Assembly (NCBI RefSeq): GCF_009389715.1
Contig: NC_052394.1
Span: 22,570,899 to 22,634,898, forward strand
From: Phoenix dactylifera
Lineage: Eukaryota > Streptophyta > Magnoliopsida > Arecales > Arecaceae
Reading direction: 5' to 3'
Length of the DNA: 64,000 bases
The stretch's first letter is position 1; the number at the start of each line of letters is the position of its first letter. Positions 1 to 64,000 of the stretch are shown one piece after another. The notes under the pieces were generated by a model. The model did not search any database. It was not told the DNA's origin and saw nothing but the letters and a program-made list of their open reading frames with translations. A program made the position numbers and the translations under genes.

Positions 1-45
1 AATATATATATACATAATATATATATATATATACATAATTAATAT

Positions 46-1121
46 TGTTGGGGGAAAAAATAGACCGCCCCACACGTACAATTAAAGCGCGCCAAATCTG
101 ACAACAAGCCTGAGCTCACCATGCAGGCCGAGCTCATCCATGCAGGCCGAGCTCAGAAGATCAAGCCGAGCTCAGAAGACTGAGTCGAGCTCATCATCCA
201 GGCTGCCGAGCTCAGAAGACTAAGGCCAGAAGGCCGAGCACAAAAGCTGTCGAGCCCATCCAGGCCGAGCTCATAGGCCGAGCCGAGCTCAGAAGGCTGC
301 CGAGCTCATCCAGGCTGCCGAGCTCAGAAGACTAAGGCCAGAAGGCCGAGCACAGCAGGCCGAGCCGAGCTCAGAAGGCCGAGCCGAGCTCATGCAAGCC
401 GAGCTCATCCATGTTGCCGAGCACAGAAGGCCGAACCAGAAGGCTGCCGAGCACAGAAGGCTGCCGAGCTCAGAAGGCCGAGCACAGCAGGCCGAGCACA
501 GAAGGCCGAGCACAGCAGGCCGAGACCAAAAGGCTGAGCTGACCTCAGAAGGCCGACCTCATCGTCTATATGCTGCGGCCATCCCCTGCAGCAGCCTTAC
601 CGCACCATGTTTTACTTGCCGGCCACGCCACGACATATTAATTAGGAACCATACTCTGCTACGACTGTCAACGCCTCATCATTCCCAAGAATGTACTGCA
701 CTGCGTGCCTCAAGCAAACTCTGGCTGCACGCCATCTCCCATGATGGGAACGGGCCATCCACGGCAACTCATTACTTCCACGCCCACGTCCAATCGTGAC
801 GGTAACCCATTAATTCGTCCAGTCACATCACAGGTAACCCTGCCACTCTCCTTATAAAAGGGGAGCTTCTCCCTCTAAAAAGAGGAGGCTTCTTCCTCCC
901 AAGGGAGGCTTCGGATTTGGAAATACAATCCCTCTCCTTCTCCAAAATTAAGCCCCCCTCTGACTTAAGCATCGGAGGGCCGGCGCCGGAAACCCGGCCA
1001 CCGGCTTTTTGCAAGCCCCCCACGGAGGACGCCGCTCGCCGACGGATCGCCGCCCGCCAATGTTCGCCGGAGCTCCTCCTCCTCGGTTCGCGGCCGCCCC
1101 CGGGTCCAATTTCCAGCAACA
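46..1121 (+). repeat. 5' LTR
   Basis: This is the left LTR, about 1,076 bp, with the terminal TGTTG...CAACA inverted ends. Roughly positions 100-540 are a degenerate GCCGAGCTCA-type minisatellite. The CTCCTTATAAAAGG sequence near 848-862 is a good TATA box for the element's own promoter. Short open frames here are minisatellite translations and not genes. Confidence 0.9.
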
Positions 1122-1122
1122 G

Positions 1123-1139
1123 TTGGCGCTAGAGGAAGG
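1123..1139 (+). other. Primer-binding-site-like sequence
   Basis: The sequence TTGGCGCTAGAGGAAGG begins two bases after the 5' LTR, the expected place for tRNA priming. The TGGCGC start is common in plant Ty3/gypsy-type elements. I have not assigned the tRNA. Confidence 0.55.
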
Positions 1140-1148
1140 GCCCGAGTT

Positions 1149-1460
1149 GTGGCCATGAAACTAAGGAGCAGAGGAGTCTCTGATACCTCCCGGCATCATG
1201 CTCCAAGCCCCGGGCGCTCAGTCCAGAATCCATCACCAAGACCTCCGGCAGATCAAGCTCCACAAGTCCAACCCGAGCACTTCGACGCGCTAGTGCAGCA
1301 AGTCCAAGCGCTAGCCATTGCAGCCCAAAGCCTGCAACAAGTGGAGGCTCCTCCTGTGCCGCCTCCACGGGTTCATGTTAAGCAGAGGAAGAAACTTTCT
1401 CCCGAGCCATCTCGAATCAGGCATGGCTCCCGCTACAACGACGTACGTGGGGGCAACTAG
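1149..1460 (+). other. Gag-like leader frame in the LTR element (fossil)
   Basis: A frame of about 100 residues lies just after the priming site. It is rich in Pro, Gln and Arg, with a short helical VQQVQALA-type stretch like the start of plant Ty3/gypsy gag proteins. It is far too short for a full gag. It is a remnant or a short leader peptide of a non-autonomous element. Confidence 0.35.
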
Positions 1461-1639
1461 TGAGAAGTAGTAGCCCAAGTCTCACATCAACGAGTTGGAG
1501 GGAAAGAGAAATAAAAGCTGAGGTCTGAAGAAGGAGAGTTATGTACTCCCTCCTCATGGGTGTAAGTCCTTACGACGGCGCTCGTGACGTTGCTCTCCTT
1601 CAGAGCGTCGTCATCACCGAAGCCCCGGCCGTGCACAGA

Positions 1640-1920
1640 GGGCTGCCGAGCTCATCCAGGCCAAGCTCATGCAGGCCGAGCCGAGCTCAGAAGGCCGAGC
1701 TTGTCATCCACATGCTGCAGCCACGACCTGCAGCAGTCTCATCCAGGCCGAGCTCATGCAGGCCGAGCCGAGCTCAGAAGTCCGAGCTCGTCATCCACAT
1801 GCTGCAGCCACGACCTGCAGCAGTCTCATCCAGGCCGAGCTCATGCAGGCCGAGCTCAGAAGGCCGAGACCAGAAGGCTGCTGAGCTCATAAGCCCGAGC
1901 TCAGAAGCCCGAGCGCAGAA
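1640..1920 (+). repeat. Interior GCCGAGCTCA minisatellite with about 85-bp units
   Basis: The same GCCGAGCTC-rich motif that fills much of each LTR reappears inside the element. Here it lies within units that also contain CATCCACATGCTGCAGCC. At least two long units (about 1671-1755 and 1755-1837) and a partial third are visible. Confidence 0.75.
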
Positions 1921-2202
1921 CACCCCTCCCAGACAATCGAGCCAAAGAAGGCCGGTGCTGAGCCAAGTCCTGAAAGACTTCGAAGCTCGAGAGGCATCAA
2001 AATATCTCCAAAAGGTACAGGATGCCACTTTGGCTTCAAATAATTTCAATATTTCATCTATTTTCAGGTCGGAGAATCCAAAAAACGACCTACGGGTATC
2101 CCTATCTCCAACGTCGCCCCGCTCCGAATAAGGGCGCACGATCGCCAACGGAATCCATCTCCTGTATGTATCTCCAATGATGCCCCGACTAAGTTCGGGA
2201 TG

Positions 2203-2690
2203 CCCCGAGTGTCGACAATGCGTGCCCAGACCCCTCGACACTTCGGGAAGACGGGGTAGTACCTTCGCGGCCCTCCGTGGCGCTCAACACCAACAACGGG
2301 ATAGTACCTTCGCGGCCCCCTGTAGCGCCTCCTCGACTAAGGTCGAGATGCCCCGAGTGTCGACAGTGCGTGCCCAGACCCCTCGACACTTCGGAAAGAC
2401 GGGGTAGTACCTTCGCGGCCCTCCGTGGCGCTCAACACCAACAACGGGGTAGTACCTTCGCGGCCCCCCGTAGCGCCTCCTCGACTAAGGTCGAGATGCC
2501 CCGAGTGTCGACAGTGCGTGCCCAGACCCCTCGACACTTCGGGAAGACGGGGTAGTACCTTCGCGGCCCTCCGTGGCGCTCAACACCAACAACGGGGTAG
2601 TACCTTCGCGGCCCCCCGTAGCGCCTCCTCGACTAAGGTCGAGATGCCCCGACGAGTCGACAGTGAGCCCGAGCTCCCTCGACCTCGGGA
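2203..2690 (+). repeat. 148-bp tandem repeat, three units plus a partial fourth
   Basis: The motif CCCCGAGTGTCGACA recurs at 2203, 2351 and 2499, and a diverged start lies at 2647. The spacing is exactly 148 bp. Each unit carries two copies of GTAGTACCTTCGCGGCC, so the array also has a sub-repeat. It lies in the interior of the LTR element. Confidence 0.9.
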
Positions 2691-3191
2691 TGACGGGGTA
2701 GTACCTTCGCGGCCCCCCAAAACGTTCGTGATTGACAACAAAGCACCCCCAAAATGTTCGTGGATAACAACAAAACAACGCCCACACAGATCTCCAATGG
2801 CAACTATTTCTCCTATTGTGCCGGCGTCCCTAGAAAGCGGACCCCGAACAAAAGAGCATCCACAAAAGTTAGTCGAGGAGCAAAGCTGCCGACCTCGGCG
2901 TGAGACGCTCGACTCCGACAGTAAAAAAAGGGCTCACGGCCTGAATTTTTACCTTGTCAGCTGGGAGAAGTGCGACGCGGAAGATCTGTCGCGTCGTCTC
3001 GACGTTCTCGAGAGCTGAGTCGACCACAAGCCAAAGAAGGCTGCTGAGTCGACCTGAAGCACTTGACTCCAACTGCATGAGAGGTACACCCTACTTGGCA
3101 CGCACATCTCCATATACATTTGGCTATATTACAGGATGATCGACGACTGGACTACTTTCTTCGTCCGAGCCAAAAAGCAGCTCGAACTCGG

Positions 3192-3205
3192 AAGTCGGGG
3201 GGTAG
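3192..3205 (+). other. Polypurine-tract-like sequence before the 3' LTR
   Basis: The sequence AAGTCGGGGGGTAG directly abuts the 3' LTR, which is the position and purine bias expected of a plus-strand primer. It is short and interrupted. Confidence 0.5.
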
Positions 3206-4234
3206 TGTTGGGGGAAAAAATAGACCGCCCCACACGTACAATTAAAGCGCGCCAAATCTGACAACAAGCCTGAGCTCACCATGCAGGCCGAGCTCATCCA
3301 TGCAGGCCGAGCTCAGAAGATCGAGCCGAGCTCAGAAGACTGAGTCGAGCTCATCATCCAGGCTGCCGAGCTCAGAAGACTAAGGCCAGAAGGCCGAGCA
3401 CAAAAGCTGTCGAGCCCATCCAGGCCGAGCTCATAGGCCGAGCCGAGCTCAGAAGGCTGCCGAGCTCATCCAGGCTGCCGAGCTCAGAAGACTAAGGCCA
3501 GAAGGCCGAGCACAGCAGGCCGAGCCGAGCTCATCCATGTTGCCGAGCACAGAAGGCCGAACCAGAAGGCTGCCGAGCACAGAAGGCTGCCGAGCTCAGA
3601 AGGCCGAGCACAGAAGGCCGAGCACAGCAGGCCGAGACCAAAAGGCTGAGCTGACCTCAGAAGGCCGACCTCGTCGTCTATATGCTGCGGCCATCCCCTG
3701 CAGCAGCCTTACCGCACCATGTTTTACTTGCCGGCCACGCCACGACATATTAATTAGGAACCATACTCTGCTACGACTGTCAACGCCTCATCATTCCCAA
3801 GAATGTACTGCACTGCGCGTCTCAAGCAAACTCTGGCTGCACGCCATCTCCCATGATGGGAACGGGCCATCCACGGCAACTCATTACTTCCACGCCCATG
3901 TCCAATCGTGACGGTAACCCATTAATTCGTCCAGTCACATCACAGGTAACCCTGCCACTCTCCTTATAAAAGGGGAGCTTCTCCCTCTAAAAAGAGGGGG
4001 CTTCTTCCTCCCAAGGGAGGCTTCGGATTTGGAAATACAATCCCTCTCCTTCTCCAAAATTAAGCCCCCCTCTGACTTAAGCATCGGAGGGCCGGCGCCG
4101 GAAACCCCGGCCACCGGCTTTTTGCAGGCCCCCCACGGAGGACGCCGCTCGCCGACGGATCGCCGCCCGCCAATGTTCGCCGGAGCTCCTCCTCCTCGGT
4201 TCGCGGCCGCCCCCGGGTCCAATTTCCAGCAACA
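3206..4234 (+). repeat. 3' LTR
   Basis: This is the right LTR, about 1,029 bp. It is nearly identical to the left one but shorter by about 47 bp, because the GCCGAG minisatellite lost or gained units. The AATAT target duplication follows it immediately. Confidence 0.9.
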
Positions 4235-4671
4235 AATATATATATGCGCGCGCGCCCCCCCCATGCTGCGCGAGTGTAATTTTTTTCTCTCCCCACTTTC
4301 TATTTGACTTTCAATGCTTATCCTAGCCAAGAATCTGAAATTTTGTAGATGAGATGCATAACATATTTACATTCCTATACAATGTGTTTTTATTAGGATA
4401 TGGCTAGAGAGATTTTCCAAAGCATAAGTACGCTAAGTAAGTGACCTAATTATGTAGATTGTAATTAAACTAATATATTAAAGCAATTTTGGAGTGAGCT
4501 AATGCATCATTGGTTGCTACCATCCTCGAAGTGTAGAGGGAAGAAAAAAAACTAAGTGCAAAAAAAGAAATATCATTTATAATCTCTAGTCTTGTTATGC
4601 CAAGCTTGTAAGAACATGCATCATCATCAATACTAATATGTATTGAGCTACCATATGTTCAATAAAAAAAA

Positions 4672-4722
<51 letters not shown>

Positions 4723-4870
4723 CATATTTATCCTCCCGGCCGGTCCGGTCCAACTGAGTGGGGCCAGGTACCGACAGGATTCCATCATCCTTTCGGATGT
4801 CGTAAGGTGGCAGAAGCGGAGTGGAGGAGCAGGCGCGCCGGCTTCCCCACTCGATCGGAAAAACCTGAAG
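4235..4870. other. AT-rich spacer between LTR element and HSP70 promoter
   Basis: This spacer holds the right-hand TA repeat, a short GC alternating run (about 4245-4254), AT-rich unique DNA and the (GA)n tract. I see no gene. The spacer keeps the retrotransposon about 750 bp from the HSP70 heat-shock element. Confidence 0.6.
4674..4719 (+). repeat. (GA)23 microsatellite
   Basis: This is an uninterrupted GA dinucleotide run of about 46 bp. It lies roughly 260 bp upstream of the heat-shock element of HSP70 copy 1. In plants, BBR/BPC-type GAGA-binding proteins can bind such runs. A regulatory role here is inference. Confidence 0.9.
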
Positions 4871-4980
4871 CAAAGACGCTTCTCGAATTCTCCAGAGGGT
4901 GCACGAATTCTCCGAGAACGACCAACCCCTTTACACGCCGTCCATCTCCCACCAATCCAATGGCCAGGCTTCCCCCGCTC

Positions 4981-4993
4981 GAACCTTCTGGAA
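4981..4993 (+). promoter_or_regulatory. Heat-shock element, HSP70 copy 1
   Basis: GAACCTTCTGGAA is a perfect three-unit nGAAnnTTCnnGAA heat-shock-factor site, 14 bp upstream of the TATA-like box. A weaker imperfect cluster containing TTCTCGAA lies at 4880-4897. Confidence 0.8.
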
Positions 4994-5006
4994 TCGGAGC
5001 CCATCC

Positions 5007-5014
5007 GATAAAAG
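5007..5014 (+). promoter_or_regulatory. TATA-like box, HSP70 copy 1
   Basis: GATAAAAG lies about 112 bp upstream of the start codon and just downstream of the heat-shock element. This implies transcription starts near 5040 and a leader of about 85 nt rich in C and T. Confidence 0.5.
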
Positions 5015-5125
5015 CGCGCCCTTTCTACGCCTTGCCTCCTCGCACTTACATTCTCTCTTTTGATCTCTATTTTTTCCGTTCTCTTTGTATAATTCTTCTC
5101 TTCGATTAGATCTGCGAGAGAAGCC

Positions 5126-8100
5126 ATGGCGAAAGCCGAAGGTCCGGCGATCGGGATCGATCTCGGAACGACCTACTCGTGCGTCGGCGTGTGGCAGCAC
5201 GATAGGGTGGAGATCATCGCCAATGACCAAGGGAACCGCACCACCCCGTCCTACGTCGCGTTCACTGACACCGAGAGGCTTATCGGTGATGCCGCCAAGA
5301 ACCAGGTCGCTATGAACCCCACCAACACCGTCTTCGGTAAGTTCAGATCGCCTACTCTGTTTGCTAGGCTATGCTTTTTACGTAGTTACTAGCATTTGTA
5401 GTGCTACGTTGCGATAAAATTCATGGAAATTCTATAAGTTTGAGATCTTGATGAAATTGTTCACGCGTCTTTGATATGCTTTCTGAATTTGTCGTATTTT
5501 TGCTGGTCATTGTGGAGGATTTTTTTTTTCCCCAAAAAAAGATCAAATTTTTGGTCACTTGATTGATTTGTGGGTTGGTTTGGGAAGTTAATTTTTGATT
5601 TATTCTATTTTTAGCTTTTATGCTCCGAGTTATTTAAAACCTGCCAGCTTGTAGATATTCGATATAATTTTTCTCATGAATGGAAAATTCTGCATTTTTT
5701 TTCTAGATTTTGTTATAGGGATCGGAGCAAATTATGTGTATGTTTAGTTTTGTTTGGAAAGATCCAACGAAAAGTTGCAACATGATCCGTGTTATTCTTA
5801 GGGTTATGTAAAAACTGTTACGAATACTTTTTTACAAATTTTGAAACTTGTTTATTTTTTCTAATTGACGTGCTTTGCATCAGGAACCTGTTTTCCATCT
5901 ATATCTTGGAGATCTGTAACATATTTAATGTATATATGTTTATAAATATAGGAAACTATCAACTGTGTCAAAAATTTGTGTTTTTCTTTGGAAATACGGG
6001 ATTTATAAAAATATTATGGAAGATATTTATTGCACAACTTAAGCTATGCATGTGGAGCTAGATTTATAATGTACATAGTTAATGTATATATCTTTATAAA
6101 TATTCAAAGCTACCAACTGTGTATATATCTTTAGATATGCTGGCTTTATTAACGAATTAGGGAAGGCATTTATTTTACAATTTAAGCAATTTATATAGTT
6201 GTAAATCGGAGAAGTGTAAAAGGCTTGAATTCTAAGCCGAATTGACTTGATCTGGATCAAGTTTAGTCTTCTTGATTTTAAGTTCAAAATTGTATTCACT
6301 GATAAGATTGTGATTATGAAAGCCTTTCTGAATCATTCTATGAACTATTATTATCCTCACTTTAAATTCTACTGGAAATTCTTAGGATTTATTGAGGACA
6401 GAGCTACTTGTCATGACTTGTGTTTATTTTATCTTTTTGGAACACTTTGCATCTTGCTTTTTTTTTCCCGTTTACCCCTGACGATCTTTGTTCTGTTTGT
6501 GGTTATGGTCGTGCACAGATGCGAAGAGATTGATTGGCAGACGTTTCAGCGACCCCTCTGTCCAGAATGATATGAAGCTATGGCCCTTCAAGGTCATCCC
6601 AGGCCCTGGTGACAAGCCCATGATTGTGGTACAGTACAAGTGCGAGGAGAAGCAGTTCTCTGCAGAGGAGATTTCATCCATGGTCCTCATGAAGATGAAG
6701 GAGATTGCTGAAGCCTACCTTGGTTCTACTATTAAGAACGCAGTTGTCACAGTCCCTGCCTACTTCAACGACTCCCAGCGTCAGGCCACCAAAGATGCTG
6801 GCGTCATTTCTGGCCTCAATGTCATGCGAATTATCAATGAACCCACCGCTGCTGCCATTGCCTACGGTCTTGACAAGAAGGCTGGCAGCTCTGGCGAGAA
6901 GAATGTTCTTATCTTTGACCTTGGTGGTGGCACCTTTGATGTCTCTCTTCTCACCATTGAAGAGGGCATCTTCGAGGTGAAGGCGACTGCTGGCGACACT
7001 CACCTTGGTGGTGAGGACTTTGACAACCGGATGGTGAACCACTTTGTTCAGGAGTTCAAGAGGAAGAACAAGAAAGACATCAGTGGCAACCCCAGGGCCC
7101 TGAGGAGATTGAGGACAGCTTGTGAGAGAGCAAAGAGGACTCTCTCCTCCACTGCCCAGACCACCATTGAGATCGATTCCCTGTATGAGGGTATTGATTT
7201 CTACACCACCATCACCCGAGCCAGATTTGAGGAGCTCAACATGGACCTATTTAGAAAGTGCATGGAGCCCGTGGAGAAGTGCCTGAGAGATGCTAAGATG
7301 GACAAGAGCGGCGTCCATGATGTTGTCCTTGTTGGTGGGTCGACCAGGATTCCCAAGGTGCAACAGCTTCTTCAGGACTTCTTCAATGGGAAGGAGCTCT
7401 GCAAGAGCATCAACCCCGACGAGGCTGTTGCCTATGGTGCTGCTGTCCAAGCTGCCATCTTGAGCGGGGAGGGCAATGAGAGGGTCCAGGACTTGCTGCT
7501 GCTGGATGTTACCCCTCTCTCTCTTGGTTTGGAGACTGCAGGAGGTGTTATGACTGTCTTGATTCCAAGGAACACTACCATTCCAACCAAGAAGGAACAG
7601 GTCTTCTCCACCTATTCCGACAACCAGCCTGGTGTCCTGATTCAGGTTTATGAGGGTGAGAGAACCCGGACAAGGGACAACAACCTTCTTGGTAAATTCG
7701 AGCTATCCGGCATTCCTCCTGCTCCACGAGGTGTGCCTCAGATCAATGTTTGCTTTGATATAGATGCCAATGGCATCCTGAATGTGTCCGCTGAGGACAA
7801 GACCACCGGGCAGAAGAACAAGATCACGATCACCAATGACAAGGGCAGGTTGAGCAAGGAGGAGATCGAGAAGATGGTCCAAGAGGCCGAGAAGTACAAG
7901 GCAGAGGATGAGGAGCACAAAAAGAAGGTGGAGGCGAAGAATGCTTTGGAGAACTATGCCTACAACATGAGAAACACTATCAGAGATGAGAAGATTGCCG
8001 CCAAGTTGCCACAGGCTGACAAGAAGAAAATTGAGGATGCCATTGAGCAGGCCATCAATTGGCTGGATGGCAACCAGCTCGCTGAGGCAGATGAGTTTGA

Positions 8101-8254
8101 AGACAAAATGAAGGAGCTGGAGAGCATCTGCAACCCAATCATTGCCAAGATGTACCAGGGCGCAGGTGCAGGGATGGCTGGTGGCATGGACGAGGACATT
8201 CCGGCAGCTGGTGGTAGCAGTGGTGCAGGGCCCAAGATTGAGGAAGTTGATTAA
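5126..8254 (+). CDS. HSP70: Cytosolic heat shock cognate 70 kDa protein, copy 1 (exons 5126-5336, 6519-8254)
   Basis: This is an ATP-dependent chaperone of the cytosol and nucleus that binds exposed hydrophobic peptide stretches and works with J-domain proteins and nucleotide-exchange factors. The two exons join to 648 residues, the usual length for plant HSC70. The intron (5337-6518) splits the codon for Asp71 in phase 1 with GTAAGT and GCACAG borders, the classic plant HSP70 intron site. Visible signatures are IDLGTTYS (11-18), [12 protein letters not shown] (about 202-213), [10 protein letters not shown] (about 340-349) and the C-terminal GPKIEEVD, whose EEVD binds TPR co-chaperones and marks the cytosolic form. 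The start is fixed by alignment with copy 2 (55527-59534). An upstream heat-shock element predicts heat induction. Cys in YKCEEK replaces Gly of copy 2. The assignment is secure; constitutive versus inducible status is not decidable from sequence. Confidence 0.97.
5337..6518 (+). other. Intron of HSP70 copy 1
   Basis: This is an AT-rich intron of 1,182 bp with no recognisable insertion. It has short internally similar stretches ending in AACTGTGT near 5950 and 6115. The copy 2 intron at the same codon is longer (2,061 bp) and shows no obvious similarity by eye. Confidence 0.9.
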
Positions 8255-10611
8255 ATTGCTTGAATGGTAGCATGCGTGCTTGGTGTCTTGCAGTACACCC
8301 GAGCTTATTCACCTTCTCTCTCCAGTTTCTCGTTTGAGGTGCTTTAGTAGCAGCATGGTGTGTTTGGTGTCTTTGCAGTTCACCCGAACTTCTAGTTTTT
8401 GTTTCTATTTTCCTGGTGGCTACAGTGAGCGTTGCATCTGTTGTGATGATTAGTTTAGTCTTTCCATGACTATATTGGTTTAGTCTTCCCATGAATTGGG
8501 GAACTTAGTTCATGGGAACTCCTGTCTTTACTACTTGTTTGAGTCAGGTTATATGTCAGGAATGCCTCTTATCGATATGCAAGGCAGTGGGTTGACGAAG
8601 TGAAAATTTGTGAAAAAGCAACATTGATGCCGGGTAGCTTTTGGATTGGTTGTGCTGATAATTTAGACCATATTTGTAGATTGGGTATAGAATGCAGCAC
8701 TCATGTCTGTATCTATTGTAAACTAACATAACATCTAGGCAGATATTTTAAAATTTTCATTCCATGATTTATTTTGGATATTTAAAAATAACGTTTCATT
8801 GTTGGATTCACTGGTTTGGACTTCCGAACATGCCTGACTGCAAATTTTGGACCAGAAGTCTTTGTTTAGAACCCTAAATATCCTCACCTCGAGAGTATTG
8901 CCTCCTAGGTTCATCTTTTTATGACCATTACATATCCACTACAAAGAAGGCAGGTGATGTCCCAATAAAAGCGGACTCTCTGCATTCATCTTCTGCACTG
9001 AGATGAAGCTCTTTTGTTCCGTACCAAACACAGACCTTTTAAGCTATCTGGCCATTTTATGCGATCATCTGCTACTTGTGCCTTTTCCATCGGCAGAAGA
9101 AATCTTGTCTTCTAGTCTTTCCACGATGGCTCTGGCTGCACGGGCCCCTGGCATAGTTTTCCCTATCCTTTCACCGAATGTTACATGCTTACTGTTCTGA
9201 AGAGCTGCTTCTTCAATCCTCGTACTCTTTATAGGAGAGAGTAGGGCATCATAAGATACTCTAGTAGCAAGTACTTATTGTAAACTTCCAGAATTGACAA
9301 TCTACGACAGCGTGCAAGAGGAAAAAGCCCGCAGCATAAGCAATTTCAGTTATGATCACCATAATAACATGTAGATTTCAAACCGATGGTCATCTTACAA
9401 CAGTCACTGTAAGCTATCAAGGATGATAAGTTAAAAAAATGATCAAGAAATAGGTATGCACCAGCAACAGTCACTAATATGGAGAACAATTCAAATATAT
9501 CAACCAATGAACAACTAACACGAACTCCATCTTCGGAGGGCACACTGTAAAACTACATAAGCAGGAGCTTCGGCTAAATCAACCTTATCTGTGGCTGTCA
9601 AGGCAATGACAGCAGTATCGGCAGGCTAAGAAATCAGATAAGGGCAAACAATGCAAGGAATTGCTTCATTGCAGGTCAAGAGAAAGAACACAAACGTGGC
9701 AAGAAAAGAAAACCAATACATTCATGGAATAAAAGCCTTAAAACGAGTAAAAGACTAATTGAGAAAAAAGGGGTGTCTGTGTGTGTGAGAGAGAGAAAGT
9801 AGCAGAATACATGGACATAAGATGATCGCAAAGGGGTTGCAAACACAAATGTACAGGAAATGCTTTGGACATTCAGCGGCACTGACTGCGACCCATCATA
9901 CAATGGTACATCCTAGAGATGAAGTAGAACCCGCAGATGGTCAAGTTACAACAATTATTAGATATATCCCAGATATGCTAAAGGTATTTACATATACTGA
10001 GTGACAGTGTATCTTTAACTAGCTATACAGTTTTTATCACCGGTCCGCTTCAAGCTGACACAAACACAAATATTCAGTAGGAACATAAACAAAGGACATT
10101 TACTGGTTCCATAAGAGTATAGGGATAGAATTACTTTGAGAATGTATATAAGCACATTGAAGCATCTCCGACCACATACAGAACAGAAGCATGACAGATT
10201 TTTAGTGAAAGTATATGAATTTGAACGCACACATATTTTTGAACCACAAACACTGGCTTTGCAGCCAAGCATTTTGTCATGCTTCTGTCAGTACATTGAA
10301 GCATTTTGTCATTTACCACAAAACAATCAAAGTCGAATTTAACTTGATGATTCCTCATGCTAAAATTTCAACATGACTCCCAAAGATGTTCTCAAACCTC
10401 AACATTTTGTCAGTACATTCAAGCATGCAACTCACTAAAAATATCCAACCAAACATGAAAAACCACCAAGAATATTCAGCCAAACCAAATTGCAAAGGAG
10501 AGTTGAATATGGCAAGAATGCACTTCCATTTCACAAATTTCCTTTTATGCTGCATAGTTAGTAAACAATGGAAATTGGCCAAACCACCCATCACATGCTA
10601 TTCCCACCTGT
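8255..10611. other. HSP70 3' UTR and intergenic DNA
   Basis: The first few hundred bases are the probable 3' UTR of HSP70 copy 1. It contains an imperfect duplication of a sequence with TGGTGTCTT followed by GCAGT and CACCCGA (about 8280-8303 and 8366-8391). The rest is unique-looking AT-rich DNA. A short repeated motif TTTTGTCA with nearby GTACATT and AAGCAT occurs between 10270 and 10430. I see no gene. Confidence 0.5.
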
Positions 10612-12120
10612 TCAGGTCAACATAAGATTATTAGCTCCAAGATGAGGAGGGCGCAAGCATACACGAACTTCGTGTTCTTCGGGCCCAACACGATGTTTAG
10701 GAACCATTATTTCTAGCACGGCGCCAGTCTCATCATAGTATGCTTCTAACTTAGCATCTTCTGGGATTCGAGTGGCAAGCGGTATCTCTCTTATGAATTC
10801 CCCTGGTGGGCAATGCTCAGGAGAAGGGTCGGTCAGCTTGAATGTTCTATCATGCCTCTTTACATATGGCATCCGAGCAGTACTGACACAGAGTATCTTC
10901 ACTATCCCATGAGTAAGACTATTCCTCCAAGAAACCTTCACACTCTGTTGATCAGCAAAAGGCAGGCTAACCATTATCAAGTAACCTCGTTCATCCTCAT
11001 AAATCGTCTTTGCAGCAGTTACCGGCCCATAGATGTGCCTCATCACACCGCTAAAGTCATTCAACCATGATGGCCCGACCGGGTGTATGTCCATGTCTTG
11101 GGCTCTCTCCGAATAAGAATTCAGGGGCAAGCCGCAATCCTCATCCATCGCATGTCGAAAGAGATCCTTCCTGCGCTTGCTGCAAACTGGAGAAAGGTCC
11201 ATCCCATCACCATTGGAATGATTAGAATGCGATAACAAGTTCAAACCTGATCCATTAAGCAATTTCTTTGGGTGGGGATGCAAAATGCCCTTCGAATGAG
11301 GAGGAGGCCTTTCGAGCTCAAATTCAGAGTTGGGAAGATTCCTCCATGACCCGAAATCACTGGCTTCCAGCGGGATCGAGAAATTAAGCTCCCTGCCAGT
11401 GAGCTCCATCCACTTCTTGCGGTCCACCTCGGTGACAGCCGCCAAGTTGGGTGACCTCACCACTTCAATACCATGCACACACTGAGGGTTCGACAGCCCA
11501 CGGTACTGCTTGCGCTGCATCCGGTGGGATCGGACGAAGCCCTTGTCGGCGCTGAATGGGAATTGGGGCTCGCCATGGCGGGAGTGCCCGTTCATGTAGC
11601 TCCTCAGCTGCATCTTGCCCAGCGCGTTCTCCGGCCTCTCCTTGAAGACCCACATGTACATGTTCTCCATGTCGTGCTGGACCAAGAACACATCAAACTG
11701 GAGTTCGGACTTGTCGAAGCCTAAGACGCCATTCCCATCTCGGGTTGTCTTGGCCTTGGATTTCTCGGAGAGTGCTGGCTTGAAATAGAAGGTGAAGAAG
11801 AACCATGCGCCCCAGATGCTGTCGCCTCTCTTGACACATTTGCGGGCTGCGCCGACCCTGGGGAGGTGCAGGAGAGTCGCAGGATCATAGACCTGAGAGC
11901 CAAGACTGACGTCCAAGATATCGTTCCAATATTGCTGGGGAGGGGAGCGCTCGGCGGAGAGTGGGAGGTTGATGTCGGGCGGCCGCTGGATCATCAGCTC
12001 GCGGTCGGACAAGTCCTCATGGGAGGAGAGCAAGGCCGGGCCGCCGGAGGGATCCATAGAAAGAAGAGTGGATGGGTGGTGGTTCTCCATGGACAGAGAG
12101 GTGAGGAGATCTTCTCCCAT
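10612..12120 (-). CDS. HSP20-like alpha-crystallin-domain protein, IDM2/IDM3 type
   Basis: This is a single-exon frame of up to 502 residues. The C-terminal 105 residues or so (about 370-475) form an alpha-crystallin fold. Its end, PEDAK-LEAYYDETGAVLEIMVPK, is the typical last strands of a plant small heat-shock domain. The N-terminal 360 residues are not found in small HSPs and include a W-rich segment (SIWGAWFFFTFYF) and a basic CSKRRKDLF stretch that could be a nuclear signal. This long architecture matches the plant family that includes Arabidopsis IDM2 and IDM3, which join the IDM1 histone acetyltransferase complex and protect loci from DNA hypermethylation. The function here is by family resemblance from memory. 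The start may be Met11 (12090) instead of Met1. It lies tail-to-tail with HSP70 copy 1. It is not itself a heat-shock chaperone of the 15-20 kDa class. Confidence 0.8.
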   Translation of the reverse strand: MGEDLLTSLSMENHHPSTLLSMDPSGGPALLSSHEDLSDRELMIQRPPDINLPLSAERSPPQQYWNDILDVSLGSQVYDPATLLHLPRVGAARKCVKRGDSIWGAWFFFTFYFKPALSEKSKAKTTRDGNGVLGFDKSELQFDVFLVQHDMENMYMWVFKERPENALGKMQLRSYMNGHSRHGEPQFPFSADKGFVRSHRMQRKQYRGLSNPQCVHGIEVVRSPNLAAVTEVDRKKWMELTGRELNFSIPLEASDFGSWRNLPNSEFELERPPPHSKGILHPHPKKLLNGSGLNLLSHSNHSNGDGMDLSPVCSKRRKDLFRHAMDEDCGLPLNSYSERAQDMDIHPVGPSWLNDFSGVMRHIYGPVTAAKTIYEDERGYLIMVSLPFADQQSVKVSWRNSLTHGIVKILCVSTARMPYVKRHDRTFKLTDPSPEHCPPGEFIREIPLATRIPEDAKLEAYYDETGAVLEIMVPKHRVGPEEHEVRVCLRPPHLGANNLMLT

Positions 12121-12960
12121 GGCTCTTTCTCTCTTATCTCCTTGTGCACTCTAATGGCCTCCTCTACCTCCTTCTCAAATGCTATCCGTCCGGGGGGTTT
12201 CGAACTCCACCGCATTCAAGGAACGCATCCCATAGAAAACACTCGCAGACACATTCCATAAATCCCACCCCACGAATTCCTATCAGAGACAAGAAATCCG
12301 ATACCCCCTAAACCCAAACTCAACAAATCTTCGCAAACCCGGATTTCTATGAACAAAAACCCTAGATTTCTTAGAAACGTGCCCAATAAAATGTACGACA
12401 AGGAAAATAACTGATCGGCTGACAAGAGAGAAGGAATCTTTCTCGATCAGCGGCCAAGGAATCCCAAATCGTCCAAAAAAAGGGGAGAGGAGAACCCTAA
12501 TTAAAAACGCTAATTTATCCGAAACCTCATCAAACCAGGAACCAAATCTTGAACCAGGAATCAAACAAGCCGAATAGATAACGAAAAAGCTGAGACCTTT
12601 GACGAACTACGACCATGGAATCCCCAAAACCCTCCGAAAACCGGAGAGAAGAACCCTAAAATCATTAATTTCTTGGAAATCCTTTACGCAATTTAAAACA
12701 GGAATCCAACACAACCAAAAAGATCAGATCTTTATCGACCTAAGACCATGAAAATCCCAAAATCCGCCAAAACTGGGAGGAAAACACCGAATCGGAGAGA
12801 TAGAACCCAGCCTTCCATATAAACAACAAAAAACGCAGGAAGAAGAAGAAGCGGAAATGAATCGAAACCCGCCCCTAAACAACGGATTGCATCAAGAAGA
12901 CCTCTTGGATTCCAGAGGAGACCGCTGGAACTCGAATTCCTTCCCCATTTCAAAAGACGG
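12121..12960 (-). promoter_or_regulatory. Leader and promoter of the alpha-crystallin-domain gene
   Basis: This region lies upstream of the minus-strand gene. Read on the plus strand it repeats AACCCTA-type boxes (for example 12358, 12494 and 12653) and carries the three-unit tandem repeat described separately. It probably holds the 5' UTR and perhaps a 5' UTR intron. I could not fix a TATA box. Confidence 0.4.
12420..12800. repeat. Diverged tandem repeat, about 133-160 bp units
   Basis: Three successive blocks share the order of ATCTTT or CCTTTG followed by GAC or ATC, then CCAAGGAATCCC-like, then CC(A)AAA, then GGGAG or GGAGAG, then AACCCTA. They start near 12427, 12588 and 12721. Identity is moderate, so the duplication is old. 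Confidence 0.6.
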
Positions 12961-15439
12961 AAGGAAGAAGAACAAAACGTTAACGGGTCCGTTTAAGGAG
13001 CCAGGCCGACCTCGCCGTTACTTGACGGTGACGTCGTGTGAGTTCTTTTTTATTTAATTAAATCAATATAGGTGTCAGCCTATATCTTTCTTCAATTATG
13101 TGGCTCAAGGGTCAAGTCAAAAAAAAAAAGCTCGTCAAAAGAGACTCTCCTTCTTATCATGAGAGTTCCCTCTCAAGCTCTCCTTCCTCCCTTATCACAG
13201 TGGTTGTTAATGGTAGACCTCTCACAATTCTTTTATATTTGTGATCTATTGTTGAAAATTAGGACAATTGAATCAATGATAGCCTCAAGAGCTATTCAAC
13301 CGTGATATCAGGTTTGTAATGGAGACAATGATTTAGTGAGTAGTCACTAATTGATGAATGTATGTTAAATTCGAGGTGGCCCCTGCCGGATTTCTTATTT
13401 GATAAGTTATGGAAAGAGCTATGTTGATGGAGTCAAGGTCACATTTATCATAGGATGCTATAACTTGGCCCTCTTAGTCCTTGTTTAGAAAAATACCACT
13501 ATAAGTGGTAGAACTATTCTAGCCAAAGTCATCTTAACGTGCACACAATATTCCACGTACAATATTGGGATACTTTTGTACTTAGGATAAAAAGTCGGCA
13601 TTAGTTATCAAAATGATGGATCAAATGTAGCTAATTAATTCCCATGCACTTGCTAATTTCTTACATAAATCAATTAATAAACAGGCCGCGAAGCAAATGT
13701 CTTGCGAGCTGCTTATCAAATACAATGAATCATGTATAAAGAAAGCCTTCTGAATGAGTAGGGGAAAAAAAACATCTGAAAGCAACCTTGGTGCAGGTAA
13801 TAGCTTGCGTGCAGCACCAACCATGATAGCTCCCTCCATGTCAACTTGCTAATCAAGCTTAGCACGCTATGAAATATTTAGACTTGGTACAAAATATCAC
13901 CATCCAAGCAGCATATGCACTATAGAACCCATCATAAATTTTTTTTTTAATTGGGTCAGCTGCTCAAACTGATCTCCCATGAGCACAACCAGCTATATCA
14001 CTATCAAGAAGAACCCATCTTTTACTGCATAAAGCCGTGCCGTTTAGTATTAACCGAACACCAACCTTTCCATGTTCTTGAAGAATATTATCCTGTTGAT
14101 TTGTATTATTCTTGGCCCTGACGTGTTACACCGGCGTGCTTGTGGATAGCTATTGAAATAGTAGAAGCCACTTGCAGATTAGTTATAAGCAAAAATGAAG
14201 GAGACTAATGACATTGTAACATCCTAGTAATCACCCACGACACGATAACACATCATGCCACTCTTGCTTTCCCTTGATCTCATTGACTAAGTTTTGCATC
14301 CATAAAAAATACAAGTGATTGTAGTTAATTTAAACTGCTTAGTTTGAGCACTAATGGGCCATATGGTAAAAGTGCATTCCTACAAGGCTACTGAATTATT
14401 GACCCTAAAATATTGCTCTTGGGAGTGCTCCCATGTGCCAAAACGCAGGAAACCTCAACGCATTCTCGAGGAACAGAAGGGAGCATGTTATGATGGAGTT
14501 AAAAAGGGGCAATTGATATATGAAAGAGTTCTTTTGAGGAGCCAAAATCCAAATGATGGATTCCTGAGATGATCCCAAATGCACCCCCCACTAGAACCTC
14601 TCCTTGGTATATTAATTGGCTGCGTATAATTTAGGTAGCTGTTCCAAGTGGCAACATGCAATTTTACAGTAGTTTTTAGATATCATGCAACATGTAATAA
14701 TAGACACCGTGTAGTGTAATTCCCCTGACAATGGTGGTTTCTTGTGAATTAGATTATCACTGATCTTTTTCAATTGATTTGGGTGAGTGGAAGGAAATGC
14801 AGTGTATAATATACTATGCGCTTATGCTACTATGGATCTAGTGGATTGCAAGCCGAGTTTGTTCTACATAGAATTTTCTTGCCAAGATTTTATATACCAC
14901 TAAAATGGATGGTTAGAGAGCACTCTGGTGACTAGGTGGTTGCTTTTGTTGTTGGGCATTCGGATAAAACTTTAAGAATGATTTTCTCTAGCATTATAAT
15001 TTTTTTTTGTTTTCTAACTTTATTGGATGTATTCATACCAGATGAGAGTGAATCAATTGATTAGTTAAAGATAATAATAATAATAAAGAATGGTTAGATT
15101 CCTATCACACTTATCAAAGAGCTTCGTCCCCACTAAACTAGCAACAAGACCATGAAAGATCCTTTTTTTGATAGGACCGGCAGATCACTGGGCACATTGG
15201 ATGCCTTTTAACTTGCATTACATTGCTTTTAGCAGTTCATAGGAGCCTATCAGCAGGGCCAAGAGATAAACCTATTTTTCTCTCGGTTCCTAGGAGAGTG
15301 GTGTCAACTTGTTCGCCAAAGTTTAATTGGACCTTCACCCCTAAATGTTGTTGTCATCACTCTTTCTGACAGTAAGCTTCTACGATGGATGGATAGCCCC
15401 TTAAAAGTTGAAATCTATTACCTTGGGTTTTTCAACGTA

Positions 15440-15930
15440 GAGAGGGATGGAGTTAGGCCTGAAATCGGATAAAATATAGATCGGATATCAGTATATTTAT
15501 ATCTATTTTAATTTTATTTAATAAATACAGATATGGATATACATATTAGTCGGATGCAAAATTTATATTTATATTTATTTTAAATACATATAGATACAAA
15601 TTGTATGCTGAAAGCATGGATATAAGTACGAATATAAGTCGGATAATTAAACTTGATGATAATATTAAAGATATTACTAAGTGGATGATAAATCAAGTAA
15701 CAATATATTAATATGGTTATATATTACTATTAAAAGTTTATGAGTGATATATAAAATTAAATATGGTTACAAATAGAATAGAATATTCAGACATAGATTG
15801 AGTAGTTCTCTACCCATATCTATATCTGTTTGATTTTTATGTTTTGACGGATATGGACATAGATACGGATATTAGTCGGATGTATTCATATTCGGATAGA
15901 TTTAGATACGAAAATGGATCCAGATAGATA
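15440..15930. repeat. Degenerate GGATA/TCGGATA repeat
   Basis: Motifs such as TCGGATA, GGATATGGATA and AGATACGGATATTAGTCGG recur on an AT-rich background through about 490 bp. It starts close to AGGCCTGAAATCGGATA. The style matches widespread plant non-autonomous elements ending in self-similar repeats. I could not define terminal inverted repeats or a target duplication. Confidence 0.5.
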
Positions 15931-16454
15931 CCATGCTATCCACTTTCATTCCTTGATGGAGCACTCCTCTCTCCCACCTAGTTGTAATTGTTCGGGTTTT
16001 GAATGTTGACTTAAAATCTTAATTAGTTAAATCAGGGCCTATGTAAACCATGAAATCTATTGGATGTGATTGGCTACACTGGCACTCCCTACACCTCACT
16101 GTGATGGCTAATAAGGGGAGGGAGTGCTCTATATATCCATCTAACCATGCTCTATATAAATTGACGATTGTTATGCTGAAGTTGATTGGGCATGTAAGGT
16201 TGAATAGTAACAGGCATGGATCATTTTGTGCTCGCCTTGTGCTCGTATGGTAATTGATTTTGTCATTGAAGGACCACACCATGCCATGCTAACTGGAACG
16301 GTCGCAGCTAAAGTATACCGCAAATTGGAAGCTTGGGTATCGTTTAGCATTTTTTTTATTTTTTTCTATTTCAAAAAATAAAATAAAATTTATTTTCTAA
16401 GCATTTAAATATGAATATATTTGGTATATATGATTATTTTTGAAAATATAAATA

Positions 16455-16735
16455 TGACAATAATGGTGGAGATGGTAATAACAAAAATAGAGGCATTGGA
16501 GATGGCAATGATACTAGTGACAACAGTGATGGTGGCCCAAGTGTAGCTAATGCAGTAGAGGTGGCATAACAATGGTAGCAGTGGGGTTACTATCTATATA
16601 GTAGAGACAATGATGACGGTGGCGGAGGTGTGGTGGAGTGGCTGATAGTGGTGGTGGATTGGTGACGGTGATAATTATAGTGGTGGTGATAGCATGGTGG
16701 TGGTAACAGCAACGATGGTGGCAGAGATAGTATTA
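16455..16735. repeat. Degenerate GGT/GAT trinucleotide-rich patch
   Basis: This is a purine/T-rich stretch of imperfect TGGTGG, GATGG and GGTGGTGAT runs. It looks like a decayed trinucleotide microsatellite. It could be read as Gly/Asp/Val-rich peptide, but stops are frequent and there is no gene signal. Confidence 0.6.
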
Positions 16736-17635
16736 GTTGTAAAATATGATTTTATTATTTTTTTATAAATATTTAAAATTGGTATTGTATTTTTAAAATA
16801 ATTTTTAAAAATAAATATATAAATTATAGTATCTAATATCATTTTTATTTAGATTTTTGTGATTTTATTTTAGAAACTTAAAAAAGAAAGAGATGCTAAA
16901 CAAGTCCTTATTTGTACTCTTGAAATCGTTTGCCTCTCTCTTCAATACCTTTCGCTAGAGATGAAGCATAGACAAACCCCACACATCGCCATCCATCGGG
17001 ACAGGGGTTGTCTTTCATGTGAATGGAGGATTCACCTTCTTTTGATCGAATCTATCGTTGGACCGTGTGATGCAAAAGTCAATGCAATTAGTCATTCTTT
17101 CACGCGAAAGATGCAACCAGAACTCCGTCGGTGTAGATTTTGAATTGAAGATGGCACTCAGCGGACCACTTTAGCATATGATAACAATCACATCTCAAAG
17201 CGTGGAAGACAGGAGAATAAATTTTCTGCTTCGCCCCACAACTGAGCTGCTCCCGAACTCACAGCAGACCAATCATGGTGAGGCCACACCACGGAGAAAC
17301 CCAGTTTCACATGACACAAGACCTACATAAGAACAGCGAGATTTCGTGCCAGAATCAAGTAGAGCAAAAACCCAGCGCTGTGACTGTTGTCCCAACTTTA
17401 CCACCACGCAAGGCTGGGCCACGCCCTGATGAACATCCGTTGAAGGATGTCGACAACCCGTGACATGGACTCGAAGAATTTTTAGGTGGATTACTCGCAT
17501 TAAATATTTATTTCCCTTATCAGACAAATGCTCTGAGGCTCCGTAAAGCAGCCTTCGAAACCAGACTGCTACTTTGTCTCACACCTCAGTTACGTCTAGC
17601 GTGACCTGCACGTACTCAGCCCAACCTTCCCCAGC

Positions 17636-17656
17636 TATATATATATATATATATAT
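17636..17656. repeat. (TA)n microsatellite in the ATL promoter
   Basis: About ten TA units end 46 bp before the start codon of the RING-H2 gene. The run may serve as the TATA box. If so, repeat-length change could alter the promoter. Confidence 0.75.
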
Positions 17657-17702
17657 GTCCTGGGAGTTTTGATGAACTCCAGCCATCAAAACACACTTCC
17701 AT

Positions 17703-18230
17703 ATGGCATCTCCAACACCCTCACCTCAACCCAAATCCGATACCCCGGATTCCCACTACTTTGCACTCACCATCGCCGTGGTTGCCATCATGATTATAGT
17801 GTCAAACGTGATAGCCTTTGCATGCTGTTCCCCATGTCGCTTTGCTCTAGCTCTTCGGAGGTTCTTCCGGCGACCTGAGGTCTCCACCAGCGAAACCAAC
17901 AGTAATGCCAAAACTGCCAGGGTTATTCCGGCACTGAAGTATCACAATGAAGAGGAGGACTTGGAGAATGCATCCGATAGCGGGTGCTCGGTGTGCCTAT
18001 CGCCTTTCATGGATGGAGAATATATCCGGCAGCTGCCGCCATGCAACCACACCTTCCACGCAGCTTGTATAGATATGTGGCTCTACTCTCACTCCAACTG
18101 CCCCCTTTGCCGTGCCAGCGTTCCAGTACGGCCTCCTCGCCGCCCGACTGCCGCCGCTGCGGTGGATTCCGGGCCGCAACATCCAACAGATTTCGGCTTG
18201 ATGGCCGGCGTCGTCGGTGTTCTGGTGTGA
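17703..18230 (+). CDS. ATL-family RING-H2 E3 ubiquitin-protein ligase
   Basis: This is an intronless gene for 175 residues, typical of the plant ATL family. It has a hydrophobic transmembrane segment at about 20-41 near the N terminus, then a basic stretch ([12 protein letters not shown]), then a RING-H2 finger. The zinc ligands are Cys95, Cys98, Cys114, His116, His119, Cys122, Cys133 and Cys136, with spacing C-x2-C-x15-C-x-H-x2-H-x2-C-x10-C-x2-C. The conserved Trp126 contacts the E2 enzyme. The GLD motif between membrane segment and RING is represented only by a weak variant (VIPALKYH, 74-81). The protein should sit in a membrane and transfer ubiquitin to unknown targets. Many ATLs respond to stress or elicitors. 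It converges with VPS2.1, whose stop lies 480 bp away. I cannot assign a numbered ATL orthologue. Confidence 0.93.
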
Positions 18231-18708
18231 CATGGTGACCTGGGCGCCGGCTTGGTTGTACAACGGAAAATTTCCCCCTTTTCCATTATTCATTTCTTAT
18301 TTTTTCATTTTTTTTGGCCTGCTGTGTGTGAGCCGAAATGGCGTCCAAGTGCACAGATACAAGAGCCTCAAGGGCTCGAACTAATGATCTGAATTCCATG
18401 TATTTTCAGAGACATGTCGAGAAATGCTAAGGAAATGCAGTAGTTTGAATCACAGATATAAAGGACAAGGCAACATGCTAACATGATAATTTTTCATCTA
18501 GCAGTTGCTGCTTAAAATCTTAGAAGCGCTTCTCTGATAGAACAGGAATGAAGCTGGTAGGCTAAAAAGCAAGAATCTATTAGATGTCTTAAAAACACCG
18601 TATGACAGTATAATTTATTGTATGGATGAAATTTCTCAAAATCACACTATAATACATGGTGCAGTGATCCATTGCATCCTCACATTGGTCACATGCTATT
18701 AAGATTAT
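18231..18708. other. Convergent intergenic region ATL / VPS2.1
   Basis: About 480 bp holds the 3' UTRs of both convergent genes. The plus-strand TTTATT at 18614-18619 is AATAAA on the minus strand, a possible polyadenylation signal about 90 bases past the VPS2.1 stop. Confidence 0.5.
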
Positions 18709-19789
18709 TTACATTTTTCGTAGATTATCTAATCTCGCCTGTAGTTCGCTGTCTATCCCACCGTCTTCAGTCCCAGCTGTTTCAGCTTGAGCAACCCTGT
18801 CAGCTGCCGCTGGTTGAGCCACCGCAGATGTCGGTGCTTTGACAAGCTGTGTGCGAATTACAAAAACCAATGGATTTGAGGTATATTATATATGAATCAA
18901 GCATAACAATATCCTTTGGTTGAAGGAAGAAAGAGGTAACAGATATGTAAGCATATACCTCTGCATTAATGTCGATACCAATTTCATCAAGGACCTGGTT
19001 CACAAGATCTTCTGTTTCTTCTTCTTCCTCGTCACCCTCTAAGGCATCATCAATAGCATCTCCCATCGCCTCGCTTACCATTTCCATCCTCTCATTTTGC
19101 CGCTCAAATTCTTGCATTATCTTCTGCAAGCCTGGTAGGTTCATCTGCCTGTTCATCTGTCCCATTGCCTTAGTAACACCCTTCATAGCCTCACCCATAG
19201 CTTGGGTTGATTTCAATGTCTGCAAGAATCACAAAATAGTTGAAAGATGACATTGTAGACTGGTGAGATGAACTGATTCAAAGTCAATTCCCGCTCTAAT
19301 AAAAAACTTTCACATATAACATGAATCTGCAGTTTTAACCTAATTATAACGGATTAGAGAACCTCACACACCACCCCGAACATTTAATTCTTCAAGGAAT
19401 TGGCAAAAGGATGGTCCTTGACGATGCATTAAAGATATAATGCTAATATTCAACCGATAGGGTGCTTGCACATTCAGTGTCAGACTTCTTTATTAAGTTT
19501 CCTGTAACTTCCACACGTATTTTATCATCCTCTCCAGCAGCTCTGAAGTAGGAGTGGAAACCATGAAACTACATTAGTTAATACAACTTGGACATGACCT
19601 TATTTTTCTAACATATGTGATCAAGGATCTTACAGTTTTCCAAGAGGGAAACATGGTTAAAACACTTAAAGGTCACCATCCCCCCCCAACCCTCCCCGCT
19701 CCCCCACCCTTCCGGATTCTCTCTAATGAGCACTTATTTCCATTAGAAAGCCAGGAAATCTGTAAACCCAGCCAACTTCGTCCATGCAC

Positions 19790-19845
<56 letters not shown>

Positions 19846-22800
19846 TTTCTAGTTCCCTGCTCATTTCACTCTTTTCCATTTATACCATTCTCTCAACTTG
19901 CTCAATAACTCTTCTTCTTTTTCATTTCCGTTATATTTTCATTCTCCTCTTTCCTTCATGTCTGTTTTCTGTTTTTTCATTTTCCATTCTTAATTTGTTC
20001 TTTCCTGCCATCTTTTGTATTCCAACATCTGCACATTTTTACTGCTGAACTAGCAAAGGCCACTCATCTGGTTTTGAACTAATTTGCAATCATAAGAAAA
20101 CATGTAATAGTTGAATTACTACTACTACTACGACGATGACGACGACAACCCGATTCAAATAAGCATTGATCCCAAATTAGTTGGGGAAGGCTACATGAAT
20201 CTTTTTCTTTCATTTCGCTCTGTTAAAAGCACAATTTCTGCAAGATATAGCGATAGCACATCCTTCCTTACTACGTCATCTCATGTGATTTTCGGTCTAC
20301 CTTTATCCCTCTTTCCTTCCATATGTATCAAATCACTTCATAATAGTGCATTCCTCATGCTACATTGTACGTATCCAAACCATCTAAATCATCCTTATCT
20401 CAATTTGTCCTTAATCAATGCTACCTCTGCATCTTTACGAATGATTTTATTTCTTATTCTATTTTTTTTTGTATTACTATATATTCATCTCAACATTCTC
20501 ATTTTAGCCATGCTCATCCTATGCAAATGTTTTTTTCTAAGTATCCAGCTTTTGGTGTTGTAAAGCATAGCTGGTCATAATAACTATTATTTTAAAAAAA
20601 ATTTGTTCAACTTGGTAGGTATCCTACAAAAATAGTATTTTTTATTTTTGTGCACTTTTCCACTTTATTTACCCCGCTTTAAGTCTATGGATAACGCCCT
20701 CTTTAGTTTTTCCTTATGAATAATCAATGCTAAATACTGAAAATAATCACTCTTAAAAATTTCATGATCCTCAATTTTCTATTAACCTTTAGCCCTATTT
20801 CTAATTTTACTAAAGCGACATTTGTCTTGGTCCTACTCAACCTCAAGCCTTAGATTATAATACACTCCTGCATAATTCCAACTTACGATTAACTCCAACC
20901 TTAATTTTATCCACTAAGACTATATGATCCACAGGTAGCATGTACCAAGGAATATCGTCCTAAAGATACCTAGTAAGCTCATCCATAACTAGCCCAAAAA
21001 GATAAGAACTTAGAGTGGATCCATGGCGTAAATGTATGGTGATTGAAAACTCACTAGTATTACTATCAATAATTCTCAGACCAGTAACTGCTCCATTATA
21101 TATATCCTTACTCACATTGACATAACCAACAGAAACTCCTTTCTTTTTTAACACCCATCATAAAACTTCTCTAGGGACTCTATCATACGCTTTTCTCTAA
21201 ATCAATTAAAACTATATGAAGATCTTGTCGCTTTCTCTATATTCTTCATTAATCTCCGAAGGAGAAATTTAGCATCCATAGTCGACCTTCTTACCATAAA
21301 ACCAGATTGGTTCTCTGATATTTTTGTTTCACACCTCAATCTGTACCCGACAACCCGCTTCCAAAGTCTCAAAATATGGTTCGTGAGTTTAATACCATGA
21401 TAGTTAGAACAATTTTGAATACCATCATTATTCTTATAAATTGATATAATGCTCTTCCTCCATTTATTAGGTATCTTTTTGGTCTTTAAAATCTTATTGA
21501 ACAAATTAATCAATTAAGTTACTCCCATGTTATTTAAACACTTCCAAACTTCCATAGGGATTTCATCAGATCCAACCGCTTTTCCTCTTGTCATCTTTTG
21601 CATAGCCTCTTTTACCTCAAATATTTTAATTCTACATGTATATTTAACATTTCTATCGTCAATGGAACTAGCAGGGCATCATAAATCATTTACATGACTT
21701 TCATAGCTTGTTAAAATAGCTCTTCTATATTTCTCTAATCCCATCCTCAAACAAAACCTTTTGATTTTCCTTTTTTGATGTATTTAACCTAAGTCGAGTC
21801 TCTAGTTCTTCTTTCCCCTACTCTTACAAACTTATATATATCTTTCTCCTTGTCTTTAGATTCTAACTTGCAAAATATTTCTTCATATGCTTTGAACCTA
21901 TCTGCACTGCCTTCTTAACTTTCTGCTTAGCCAACTTATAGCTTTCATATACTCAAATAATTAAATTACTAATGAAAATAAATATAATTGGATGTCTTAT
22001 TTTCTTCCAATTGAGTTAGTTGTAATGAAAATGACAACTAAATTGGACTGCAAACTATTGCACAAATGATTCTCTTGAACATCATTGTATTGCTAGAAAG
22101 TGGATTGCTCAAAAGTTTTTATACCATTATTAAACTTTGATACCTGCCACATATCATGCATATATTGCAAATGCCCTGAAGTCATCATCACCCATCATAA
22201 AGCCTAAATGGTCATTTGATCTGTTCAGCACATGAATTGTCGTTTCAACTTTAATTTTATCAAAGTCCACAAACTCTTATAACCGGAAGCATAGGCATCC
22301 TATAATTCAATACAGTTTTCCTGCATTCGGTGCCTTAGTATATATCATAACATGACCAATGAATTAAGTCACTAAAGATGTCTGCAATTCTCAAGACCAT
22401 TTTAACTCCAAGCATGACAAAAACTGAAAGAATCTTTCACAGGAATCAAATACGTCTTAAAACAGATCATATAAGAAGCATTTTCCCACTCTTGGCATCA
22501 TTAGCAGTTACAATAGGCATTTCCACAAAAGGAATACTGAACTACCTATCTTATCTCAAAAAGTCAAAGAAATTTTATCAGACAATATTTAATGAAGAAA
22601 AATGTAATTACTGAATTTCATTGCCATTTTCATGTCAAATGCAAGTGAAGAGCATCAAATTACCTGAATTCTAAGAGATACACCTTGAAGCTGTGATTTG
22701 AGTGCATAAAACTTTGTGATCTGATGTCTTGTTCGAATAAGATCTTTGGCCATTACTTTTACAGCTCCCTGTAAAAAAATATTTACACAACAAGAAAAGA

Positions 22801-23370
22801 TACAGCTCAGGAAATGAAGAAACTTAGTGTAAGAAAACATGCAAATCATGCTCATTGATTAATCTCCAACAAAAGCTGCCTGAATAAAAAGGTAAAGAGG
22901 AAAGCCAAAAGAGATCACAGCTAAAAGATTTCAAATTTTCCAAATGCAAATAACTTGATGACTTTAACATATACTAAAGAACTCATGTTCTTGAAATAAG
23001 TAAAGCAAAGTTCCCTTGGAATAAGAACTCAAAATATGCACTGGTTTAGCATAGTCAAAAATCCCAGTTTTACTGATATTATGACAAAACAAGGGATGTA
23101 ATTCATTGTATCAGATATGCATTATGTTTACCCAGTTAACTAATGACTAAATAAAGTCTGAAGTAGCTTGCCCTGCATCACTAATGGCAAAACCCATGCT
23201 TTCTTCTTTTACATAATTAAAAAAACATTCCTACTTAAATCATTGCACACAGGCCAAAATAAGGCAACAAAGGGATTTTAAATCATTAGCTAGCCTTTCT
23301 GAAATCTAAGTTGTACATTAAAAACATGGTAACTCAGCATGCAACTTAGAAATTTATAACGATGACAGAG

Positions 23371-23407
<37 letters not shown>

Positions 23408-25778
23408 TACAACCATCTTTCATGCGGCAGGATGATGAACTCACGAGACAAGCATCAATTTTGATCCATTGATAAAAAAACAGCTGCATGTAGTCATGTT
23501 AAATTTTTAATTTCCCAAAAAAAAAAAAAAGTGAATGTTCAAATTCCTTGTGTGCATAAATAGTAAATTTATAGCTAGTGATAACTGTTTCTGTGTTATT
23601 AAAGGCATTATGACTCAATACAGTTCAGAAAATTATAAAGTATAGGATGATGTACTGCATGATGGAGTGATAGGCACCAAGAAAAAAAATATTTGTTCAA
23701 TTCAAATATTACTATTTTTTGAAATATATGTTTCCCTTGATATAATTGCTTAGGTGTTAGTCAATGGACTGGGGTACCCAATATGATGTAGATGTTTGGT
23801 TTATCAAGGACAAGATAATGAAATCGATAGAGATGATATCACATGTAGGAGGCTTAATATGGACAGGTGCTCGAATTTATTGGATTCAAAAAGGAAGAGA
23901 GGAAGACCTAAGTTGATATAAAATTACAGGAAAAGGACTGCAAAAGCTTGTGGTTGCGGCAAATGAAGATGTTAACAGAAATCAAAGGCAGACAAGAATT
24001 CACAAAGCTGAACCAAATAGTTGGGGTCATGGGCATGGTTGTCATTAGTGCAGTGTTTGTCTTAGTTATGTCTATTAGCACTAAAATGTACTTAGGATGT
24101 TATATTGTGTATGATTATATACATGATATAGAATTTAAATTTTATAAAATTTAGTTCTGATAAAAGATAAATATTTGGAATATATATGTAACAATTAACA
24201 TGTTGTCACCAACTTCAAATAAATAAAATAATCTCACTTCGATATAATATGTAACCTTGATAATTGGTTCTCTAGTGTGCTATTCTCAAATCTTTATCAC
24301 CAGTAATGACATTACATATTTTCCATAATCTACAACCACAACCATCACCATCACTTCTCCCCCTCCAACCACAAATAAATAACTTCCCCCAGATTAACCC
24401 CAAACTCAACTCTTAGTACAAATGGGATAAACCTGACTTAATAGATCAATAGGCTCATCAGCTATAATGAAGAGCCCACAAAAAGCTGTAAAATTCATGG
24501 GCTTCGGTCATGTTCAAGACATTAATCAAGATCACCAAAACCCACATGCAAATGCAATAAAATTTAAAACATAAAACAACACAAGAAGTCACCAAAAGGC
24601 AACATGAAAAATATTGCTCAAGGTAGACCATTACTTGCACATCCCCACTTATTTATCATTTCACACTAAAAGATCTAAAGTGTGGGATTGCGGGGTATAG
24701 CTCACACCTATCTGATGAATCGACCAGCCTGTCCTATCCTCCAACTTGTTCGCTCCTTTCCTTCCTTCATCTCGTAAACTGAATGTTCATACTGCATTTT
24801 AATCCCCTAATCCATCTCTTGAGAAACCATGACACTATCACTCATTGGAGTACCTATTTCGAAGGAACCAACTATGGCTATGAAGTACAGACATATGAAA
24901 TATAAAGTTAAAGAGGATGCAGAACAGATTTTAGTGGAACATGGAAGTGTTGGAACAATAGTTAACACAAACTAATTCAAAGACCAAAACTAAACCAAAG
25001 TGAAACTCAAATATCTGCATTGTATGATAAGAGCAATGGAGAGGTCACAAAAAGTGCATACCATTTGCCCTTGCTTGGCTGTTTTCTTGATCTCTGCGAT
25101 AAGCTTTTTCTCTTGGGTCTGCAGTCCTTGCCTCTCCCTTTCGATTTCCCTTATTGATCTATCCAACATTCTCTTATTCTCCCTCAGCAGCTCTACAAAA
25201 AAAAAAAAAAAAAAAAAAAAACCACAGCAATCATCAAATCGTCAAACAATCCCCGGTTTTTCGAGTGTACTACAGACGAAATCATCGGATATACTTATCT
25301 ACCTATAAGTTAGTTAAGTCAAAGAACAAAACCTCATAAAACCAGAAATCTTCGATCAAGGACCTGCGGTATCTAAAACATCCATCGTAAAAACCAACGT
25401 CCCAAGCCAAATTCTCAGCAATCTAACGATTTTCGATAACTAAACAACGATTTTTGTTTTTGTTCACCCAAAAAAGAACAAGATTTTACATAAAATATCT
25501 TTTTTCCATAAAAAGTTGAAAACCCATCGAAAAAAAAAACAGGATAAATCAACTTAATATGACAATATGATCGCAAACCCTAATCGAAACGCAAGCCGAG
25601 TAAAATTATCGAAGTTGCAAAATTATCGAGTTTGCACGAACAGAAACAGGGAAATAACATGATGTTTACGTGATTGAGATCAAACATATCAACAAAATAT
25701 CCCAATGAAAGAAAATCATGGAGGGGATAGGGGAAAGGTACCTGCGGGGGTTTTCTTCTTGCCGAAGAGAAAGCTCAT
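18709..25778 (-). CDS. VPS2.1: ESCRT-III subunit VPS2.1 / CHMP2A (exons 25742-25778, 25062-25192, 22664-22768, 18959-19219, 18709-18846)
   Basis: Five exons on the minus strand, all with GT-AG borders, join to 223 residues, close to the 225 of Arabidopsis VPS2.1. The protein starts MSFLFGKKKTPAELLREN, has the basic alpha1/alpha2 hairpin of ESCRT-III proteins (RSIREIERERQGLQTQEKKL), then a Met- and Gln-rich helix (AMGQMNRQMNLPGLQKIMQEF) and an acidic stretch (ALEGDEEEEETEDL). It ends LQARLDNLRKM, the MIM1 motif that binds the MIT domain of VPS4/SKD1. ESCRT-III polymers constrict membranes in multivesicular-body sorting, and VPS4 disassembles them. The gene spans 7 kb because introns 2 and 3 are long and hold RTE LINE pieces. 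Exon borders were set by reading-frame continuity with the known protein family, and the start at 25778 gives the family N terminus. Confidence 0.95.
19793..19844 (+). repeat. (CT)16(CA)10 compound microsatellite
   Basis: A perfect CT run passes directly into a perfect CA run. It sits in intron 3 of VPS2.1. Confidence 0.95.
20117..21960 (-). mobile_element. 5'-truncated RTE-clade LINE
   Basis: Minus-strand translation gives reverse-transcriptase pieces: EVKEAMQKMTRGKAVGSDEIP (about 21540-21620), SNYHGIKLTNHILRLWKRV (about 21340-21400), SENQSGFMVRRSTMDAKFLL (about 21240-21320) and KKGVSVGYVNVSKDIYNGAV (about 21090-21150). These match plant RTE LINEs. The element's 3' region follows at lower coordinates with the conserved CCCAAATTAGTTGGGGAAGG (about 20170-20190) and ends in a short TAC/GAC-type triplet tail at 20117-20148. 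The endonuclease part is absent. Several frames are needed to read it, so it is a dead copy. It lies in sense in VPS2.1 intron 3. Confidence 0.85.
23374..23402. repeat. (AT)n microsatellite
   Basis: About 14 perfect AT units within VPS2.1 intron 2. Confidence 0.9.
23800..24050 (+). mobile_element. RTE LINE 3'-end fragment
   Basis: The plus-strand translation includes a KKEERKT/RKDCKSLWL-like region and then NRNQRQTRIHKAEPNSWG, the C terminus of the RTE reverse transcriptase. The consensus CCAAATAGTTGGGGTCATGG follows at once. Only the last 250 bp or so of the element remain. It is antisense to VPS2.1. Confidence 0.7.
25193..25741 (-). other. VPS2.1 intron 1 with very long poly-T acceptor tract
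   Basis: The intron is 549 bp. Its 3' end on the minus strand is an almost unbroken run of about 25 T before GTAG, read on the plus strand as the A run at about 25197-25220. It is an extreme polypyrimidine tract that may vary in length. Confidence 0.85.
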
Positions 25779-28274
25779 CTTGAGGAACTTCGATCTGTTC
25801 TCTTTCCGCTCTCCTTACGTCGCTAGATCGATATGGTGGAGAGAATTATTGGAGGAAATTGGGGAAGCTCTTCTTCGATCTCTCCTCCTCCTTCCTCGTT
25901 GTTCCTTTTTCTCTTCGAAAGGGTTTGTTTCGACCGACCGATCCTACCGCACGCGGTAAAAAGCCGCCAATATATTGCGAATTAGGGATTTTGATCTTTT
26001 CCCCTCTCTTCATACTTTACTTCAGACCTGAAATTAAATTGGATATCGTTTAGGGATCCCACGATAATTGTTCTAACGCACGTGACGTCTCACATTTAAA
26101 GTGCGAGCTCTTTGCAGCCTTTAGGTGAAACTTGCTTTTGGAAAACCATCTCGAGGTCCCTAAATATGTCATAATTTCTTTTCAAGTGAATTAATAAGAG
26201 CTCGCATTGGGTATACTTTGAACAACTATCATTGACAAAACTAGTATATGTTACATATTCAAGTTACAAGCTATTTATGTTTCATGATGCATGCAACTAC
26301 ATAAGCAAATAGTGCCCCCCCCCCCCCCCCCCCCCCTCGAAGCAAGTGAATAAAATTTATATAAATGTCACACATGATTATGATGTTAATCTGAAAGAAT
26401 AACAATGTTAGCATCAACAAGCAAAATATCTATGCACTTGTTTCATATATAAAAGTAATTTTTATATATTCATCAATAATTTGATAAGTGTACTACATGC
26501 TTTAATAGCCGAGCAATTTACAACTATGATATGTTCTTAAAATTCAACTCCATGGTTTAGATATCCTATGCGCATATAAGATAAGCACTCATTGTGTTGA
26601 AGAAATTTTAATATATATCATCATTTGTTCATGATTGGTAACATATCTGCATCGAATATATGTCACTTGTATACCTAGGAGCTTAATGCCAAAAGAGTAA
26701 CTATGTTAATTAGGGTGAAAACATAAAAGATAGATAATATTAAATTTTCCAAACACTAGCAGACTTGAGAATAACTCTAGAAAGGCACTAAACCCAAACA
26801 ATTTTAGAGATTGGAGAAAAAAAGCAGTTTTTTGCCACTTAAGAAGTCCAATAATTCACAATGCATGGCCAATGCATTCTCATTTCCTCCTGTACGTGTG
26901 TCTATTTCTCTCTTTAATTCCAAGAAGTCCCACATTACGTTCCGCTCCTTTTTCATTTACTAGAAGTTTGCTAGTATGGTTTAAGCTATTAAGAGAGAAA
27001 TTTAATTAAGGCCATTATTGAAATTGGAAAAAAGTTCCGAAAGATAGCTACTTTTATAAAACACTAATAATGTACATATAAATACACTTCTAACAGTTTT
27101 AAATCTGGAATAATTTAATCAAAAACACTTTTAATATATATATATATAATAATTAAATCATGATTACCTTTCTCTAATGCAATAAATCTCCCTTTAGAAA
27201 TATTTCTCTTATTTCCTCCATTAAAAGCTTTTAGAGTCTATTTTTTTTTCAAAAAAATTGAATTCTTTCTTTCTTGCTAAATCCAATTTTCTATCATCTA
27301 TTGATCGGTGATACCTTTACTTCTCATTTTTTCCTCTCAAAATCCAGCAATGTTAGAACCGTTTCTTCTATAGGAGTTTTGCATGTTTTAAGTCTTTTAA
27401 AGGGAAATCTAATTCAAGGATGCTATTAGAAAACTTTGAAGTTTTTAATAAAATAATTTGATTATGGTTTTTTTTAACTAAATTAAAATTAAAAAACTAA
27501 GATACTTTTATATATATATAATTTAACTAATTAATTGACTAATAGATATGAATAACTTAATGAAGAATTTAAGGGTGAGGATTAGATCTTAGATATGAAT
27601 TTATGCATATATGTATTTATTTTTTTTTAACTGCACAACTTGGATGTTCTTGCTTGTCGCATAATTTTAAAGTTGTATATATTAACTAGCCTTTGCATGG
27701 CTGTTTGCATTACATCGGACAACTACACAGCAGACGCTAAGACATGGGGCTCCTCGTTGCAGACGGTAAGGAAACCATATGGCTACAGGTTATAGGTTGC
27801 AGAGAATCCAGAGGCCATGCTGATGAATAGGACTCGTAGGACTTCCAAATCATAAATGCCGTACAGTAACCCACTTCGTTTTCAAGCGATTTCACGTTTC
27901 GATCGAAACATGCGACCTCAGGTGCACGGGCCACGCTGTCCCATTCTTGTGTCCAATGTTTACGTACAGACACAGGAAATAATAAAGGAAGAAAAACATA
28001 CGAGCCGGTCAAACTCGCCAGTACTGTACATTTGACCACCTTCATCAGAGTAGAAGTGTAGAACAAAACCAATAAAACAAACTATTCCTTGATCCCTCCA
28101 ATCTCTTTACACATCCATTTATTCACCATGGCCTGAAAGCATCACGATGACACAAAAGAGTAGCAAAATGAAAAAAAAAAAAGAAGTAAAGGAGATGAGA
28201 TCAAAGCAAAACCACTGTCCAACCCCTCTTTTGTTTTGTTTTTTTTTTCTTAACACCCAAACACAATGGTTTTC
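25779..28274. other. Intergenic DNA between VPS2.1 and WOX2
   Basis: The first few hundred bases are the VPS2.1 leader and promoter. The rest is AT-rich with a 22-base C homopolymer at 26315-26336 and TATA repeats near 27135 and 27510. The plus-strand TTTATT at 28118-28123 could be the WOX2 polyadenylation signal on the minus strand. No gene seen. Confidence 0.5.
26315..26336 (+). repeat. (C)22 homopolymer
   Basis: An uninterrupted run of 22 C on an otherwise AT-rich background. Assembly length is likely to be uncertain here. Confidence 0.9.
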
Positions 28275-30042
28275 TTAGTATGGCTTCCTAGGAGCACGAA
28301 AGAAATTGAAGGGTGGTTGGTTCTCACCACCCACCTCGTCTTCTCCATCGTCCAAGCTCTCGGACTCTGCTGAGGCTGAGGTTAGAGTGCTGACAGATCT
28401 CTCCTCCAAGATGCCAGTGGGGTGCAACGGGAACAGCTGCAGTGTCTCATGGGAGATGGGGCCGTTCATGTTGGCAAGACCTGCAGTGCTGTGGCTCGTT
28501 CCAGTGGCATGATGATCATAGTGGTAGGCTGGATGAGGGGCGTTGCTGAATGCCTCTGGGATTATCTCCCGGCTCACTTGAAACTCTGGTCTTGGATTGA
28601 TGTTCACAGCTCCGGGTAAGAACATGTTAGGGAACTGGGGTTGGTAGAAGCCAACACCACCAACCTGTGGTACCTGAAAGTAATATGGGCTGCGAACAAC
28701 TGCATGAAAGATGGGCCACGAACCCATCCAATGATGAGAGAAAGCTTTATCAGAAAAAAGGATGAGAGAGAAAGAGAGAGATAATGCAGTTCTACATGTA
28801 ACTTTAAGACGGTTCTGAATAATGAGACAACAATACAAAAGGTGATTAGTATTACCAAATGTTTTTATTCTAGTGTATAAAAGAGATAAAAACAAGAAGT
28901 AATAACTTGTGTTGAAAGTTAACATAAGAGCTACTAGAGATGGAAGGAGGAGATCTGTTGTTAGCTGAGAATATACACAAAAAAGGAAGGTGAAGAGACT
29001 GAGGGAGAAGTCTGATGGACAGCTGAGAATGGGATTGTTGTCCAGTGTGATATGCAAATAAAAAGTAACTGGAAAGGGAAGAAGACAGATGGCGGGGCGT
29101 TTTTTTTTTTTGATGGAAAGAGGACGGATGGCTAGCTAAAACAACATAAGCAAAAGCATGAGAATGGTACAAGACAGAAAAAAGGTGATCAAAAGTGGTC
29201 AAGCAGGAGAAGCAACAACCCCAAAACAAGAAAGAAATATCATTCACAAAGAAGCAAACATAAAGGTAAAAGTAAATTCCGTGAAATTATGCAAGGAGAA
29301 AAAAATGTCCATTAGGCACAATCTCTTACGCATGCAAGCAAGTAAAAGATCGTTAACTATTTACAGCTTAAACGAAAAAAAGAATGCATTAAATGCTACA
29401 CAGTATTGTAGATAAGGTTGGAAATATAACTAATAGATGAGTAGAACCATGAGGGCAACTTGCATGATGAATAAATACTGTTAAAACATATTATAGTTTT
29501 CTGTGAAGGGGAAAAATTAAACAAGAATCAAGTAAACCCTTTCTTAACCAGATAAAAGGAAAGGATGGATCGATCGTCTTTTTTTGTTGTTGATGATGAT
29601 GATAATGGGAGGCAAGGATGGATCATCTTAAACACTTGAGAAATAACGAGCCAACTTACAGTAAAAGAATAGACACAAGACATAAAACAGACAGTCCAAG
29701 CGGCTCACCATTGGTGCAAGTTGGTGGAGGAGGTACTGGTGAGAGGACAGGTGTCGGCGGAGCTTGGTGGAAGAGTCTGCTATAGTAGGCGAAGCTCTCC
29801 TGCTTCTGCTTCTGCCTCTGGCGAGCCTTGTGGTTTTGGAACCAGTAGAAGACGTTCTTCCCCTCGATGCTCCCATACTCCCTAAGCTTGCCAGTTATCT
29901 GCTGGATCTGCTCAGCGCTCGGCGTCCGGATCCCCTGCCGGTAGAGTCCTTCCAGTATCGCAATCTGCTCCTTGGTCGGGTTCCACCGAGAACCCGACGG
30001 CGACGGCGACGAGGCCGATGCCGACCCCTTGCATTCCTCCAT
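28275..30042 (-). CDS. WOX2: WUSCHEL-related homeobox protein WOX2 (exons 29709-30042, 28275-28699)
   Basis: This transcription factor controls apical embryo patterning and meristem formation. Two exons give 252 residues; Arabidopsis WOX2 is similar in length. The WOX homeodomain lies at about 17-81 ([20 protein letters not shown], then helix 3 [16 protein letters not shown] at 62-76). [15 protein letters not shown] follows; this resembles WOX2 and not WUS, WOX4 or WOX5. The second exon joins at a Val codon to give SPYYFQ, as in Arabidopsis SPYYLQ. The canonical WUS box TLQLFPL is at about 197-203, and a C-terminal ENQPPFNFF block is also WOX2-like. The intron (28700-29708) has GT-AG borders. 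A TATA box lies 57-65 bp upstream of the ATG. The WOX2 assignment rests on remembered family sequences; a WOX1/WOX3 assignment is much less likely. Confidence 0.93.
28700..29708 (-). other. WOX2 intron
   Basis: 1,009 bp, phase 1, donor GTGAGC and acceptor ATGCAG. Another in-frame AG just downstream (after CTTTCAG, 28678) would shift the frame, so 28699 is chosen. No insertion is recognised. Confidence 0.85.
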
Positions 30043-30098
30043 GGCTAAGAAAGTAGGAGTTTTGTTTTATTGGCACTTGTTCTGAGGGGCTGGGTTCC

Positions 30099-30107
30099 TT
30101 TTTTATA
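30099..30107 (-). promoter_or_regulatory. TATA box of WOX2
   Basis: The minus-strand sequence GTATAAAAAA lies about 60 bp upstream of the WOX2 start codon, which implies a short leader of about 30 nt. Confidence 0.6.
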
Positions 30108-32000
30108 CATGCATGGAGGGGGTGGTGTGTGGGAGAGAGGGGGGTGGGGCTGAGAGTGTGGTATCTACTTGTCGTCTAGTGGAGTCAAGAAACGTGAGAG
30201 GGGAGCGGGGTGGGGCTGGCGTTGGGGTTTGACATTCGTGTGGTTTTTGGAGCTGGACAGCTCTGAAAACATGGCGAGGAGCGGCCGAGGGGCGCCAGGT
30301 GCCGCGTCGCTTTGTTTGGCCTGGATGCGAGCATTCAATGGTGGTGGTAACAGTTGGGGTGGGTGATCACGGAAATGGTGGTCGCCAGCGAGTCCAAGTT
30401 TCTTTTGGGTTGGAGCTAAGAGATCACCCCCTCGGGAATGATACATATTCTTTGCTTGTGTCATTGGATTTATTAGAGCTTTGATTGCATATCTTTCTAA
30501 TTATAGCATATATTTGACTGTCTTTAGGAAAAATAATTGTTTATACAATATTTGCAGACTTGCAGGGACTCATCTGGTTGGATATATAACATTCCCGATC
30601 ATTATGCAATTTAACAAATTGATTTCATTGCAGTACTAGTTGGTAATCATGATTGTCCATGAGGCAATGTGCATACAAGATTTTGCATGCATGCATCCAA
30701 GAGAAAGCTAGCAAAAGAGAGTTCCAACAGCAATCTTGAGCACAAAACTAAACTCTTTCTAATAATTAATCTTGATATGCTCAGTTCTCATCTCAAATTT
30801 AAAAAATAATCTTGCAACGTTGGCGCCACACGTTGAAAGACATTGTTCTATCTTTTTAGAAAAAATCTGATTCACATCTAGATACAGAACTTATGTGTTG
30901 CATATTGAAGATACATAGATCCTTCAAATCATTTATGAGATTGTTCAGCTTGTTGAATAGTTTAACAAGTCTACTTACAGACCATTATCTTTTGTAAAAA
31001 AAATTTTATTACTATTTTGTATTTTTTTTTCTTGCAAATTTTTTATAAATAGATTTTATAAACTCTTCTTTTTTCTAATAAGGGCGGGATGGTTTTGACA
31101 CTCTCTTCATTGAAAAAATAATTAATCTTCAAATATGCTTAGCGCATGATGACATTCTGAACAAATTTTGGCACCTGTTTATGAATGGTTAGGATGCATA
31201 ATGTAAGTTTCCTTTTTTAACCTAAGCTTCTTTCTCGATCTTTGTATCCATAAGATGATAATAACATACTTTTAGTTGGCGTGTTCTTTTAATTCACATC
31301 TCTCATGCGAGCGTAATTTAACATTTTAACCTGCAACTGCAAGGGGTTGGAGATAATTGTGTTGCATGTCAAATGGCAAGTATCAAGGCAATCAATAACA
31401 AATACAATATACATAACAATGCATCGGCTATATAGGCAATAAAATGCTGATTCATGTATCTCGTTAAATAGCCTTCAAAGAACTGCATCATAAAAGTTAT
31501 CCTTCACGTTCCCATGAAAATTCAAAAAGAATTAACTAAAAAAAAATGTAACTATGGTGCCGAGCATCCTTAATCACAAAGATAAGAAAGTATATGATTT
31601 ACATTAAATTGAACTACTATTTTGCAACATCGGCTGCATGCTCCATCCTCATATGACGAACCTCACAAACGATTCACGTGAAACTTACATATAAGGTATA
31701 GGGAGGAGAATGCGTGTTTCTCACAACGTTCAACTAATGATATTCTACTACTTATTCTATTGTCAAAAGAAAATTCCCTAATGATGCATAAGACTCAATT
31801 CCAGAGTTTGTTTGCCTTGAAAATATGTGCATTAATTGTATGTATTAGACTTAAGTTGCTGATAATAAAAACAAACTCTTCAAAATGCCTGTAGTTGCGA
31901 GGCTCCAATGTGTTCGACTCTTATCTTTTTAATTTTCGAAAATATTCCTAATTATCTCCGAATGGTTTCTTTTCTTTCTTTAGGTTTTCTATCGTCAGGT
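30108..32000. other. WOX2 upstream region and AT-rich intergenic DNA
   Basis: The first 350 bp or so are G-rich on the plus strand and probably belong to the WOX2 promoter. Beyond 30480 the DNA is AT-rich and shows no coding frame or recognisable repeat. Confidence 0.45.
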
Positions 32001-33000
32001 GTTTTGCTCTTAGTTGGATCCGGCCTTGGAACCTAATCTAGATAAGGTGACAAGGCGGCAACATGCTTGTGTTTATTCCCTCGAGACGTTTCTCTCAACT
32101 ACTTGGAGTACTAAAAAATCGATCAAGCATGACAACCGTGCATGGCGGGGTGTGATAGAGGAGGGAGTGCGCGCGCACTGCAGCATGCTTCCCCCAGGGA
32201 CATAAATGGCACGAAATCTATTCCTCCTCCAACCCTCTGCATGGAGATTCGGTGGGAATTCGTAGGAAAGCAAACAAAGAAAGAAAGAGAGGGAGATAGA
32301 GGGAAAGAAAGAAGGGTAGCGCGGAAAAGAGCATGTTTGTGTGCGTGGTACTCAGCAGTCGAGTTAGTCTTAGGCCTCGGACTTGGGGGGAAGAGGTCAG
32401 ATCTCTCATTAGTAGCTAGCCTAGTGATAGGTTCTACTAGCTGAGAGGAGCTATCTGTAGGATAGCTTCTTTTTTTTTTTGAAGAGAGAAATGAGGGAGC
32501 TTTGGGAAATGGAGAGCTTTTGGCAGCAGGCTGGGCGATACGTGAGAGGGAGACCAAACGGCGAGGGGATACCGGAAATCTCTTCAATGCTCACATATGA
32601 AGGGAGAGGGAGAAGGCTAAGCCTTTGGACAGCGAGAGAGGTTGGTGCGTTTTGGGGAAAGGAGTCAGAGAGAGAGAGAGAGCGAGGGAGGAAAGGTGGT
32701 GGGTGGGGGGGTTCCAACTGGGCGACGCAGCGCCACCTTTCCGCAGCGACGCCTCGTGAATTCCAACTGCATCCTCCCTCTCTCTCTCTCTTTCGCAGCC
32801 GGATCCAAGCGGATTGGGAGGGTGTGTCAGCGGAACCGAGCGGCAACAACTATGGAGTCGAACGGCCCTTAACGATCGTTTTTGGTAGGCGTACTCGAGG
32901 CGATCACATTGCGATATGATCAGTGAAGTTTGAAATTAATCTTTGTTTTGTGGTAAATGCTTGAGTTGGATAGCCATTTTTATCTCTTTGGCAGGGGAAG
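32001..33000. other. GA/CT-rich region with overlapping open frames, no recognised gene
   Basis: Purine-rich runs (about 32271-32310 and 32668-32700) and a CT run (about 32775-32800) create open frames of 100-150 codons on both strands. Their translations are Arg/Glu/Ser-rich with no domain. The minus-strand reading looks like a pyrimidine-rich untranslated leader, so a non-coding or distant-gene transcript is possible. Confidence 0.35.
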
Positions 33001-36000
33001 CTAGGAATGCAAAAGAGCGTAGCTGAATACCGGAGTTTTCTTCTTCTTCAAAGATTAGAAAGTCATAGCATTGTCTTTCTAGGTCTTTATTACGTGGGTG
33101 TATATATAAAGCATTAATGCAAACCCAGCTTTTCTTTTAATGCAGAACATGGATGTTTCAGGCCTCCCTCATAAATTAAAATACATCCTCTAGCTAACCA
33201 CTACTTTAGTACATAAATTCAAAACCCGTTGTTTGCTAGAGTAACTAAACTCTTTGATCTGATATACGCACAAGCCAGAGTTTAAGCTACTGTCATTTGC
33301 TTTCTGCTCTTGGAGAGGCAATGGTGAACCCTGCTGAAAGTTGAAAATTTTCTTAACGGGTTCATGGATCATGTCAGCAAATGGCAGATTATATGTTGGA
33401 AAAATGAGATTCTTGAGAAAAAGTTTGTATAAAACAAGAATCTCCAACAAAATATTAAGGACACTGTGTAATTTAATAGCTGCTCTCTTTTCAGTCAAGA
33501 CTGCACTGGTGGCTTCTGGGAACCAATTTTTAAAATGACATTATACATTGGATATAATGCAAGAGGGAAATGATGTTGGCCATTATAACATGTCATTAGC
33601 CTTACCGTTATTCTTATTTGTATGTTTCTCTAAATTTTTTTTTAGAAATACTTTGTTTTGATCAAATATCTTTCCAAAAGTGATTGCACAATGAAGTCAG
33701 TGAAGGTTAAACCGATCAAACACCAGAAGTAATTTCCTGCCTGTCCAACGATCAATTTCTCAAATCCTTCACTGCAGTCTCTTCTCTACCTCCTCCTATG
33801 TCTTCTCCAGCCAGCCAGGTTATTAACTCTCGTTCTCATACCCTTCCTCCTTCCATGATGGTCCTACCTCTGTTGTTTCGCGATCTGCTCGGATTGTACA
33901 TAATTATGAGATGTCCTGCCTCCACTGTTTGATTGAATGACTGAATGATATCAACGATTGGTATAACTGCTCTCTGTAGCCGTGGAAAGGATTCTGTAAA
34001 GCATTTTTGGAAGTGCAGCATGCCCGAATCTCTCTAGATCGCCAGTTCAGCCTCCAGCAGCCTCGACGGTGCAACTTCATGGATATGTAGAAGGATGGAT
34101 AGTATGTTGACATTTCTTCCTTAACCTAGATTATGTTATTGTAACAACCCAGGACCTCACCCGAAATGGTCACTCCACGGTTCAATCTCTAATGTCCTCG
34201 TCTGACGTTAGGGTTCAAATCCATTCAAATCCACGGAACCTCTTAGGATCTCATCCAAAAAAGCTAATCGAAATATATTATTTGAGTTTCTTGATCCTGT
34301 ATAAGCACCCAAGATCTATCCAGCGAATAACTGATATGGGACTAAACGTATGCCCGCAAGAGTCCTCATAGTTATATTTATTTCTCATCTTTGCTTCCAA
34401 TCATGCAGGCCTAGTAGACCAAAGGTATGAACTGCTACAATGCTATGAATTTGGAGTTTGGTTATTTCCCCAAGAATAGAGCATGTGTTTGTATCATGGG
34501 AGGCTTGTTGAATCAGAGAGATTTATCAAAGACATGCCCATGTCACTAGATTATCTTATCGACCCGAGTCTGTTGTCTTCCAACAGAATTCGCAAAAATT
34601 TGAACAGCGGTAGGAAATCTTCTCGATTCCTTCTTGAGTTATAGCCTTTAGAAGACTCAGCTTATGTTCTTCAATTAGATGTACATGATGTCAATGGAAT
34701 GCCGAAGACATCGACAAATTGAGAATCCATGTCGAATGAATCAATCTGAAAAAGAGATCAGCTTGTCACTGGATTAAGGGGAAGAATGAAGCGAGTTCCT
34801 TTGGCATTGGAACAGAAGGCACCCACAGGCACAGCGAATCTATTCAACGTTGGTTTTGTTGCCCATACCTCATTGGCATTTGCATAGCACAGATGAAAAA
34901 CAGAAAGAGCATAACCTTTGGAGCCACAGTGAGAACCTGGCTCTGGCTTTTAGGATAATGAGCTTGTTGGAAGGATCTGCAATGAGGATATTTTGAGAAT
35001 CCTCGAGTTTGTGATGATCACCATATGCGTACAAATTGGTTAGCCGGGCTGTTGATTAGGAAATAGTTCTGAGAGATGCTTTATTTTCATTTTTAATTTG
35101 GTTTGACTTCAGAATAACTTGTCTCAATTTGATTGCTGTAATGCATACCATGTGAAGAGCTCCATAGATCTTCCATAAAATTGCTTACAGCTTCTCATAT
35201 TTCCTCTAAAGTCTTATGTAAGCCAGGAAGAGCTATACTTGTTCATGTGTTTCTTATTGTTTTACAATGCTTTGCCTTTTTCTCTCCCCTCTCTTCTGAC
35301 CAAAACAATGCTTTGACATTTGTTGATGTGTTTGTTGGGAACCTAATGGAACTTGGATGGCAGGTGGAGGGAAGGACTCATTGCTGGACTCTGACAGGTA
35401 CATATTTGGAGGATTGCAGGATCCAAGCTCAACCCTCTGGAACAGCAGAATGAGGATCACTAGGAGAAAGGTATAATGGACAAACATCGGTTTGCCGAAG
35501 GGTAGTCATAGCTTGCTGTTATGTTACAACATTTAGAGGAGCATGCAACAATGATAAGGAATGATCATAACACTTTGAGCCTCCTAGAAGTTCCACTATT
35601 TTTTAGTTTCCATGTTCTCTAGATGGTGACAGGCTGTTTCTGTTGATTGCTTGCAACTGGGATGCATCACTTATTATCAGCTCTGTTTCCAAATGGATTT
35701 TGTTATTAAAATTCCAAGTGGACTTAAATGTATATTGTTATTATCAGCAACTCTATGGTTTGTTTTCGTATGAATGAAAGAAGTTTCCTTGGTTATGATT
35801 ATGTTCAGTCATGCCACTTGTTTAATTATTAAATATTTTCAGAGTCTTGCTTGATTTTTTTTTGAACAAATTAGACAAGAAACTCTTATTATTTCTGAAG
35901 CATTGCAGGTCCGAGTACTTTTCTACCATTACTAGGCCAGAAGCTAACTGTTTTTGATAACCATGTTTACATGCTCACTCTAATCACTGCTGTCAGTCAG

Positions 36001-39000
36001 CAGAGTGAGAATTTGTAGAAGGGCATGCCTCGGAGATGGAAATTTAACTGGACGGCCTGTTGCTTTATGGGGAAAAGGAGGTCATAACAGAAGCAGTTGC
36101 TTGAACAATATATGAAAGAATCATGCATGCATGCCAAAATCATCATGCCAAGTCTTTAATCTCCCAAGGCCCAGACTAAAGATCCTGATGTCTATGAGGG
36201 ACATAGGTACTTCCCAAAATTTTAGACATTGGTACATATTCTGCACTTCAAATCTATTTGATATATTGTATGTAACTTCAATCATACGTACTCATGCATT
36301 CAGTTATGTTGCATTGTATTAGTTTATCGATTATAACATGTTTGTTGAGACCTAAGACTAATCTGATGTAAAGACATCAAGATAATATTGAAATCTTAAG
36401 TTAAACAATCACAATCATTAAGACAATCAACAAAAATAATAAAAAAAATTAAAAGAACAAAAAAAAATGAAAATAGGAATTGTTGTACTGGCATATATGG
36501 ATCCGGTATATCATTGCATACTGTGTATCGATATGGTACTAAGCCAGTATCATACCATATTGGTCACTAACCGATACAACATCCGGTGCTGCCTCGGTGG
36601 ACCTTCCAATTGAATAGTAGGATTTATTATGCCTGTCAGCATGACCATCTCCAACAGTGAGCTTGAATAAGCAACCAACACTACCTCAACATTAACATGG
36701 GATAACAAAGCTCTGGAAGGTGCTTCAAGTGAAATAAAGCCTGTTTGCTTAAGAAAAAGGAAATGAAGCCTAAGTAAAAAATAAATGAAGACTTAACATA
36801 AAGCATAGTAATGGACATTTTAATTTTTGTTTTCGGAACGGGTAGGTATTTTGTTGTTCTTTTGCTCCTAATGTAGCTCGAAAGGGGAAATACATCGCTT
36901 TTGTTTCAGCAGAAACAGAGACAAAATATGCTGAGGTTGAATTGAAGCCTGGAACCAATCTCCTTGGACGTGTAGATGAGACATTTTTTCTACATCTATA
37001 ACAGATATGAACCTATCAACAACCATGATGAGGACAAGTGCCATATATCTACTGTCAGTATGAACTAATTCGGCGATTCACTTATAATTTGTTAAAGCAA
37101 TAGAGGTATTCAGTCACTAACATGCACTATAATATAATCATGTGATTTATTGTTTTGTGAAAAAGACTTGAAGTGGTTTTTCTAAATTGACATTAACTGC
37201 TTTGCAGAGTTATGATGCCACAACTCATTTTGAGTCAACAGTCGTAGTTGCTCTCTATGCACAGAAAGATAACTAGGAAGGTAATCTTTTGACTTATTTG
37301 AGAAAGCATATAAAATCATTCAAGTTATCCATTGGTACCTTGAATGACTAATTATTTTATATTACTGACAACAGAATGATATTACATTAAGGATGAGCTA
37401 ATTGAGGGATGAACTAAAAAGAAGCTTATGAAGTTTTTCAAGAGTTTTTTGGAAAGTATTTGTTGACAAAATTGTTAATGATGATACTTATAGAGAAAGC
37501 TTCGAACTACCAAATTGCTTGCTGCTGGGTCACTTGTGATAGACCATAACGTTATGATGTTTTGAAACAAGGAAGAGATTGCATCATTTTTGATGTCATA
37601 TGGACAAACTGGGATCTGAATTTCCCATATTGGTAGCTAAATAAGTATTGATACTAAAAGGAAAATAGGAGAAAATTTGCTTGTCCGTTAAAATGTTCAG
37701 AGTACTGTTAAGTAATTTTTTATTCGTTTTTTTCCCCATGGTGCGGGAGCTTAATTTGACTCTGGATCTGAGTGCTGCAAGTGCTGCTTCTGAGGAACAA
37801 GATGCTTAAATTCCCATATCAGTCTCCAAATAGTATAGAAAACAACTCTGCATTGACTGACAATTTCCTTCCATCTGTATGATTTTTTATTTGATCAGTG
37901 AATTGCGAATTCTAGCCTAAGTTCATATGGTCCTCCAAGTTTTGTTAGTATTTCATCCTCGTTGCATAAGCATTCAGCTGTGGCAAGAACCAAAGCCCTA
38001 ATTCCATGCAGGCACGGCAGAAACAGTAAAAGTATATTATTATGAAACATGTGCTTACATGCTAAGCTGGAGTGGTAGAATAAAACAGCATTCATGTCTG
38101 GTGAAAAATTGCTGGACGAGTTTCCTATTTTTATGTGGTCTGAAAAGTGATCGCAAGCAGCTTCATTTCTTCTGCTCATTTATCGATTTGAGATTCCAAG
38201 TTACATGTGATCATTCCTGTCTCCGAACAGAAAATAATTATGACTGCCTCACAAGCCTGAGAAGAAGTACTTGTGAGTACCATGCAAGTCTTTGAATCAG
38301 AACAGGCAACTTTTATGAAGGAGCAAGGTCAAGGGTACCTATTTGGAGCTGTGTAAGATGTCTTATATGAGGCTAGATGATAACATCATTTACTGCGCTC
38401 GTGACCTTATACATGAGGTCCACATGATGCCTGTTCAAATGGCCTCTGCTGCCTTCAGGTCTTGTGGCTCAAACCCACACCTCTTTTCTGCTCCTAATGT
38501 AATGAAAGGATGAATGGAGAGGTGTAGATTAGCTGTGGATGTTGCAGATGTAGCAACTTGGAGAGGATCGACGATTCCGCCATCGAAGAACCTGTAAGTA
38601 ATGTGGAGAGCTAACATGGCCTAGAAGGCTAGAAACGAGCTTCACCGCCAGCATGACAGCTCCAGAAAACTTGATGAAGCTGAGAAGAAAGGCAAACGGG
38701 AGAAGCAACTTGGATGACATTAAAATATTTGCAGAAGTAGAGAAAAACAAAAGAAAAAGAGAGAAAAAAATGATTTTATTTTTTTGTTCCATCATATTTG
38801 GTACATCTCAGGAGTTATATATACTCATGTACAGACTCTATAAAAGAAAATTAATATAAGTTGATATAAAATCATACTAATAAAGAAAAATAAAACTTGT
38901 TATGTGATTTCTAAAATCATTTTAACAAGATCATGCTAACAAATAAAATAATACTGATTGATACATGATCATGCTAACAAAAAAAAATAATATGAGTTGA

Positions 39001-40815
39001 TACAGGTTGTCACGTGATCTCTAAAATTATGCTAATAGATGATGCTATGGAAATAGCATGCACATTGAATTTCTAGTGATGACATTTGTTATTTGTAGGA
39101 TGCCTGAAAGGTTAATTGGAGAAATCAGTGCCAACTATTACCAAAACTGAATGTCTACAAAACCTAAACTAAATGGATCTTGTGGAGAACATCTTTTTTA
39201 GCCCTTTCTGATGGTAGGTGAGAGGTTGCTACGTACACTTGAAATTGTTGTTGAATAGTGGCTTCCATAAATCCCCTCCTTTGCCAACGCTCCTTCATTG
39301 ATGCTCCTAGATGTCACAAATTTGACATCCAACCTAACATGAACTCAACTTAATAAATTCTGTTTCTAAGAAATATTTCCGCTTAAATATCCTTCTCATG
39401 CTCTTCTTTGGGTCATAAAAAGGCATCCTTCAGCAACGTCTCTTAAACATGCTATCACTGCTGGTGAGAGACATGGTAGATTTGGCTTTGTAATATTTGG
39501 GAATGCAATTTGAAAGGTGTGGTCCATTCGAAAGATGTGGTCCATTCCCCTGAAGCATAATACAATAAGCATGAAATTGTTGTTGAATAGTGGCTTTCAT
39601 AAATTCTATCCCGGATGATGTTTCTGTCCTGGACGTGGCAATGAATGCTCCTGCTTATTGGTCTGGATGAGGTTCTTTCCTCCACTGTTTCTTCTTACAA
39701 GCATAAACATTTTCTGTCCTGATTATCAGACACAGGTTTGGAAACATTTAGCTTCTTTTTTTCGCATCCTCTCTTGATAATGTAACTCCACTCTCCGCTC
39801 ATCTCTGTTGTAAATACGATTAATCTTCAATAAAAGCCGAGTGGATCCCTTTGCCTTCCCTTTGCATCAAAAAAGAAAGATGTGGTCCATTCTGCTGAAA
39901 AAGATCCAATGGAGTCCTGCCTAAGAGGCCAACAACGTCACTTCGTTTAAGATCCCTTCTCCAAGCATGCCGTTGGTTATGATGGCCTGGTAGCAAGTGA
40001 GCATTCACTTGGGACAACAATATCTCTTCTTGTCTCCCTCCGTCCTAATCTCACACCTAACCCTAGGAGCAAGGACCATCCGGACCACAGAATATTAGAT
40101 CATATCATTACAACCAGGCATCTGACTAATCTCATAGCCGTTGCTATGAATATAGGCCCCTTCTAAGTTGGCACGGATAACATTTTTTTGTGACATATGA
40201 TATACCTAGTTTGGAAGCTGTTCCACTTGTGACTTTTAGAACTTGCGAGGAATATCTTGGCTTTTGAACCTTCCAATTAGATCCATGCGAATGTGGCTCC
40301 CTTTGCTCAAAAATGAAAAAAAAAAAAACAAGTCTTATTCCAATGTCAGTAATTACGGCACAGTTATTTCTCATTTGTCTTTTATTGAGTTTATCTAAAA
40401 GGAAAGTAATCGCAGATGCAGCAAACATACATTATTATAACAAAAATTACATAGTAAATAAAAAATAACAATAAAATAGTGTCAGAAAGGATTCAAGTAC
40501 GATGATGCAACACAATAGGCGAATTCAGATTCTTTCAGTTCATTGTTTTCTTCCAGTAAACACATTCCAATTCATGATTGAATTGGCAACGTATATTCTC
40601 CCAATCATCACTATTCATATATTGTATGAGAGTTGTGAGTAAATATTTTGCTGCCAAAATTATGATTGAGAAAATAGTGTCAGAAAGGAATCAAACAAAC
40701 TCTGCGCTAGAAAGATTGGACAAGCTGGTGAACAGTGAGTGAGTAATCCGCTGCGGCCATGTTCAGATAAAAAAATCTGCTAAGGGTCCAATATGAAAGT
40801 AAGAGAAAAATAACA
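33001..40815. other. Large intergenic region, no gene recognised
   Basis: About 7.8 kb with no coding frame above about 100 codons and no family motif. Noted inside are a sequence starting TAACAACCCAGGACCTCACC at 34143 that resembles a repeat end, a GGTATCGGTA-like repeat near 36490-36600, and two pairs of short direct repeats 331-345 bp apart (39240/39571 and 39531/39876) that hint at an old duplication. A repeated GTGTCAGAAAGG also occurs at 40479 and 40678. Confidence 0.4.
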
Positions 40816-40818
40816 CCA

Positions 40819-41784
40819 AGGGCTCGTTTGGTTCGCGGAAAAAGAAGAGGAAAAAGTGTGGTCAACGAGAAAGTAATGAAATGCCTCTTGTTTGGTTGGA
40901 ATTTTCAAAGGAGAAAGATGGAAAAGTTGTATTTCCATAGGAATATGGGGCTCGTTTGGTTCGCGGGAAGTATTTTCCCTCCTAGGAATATGATTCCTGG
41001 GAATCAGATTCCTAGGAAGAGGATACCTAGGAAAGTACTTTTGACATGTTTGGTTAACCATGGGAAAGTGACTAATTTCCAAAGTGCTTATGTTTGGTTG
41101 ACCATCCACTTTCCTAGGAAAGTTATGTATAATTCCTATTATGTCCTTAATAAAAATTAGGTCTTTAATGCCTCTTTAATGCTTCTTTAATGCTGAAGGG
41201 TCTTTTTGGAAAAAATAAAAAAGGAGTGATTCCCACCTCATGGGAAAGTAACTTTCCCATGTTTCTCATGGGAAAGACTTTCCCATGAAATGTGGGAATC
41301 ATATTCCCATGGGAATACCACTTTCCCATCTCTCTCCTTTGAAAACTCCAACCAAACAAGAGGCATTTCATTACTTTCCCGTTGACCACACTTTCCCCCC
41401 TCGTTTTCCTGCGAACCAAACGAGCCCATGATTCCCACATTTTATGGGAAAGTCTTTCCCATGAAAAACATGGGAAAGTTACTTTCCCATGAGGTGGGAA
41501 TCACTTTATTTTTATTTTTTTTCCAAAAATGCCCTTCAACATTAAAGAAGCATTAAAGAGGCATTAAAGACCTAATTTTTATTAAGGGCATAATAGAAAT
41601 TATACATAACTTTCTTAAGAAAGTGGATGGCCAACCAAACATAAGCACTTTGAAAATTTGTCACTTTCTCATGGTCAACCAAACATGCCAAAAGTACTTT
41701 TCTAAGCATTCTCTTCCTAGGAATTTGTTTTCCAGGAGTCATATTCTTAAGAGGGAAAATGCTTCTCGTGAACCAAACGAGCCC
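40819..41784 (+). mobile_element. MITE, outer copy, split by a self-family insertion
   Basis: The element begins GGGCTCGTTTGGTTCG and ends with its inverted partner CGAACCAAACGAGCCC in slightly diverged form. It is flanked by the 3-bp direct repeat CAA (40816-40818 and 41785-41787). Removing the inner copy and one ATG leaves 483 bp. The 3-bp target duplication and GGG-start ends fit Tourist-type (PIF/Harbinger) MITEs. The family call is tentative because typical targets are TAA/TTA. No coding capacity. Confidence 0.8.
40948..41427 (-). mobile_element. MITE, inner copy, inverted and nested in the outer copy
   Basis: 480 bp with the same GGGCTCGTTTGGTTCG ends, flanked by ATG on both sides (40945-40947 and 41428-41430). 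Its reverse complement aligns with the outer element along the whole length: 41291-41427 inverted matches 40819-40945, and 40948-41290 inverted matches 41428-41784. Identity is roughly 85-90 percent by eye. It is therefore a second copy of the same family inserted in the opposite direction. Confidence 0.85.
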
Positions 41785-41787
41785 CAA

Positions 41788-42473
41788 AGGCTATTGAATT
41801 TTGCTTGGAGGAGGATCTTCTGATGCCTAAATTAGAAAAAAGTTTTTGAGAATGGCGGAGATTTAAGAATAGTGAAAGCAAAAGTAGGGTACCAGAGAGA
41901 GTGTATCTGAAGGTCTTCTAAGTGTAGATAATATTTAGTGAGAATTAGTATACGTCATCAAGTAAGACGGATGCACGTCTTAATTGTTCAACAACTGCCT
42001 ACATGTTATGCACGTTGTTGGATTTAAGTGTTGAGGATGTATGTTAGTCGATCGTGATGAAATGGTTTTCTGTTGAAAGAGTTTTACATGATTTTTTAGT
42101 GCCTTTAATGAAGGTCATTTGGCGGGCTTTCATTGGTTAGTTTTATTATCCACCAACGATGTGGTTGGAGATGTATCAAAATAGATATTATATCCTATAT
42201 TTAATGCATAATTTTATGTAATGTATCTATGATCATGATTAGAAGATTAGATTTATCCAATTTCATCAAAGATAGGAGAGGATCTCGACTCATCAGAAAC
42301 ATCATGTCATGTCAGCATCCAACGGGAGCAGGTATGGACCATGGAGAGGTAACTTTAGAAAAGGCTCCAAATTCTTCCTTCAAAACTTATAGTCGACCGT
42401 CCTCGACGATCTCAGTCATCAATCCAATCTCCACGGTCCTTCCAATACTCAACGGTCGTAAGTCCACCAACTC
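41788..42473. other. Intergenic DNA
   Basis: AT-rich, no gene or recognisable element. A frame at 42229-42606 runs into the following repeat and is not credible. Confidence 0.4.
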
Positions 42474-42999
42474 ATGGAGGTGGCAGTCGGATCGGATCAT
42501 AAATAGATCGGATCACATGCAGATCGGATCAGAAAATCATAAATCTGAACCCGACCTCTTTATTAAACAGGTCAAAAATTACAACCTGAACTTGACCTAT
42601 TTATAAAACAGGTAACCCGACCCGACCCGTTTAATATATTTAATAAATAGATAACCTGTTTACCCAACCCAACCCGACTTGTTTAACCTGTTTGCCCAAT
42701 CTGACCCGTTTAACCTGTTTAGACCTGTTTAACCTGCCCAACCCGACCTGTTTAGACTCGTTTAACCTGTTTAACCTGTTTAATCCGTTTAACCCATTTA
42801 ACATGTTTAGATCTTATTAACCTGCCCAACAGTTAAACGGGTCAAACATCTAGAATCCATATCCGATCCAATTAATAAACAGGTTAAACGGGTCGACCTG
42901 TTTACGATACGAACCTGTTTAGGCCAAATCCAAATCTATTTATGGTGGATCAAATACGAATCAGGTTGGCGGGTCGGGCTATATTTTGCCACCCCCTAT
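42474..42999. mobile_element. hAT-like non-autonomous relic with CCTGTTTAAC repeats
   Basis: The left end reads GGAGGTGGCAG and the right end TTTTGCCACCCCCTA, an imperfect inverted pair of the TAGGGGTGGCAA type. The interior is a degenerate array of CCTGTTTAAC and CCCGACCCG units. Other ends of the same style occur near 46932 and 54610. I could not establish a clean 8-bp target duplication. Confidence 0.5.
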
Positions 43000-43264
43000 C
43001 AACCCAGCAATTGACAGTTATAGGAACAAATTCAAAGATCATCCCACCACGCGTCCATCTCCCATTGGATGCACCTGCAAAACATAGCATCCCCTCCTCC
43101 CGTAATCATCCGTACCCTAAGCCCTGCCACGCCGTTTATCGTGTCGGGTCCTACATCAATTCAACGGTCAGGATCGAGTGACACACGACACGAACATTTC
43201 CGCGAGATAACGTAACAGGCAGCTTTATTGCGGTGAAGACAAATGGAGAGGGAGTAATTCTCTG

Positions 43265-43280
43265 TTTTTTTTTATATATA
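43265..43280 (+). promoter_or_regulatory. Probable TATA box of the membrane-protein gene
   Basis: TTTTTTATATATAGG lies about 645 bp upstream of the start codon. Transcription from here would give a long leader with the putative intron described below. Confidence 0.4.
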
Positions 43281-43567
43281 GGTTGGAGTTCATTGGCTTT
43301 GGAGAAACGACACCGTCCTTTTTCCTCTCCAGGCCATGTGATCAGCTCTCGAACGACGCGACGCTTCTCGGCCTTCCGTGCTCGCAAGCTAGTGGTGGTT
43401 TTCTTGTACTCCATGAACGATTCCTGGGTCCAAGCTGGTCTTTTTGGGAGCAAAAGCTGAGAAATTTGGCCCGGAATGGCGGGTTCCAGCAAAAGTTGAG
43501 GTGTTTTGGACCTTTGGAGGTGCCATTAATGGCTGGTGGGTCTCAGAATGTGGTCTTGATGCTAAAG

Positions 43568-43777
43568 GTGTGTTCTTTTTACGTGGTTTTAGATTTCTGG
43601 GTTTTAGAAGAAGTAGGGGTTTTTTTGGGAAAAAAATTTCGGTGTAATTTCTGCCTTGTTTTCTGTGTTTTGGCTTCTGGGAAATGTTGCATTTGTTTGG
43701 GATTTTGGGATCGTGAAGATTATTCCTCCCAAGAGTAGAGTTTTTGTTTCGTTTCTTGGTGTTTTTTTTTTTTTTAG
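43568..43777 (+). other. Putative 5' UTR intron
   Basis: A donor-like AAAG|GTGTGT and an acceptor with about 15 T then TAG enclose 210 T-rich bases upstream of the membrane-protein start. Splicing would also remove much of the 151-codon upstream frame (43283-43738). Confidence 0.45.
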
Positions 43778-43922
43778 TTCCTCTGTTTGCAAGAACTACT
43801 CTTGGCTTTAGGGATGTGCCAAAGACGGGATTTTGATTAGGGACATCATAGTGATTTTTGGGGTGTTGTTGAAGATAACATCAGTGGTTTGGTGGTTTGG
43901 GGATGCGATTGGAGGCAAAAAG

Positions 43923-44909
43923 ATGGGACGTTTGAGCAGTTTGGGCATTGGGCTGATCCTGGTCTCGGGGTTCCTGTTCCTGGCGCTGGCAGCAGAGCTT
44001 TACTACTTGTTTTGGTGGAAGAAGAGAGGAGCTAACAGAGATATAGAGGATAACTACACTAGTCCTGGGAGAGAGCTCCTCTATCTCTTCTGCTGGAAGA
44101 AGCCATCTTCTCTGAGCCCCACAGCTCTCAATCCCCAAGAAATCTCTACTTCAGCTAATGCCGCAGTTCACTCCGATGATGGTCAGCTTTACCTCGATCC
44201 AAACTCAGGTAAGGATCTTCTTTTGAGGCCATTTGGAGGAGGAGAAGAGAGCATGGAGGCAGAGCTCATGAGGCTTCACAGCCTCTCTGGGCCTCCAAGG
44301 TTTCTCTTCACCATCAAAGAGGAGACCAAAGAGGACTTGGAGTCAGAGGATGGGAGATCCAGAGGAGGGAGGAGCAGGAAAGGTTCAAGAGGGAAGAGCT
44401 TGAGTGATTTGCTTGTCTCTGCCGAGACCCCATTTTTAACTCCTCTCTCTTCCCCTCCTTTCTTCACCCCACCTCTAACACCTTTGGATTGTTACAGTCA
44501 ACATGGGTTCAACCCCCTCTTTGAATCCTCAAAGGAAGATGATTTGCATGGCGTGAGGTGCTCACCCCCTCCAAAGTTCAAGTTTTTGAAGGACGCTGAG
44601 GAGAAGCTCCTAAGGAAAACACTAGTGGAAGAAGCCATGAAGGCTCGGAGAAATGGGGGAGTTGTCGAGGATGTGGCAAAGCAACGAGCTTCTGCTCCTC
44701 CTCATCATCCTATGGCTGCTGCCTCTCCTCCCGCAGGCCCGCCGGAAGAGGAGGATGGGTCTTTCATCACTATAGTCATGGGAAAGAACAGAGACAAGGG
44801 GCACCAACACCATTCAAGCTCCTCACAGGTAATTCCATTACCTTCTTCCCCTTCAACCATTAGAGCAACTCATGGGAAGCCTATTCCCCACATGAGTTCC
44901 AAGGAATGA
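43923..44909 (+). CDS. Plant-type single-pass membrane protein, function unknown
   Basis: 328 residues from the ATG at 43923. This start is preferred to the in-frame ATG at 43833 because the encoded MGRLSSLGIGLILVSGFLF starts directly with the membrane segment. Residues about 5-25 form one hydrophobic helix. The motif AELYYLFWWKK (24-34) recurs as RELLYLFCWKK (50-60), two aromatic stretches followed by Lys-Lys. The rest is hydrophilic: an acidic/basic region (KEETKEDLESEDGRSRGGRSRKG), a Pro-rich block (TPFLTPLSSPPFFTPPLTPL), a coiled-coil-like KDAEEKLLRKTLVEEAMKA and a C-terminal GSFITIVMGKNR. It resembles uncharacterised plant proteins I recall from dicots and monocots, but I know no function. 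The gene shows normal coding composition and no break. An N-anchored cytosolic-tail topology is inference. Confidence 0.8.
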   Translation: MGRLSSLGIGLILVSGFLFLALAAELYYLFWWKKRGANRDIEDNYTSPGRELLYLFCWKKPSSLSPTALNPQEISTSANAAVHSDDGQLYLDPNSGKDLLLRPFGGGEESMEAELMRLHSLSGPPRFLFTIKEETKEDLESEDGRSRGGRSRKGSRGKSLSDLLVSAETPFLTPLSSPPFFTPPLTPLDCYSQHGFNPLFESSKEDDLHGVRCSPPPKFKFLKDAEEKLLRKTLVEEAMKARRNGGVVEDVAKQRASAPPHHPMAAASPPAGPPEEEDGSFITIVMGKNRDKGHQHHSSSSQVIPLPSSPSTIRATHGKPIPHMSSKE

Positions 44910-47900
44910 GAAGTGACCATGGTTGTAATTGTTGTTTGATCTTTAATCCACCATTAGATTTGTCTGCGAAGGTTGTAAAGAGGAATATAAAAACAAACTT
45001 TCATTTGCCTCTCAATCTGGCAGACTGGCAGCGAGTTCAGTAGCCCATTCAGGTTATTAGTAGTTTAATTTCTCCACTCATATACTGTGCAACATGTCTT
45101 TTTTTGTCCCCTTTTAATCCGCAGGAGGCAGCTCTGCTGTGTGCATCATGAACTTCTGTTTGCCATCATTCCAATTTTATTTTTTTAATGCTCCTAAAAT
45201 GGATATTTAAAGATTGTCTACTGCAAAGACACCAGGAAAGAAGTCTACTTTCCATCCCCCTCTTGTCTTCCAGTGTCTGAACCTGTAATTATTCATGTGA
45301 GTGGTAGTGCTGGTCCTGCAGCCTGTTGCTGCTCTTTGTCAAAAGAAGAGGAAGAGGCAGTTGTGTTGTTTTTTCACAGGAGAAAGCGCTTTTCCTGCTC
45401 TTTTCCATTACTTCTAGACAACTCCATCAAACCTTTCTTTTTCTTCTTTTTTAACCTAGTTAAATACTACCCTGGTTCATTCACCCACCATTAGAAGGGA
45501 TGTAGAGAAACCTAGTCAAACAAAGCGACGAGGCTTTTGAGATAAAGGAGCAGGTTTTCCGTATTCTAGATGAGGCCACTTAAGGGATGAGGTTGAAGTA
45601 TAATCACTCTACTATGAGATGGGACTTGGAAATTCCCTTGCAAAGCGTGGCAAACATACCAGATGATTTTTGAGGTGGTTGGAAAGCTGAAGCTGTCAAC
45701 TTAAGAAAGTTCCACTTGTTAAGAGGGGAAGGATTGAAAGCTTGAGATCTTTGCTTGTTGTAAACCTAATTTCTCACCCAAAAAGCTAGAGTTTTTTGTG
45801 GGAAATCTCCAATGCCCTTTTCTAACTCCAATTCAACTTAGGCTGTGACCCCATAGCGACATTTACAGTGTAAATCTTGCAACTTGGTTGGTGCTAATCT
45901 GTGACATTTACAGTGTAAAGCCTCATTTCCTGCTTCCATTCTGTATGAAGGTCAGGAAGACCAATTCCTTTTTCTGACAGCCTCGGCTTTAATTCTTTAA
46001 TCCGATAATCCTGCACCAGATTCTTGGTAATTCAAGTGGAGATGGCGTCACGGACTTTGCAGCGTGTTACTTATTAGCTTTTTCTCTTTTCCTTTTCATT
46101 CATGCTAGAAAAAAACTTATTCTTTCATTCATGCTCTGATAGTAGGCATCGAGTGTTGCACAACATTGGTCTCATTCTTTCAGTATCTTAAAAAAAATTT
46201 CTTATGTAATTTTAACCTTGTCTCTGAAATGAATTCTTTAGGATAAGGACTTTACTACATTTGCATAACAGATCAATATTATGCTCTTAATTATGGAGTC
46301 TTGTGGGTGGGTATGAGTTGAATGTATGGTTTTAGCATGGATATGCCAATAAAATCTAGTAGGGTGGGGATGGATGGTCGGAGGCGGTGGGTGCAAGCTA
46401 GGGGAATTATTATATAGACCTAGCTGTGTCTTAAAAAAAATGGCCAACTTTCTAGGCCTCAACATAGTGACAACTTTGAAAGCTATAAAGGTGGTGACAA
46501 TCACTTGGCCTTTGGCTAAGCATCAAAGCTGTGGTGGCTTGTGAAGGAACCGTGAAATCGGACTCGCCGAAAGTGACTTTCCTCCAAAATCAAAAAAAAA
46601 ATTCCAATCTTCTTGGAATCATCCCCTGTGACCCCTGTGTCACACGGCAAGCATCTGTCCTTTCAGGAAATGAGACTAAACTGTTGTTTTGGGAGAATTT
46701 GATCCCTCCAGCTAGTATAATCATGCAGCCAACTAAGACTACCGTGCATTGGTACCCAATTCTCTTTTAGTCAAGGAGCCATAGTCCAGTTTCCATTATT
46801 TCCTTGTTTCAGTGTTTCAACATATCCATTGCTTTCTTTTTGCCTGCTTTTCGTCAACCTCTTGGTGGAGGCTCTAGCTTTATGGTCTCTTCCTTGGCAA
46901 CCTAATAGACCTAGAAACGATTGAATAAACTAGGGATGGCAATGCTTAATTATTTAATCTGTTTAACTTGTTTTAATCGATTATAGATTAGATTAGTTTA
47001 CCTATTTAATAAAATAGTTGAGTTCGGATCTAAAATTTTGATCTTTGTCATATATAGGTCGGGTTTGAATTGCTTTTTTTGGGCTTGCCGAGTTCTAGGT
47101 TTTTGGATGATTTAGGGGCTGTTGGCAGAGAAGAGATGGAGTCCCCCCGAAAACCTTTTGAACATTCATTTTTATATTTTTTACAATTTCAGCACATTGT
47201 AATTTCTCATCGCTCGCAATTTTTACATCGAACGATTCTATTGCAGCACCCTTAAGTCCTACCTTCTGCTGCTCCGCACAATTGCTATGTTTATAAAATT
47301 GTGGGAAGAGCCGTTGTCCACCAACAAGAACACGTCATGCTTGCCGATCGACCTAGGCACTTCCTCTTACAACCTTTTTTGTTCCCTCTCTACAAATCTT
47401 TTCTCTAACCTTCAATGGTTGCATTATTTTTTCTCCTTATTTCAGCCATGTTTGCAGCCAAGGTATTGGACAAGGTTTCCAATGCCTTGTTTATGTTGGC
47501 CTACCATGTATCCAACGGATCCGTATCTTGTTCAATTTGACTTGATAGCCACCTCTAGAACAAACCATGTCATCCCCTAATTGGCTATCTAACGGAGTCA
47601 TATTTAAGTTATTATGAGACAATTAGCACATGAAGTTTGTCTTAAATTGAAAAAATAAACAACTTTCACAGTATGCTTCACATCTTATCATATGATAGAG
47701 AGCAGCATCTTGTTTCAACTTGAATTCAGAACTGGCTTGGAGACGGTTTGTTTGCCTAAAAACTTCAAAAACAAAATTTGATTTTGAAAATAAAAAAAAT
47801 CCAGATCACTAGGACTCCTCTTGATAATGTTCATCCAACCCTCGATTTATTCTTTAGTTATTCTCCGATCTTCCACTAACATAGTTCCTCTTTGGAGAGG

Positions 47901-48030
47901 GAATCTAATCATGAAAAGAAGTTAGAGGACCACATCTCCACCTATCAATCTGTAAACGAATCCAAGGACCTCACCACTTTTGCACGGCAAATCAAAACCA
48001 AAATGTAAAGCTGGTACCTTGTGTGGCTTG
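44910..48030. other. Intergenic DNA
   Basis: The first 300-500 bases are probable 3' UTR. A hAT-like end starting TAGGGATGGCAA occurs at 46934. Open frames are short (under 100 codons) and featureless. Confidence 0.4.
46934..47070. mobile_element. hAT-like element end
   Basis: TAGGGATGGCAATG followed by TTTAATCTGTTTAACTTG resembles the end and interior of the relic at 42474-42999. It ends in TAGGTCGGGTTTGAATTG, suggesting a short, truncated copy. Confidence 0.4.
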
Positions 48031-48039
48031 CACTCATAT

Positions 48040-48600
48040 GCTAGAAGTGATTATTGGTTGGACCAGATCGGCCACTCAAATAGTGGATCAGTTCAACTAC
48101 CAAGCAACATGCACAAATGTGTGTGTATTGCATGTTTTTTGGTTTTATCCAGTTTTGTGCGTGTTGCTTTATGGTTGGACTGGTCCATCAGCTAAGCAGT
48201 GGAATCTGGTCCTACCAATAATCACTCTTGGTACTAGTAATTGGTCGGACCAGATTTATTGTTAAGCTGGCGGACCAATCCAATCGTGAAGCAACACACA
48301 TAAACAAGTGTATTGCATGATTTTCGATTTTGTCTAGCTTTGTGCATGCTGCTCCATGTTGGACGACTAGTCCATCAACCGAGTAGTGGACCTAGTCCAA
48401 CCAATAATCACTTCTAGTACTAATTATTAGTCGAACCAGATCTACTGCTGCGCTGATGGATTATTCCAACTATGAAGCAACATGCACAAACATGCGTCTA
48501 TTGGATGCTTTTGTTCGACTTTGTGCGTGCTGCTACGTAGCTAAACCGGTATGCTTCGTAGCGGTGGATCTGGTCAAACCAATAATTTCTCTTTTCATGA
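48040..48600 (+). repeat. Three-copy 187-bp tandem repeat
   Basis: The motif ACCAGAT after TGGTTGGACC or TCGGACC-like sequence recurs at 48062, 48249 and 48435, that is every 186-187 bp. Each unit also contains AAGCAACA(T/C)(G/A)CA, TGTGCGTG(T/C)TGCT-like sequence and CCAATAATCACT. Identity between units is about 75-85 percent by eye. No coding potential is evident. Confidence 0.85.
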
Positions 48601-50153
48601 GATCAAAGCCTAGATCAAGCTATGCTGCACCTCATGCGCGAGCCTGCGCTCTCAAAGTGCATTTCAAGGTGGGTTGCTGATTACCCTGCTTGGGGAAGGG
48701 GGACCATGATCTCGATAGCTGATCCACCTGATGCTCTGGTTAATTTACTCTGCACTCGCGCGTGTACGTGTGTTTTGCACTCACACGTGTGGGCCTCTTT
48801 TCGTGGAAGAGCTATAATGTTTTTTCTTGATCAAGGTGATTCAAAATTATCAATGTTCTTTGCACCTTGAGTTTAAGTAGGAAGCCTTGCGACTTTCTCA
48901 GCTGCCTTTCCCACAATCCACCACCTTGGCTGGTATAAACATTAATATTGTCCGTGCCAAATTGCCAATATGTTCATGAACTAACAAATTAGCTGAAAAA
49001 AACCCTAAGAGCATATTTGAGGGGAGGAGGGATAGTTAGGACTTTTGCATGGACTTCTATTTCAGCTGTTTGGTTAGAAAAAAAGGTTATTTTAATTGCA
49101 GATAGGAATAAGAATATTTCATCCCGCGAAAATTCAATTCCGACTTTTCTTTAGTATTCAAATTTTATTCATTCCAATTCCGATTCCGATCGCGAACGAG
49201 ATGCACCAAAGAATGTGAATATTTCAATTCTCATTCCGATCTATTCCGATTGTGAACCAAACACATTTCAAGAGCCTAAACTTTTCTGGATGATCATGTT
49301 CAAAAGTGTTGCAAAGACATAATCGCAAATTTTGGGTTCTAGAGCATCTCATCATGACTTGGAAGCACAGAATTTGGCAAAAATATGGTAAAACAATTCA
49401 AAAAAAGAATAGAAAAACTAATATAATTAAAATAAAAATGGAAATTTTGTGAACATAAATATATATTGTTTATATAAAACAGAACATGATGATACAATAG
49501 ATATTTATAACCAAAGTCACGGGAACGGGATGGCCAAAAAAAATTGTGCAAACTAAAAGTTCATGAAGTTATCTAAAAAATTGCAGCGTGCACTTTTGGA
49601 GAAAGTCTATAAATAGAAAATATATAAACTAAAAAAATTCATATAAAAAAAATAATTTGGAGTTTTACTTATTTTATGCTTATAATAATTGTATAGGTGT
49701 ACAAGCCAGCTACCCACTTATCTCAGGAAGCCTTAAAGGCTTCAACCCATGAGCCGCTGTGCAGGAGGCTGAGAAACATGCAAACATGGAATGGAGAAGA
49801 AATATAATAGGAGTGAAGAGGCGAAGAAAAAAAAGAAAAAAATCTCTTTGGTTTTCATTATCGGCGAATAATTCAGAAAGTCACCGATATTCATGATTTT
49901 TACTAACTTAATGGATTTTTCATGATCCATTAACATATCAACGAGTCATCTGTCAAATAATTTGATAAAATATTTAGAAACAAATTATTCATAATTTTTT
50001 TTTTAAAAAAAATGCAGAATTTTGTTACTATGCTTCAAGGCAAAAAGCTGGTTCTAGTGACAGAAATAATAACCATACGCTATTATAAAAAGCATGCAAG
50101 TTAAATCGAGCAAAGTTAATATGATAGAGCTATTGACAACTCGACACCCCAAC
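48601..50153. other. Intergenic DNA with a MITE-like relic
   Basis: AT-rich with no gene. A MITE-like stretch at 49015-49272 has CTGTTTGGTTAG near the left and the inverted GTGAACCAAACAC at the right, and an interior of ATTCCGATT-like repeats. Ends are not precisely defined. Confidence 0.4.
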
Positions 50154-50161
50154 CCCACAAG

Positions 50162-51260
50162 TAGGGCTGGAAGTGGGCTCGGGCCGGCCCGAAGCCCATC
50201 GGGTCGGGCCGCCCGCGGGCCGGGCTATGGGCTAGGGCCAATGCATTTCGGGCCGGGCTCGGGCTGAATAATTAAGCCCATTTCTATTTCGGGCCGGGCT
50301 CGGGTATCTCATTGGCCCGGCCCGGGCCCGACCCAAGCCCGCGCCCATACTCAGCCCGAACGCGGCCCATACTCAGCCCGAACGCGTTTGCATTTCGTTT
50401 AAAACCACTCTAAAAAATGTTTGCAGATTGTCTTCATTTTTTACTTGGGATGTTACCAGGAGTGAATACTCTAGCACAAGTTCTTTCGTTTGCTGGTTGC
50501 TTCCCTGTCAGCATTCCATGTCCCTGCTGGCAGATGGTTCACATCTTAAGTTTTTTTTATTCTAATACATTGCAGGAGGAGTGCGCAAAAAACCAGAAAC
50601 TCCGAAGCTTGACTTGTATATAGTTCTCGCGGATTCATCTCCTTGGGTAATCGAAATATGTTTTTTTTAATTTCACCCCATTCCCTGATAAGTTTTGCAG
50701 TTTCTGGATTGATAATACGAATCAAGTGTATTTAGCTTTTGGAATGAAGGGGACACCTTTGTTGTATTGTATATTTCAAATTTACAGAACTGTATCAAGA
50801 GTACCAAGATTCTGTTGGTGGCATCATCCCTGTGCTCTGATGCTTCAAATTCATGTGCGAAGTGAGATTATTCATAGCTGTTAAGCACAAGATGCAATTA
50901 CTTTTAGCCACCTAGTGTGTCAGGTTTCCGAATTTATTGCAGGTTGGTGGACAAGAATTTAAGACACTGGCAATAGGTCCATTCAATTTGTTGGGGTTTG
51001 GTAAAGAGTCTTATCTTCTAGGTTGATAGTCTCATGCGTTGTTTGAGGTCCTGGCTTCCCTATGTTACTCAAACGGGCCGGCCCAGGTTAGGACCCAACT
51101 GGGCCGGCCCAAATGGGCTCGGGCCGGGCTCAGGCCGGGCTCGGGCCTTGTTCCTTAAAAATTTTTCGGGCCCCGGCCCGGCCCGAAGCCCCGAAAAAAA
51201 ATTAGGGCCGGGCTTGGGTAGGGGTTTGGCCCGACCCGGCCCGGCCCACTTCCAGCCCTA
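50162..51260 (+). mobile_element. hAT-type non-autonomous transposon with internal unique sequence
   Basis: The ends are perfect 17-bp inverted repeats TAGGGCTGGAAGTGGGC and GCCCACTTCCAGCCCTA. The flanks carry an exact 8-bp direct duplication CCCACAAG (50154-50161 and 51261-51268), the hallmark of hAT transposition. Subterminal zones (50170-50390 and 51065-51250) are dense in GGGCCGGGCTCGGG units. The middle (about 50400-51050) is ordinary-composition DNA with exon-like pieces bordered by TGCAG and GTAA. There is no transposase. The intact ends and duplication suggest a fairly recent insertion. Confidence 0.9.
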
Positions 51261-52050
51261 CCCACAAGGCCTTTGACACCTTTACATGGCATGTGAATGT
51301 CACAATAAGATAAGCAGAACTCAAATCAACATTTATAATATGTTTACATCAGAATGCCTGTTAGGATGGAACTTAGAACCTCTGCTCTAATACCATGTTA
51401 AAATCACCAATTATTTCAAAAGCTTAAGCTAATAGGATAAGATAGATTTATTTATATATTTTATATTTTCTTACAATGGATTCTCAGAGAACCCCATTAT
51501 AACTCTTTTTCTCTATGATAGAAAGAAAAGAATAGCTCGTCATTGCTGGTGCCATTGTTCAATGACTGAACAGATGTAGCTAAAAAATATTGACGATAAA
51601 AGAGTGAAATGACTTGAATTGATAGACATAACATGCAGTTCCATCAAAACTCTGTAGTTAAGCATGTTTGGACAAGAGCGATAGTAAGATATTTTTGACT
51701 CCCAGATAATTGTCCAGATCTAAATACAAAACAGAGGAAGCTGAAATCAAACTAAACATGACTCGAGCAACAACAGACATGGAGAGGACATCTTATGAGA
51801 TACAAGCATCTTCAATAGGATTTTATTTTACCAGGAAAATAAGCAAATCAAGAAGTGTTTTCGTGGATTGAAAGGGCATAAAGCTGTCCAAGAACCCAGC
51901 AAAGTTTAACTTGAGCATAAGCTAGAATCTTTTGTTTTCTTGATGCAATTATGCAAGCTAGAATCAAAAACTTAAGTTGCCTATGAAGTGATACCTCTAT
52001 ATAAAAAACAACGACAATAAAATTGTAAGTCCATGCCAGAGTCAAGGGCC

Positions 52051-52154
52051 ACAATCTGCACCAATGATCTTGATTCTTGATTTCAGATCAACATGACTAG
52101 GATGACCATCGATGTGGAAATTAGGGAAGATGACTCGCTTCGCTTCGACCCCTG
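52051..52154 (-). pseudogene. Exon-like piece, unknown gene
   Basis: After a TTTAACAG acceptor-like sequence the minus strand reads GVEAKRVIFPNFHIDGHPSH and continues VDLKSRIKIIGADCGP to a stop. Its amino-acid composition looks truly coding. I do not recognise the family. It could be the last exon of a small or decayed gene that also includes the piece at 53333-53545. Confidence 0.3.
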
Positions 52155-53332
52155 TTAAATCATATATTATCAGGCAATAGCAGAATAAACACCTGTTGTT
52201 CTGAAATTTCTGCAAATAACACAAGAAGTAAAAGGTGAAGTGTTGCCACATAGAAATGTTGCAACAATGAAACAACTTACTACTATAAGTTTTTTCTTTC
52301 TAAACAATACATACAAAAAATGAAGAGTAAATAATTAAACCAACAAGAATATCCCATATGCAATGTCATCCCAACTTTACAGGACCAGTTTTATGCATAC
52401 AGCTTATTTCTGAAAAAAAAGGAGAGATTTATAAACAACTTTTTTTTTTTTTGGATGTCCCTCCACCAATACCAATTCTTCACAAATCAGTGTCCTCTAC
52501 CTAAATTGCTCCCACTTGACTACAGTGCATGTGCCTATGCTATCCACCAATCCTCTGATTTGTCCCATATTGATGTGGTTCCTATGCTCTCTCTGGTATA
52601 ATCAAAATCCACACTCTCTATAACACAATCCATTCAATCATATCTGACCTTTTATTTCTACTTAGATTAAGCATCCACCCGAGCAGAAATAAATAAAGAA
52701 ATAAACATATTTCAATAAAAGAAAAGAAAAACCATTTTTGAGAATTCTTGGGGCACATTATAGAAATATTTGATGTCTTGTTTGGAGGAAGTGTGCTCCA
52801 CATCCAACTCTCTGAAGAGCAAACTGCAAATGAGTGAGCTACAGTGTCATCGAATATGCAAAAGTTTACACAGAATGCAGTCTCATTGATGACTTCTCTT
52901 AAACAATGTCTAAGAAGCAGAAATACATATTCTTCAATTGATAAACAAACAGAACATGACTTAGTCTTGATGCCTGAGATCGTAGCAAACCATCTTCATC
53001 CATTAGACAACAAATACTTTCTAAGTGATGCATTATGAATCAAATACCTACTGCTCTGATAAGTAACTTGTGATAACCTAATGTAGAGGAAGAGGGAGGG
53101 AGGCGGCTTGGATCCAGTATATTGCTCCGAGGCAAGCTGGGAGCCAGGAACTTACTGCAAATGTATCTGGAGTGATTCATTGTATAATAGCACAGCATGC
53201 ATAGGAAGACTGCAAAAATGTGAAAGAATTAAGCTTATGAAATGAATAACAGCAATTGCAAAATCTTAAAATCCTACTTTTTATCATAAAAGAGCTGGAA
53301 CAACATCACAGGGAATAACATTCTAAAATGCA

Positions 53333-53545
53333 AGTATACCTTCCACTAGGCTTGTTAAGGTTTCTCAGCTTGGTTTGAGTTAATGCTGGACCAATTGTAG
53401 CAACTATCATTTGCACAAGTGGAGATGAAGAAGTACTTGCTACGTAACGGCACATTCCTATTGATATAAGTAATTCTAATGACGTGCAGCGTAAATAAGC
53501 TGCATATATCTCAATACCATATTCATCCACATAAATGTCTTCTTG
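53333..53545 (-). pseudogene. Exon-like piece, unknown gene
   Basis: The minus strand reads about 68 codons open (EDIYVDEYGIEIYAAYLRC, then TSLELLISIGMCRYVASTSS, ending LRNLNKPSG) up to a GTATAC donor-like site. It has balanced, helix-rich composition unlike chance AT-rich frames. No family is recognised. It may be part of a decayed gene or a captured fragment. Confidence 0.3.
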
Positions 53546-53852
53546 GTATCACCGATTGAAAACTGAGAATGCTAAATACTGGATAAATGTCTTCTTTGAG
53601 AAAATTAAATACAGCTGATCGAAAATGCTAAACACTAGCGCGATACTGGATCCACGAAAGAGAATAAACAATACAACAACTGAGTGGAGAAGGCATTGCA
53701 AATGGAAAGACGGCATCACAAACTCTTAGAGAAGTATACATGTACTAAATTCTCTTTTTTTTTTTTGTGTTAAAAATACATAAACCACCTTAACAAGGCC
53801 AAATCAAGCCCCAGGAAAAACTGATAATAGAGCCCCTGCAGGAAAAAAGAAA

Positions 53853-54030
53853 CTTCCTAATGGTGCTCCTCATGCTGTATCCTTTCCCTCATCTCCATCT
53901 TCTTCTTGTGCTCCTCATCCATTGCTTTGTACTTCTCAGCAACTTGAACCATCTTCTGGATTTCTTCCTTGCTCAGCCTGCCATTATCATTGGTAATAGT
54001 TATCATCTTCTTCTACCCAGTGGTCTTATC
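53853..54030 (-). pseudogene. HSP70 C-terminal fragment, inverted
   Basis: The minus strand reads a diverged copy of the HSP70 substrate-domain to lid region: DKTTG, then [35 protein letters not shown] and MRSTIRK, compared with [29 protein letters not shown] and MRNTIRD in the intact genes. The Gln after DKTTG has become a stop, and some bases are lost before MRSTIRK. Only about 180 bp remain, with no intron position included, so retrocopy and duplication cannot be told apart. It lies 1.5 kb upstream of HSP70 copy 2 in the opposite direction. Confidence 0.85.
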
Positions 54031-54174
54031 ATGCATGCATGCTTGGGTACGTGCACATATTATGTATTGGGTTGGGCCTCCTAGAGCTATTGGGCTCACG
54101 AATCATGGCCTTAAGTTTGGCACAATTTTCAGTTAGTCTAGATTGGCTTATACTCTACAGTCTACATTGACCAT

Positions 54175-54618
54175 GAAGATGTTAGGTTACGGGATAAAGT
54201 GAACCATGGGTTGACCCAACTGGAGGTGGTGATGGGTCAAGTTACTGTCGGGTTGAGACATAGGGATCAGGGGAAACCTATTAACCTGTAACCAACCCCA
54301 TTATTACATAAGCTAGAAATTGGAAACTGAACTCGACTTGTTCATTAGTTAGGTGACCTAATCCGGCTCAATTGGGTCAAAGAAGTTAAATGGGTTTTGA
54401 ATTGATTTAAGAGTCTTAAACGTGTTGATCATGCCTTAATGTGAAAACCAGACTAAATTATTATAGACACAAAACATGATAGACATGTCATGATTTAATA
54501 AATAAGGTGGGTCAACTAGTTTATGATCCAAGCTTGTTAAGGCCAAACCCAGATCAGCTTATCTAGGGTCGTTTGTGAATTGGGTTGGCGGGTTGAACTA
54601 TAAGTTGCCATCCCTAAT
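54175..54618. mobile_element. hAT-like relic
   Basis: The right end GGGTTGGCGGGTTGAACTAT followed by AAGTTGCCATCCCTA matches the right end of the 42474-42999 relic (GGTTGGCGGGTCGGGCTAT, TTTTGCCACCCCCTA). The interior has GGGTTGA- and GACCCAACT-type motifs. The left end is eroded. Confidence 0.5.
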
Positions 54619-55365
54619 TTCGACTTATACTCGTATTAGGATTTTTTCCCCCCATGAAGTGGAGCTCTTTATAGTCCAACAATATAGGATATCGAGATGT
54701 ACCCAAGATGCTCTACGAAGCAAACCTAATCATAAACCGGGCATGGTAAAAAAATATTAAATTTTAAATAAATTTGGTTTTAAGCCCAATTAGAAATGAA
54801 TATAGTTATTCACCCTGAGGCAAGGAAATTACAATGCTCCAGCTGGGTTCTCACTGTTGCATCCTCTGCTGCTGACGTGGCATAAGATGATTGGTGCTAC
54901 AACGGGAATCCGAGCGACGCATCGACTCCACGTGGGATGGTTTCAACTAGTCTTGTTGTCGGAACGGAGAAGGGAAAGGTCATCCGTCCATGATAAGGAC
55001 TGCGGGGACCCGCATGAACTTTTTTCTGCAACCAAACACTTCCAAGCAGATTGGAAATAGTTTTGACGTCCGGACGATTCCAAATTTTAGATCAGTCACG
55101 TTTTCTAATCCTCGACGTGGACGGAAACCATCCATAACCCGCTTGCCCGCCAATCTCCACTCACAGCCCTACATCATGCGTGGGTCCCACGTAGCCACCG
55201 CTCTATCGACGAATCAGCGCTCTTCGTTTAGTGGCTTTAATCGAGTCCCGTTTCGCTCGGAAGCAGGCGAGGAGAGCCAGAGTCCACGTCCCTCCTCCCT
55301 CCTCCCGCGAAACAGAAGCAAATCTGAACCGTTCAATCAGATCGGGCGGCCCAGAAAAGTCTTTG
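54619..55365 (+). promoter_or_regulatory. Upstream region of HSP70 copy 2
   Basis: Unique DNA that grows more GC-rich toward the gene. No repeat insertion is seen in the last 500 bp. The core elements are listed separately. Confidence 0.45.
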
Positions 55366-55378
55366 GAACTTTCTAGAA
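55366..55378 (+). promoter_or_regulatory. Heat-shock element, HSP70 copy 2
   Basis: GAACTTTCTAGAA is a perfect three-unit GAAnnTTCnnGAA site, 14 bp upstream of the TATA box. The spacing to the TATA box equals that in copy 1. Confidence 0.85.
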
Positions 55379-55392
55379 CCCTGGAGCTTCCT

Positions 55393-55399
55393 ATATAAG
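55393..55399 (+). promoter_or_regulatory. TATA box, HSP70 copy 2
   Basis: TATATAAG lies 128-134 bp upstream of the start codon. It implies a CT-rich leader of about 100 nt starting near 55425. Confidence 0.8.
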
Positions 55400-55526
55400 C
55401 CCCTTGCGTGGTCGGCCTCTTTGCTCCATCTTAGAAACCCTAGCCGTGCGGTATCGCTCGGCCCTGTTGCTCTCCTTTTTCTTCTTCTTCTTCTCGTTTT
55501 TACTCTTTTCGATCTCCGTCGACGCA

Positions 55527-58500
55527 ATGGCCGGCAAGGGTGAAGGTCCGGCGATCGGGATCGATCTCGGGACGACCTACTCGTGCGTCGGCGTGTGGCA
55601 GCACGACCGGGTGGAGATCATCGCCAACGACCAGGGGAACCGCACCACCCCCTCCTACGTCGCTTTCACCGACACCGAGCGGCTCATCGGCGATGCCGCC
55701 AAGAATCAGGTCGCCATGAACCCCACCAACACCGTCTTCGGTGAGTCTCTTGCCCTCGGATGTCCCTTTTTCTAGATCTGTTGTTGATGCATTAAGTAGA
55801 TCTCTATTTATTCCTGTGGGTCTTTCTTGTATGGATCTTAAACCTATTAGATCTGTGATCTCGTGCGTCTTATTGGGTTGATTTGAATCGCGTTGATAGA
55901 TCTGATTCTTTTGGTGGCCCTGAATATCTTTTCCCCTTAAATAACGGAAACAATTTAGATATTTTTCTCTATTAATGCTATCTGCTCGCTTAATAGGCGT
56001 TTTTTTATTTGTTCCCAACTGCTTGTTCTGGATGTTTTTAATAAATAATTCTGGCGGTTTCTATTTTTTAGATCTACGTCAAACATGGCGGCAAGATTTG
56101 TCATTGAAGTCTGCTTCATTATTTTTTCTGCGATCCTTATTATCATCTAGCTGTGACTCGGAATTTATGAATCATATTTTGGACATATCACGTTTGATTG
56201 TTAGAGAGAGTTTAAATTGTGAAGACAAAAAAAGGAAGCAGAATGGAAATTTAGTTATTTTATAATAACCGAGAACTTCCTTTGAAGCAAAAATAATTGC
56301 TCGTGTCTGTTTATGTTCTTGGGTAGGAAGCAAAAACATAGAAACTTATTTGTACCACATCGCTCACCTATGTTATTTTAAATTTTCATTGGAGAGTAAA
56401 TAATGTGGAGTATAAGCCTCATCTTTTTTGAAATTTATGATGCCCTAGGCTGTTTAACTTACAGGAAGGTCTTCATTTTAGAAGTTGGAACGTGTTTCTT
56501 TCAGCTTTACTAGGCTTGGCTTATGACTTTTAAGCGGGTGTGCGATGAAAAGAAATGTTAGACATCAAGTTGATGAATTTGAACCTGTTATTTACATTTT
56601 TTAAATGCTCATAGTCTACCTTGAGTACGTTTTATGCTTCATAGGTGTTTTTACTGGTTTCTTTGTGCTCGGTTCTTTGGATTGGTTGGAGAAAAATTTA
56701 AGGGAATGAGGACCATAGTTGGTTTTCTATGGTACTACTGTCTGTGCTAGCATTGCACATCCAGCTTTTATAGAAACTTTGATATGATTACATTTTTTGT
56801 GATTTCTTAAACTATATTGTGTCTTTCCCAGAAATAGTTATGATTTTTTTTTTGCTTAAACAATAGCTGCCTATGTGATTTATATGTGCGCATGCCTGCA
56901 TATTGTGAATGTTTTCATGATACTCAGAGCAGATCCAGAGCATTGGGTAACAGGGCTTAGGGTGGATGGTTGCAATAATATATGATCATTGTGTATCTAC
57001 TTACTTGATGCATAGTGTGGTGGATTCACCCAAATACTACCTGTTTTGGTTTCTGTACTCTCCTTCTTCATTCAATACTGGAGGAAGACAAATCTAAGTG
57101 GAGTACCTTCTGTATTGGACTTGTTGGTCGAGTTGCACTTTTTTTTTTTTTTTTGGGGGGGGGGGGGGAGGTAGGGGGGGATGGTCCCAAGTGTTCAAAT
57201 CACATGTAGCAAAACATACACTTTGATTTCTGATCTTTTTTTGTCTGAGTGGAAGGATTTTCCGTGAAGTTTTTTGATCTTGATAATGACAAACCCAATG
57301 GAAGAAAGTCTTGTGACACACAAGATATGTCATAGTTTATTAAGTATCAATAAGCTGATTTGGGGTCATTTGAATGTGCGTGAAGACTAAGATTTAGTAT
57401 TGCTGGATATTTTAGATGTTGTTGAAGAAGCATAACACATGTTTGAAAAACTGGCGTGCCTTTGTTAGGATTCCATCTGACAAGATATTAGCAGAGCCAT
57501 TGATAGATAGGGGGCTTTCAGTTGTGCTATTTCTTGATTATGGAACTTTGCTCTACATTGCGCATATTGTTTTCACTGGGGTTAGTTTTGCATCATCTTT
57601 TATTCTTTAGCAGATCCTTAAACTCTAGAAATTGGTCAACCGATTCTTAGTCTTCTACCTTTGTTATGATATGCTCCCATAATGCTGTTTTTTTTCTTTT
57701 GCACTTGATGTATGAATAATTCTTTTTTGGTTCTTTCTACATACTTCATGCGGTATCTTTTTGGGCACAAGCTCCTGGTCTTACCGTTCTTTGCTTTACA
57801 GATGCCAAGCGACTTATCGGCCGGCGGTTCTCTGATGCTTCTGTCCAGAGTGATATCAAGCTCTGGCCCTTCAAGGTTATTGCTGGCCCTGGGGATAAGC
57901 CCATGATTGGTGTCCAGTACAAGGGTGAGGATAAGCAGTTCTCTGCAGAGGAGGTTTCATCCATGGTCCTCATGAAGATGAAGGAGATTGCTGAAGCCTA
58001 CCTTGGTTCTACTATTAAGAACGCAGTTGTCACAGTCCCTGCCTACTTCAACGACTCCCAGCGTCAGGCCACCAAAGATGCTGGTGTCATTTCTGGCCTC
58101 AATGTCATGCGAATTATCAATGAACCCACGGCTGCCGCTATTGCATATGGTCTTGATAAGAAGGCTAGCAGTGTTGGCGAGAAGAATGTTCTCATCTTTG
58201 ACCTTGGTGGAGGCACCTTTGATGTCTCTCTCCTTACCATTGAAGAGGGTATCTTTGAGGTGAAGGCCACTGCTGGGGACACCCATCTTGGCGGAGAAGA
58301 CTTTGACAACCGCTTGGTGAACCACTTCGTCCAAGAGTTTAAGAGGAAACACAAGAAGGACATCACTGGAAATCCGAGGGCGCTTAGGAGGCTGAGGACA
58401 TCTTGCGAGAGGGCAAAGAGGACCCTTTCATCTACTGCCCAAACCACAATCGAGATTGATTCCCTGTACGAGGGCATTGATTTCTACTCCACCATCACCC

Positions 58501-59534
58501 GTGCCAGGTTTGAAGAGCTTAACATGGATCTCTTCAGGAAGTGTATGGAGCCTGTAGAGAAGTGCCTGAGGGATTCCAAGATGGATAAGAGTAGTGTCCA
58601 TGAAGTTGTCCTCGTTGGTGGGTCCACCAGAATTCCCAGGGTGCAGCAGTTGTTGCAGGATTTCTTCAACGGGAAGGAGCTGTGCAAGAACATCAACCCT
58701 GACGAGGCAGTGGCTTACGGGGCTGCTGTCCAGGCTGCCATTTTGAGTGGCGAGGGAAATGAGAAGGTGCAGGATCTTCTTCTGTTGGATGTCACCCCCC
58801 TGTCCCTTGGACTGGAGACTGCAGGAGGTGTCATGACTGTCCTAATTCCAAGGAACACAACCATTCCCACCAAGAAGGAGCAGGTCTTCTCAACCTACTC
58901 CGACAACCAGCCTGGTGTCTTGATTCAAGTTTATGAAGGCGAGAGGGCCAGGACCAGGGACAACAACCTCCTTGGTAAGTTTGAGCTCTCAGGCATTCCT
59001 CCTGCACCAAGGGGCGTTCCTCAGATTACAGTTTGCTTCGACATCGATGCAAATGGTATCCTTAATGTGTCTGCTGAGGACAAGACCACCGGACAAAAGA
59101 ACAAGATCACCATCACCAATGACAAGGGTAGGTTGAGCAAGGAGGAGATTGAGAAGATGGTCCAAGATGCAGAGAAGTACAAGTCCGAGGACGAGGAGCA
59201 CAAGAAGAAGGTGGAGGCTAAGAATGCCTTGGAAAATTATGCCTACAACATGAGGAACACCATCAAGGACGATAAGATTTCATCCAAGCTGGCTGCTGAT
59301 GACAAGAAGAAGATCGAGGATGCCATTGAGCAGGCTATCCAGTGGCTGGAAGGAAACCAGTTGGCGGAGGCTGATGAATTCGAGGACAAGATGAAGGAGC
59401 TGGAAGGCATCTGCAACCCCATCATTGCCAAGATGTATCAGGGTGCGGGTCCCGACATGGCTGATGGAATGAATGATGATGCTCCCGCTGCTGGCGGCAG
59501 TGGGTCTGGCCCCAAGATTGAGGAGGTCGATTAA
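55527..59534 (+). CDS. HSP70: Cytosolic heat shock cognate 70 kDa protein, copy 2 (exons 55527-55740, 57802-59534)
   Basis: A second full HSP70 of 648 residues, starting [19 protein letters not shown]. The intron (55741-57801, 2,061 bp, GTGAGT/TTACAG) splits the codon for Asp72 in phase 1, the same site as in copy 1. The protein has the two phosphate-binding motifs (IDLGTTYS and [10 protein letters not shown]), [10 protein letters not shown], the lid helices and the cytosolic EEVD tail. The linker before EEVD is short and Gly/Pro/Ala-rich ([17 protein letters not shown]). It is closely similar to copy 1, with most DNA differences silent, so the two are paralogues doing much the same job of ATP-driven folding. 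The heat-shock element and strong TATA box suggest high and heat-boosted expression. Residues about 116-180 are encoded by DNA almost identical to copy 1. Confidence 0.97.
55741..57801 (+). other. Intron of HSP70 copy 2
   Basis: AT-rich intron with a T16G14 homopolymer junction at 57139-57168, followed by further short G runs. No mobile element was recognised. Confidence 0.9.
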
Positions 59535-61953
59535 TTTCCAGGCTAGCATGCCTGGTTTTGGATTATGGTTGGTTAAACTTATACTTCCAGAGCACTTTCT
59601 ATGGCTATCCATGGCTGCTATATGTCATGGGTCATTCTTTTGATGGGGATTTTAACCTGTTATGCTCTTGAAGGGCTACTTTATGTTATTTGCATTTAAG
59701 TTTCATCTTGTTTTATGATTGCTATTCTATAAATGATGGTCGCCTCAATGAATTTGATTCTCTAATTTGTGATATTAAGAGTGGGTGGGTAGTCGTCGTT
59801 TTTTTAAGGTTACAAATATTAAAATGACTTGTTAAAATATTGTTTTATAAATTTGTTAAGTTAATTAGAAAATTTGAAGGAGAAATATATGTCTTTGCAA
59901 AAAAATTAATATTTAAATTTAGTTAAATTTATATATTATCTTTTATATTTTGACATTTCTCTCTCTGTTTTTTTTTAGTTGAGTCTCAGTTATATATATT
60001 CATATATTCTGTTTTGTCTTAGCTAGCTAGGTACAAATCTGAATCCGGTGCTTGTATTCTTGTTCATGCAACATTAGTAGTGATGGCTATGAAAAAAATA
60101 GTTATATTTATATTGGTGAATTTCGAATTGTTTGGTTTGATGTTTTGTTTTCATCGGGCATGGAACTAGAGGCGTATGCTTTAAATTAACCCTTATTGGT
60201 GAAATCCTGCAAGCGTTGGGTGGCTTGGCCGATGGCCTTTATGTGGCCGTGATAGGGGCATGAGTTGTTGCCAAATAAATTGATTGTTCGTTTGCTAATG
60301 GCTGGCTTGGTTAAAAAGCAAGGCAAGCTAGAGTCAGATTTACCTTGCTTGAATATTTGAAGTTGCTTGAATTATTAATATATAAGTAACTTATATATTT
60401 TATGATAAAAATAATTTATGTTTAGAAAATATTATTTTTTACTTAATATTTTTTACAATAAATAAATAATACAGTTTTTTAATTATTTTATTATACATTA
60501 ATATATAATAGGTAGAGTAGAATATATTTATAATTATAAAATCAAGTTATAATTGATTTTATTAATTTAATTTTAAAAAATGAAAGTTTTAAATAATATT
60601 AAGTTTGTCAATATTATTAAGTTTGTCCATATCTCAAATTTGATTTGAAATTAGAGCTGATCTCTGTGGGCCTAAATTTTAGTCATTTTTAGTCGGACTT
60701 TTGATTGGGGGGCTTATTTGTTGTGCTTGACCTGAAATTATATGAGCCAGGTTTGGCCTGTCTGATGTTCAACTCATTTCCATCCTCAGCTGGTGTGTTC
60801 TGTCACATGAGTCTGGGGATGTAAATGATGGTCTGTCTCGATCTAGTGTCTCTTATTTTGAATATAAATTGTAAACTAGCGCATACCCCATGCTATTTGT
60901 CTGGCTATATTTTTTTTCTTTTCTGTTTAGTATTGCTTTGCCTCACGCAAACATGAACATGAAAGTTCACTTTCTATTTACGCATCATTTTGAATAAAGT
61001 ACATTTTCATTTCAAATATAGCGAATATCTTGAAAGTCAGTCATTTAAGTTGATGTGTCTGAAAACTTATAGATCAAAAGATAGCATCACACAAAAGGAT
61101 ATAAGGCTATTAGAGACTTTATAATTATTTTTGTTGGCTAGACTATTGGAGACTTTATTGGAATAAGGAAACAAGTTTATATTTGAACCCAAGTATTTTG
61201 AATTGCATCATAAAGTCGAATATCCTGAATAGTATGGTAGTATAGATTGACAATCAATTTTATTTTTTTTCTAATGGAAATATTAGCTATGCACTTTCTT
61301 TTTTTTAGAATTATCCACTTTAGTTATATGATTTGAAATAATATCATTGTCATCAATTATTTCAGATTATTTATCATCCGCCAAAATATGACCCCTTATT
61401 TGCTTCCCTTGATATTTCTTTTTTTCTTCATAGCCCTTTCGACTGTGGCACTTTTATCCTCATTATCTTCAGCATGTAAAAGGTGAAGCATAAACAACAT
61501 TACAATAAAATATATAAATAATAATCATTCAAAACAAACATATTGAGAATAAATGACTCATGCTAGAGCCTAGAGATTCTTCCGTCGACCTTAATTTGGA
61601 ATATATAAAAATCATCATCTTCCTATATAAAGAAAATCCACAACTTCATATTACTAGCTAGTTAATGCAACAAATAAAATATAAAATATATGTTGCACAT
61701 ACAATGTTCATTTCTAATTCCTCGGCAGATTTGCCTATTGATTATATAAACAAATATCATTAAAAAAAATAGTGGAAGTGTAGATAATGAAAAGTGATCT
61801 GCCAACCCTTAAAGCATATTATTATTTAAGAAATTTTATGAAAAAACAGAATCCTTACGACTTTATATCAAATGACTCAAATTTAAGCTGACTTGGCTAA
61901 ACTATTATTGCACTCAAGTAGCAAAATTATCTGCTATGCCGGCTAGCCAAGTC

Positions 61954-61955
<2 letters not shown>
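59535..61955. other. HSP70 copy 2 3' UTR and AT-rich intergenic DNA
   Basis: The first 250 bp or so are the probable 3' UTR. The rest is strongly AT-rich with no gene. A stretch near 60640-60790 with GGGCCTAAATTTTAGTC and AGCCAGGTTTGGCCTG may be an old non-autonomous element end. Confidence 0.45.

Positions 61956-62006
<51 letters not shown>
61956..62006. repeat. (AT)25 microsatellite
   Basis: About 50 bp of perfect AT repeat. GGCTAGCCAAGTCG lies just left and a related GCCTGCTAGTTACG just right. Confidence 0.95.
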
Positions 62007-62011
<5 letters not shown>

Positions 62012-64000
62012 TTATTAATTTTATTTATCTACTATGCCTGCTAGTTACGACCTTTCCGCCTCTCTCGTCGGATCCATTTCTTTCATAAGATGATAAGATC
62101 AAATAGGATATTGTCCGTAATTCCACCAACCGGCTCGGGGGTAATATCGCCCTTTCAGTTTTAGGATGGGACCCATTGCAAGCTGCCAAACGTCTTGGAG
62201 GTTGGCCCGCTTAATAAAAAAGTCCTTAAAAAAAAAAAGCAGTTTCCTTCGTTCGTGGGCCCGTGGCGGACGGAGAGCTCTGCGAACGCAGAGCCTTTGT
62301 TTTAATATATCCTATTAGTTTGATTAGATTAGATGTATCACATATGTCATGGTTTGCTTTGGTAACGGTGGCCGACAATGTTGTCTTCGTGACGTCGACT
62401 TAAAATGTCGATACAGGCTTTGGTTAGCATCACGTGTCCATTTTTTTTTAGGTGAGATGCCTTGTTTGGTTTTGCATGAACGTTATTGAGATATTATACA
62501 CGGCATTCCGGTAGAATTCTCTATGTGCTCACTGTTAAAAGATTTAGAATCATAATAACATCGTGTTCAAATTTGAGAGGTATGCCTGCAGAAGCTATAT
62601 TGAATACATCCTTCAATCACCTGAAATAATAGCGACTGGATCTTCCCTTCCTTTCTCCTCACAAAAGATAATCGTTCATGGGGCAAGCTATGTACCATAT
62701 AGAGAGGAGAAGGGGACCTAGCCTTTATATAGAAAACATAAGGAAGCCTTCCCATTAAGGGCTCCAAACCCTAATTGGGTTTGGAGGCCTACATACTAAA
62801 ATTACCACAATAAATAGAACTCAATCCTAAACATCCAAGGTGCATTAAAATTCATAAAACAAAATTATTACACATCATATTGAGTTTAACCATAGTACCA
62901 TTATAAGCCATACGTCTAATCCGTTTTATAAAATAAAAATACGCAACCAGTGGAAGGCCATATTTTGAAATTATTCTAACACTCACTTAAAATTTTAATA
63001 GCAAAATTTTATGAAAATAGTTTCGAAATCACATAGTTTTGATACTTTTCCAAAGTCGCCATCCCTGCACAAGTTTGCATTTAATATTAACACCTCCAAG
63101 TGAATGACGTCCTATCTGATGGTCACACCCTAGATGGAATAATTATGCCCCTAACCTCTCTTTCTCTCTAAATAAAGTAGAATAAAATTATACAACATGA
63201 TCGCACGTCATACCAATTATATCATCTCATTTTTGCCATCTAACTCGGCCCCAAAAAATAAAACAACATGATTGATATCTGGTGCACGCGGTGCAAGATA
63301 TAATTTCTCAACAAAAAAATTTCTAAAGAGTTGGAAGAGGTGAGAATCAAAATATGGAAGAACTCATAGAATTCTATAGAGAGAAAAGGAGCCTAGTGTT
63401 GGACATACATGTTGGCATTAGCTATGTAGATAGACAGTTCAGTCATCCAAAATTGTAAAAGTTTAAAGGAGTGACAAGCAGTGTCGAAGAAACGTGTAAG
63501 AAAAAGGAAACATGTACATGCACCATACGTAACAGAAGCTCCTAAGCAACAAAAGTTTCACTTGCACCTTGAAGTGGTCCAGAACAATACGCAACGCTGA
63601 AATCGGTAACAGTGATCGGATCTGGAAAAGCTCAAGCTGGTCAAGCCCAATCCATGTTCGACTGGCTTTCCAACCTTTCCTTTGGTTCCTTTGGTTCCTT
63701 TGGAGCAATCCGCAGAGCCGAAGACCTTGATAGGGTTTGGGTGGATCCATGGCTGAGGTCTTGCCGGCCTGACGTGTCCACCAAAAGAAGAGTGGTCACA
63801 TCGGACCATTTGGTGACAAAATCTGAGAGAATCTCATGCCTAGGTTTTATTCCTCCACCTTTAGCTTTAATTATGATCAATTCAACGCCCAGACGGTCGA
63901 TCCAGCGGAATCCCTTCCAAGCTTTTCTCTCAACGGAATGCTCGCATGTTTCCAGCGCTTGATACGTTTGACGGGCCGTCCAGAACTTGCTCTCCTCTCT
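62007..64000. other. Intergenic DNA to window end, possible repeat fragment
   Basis: No coding frame is supported. The stretch about 62560-63310 has a style seen in plant LTR or repeat ends (TTTATATAG, then CCCTAATTGGGTTTGGAGG, then clustered A/T), but I could find neither a partner copy nor ends. The last 400 bases are more GC-rich and may be the promoter of a gene outside the window. Confidence 0.3.

Follow-up and report, generated by a model that had tools for sequence, protein, structure and literature searches.

Two HSP70 genes of the date palm, Phoenix dactylifera, lying on the same strand about 51 kb apart, have very probably undergone recent ectopic gene conversion, in one direction or the other. 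The pair is otherwise old, with a synonymous divergence (dS) of about 1.1, and a tract of near-identity within exon 2 is bounded on both sides by diverged sequence. Conversion is the best reading because the tract alters the gene tree, because the pair is otherwise old, and because constraint on silent sites fails as an explanation. In the proposed event, 130–203 bp of exon 2 (approximately codons 116–180, in the nucleotide-binding domain) would have been copied, with copy 1 the most likely source and copy 2 the target, and the transferred segment would have replaced the resident copy 2 sequence. This could have occurred if exon 2 of copy 2 suffered a double-strand break that was repaired on the copy 1 template, the simplest such repair route being synthesis-dependent strand annealing. 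A preliminary description of this DNA had proposed recent interlocus conversion, and the proposal is supported by the tree switch, by a dS of 1.13 elsewhere in exon 2 and by the failure of constraint.

The HSP70 pair and its setting

The window is the whole stretch of 64,000 nucleotides that was analysed (C3:22570899-22634898), and the assembly searched comprises 773 Mb in 2391 contigs. The window contains the following HSP70 features:

5126..5336, plus strand: HSP70 copy 1 (W1), exon 1, with a GT..AG join to exon 2 giving a 648-aa HSP70
6519..8254, plus strand: HSP70 copy 1, exon 2, with a PF00012 match
6650..6846, plus strand: putative conversion tract in copy 1, the probable donor, with 2 of 197 mismatches against copy 2
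53860..54093, minus strand: decayed HSP70 fragment (tblastn), approximately residues 470–553, outside the tract region
55527..55740, plus strand: HSP70 copy 2 (W2), exon 1 of a two-exon gene model
57802..59534, plus strand: HSP70 copy 2, exon 2, with a PF00012 match
57933..58129, plus strand: putative conversion tract in copy 2, the probable recipient, with a switch of tree position and 24 of 24 diagnostic sites

Each copy encodes 648 residues, matches HSP70 over its full length and ends in EEVD, a mark of cytosolic HSP70. A single intron per gene interrupts the Asp72 codon (numbered as in copy 2), a position typical for plant HSC70 genes. Judged by these sequence features, copies 1 and 2 are assigned as cytosolic HSP70s of the plant HSC70 type. 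Their proteins are identical in 604 of 649 alignment columns, and the top solved-structure match, among the best 60 of 114, is chain 7n6g_6K, Heat shock protein 70A. Codon numbers given here are alignment numbers, which equal copy 2 residue numbers; those of copy 1 are one lower.

The surroundings of the pair hold several further features. The decayed HSP70 fragment lies inverted between both genes, 1.4 kb ahead of copy 2; it has 52% amino acid identity to copy 1 by tblastn, contains an internal stop and reaches 83% DNA identity over 138 bp. Direct repeats of about 1.08 kb at 43–1121 and 3203–4234 are 94.7% identical, and the 2.1 kb between them carries 87-bp and 148-bp tandem repeats. This 43–4234 segment resembles a short LTR-type element and ends about 0.9 kb before copy 1. 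At 40820–41786, inverted repeats with lengths of about 128 and 359 bp, approximately 90% identical and arranged in the order a-b-a'-b', suggest a putative foldback or MITE-like element. The interval between the HSP70 genes also includes a RING-finger ORF (17703–18230), a Snf7-domain ORF (18800–19225) and a homeodomain ORF (29656–30042). A 502-aa ORF lacking a Pfam match occupies 10612–12120 on the minus strand, and it may resemble the HSP20-like gene beside the Arabidopsis HSC70 tandem pair.

The near-identical tract and the gene tree

The segments at 6650–6846 and 57933–58129 differ at 2 of 197 positions (6671 and 6802), and identity is unbroken over the 130 bp from 6672 to 6801, exactly as first described. 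Divergence just before the tract had been put at about one-quarter and was measured as 29 differences in the 131 bases of the 5' flank (6519–6649; 22%) and 18–20% in its final 30–50 bases. The accompanying figure of 12 percent after the tract holds for the first 100 bases (12/100) and solely there, because 190 of 1254 positions (15%) differ up to 8100. On the 5' side the tract is limited by codon 113 (6641–6643), where copy 2 carries the base of its own clade, and on the 3' side by a mismatch at 6847, in codon 181. The minimum extent is therefore 6672–6801 and the maximum 6644–6846 (130–203 bp), with the introns outside it. At codon 118 (6658), copy 2 shares with copy 1 a base that is absent from six other intron-bearing genes, which places the probable start of the tract ahead of 6671.

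Synonymous distance across exon 2 is not uniform. Nei-Gojobori dS is 0.023 in tract codons 116–180 (1 of 44.2 synonymous sites) versus 1.132 in exon 2 without the tract; by segment it is 0.43 in exon 1, 1.65 in codons 72–115 and 1.10 in codons 181–649. Silent-codon differences number 1 of 64 in codons 110–180 versus 194 of 584 across the full CDS. The same codons, 110–180, form the best low-divergence segment by a scan statistic, with a log-likelihood ratio of 23.1 against a shuffle maximum of 14.0 (n=2000); once they are taken out, the best leftover segment is equalled by 884 of 2000 shuffles and is not significant. The identical run of 50 silent codons is reached by none of 20,000 within-amino-acid shuffles, nor by any of 60,000 confined to exon 2. 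A separate set of 20,000 shuffles contained a run of 52 as its longest, and the observed length was thus attained there at least once.

Same-genome paralogues served as the comparison in place of orthologues from related species. A PF00012 search of the assembly gives at least 80 matches, and the set analysed comprises nine genes that have a full exon 2 and an EEVD end, namely W1, W2, C12a, C12b, C13a, C13b, C3La, C3Lb and C7; members of other HSP70 subfamilies were excluded, as was L192, a broken copy on C12. The intronless C7 was used as the outgroup, and the other eight genes form four neighbour pairs, with C3La and C3Lb at 1.40 Mb. Exon 1 of C13b lies about 14 kb ahead of its exon 2, and their linkage is assumed.

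The tract changes the position of copy 2 in this family. In exon 2 without the tract, copy 1 groups with C12a (ultrafast bootstrap 99) and copy 2 with the C13b and C3Lb pair (99). A grouping of copies 1 and 2 is rejected by the AU test for the rest of exon 2 (7e-6), for its upstream part (0.0056) and for its downstream part (2e-11). Placing copy 2 inside the copy-1 clade is also rejected for the rest of exon 2 (2e-4), and for the short upstream part alone this rejection fails (p 0.104). Within the tract, which is short, copies 1 and 2 group together and then with C12a, at ultrafast bootstraps limited to 90 and 91, and the placement of copy 2 with C13b and C3Lb is rejected at a moderate p of 0.032. 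Individual sites show the same switch. Where copy 1 and C12a share a base that differs from the one shared by C13b and C3Lb (diagnostic sites), copy 2 agrees with the copy-1 clade at 24 of 24 tract sites, against 6 of 18 upstream and 41 of 102 downstream (47 of 120 in the flanks). It has a third base at 19 of the 120 flank sites, without which the Fisher test gives 2e-7. Copy 1 and C12a themselves differ at 14 tract sites, and copy 2 matches copy 1 at 13 of these. Three tract bases common to copies 1 and 2 occur in none of the other six genes with an intron, and C7 has one of them; outside the tract, 5 sites in 1536 show this pattern. The copy-2-clade base found in copy 2 at codon 166 runs counter to this switch and requires recurrent mutation or a patchy tract with an unconverted strand.

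Direction, age and competing explanations

Copy 1 is the likely donor and copy 2 the recipient, and this direction is well supported. The exchange may have been non-reciprocal: the copy 1 tract stays next to C12a, and silent codons give a likelihood ratio of 23.7 for copy 1 as the donor. Transfer in the opposite sense, a sub-case of conversion in which copy 2 would have converted copy 1, is unlikely; the AU test fails to reject it (p 0.116), though it is 13.2 lnL worse. If copy 2 were the donor, the silent divergence between the tract and C12a should be 0.39, the value of copy 2 elsewhere, whereas the observed 14 of 61 does not fit that value (P 0.007) and does fit copy 1 (0.27 elsewhere). The affinity of copy 1, counted as C12a-like to C13b/C3Lb-like sites, also moves somewhat, from 120:64 outside to 24:3 in the tract (p 0.014), but that of copy 2 moves more, from 65:105 to 24:4 (p 2.5e-6).

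The V123 residue of copy 2 is its sole occurrence among the nine genes and is for this reason probably a mutation that followed conversion. Tract dS amounts to about 4% (interval 0.1–21%) of the dS of 0.596 between copy 1 and C12a. At rates of 6.5e-9 or 2.6e-9 substitutions per site per year, the conversion would be about 1.8 or 4.4 million years old, with an overall interval of 0.04–24 million years.

An assembly or polishing artefact, in which short reads of one copy overwrote the other over about 200 bp, is quite unlikely. The size of the tract is near short-read length and a single assembly is the sole source of both sequences, but flanking reads should be easily placed because the flanks differ by 15–20%. 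The tract also contains two differences (6671 and 6802), one of which yields a residue absent from the other eight genes, and none of the remaining 35 pairs among the nine genes has a comparable segment. A near-identical second copy 1, such as a haplotig, is not among the matches listed in assembly searches with the tract and with 7500–8254.

Under conversion from copy 1 to copy 2, the event would have given copy 2 the copy-1-clade residues Ser119 and Ile143 in its nucleotide-binding domain; the corresponding residues of both C13b and C3Lb are Ala and Val. That these residues form an adaptive domain patch kept by selection is very doubtful.

Constraint at the DNA level, by which codon usage, RNA structure or an antisense ORF would hold silent sites in HSP70, is extremely improbable. 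The protein segment is strongly conserved, and antisense ORFs cover it in both copies (6674–7042 and 57957–58352), but these ORFs extend beyond the tract into diverged sequence. The tract RNA folds no better than shuffles (z -0.10), and no Rfam match occurs in the window at gathering cut-offs. The commonest codon is no more frequent in the tract (31 of 61 positions) than outside it, against 313 of 565 (copy 1) and 330 of 567 (copy 2) outside. A low-divergence island shared by unrelated plant HSP70 genes had been named as the sign of codon constraint, and such an island is missing from the other 35 of the 36 same-genome pairs and from 3876 bacterial or viral pairs. In the other 35 same-genome pairs, tract silent differences are 0.12–0.72 and inside/outside ratios 0.56–1.46 (lowest in C13b-C3Lb), against a ratio of 0.04 for copies 1 and 2.

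The bacterial and viral controls derive from 173 loci, 167 with a usable reading frame, two of the source searches giving the best 80 of more matches; after identical and N-containing sequences were dropped, 158 controls were aligned with the two window genes. The 3876 pairs, which are non-independent and include no plant, are those with a silent difference of 0.15–0.6 outside the region. None has a ratio below 0.3 (minimum 0.34, median 1.01), against 0.05 for copies 1 and 2 on this scale (1/58 inside versus 192/525 outside). Pooling 69 disjoint pairs gives 1541/3794 (0.406) inside and 10563/26125 (0.404) outside. For 99 pairs selected more narrowly, with silent difference 0.25–0.45 and protein identity of at least 85%, the longest identical silent run is 35 versus 50 in the palm pair, and the smallest sliding-window ratio anywhere is 0.19 versus 0.05. 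The nearest controls are L068-L072, with a ratio of 0.34, and L107-L111, with a run of 49 at lower overall divergence and outside the 99-pair set. GC-biased conversion was also considered and rejected, as third-position GC in the tract (0.58–0.59) is similar to that of its exon 2 neighbours (0.57–0.63).

A third HSP70 locus that gave the tract to both copies is hardly credible: the family is large, with its at least 80 PF00012 matches, but among the 12 matches listed in a tract search of the assembly the best after copies 1 (100%) and 2 (99%) is C12a at 93%, and those beyond it reach at most 84%.

Exon 1 was examined as a second tract and is unsupported, because copy 2 and C12b are closer, the tree is unresolved (supports 29–65) and the 7 diagnostic sites are mixed, 4 of them showing the copy-1 base in copy 2, 2 the copy-2 base and 1 neither. 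Copies 1 and 2 are 93% identical there, with a silent difference below that in the non-tract part of exon 2 (Fisher p 0.013); they differ at 13 of 63 silent codons, where the eight intron-bearing genes range over 0.13–0.40. Third-position GC of exon 1 is 0.70–0.89, and in the bacterial and viral pairs this region is not slow (506/1457). Copy 2 and C12b are unusually close in exon 1, at 8 of 62 silent codons (L187 4786-4574 against window 55527-55740), but not in the remainder of exon 2 once the tract is set aside (193/455). An older exchange may have affected exon 1. A scan of the 36 family pairs found no comparable tract, the next log-likelihood ratio being 11.6 over a segment spanning most of the gene. 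C3La and C7 share a 15-codon run, a length reached in none of 200 shuffles.

Comparison with known systems

Among the titles and abstract openings listed, including those for date palm HSP70, none concerns the pair of copies 1 and 2, and a literature query with six 17-base words from the tract returned solely unrelated animal papers. Mosaic HSP70 genes of this kind call for caution in dating and tree building. Conversion across flanks diverged by about 15%, over 51 kb, also bears on how much template divergence is tolerated. The palm case leaves current understanding unchanged.

HSP70 paralogues are already known to undergo conversion, and the palm pair is a new, well-resolved plant case. According to the excerpt of PMC5865164, mammalian HSPA1A and HSPA1B are homogenised by conversion, and the same is stated for flies and nematodes; mammalian Hsp70 is also referred to in the excerpt of PMC3924838. 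The palm genes resemble HSPA1A/HSPA1B in being neighbouring HSP70 paralogues with silent-site identity, shaped by conversion together with purifying selection; however, the mammalian genes are similar along the gene within species, whereas the palm pair is old and diverged and shares one short tract (PMC5865164, excerpt). In the available part of PMC6707343, conversion between homoeologous HSP70 genes of Brassica napus is taken by the authors from a published dataset, and Arabidopsis AtHsp70-1/2 are termed a tandem pair. Both the Brassica napus and the palm case involve plant HSP70 genes with a named donor, but the former crosses allopolyploid subgenomes and the latter joins neighbours on one chromosome (PMC6707343, same part). 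Most estimates of mean interlocus tract length run from 50 to several hundred bp in the portion of PMC3924818 consulted; these were obtained in experiments with yeast and rodents and from genes involved in human disease, and the palm tract of 130–203 bp, in a plant, falls within that general range.
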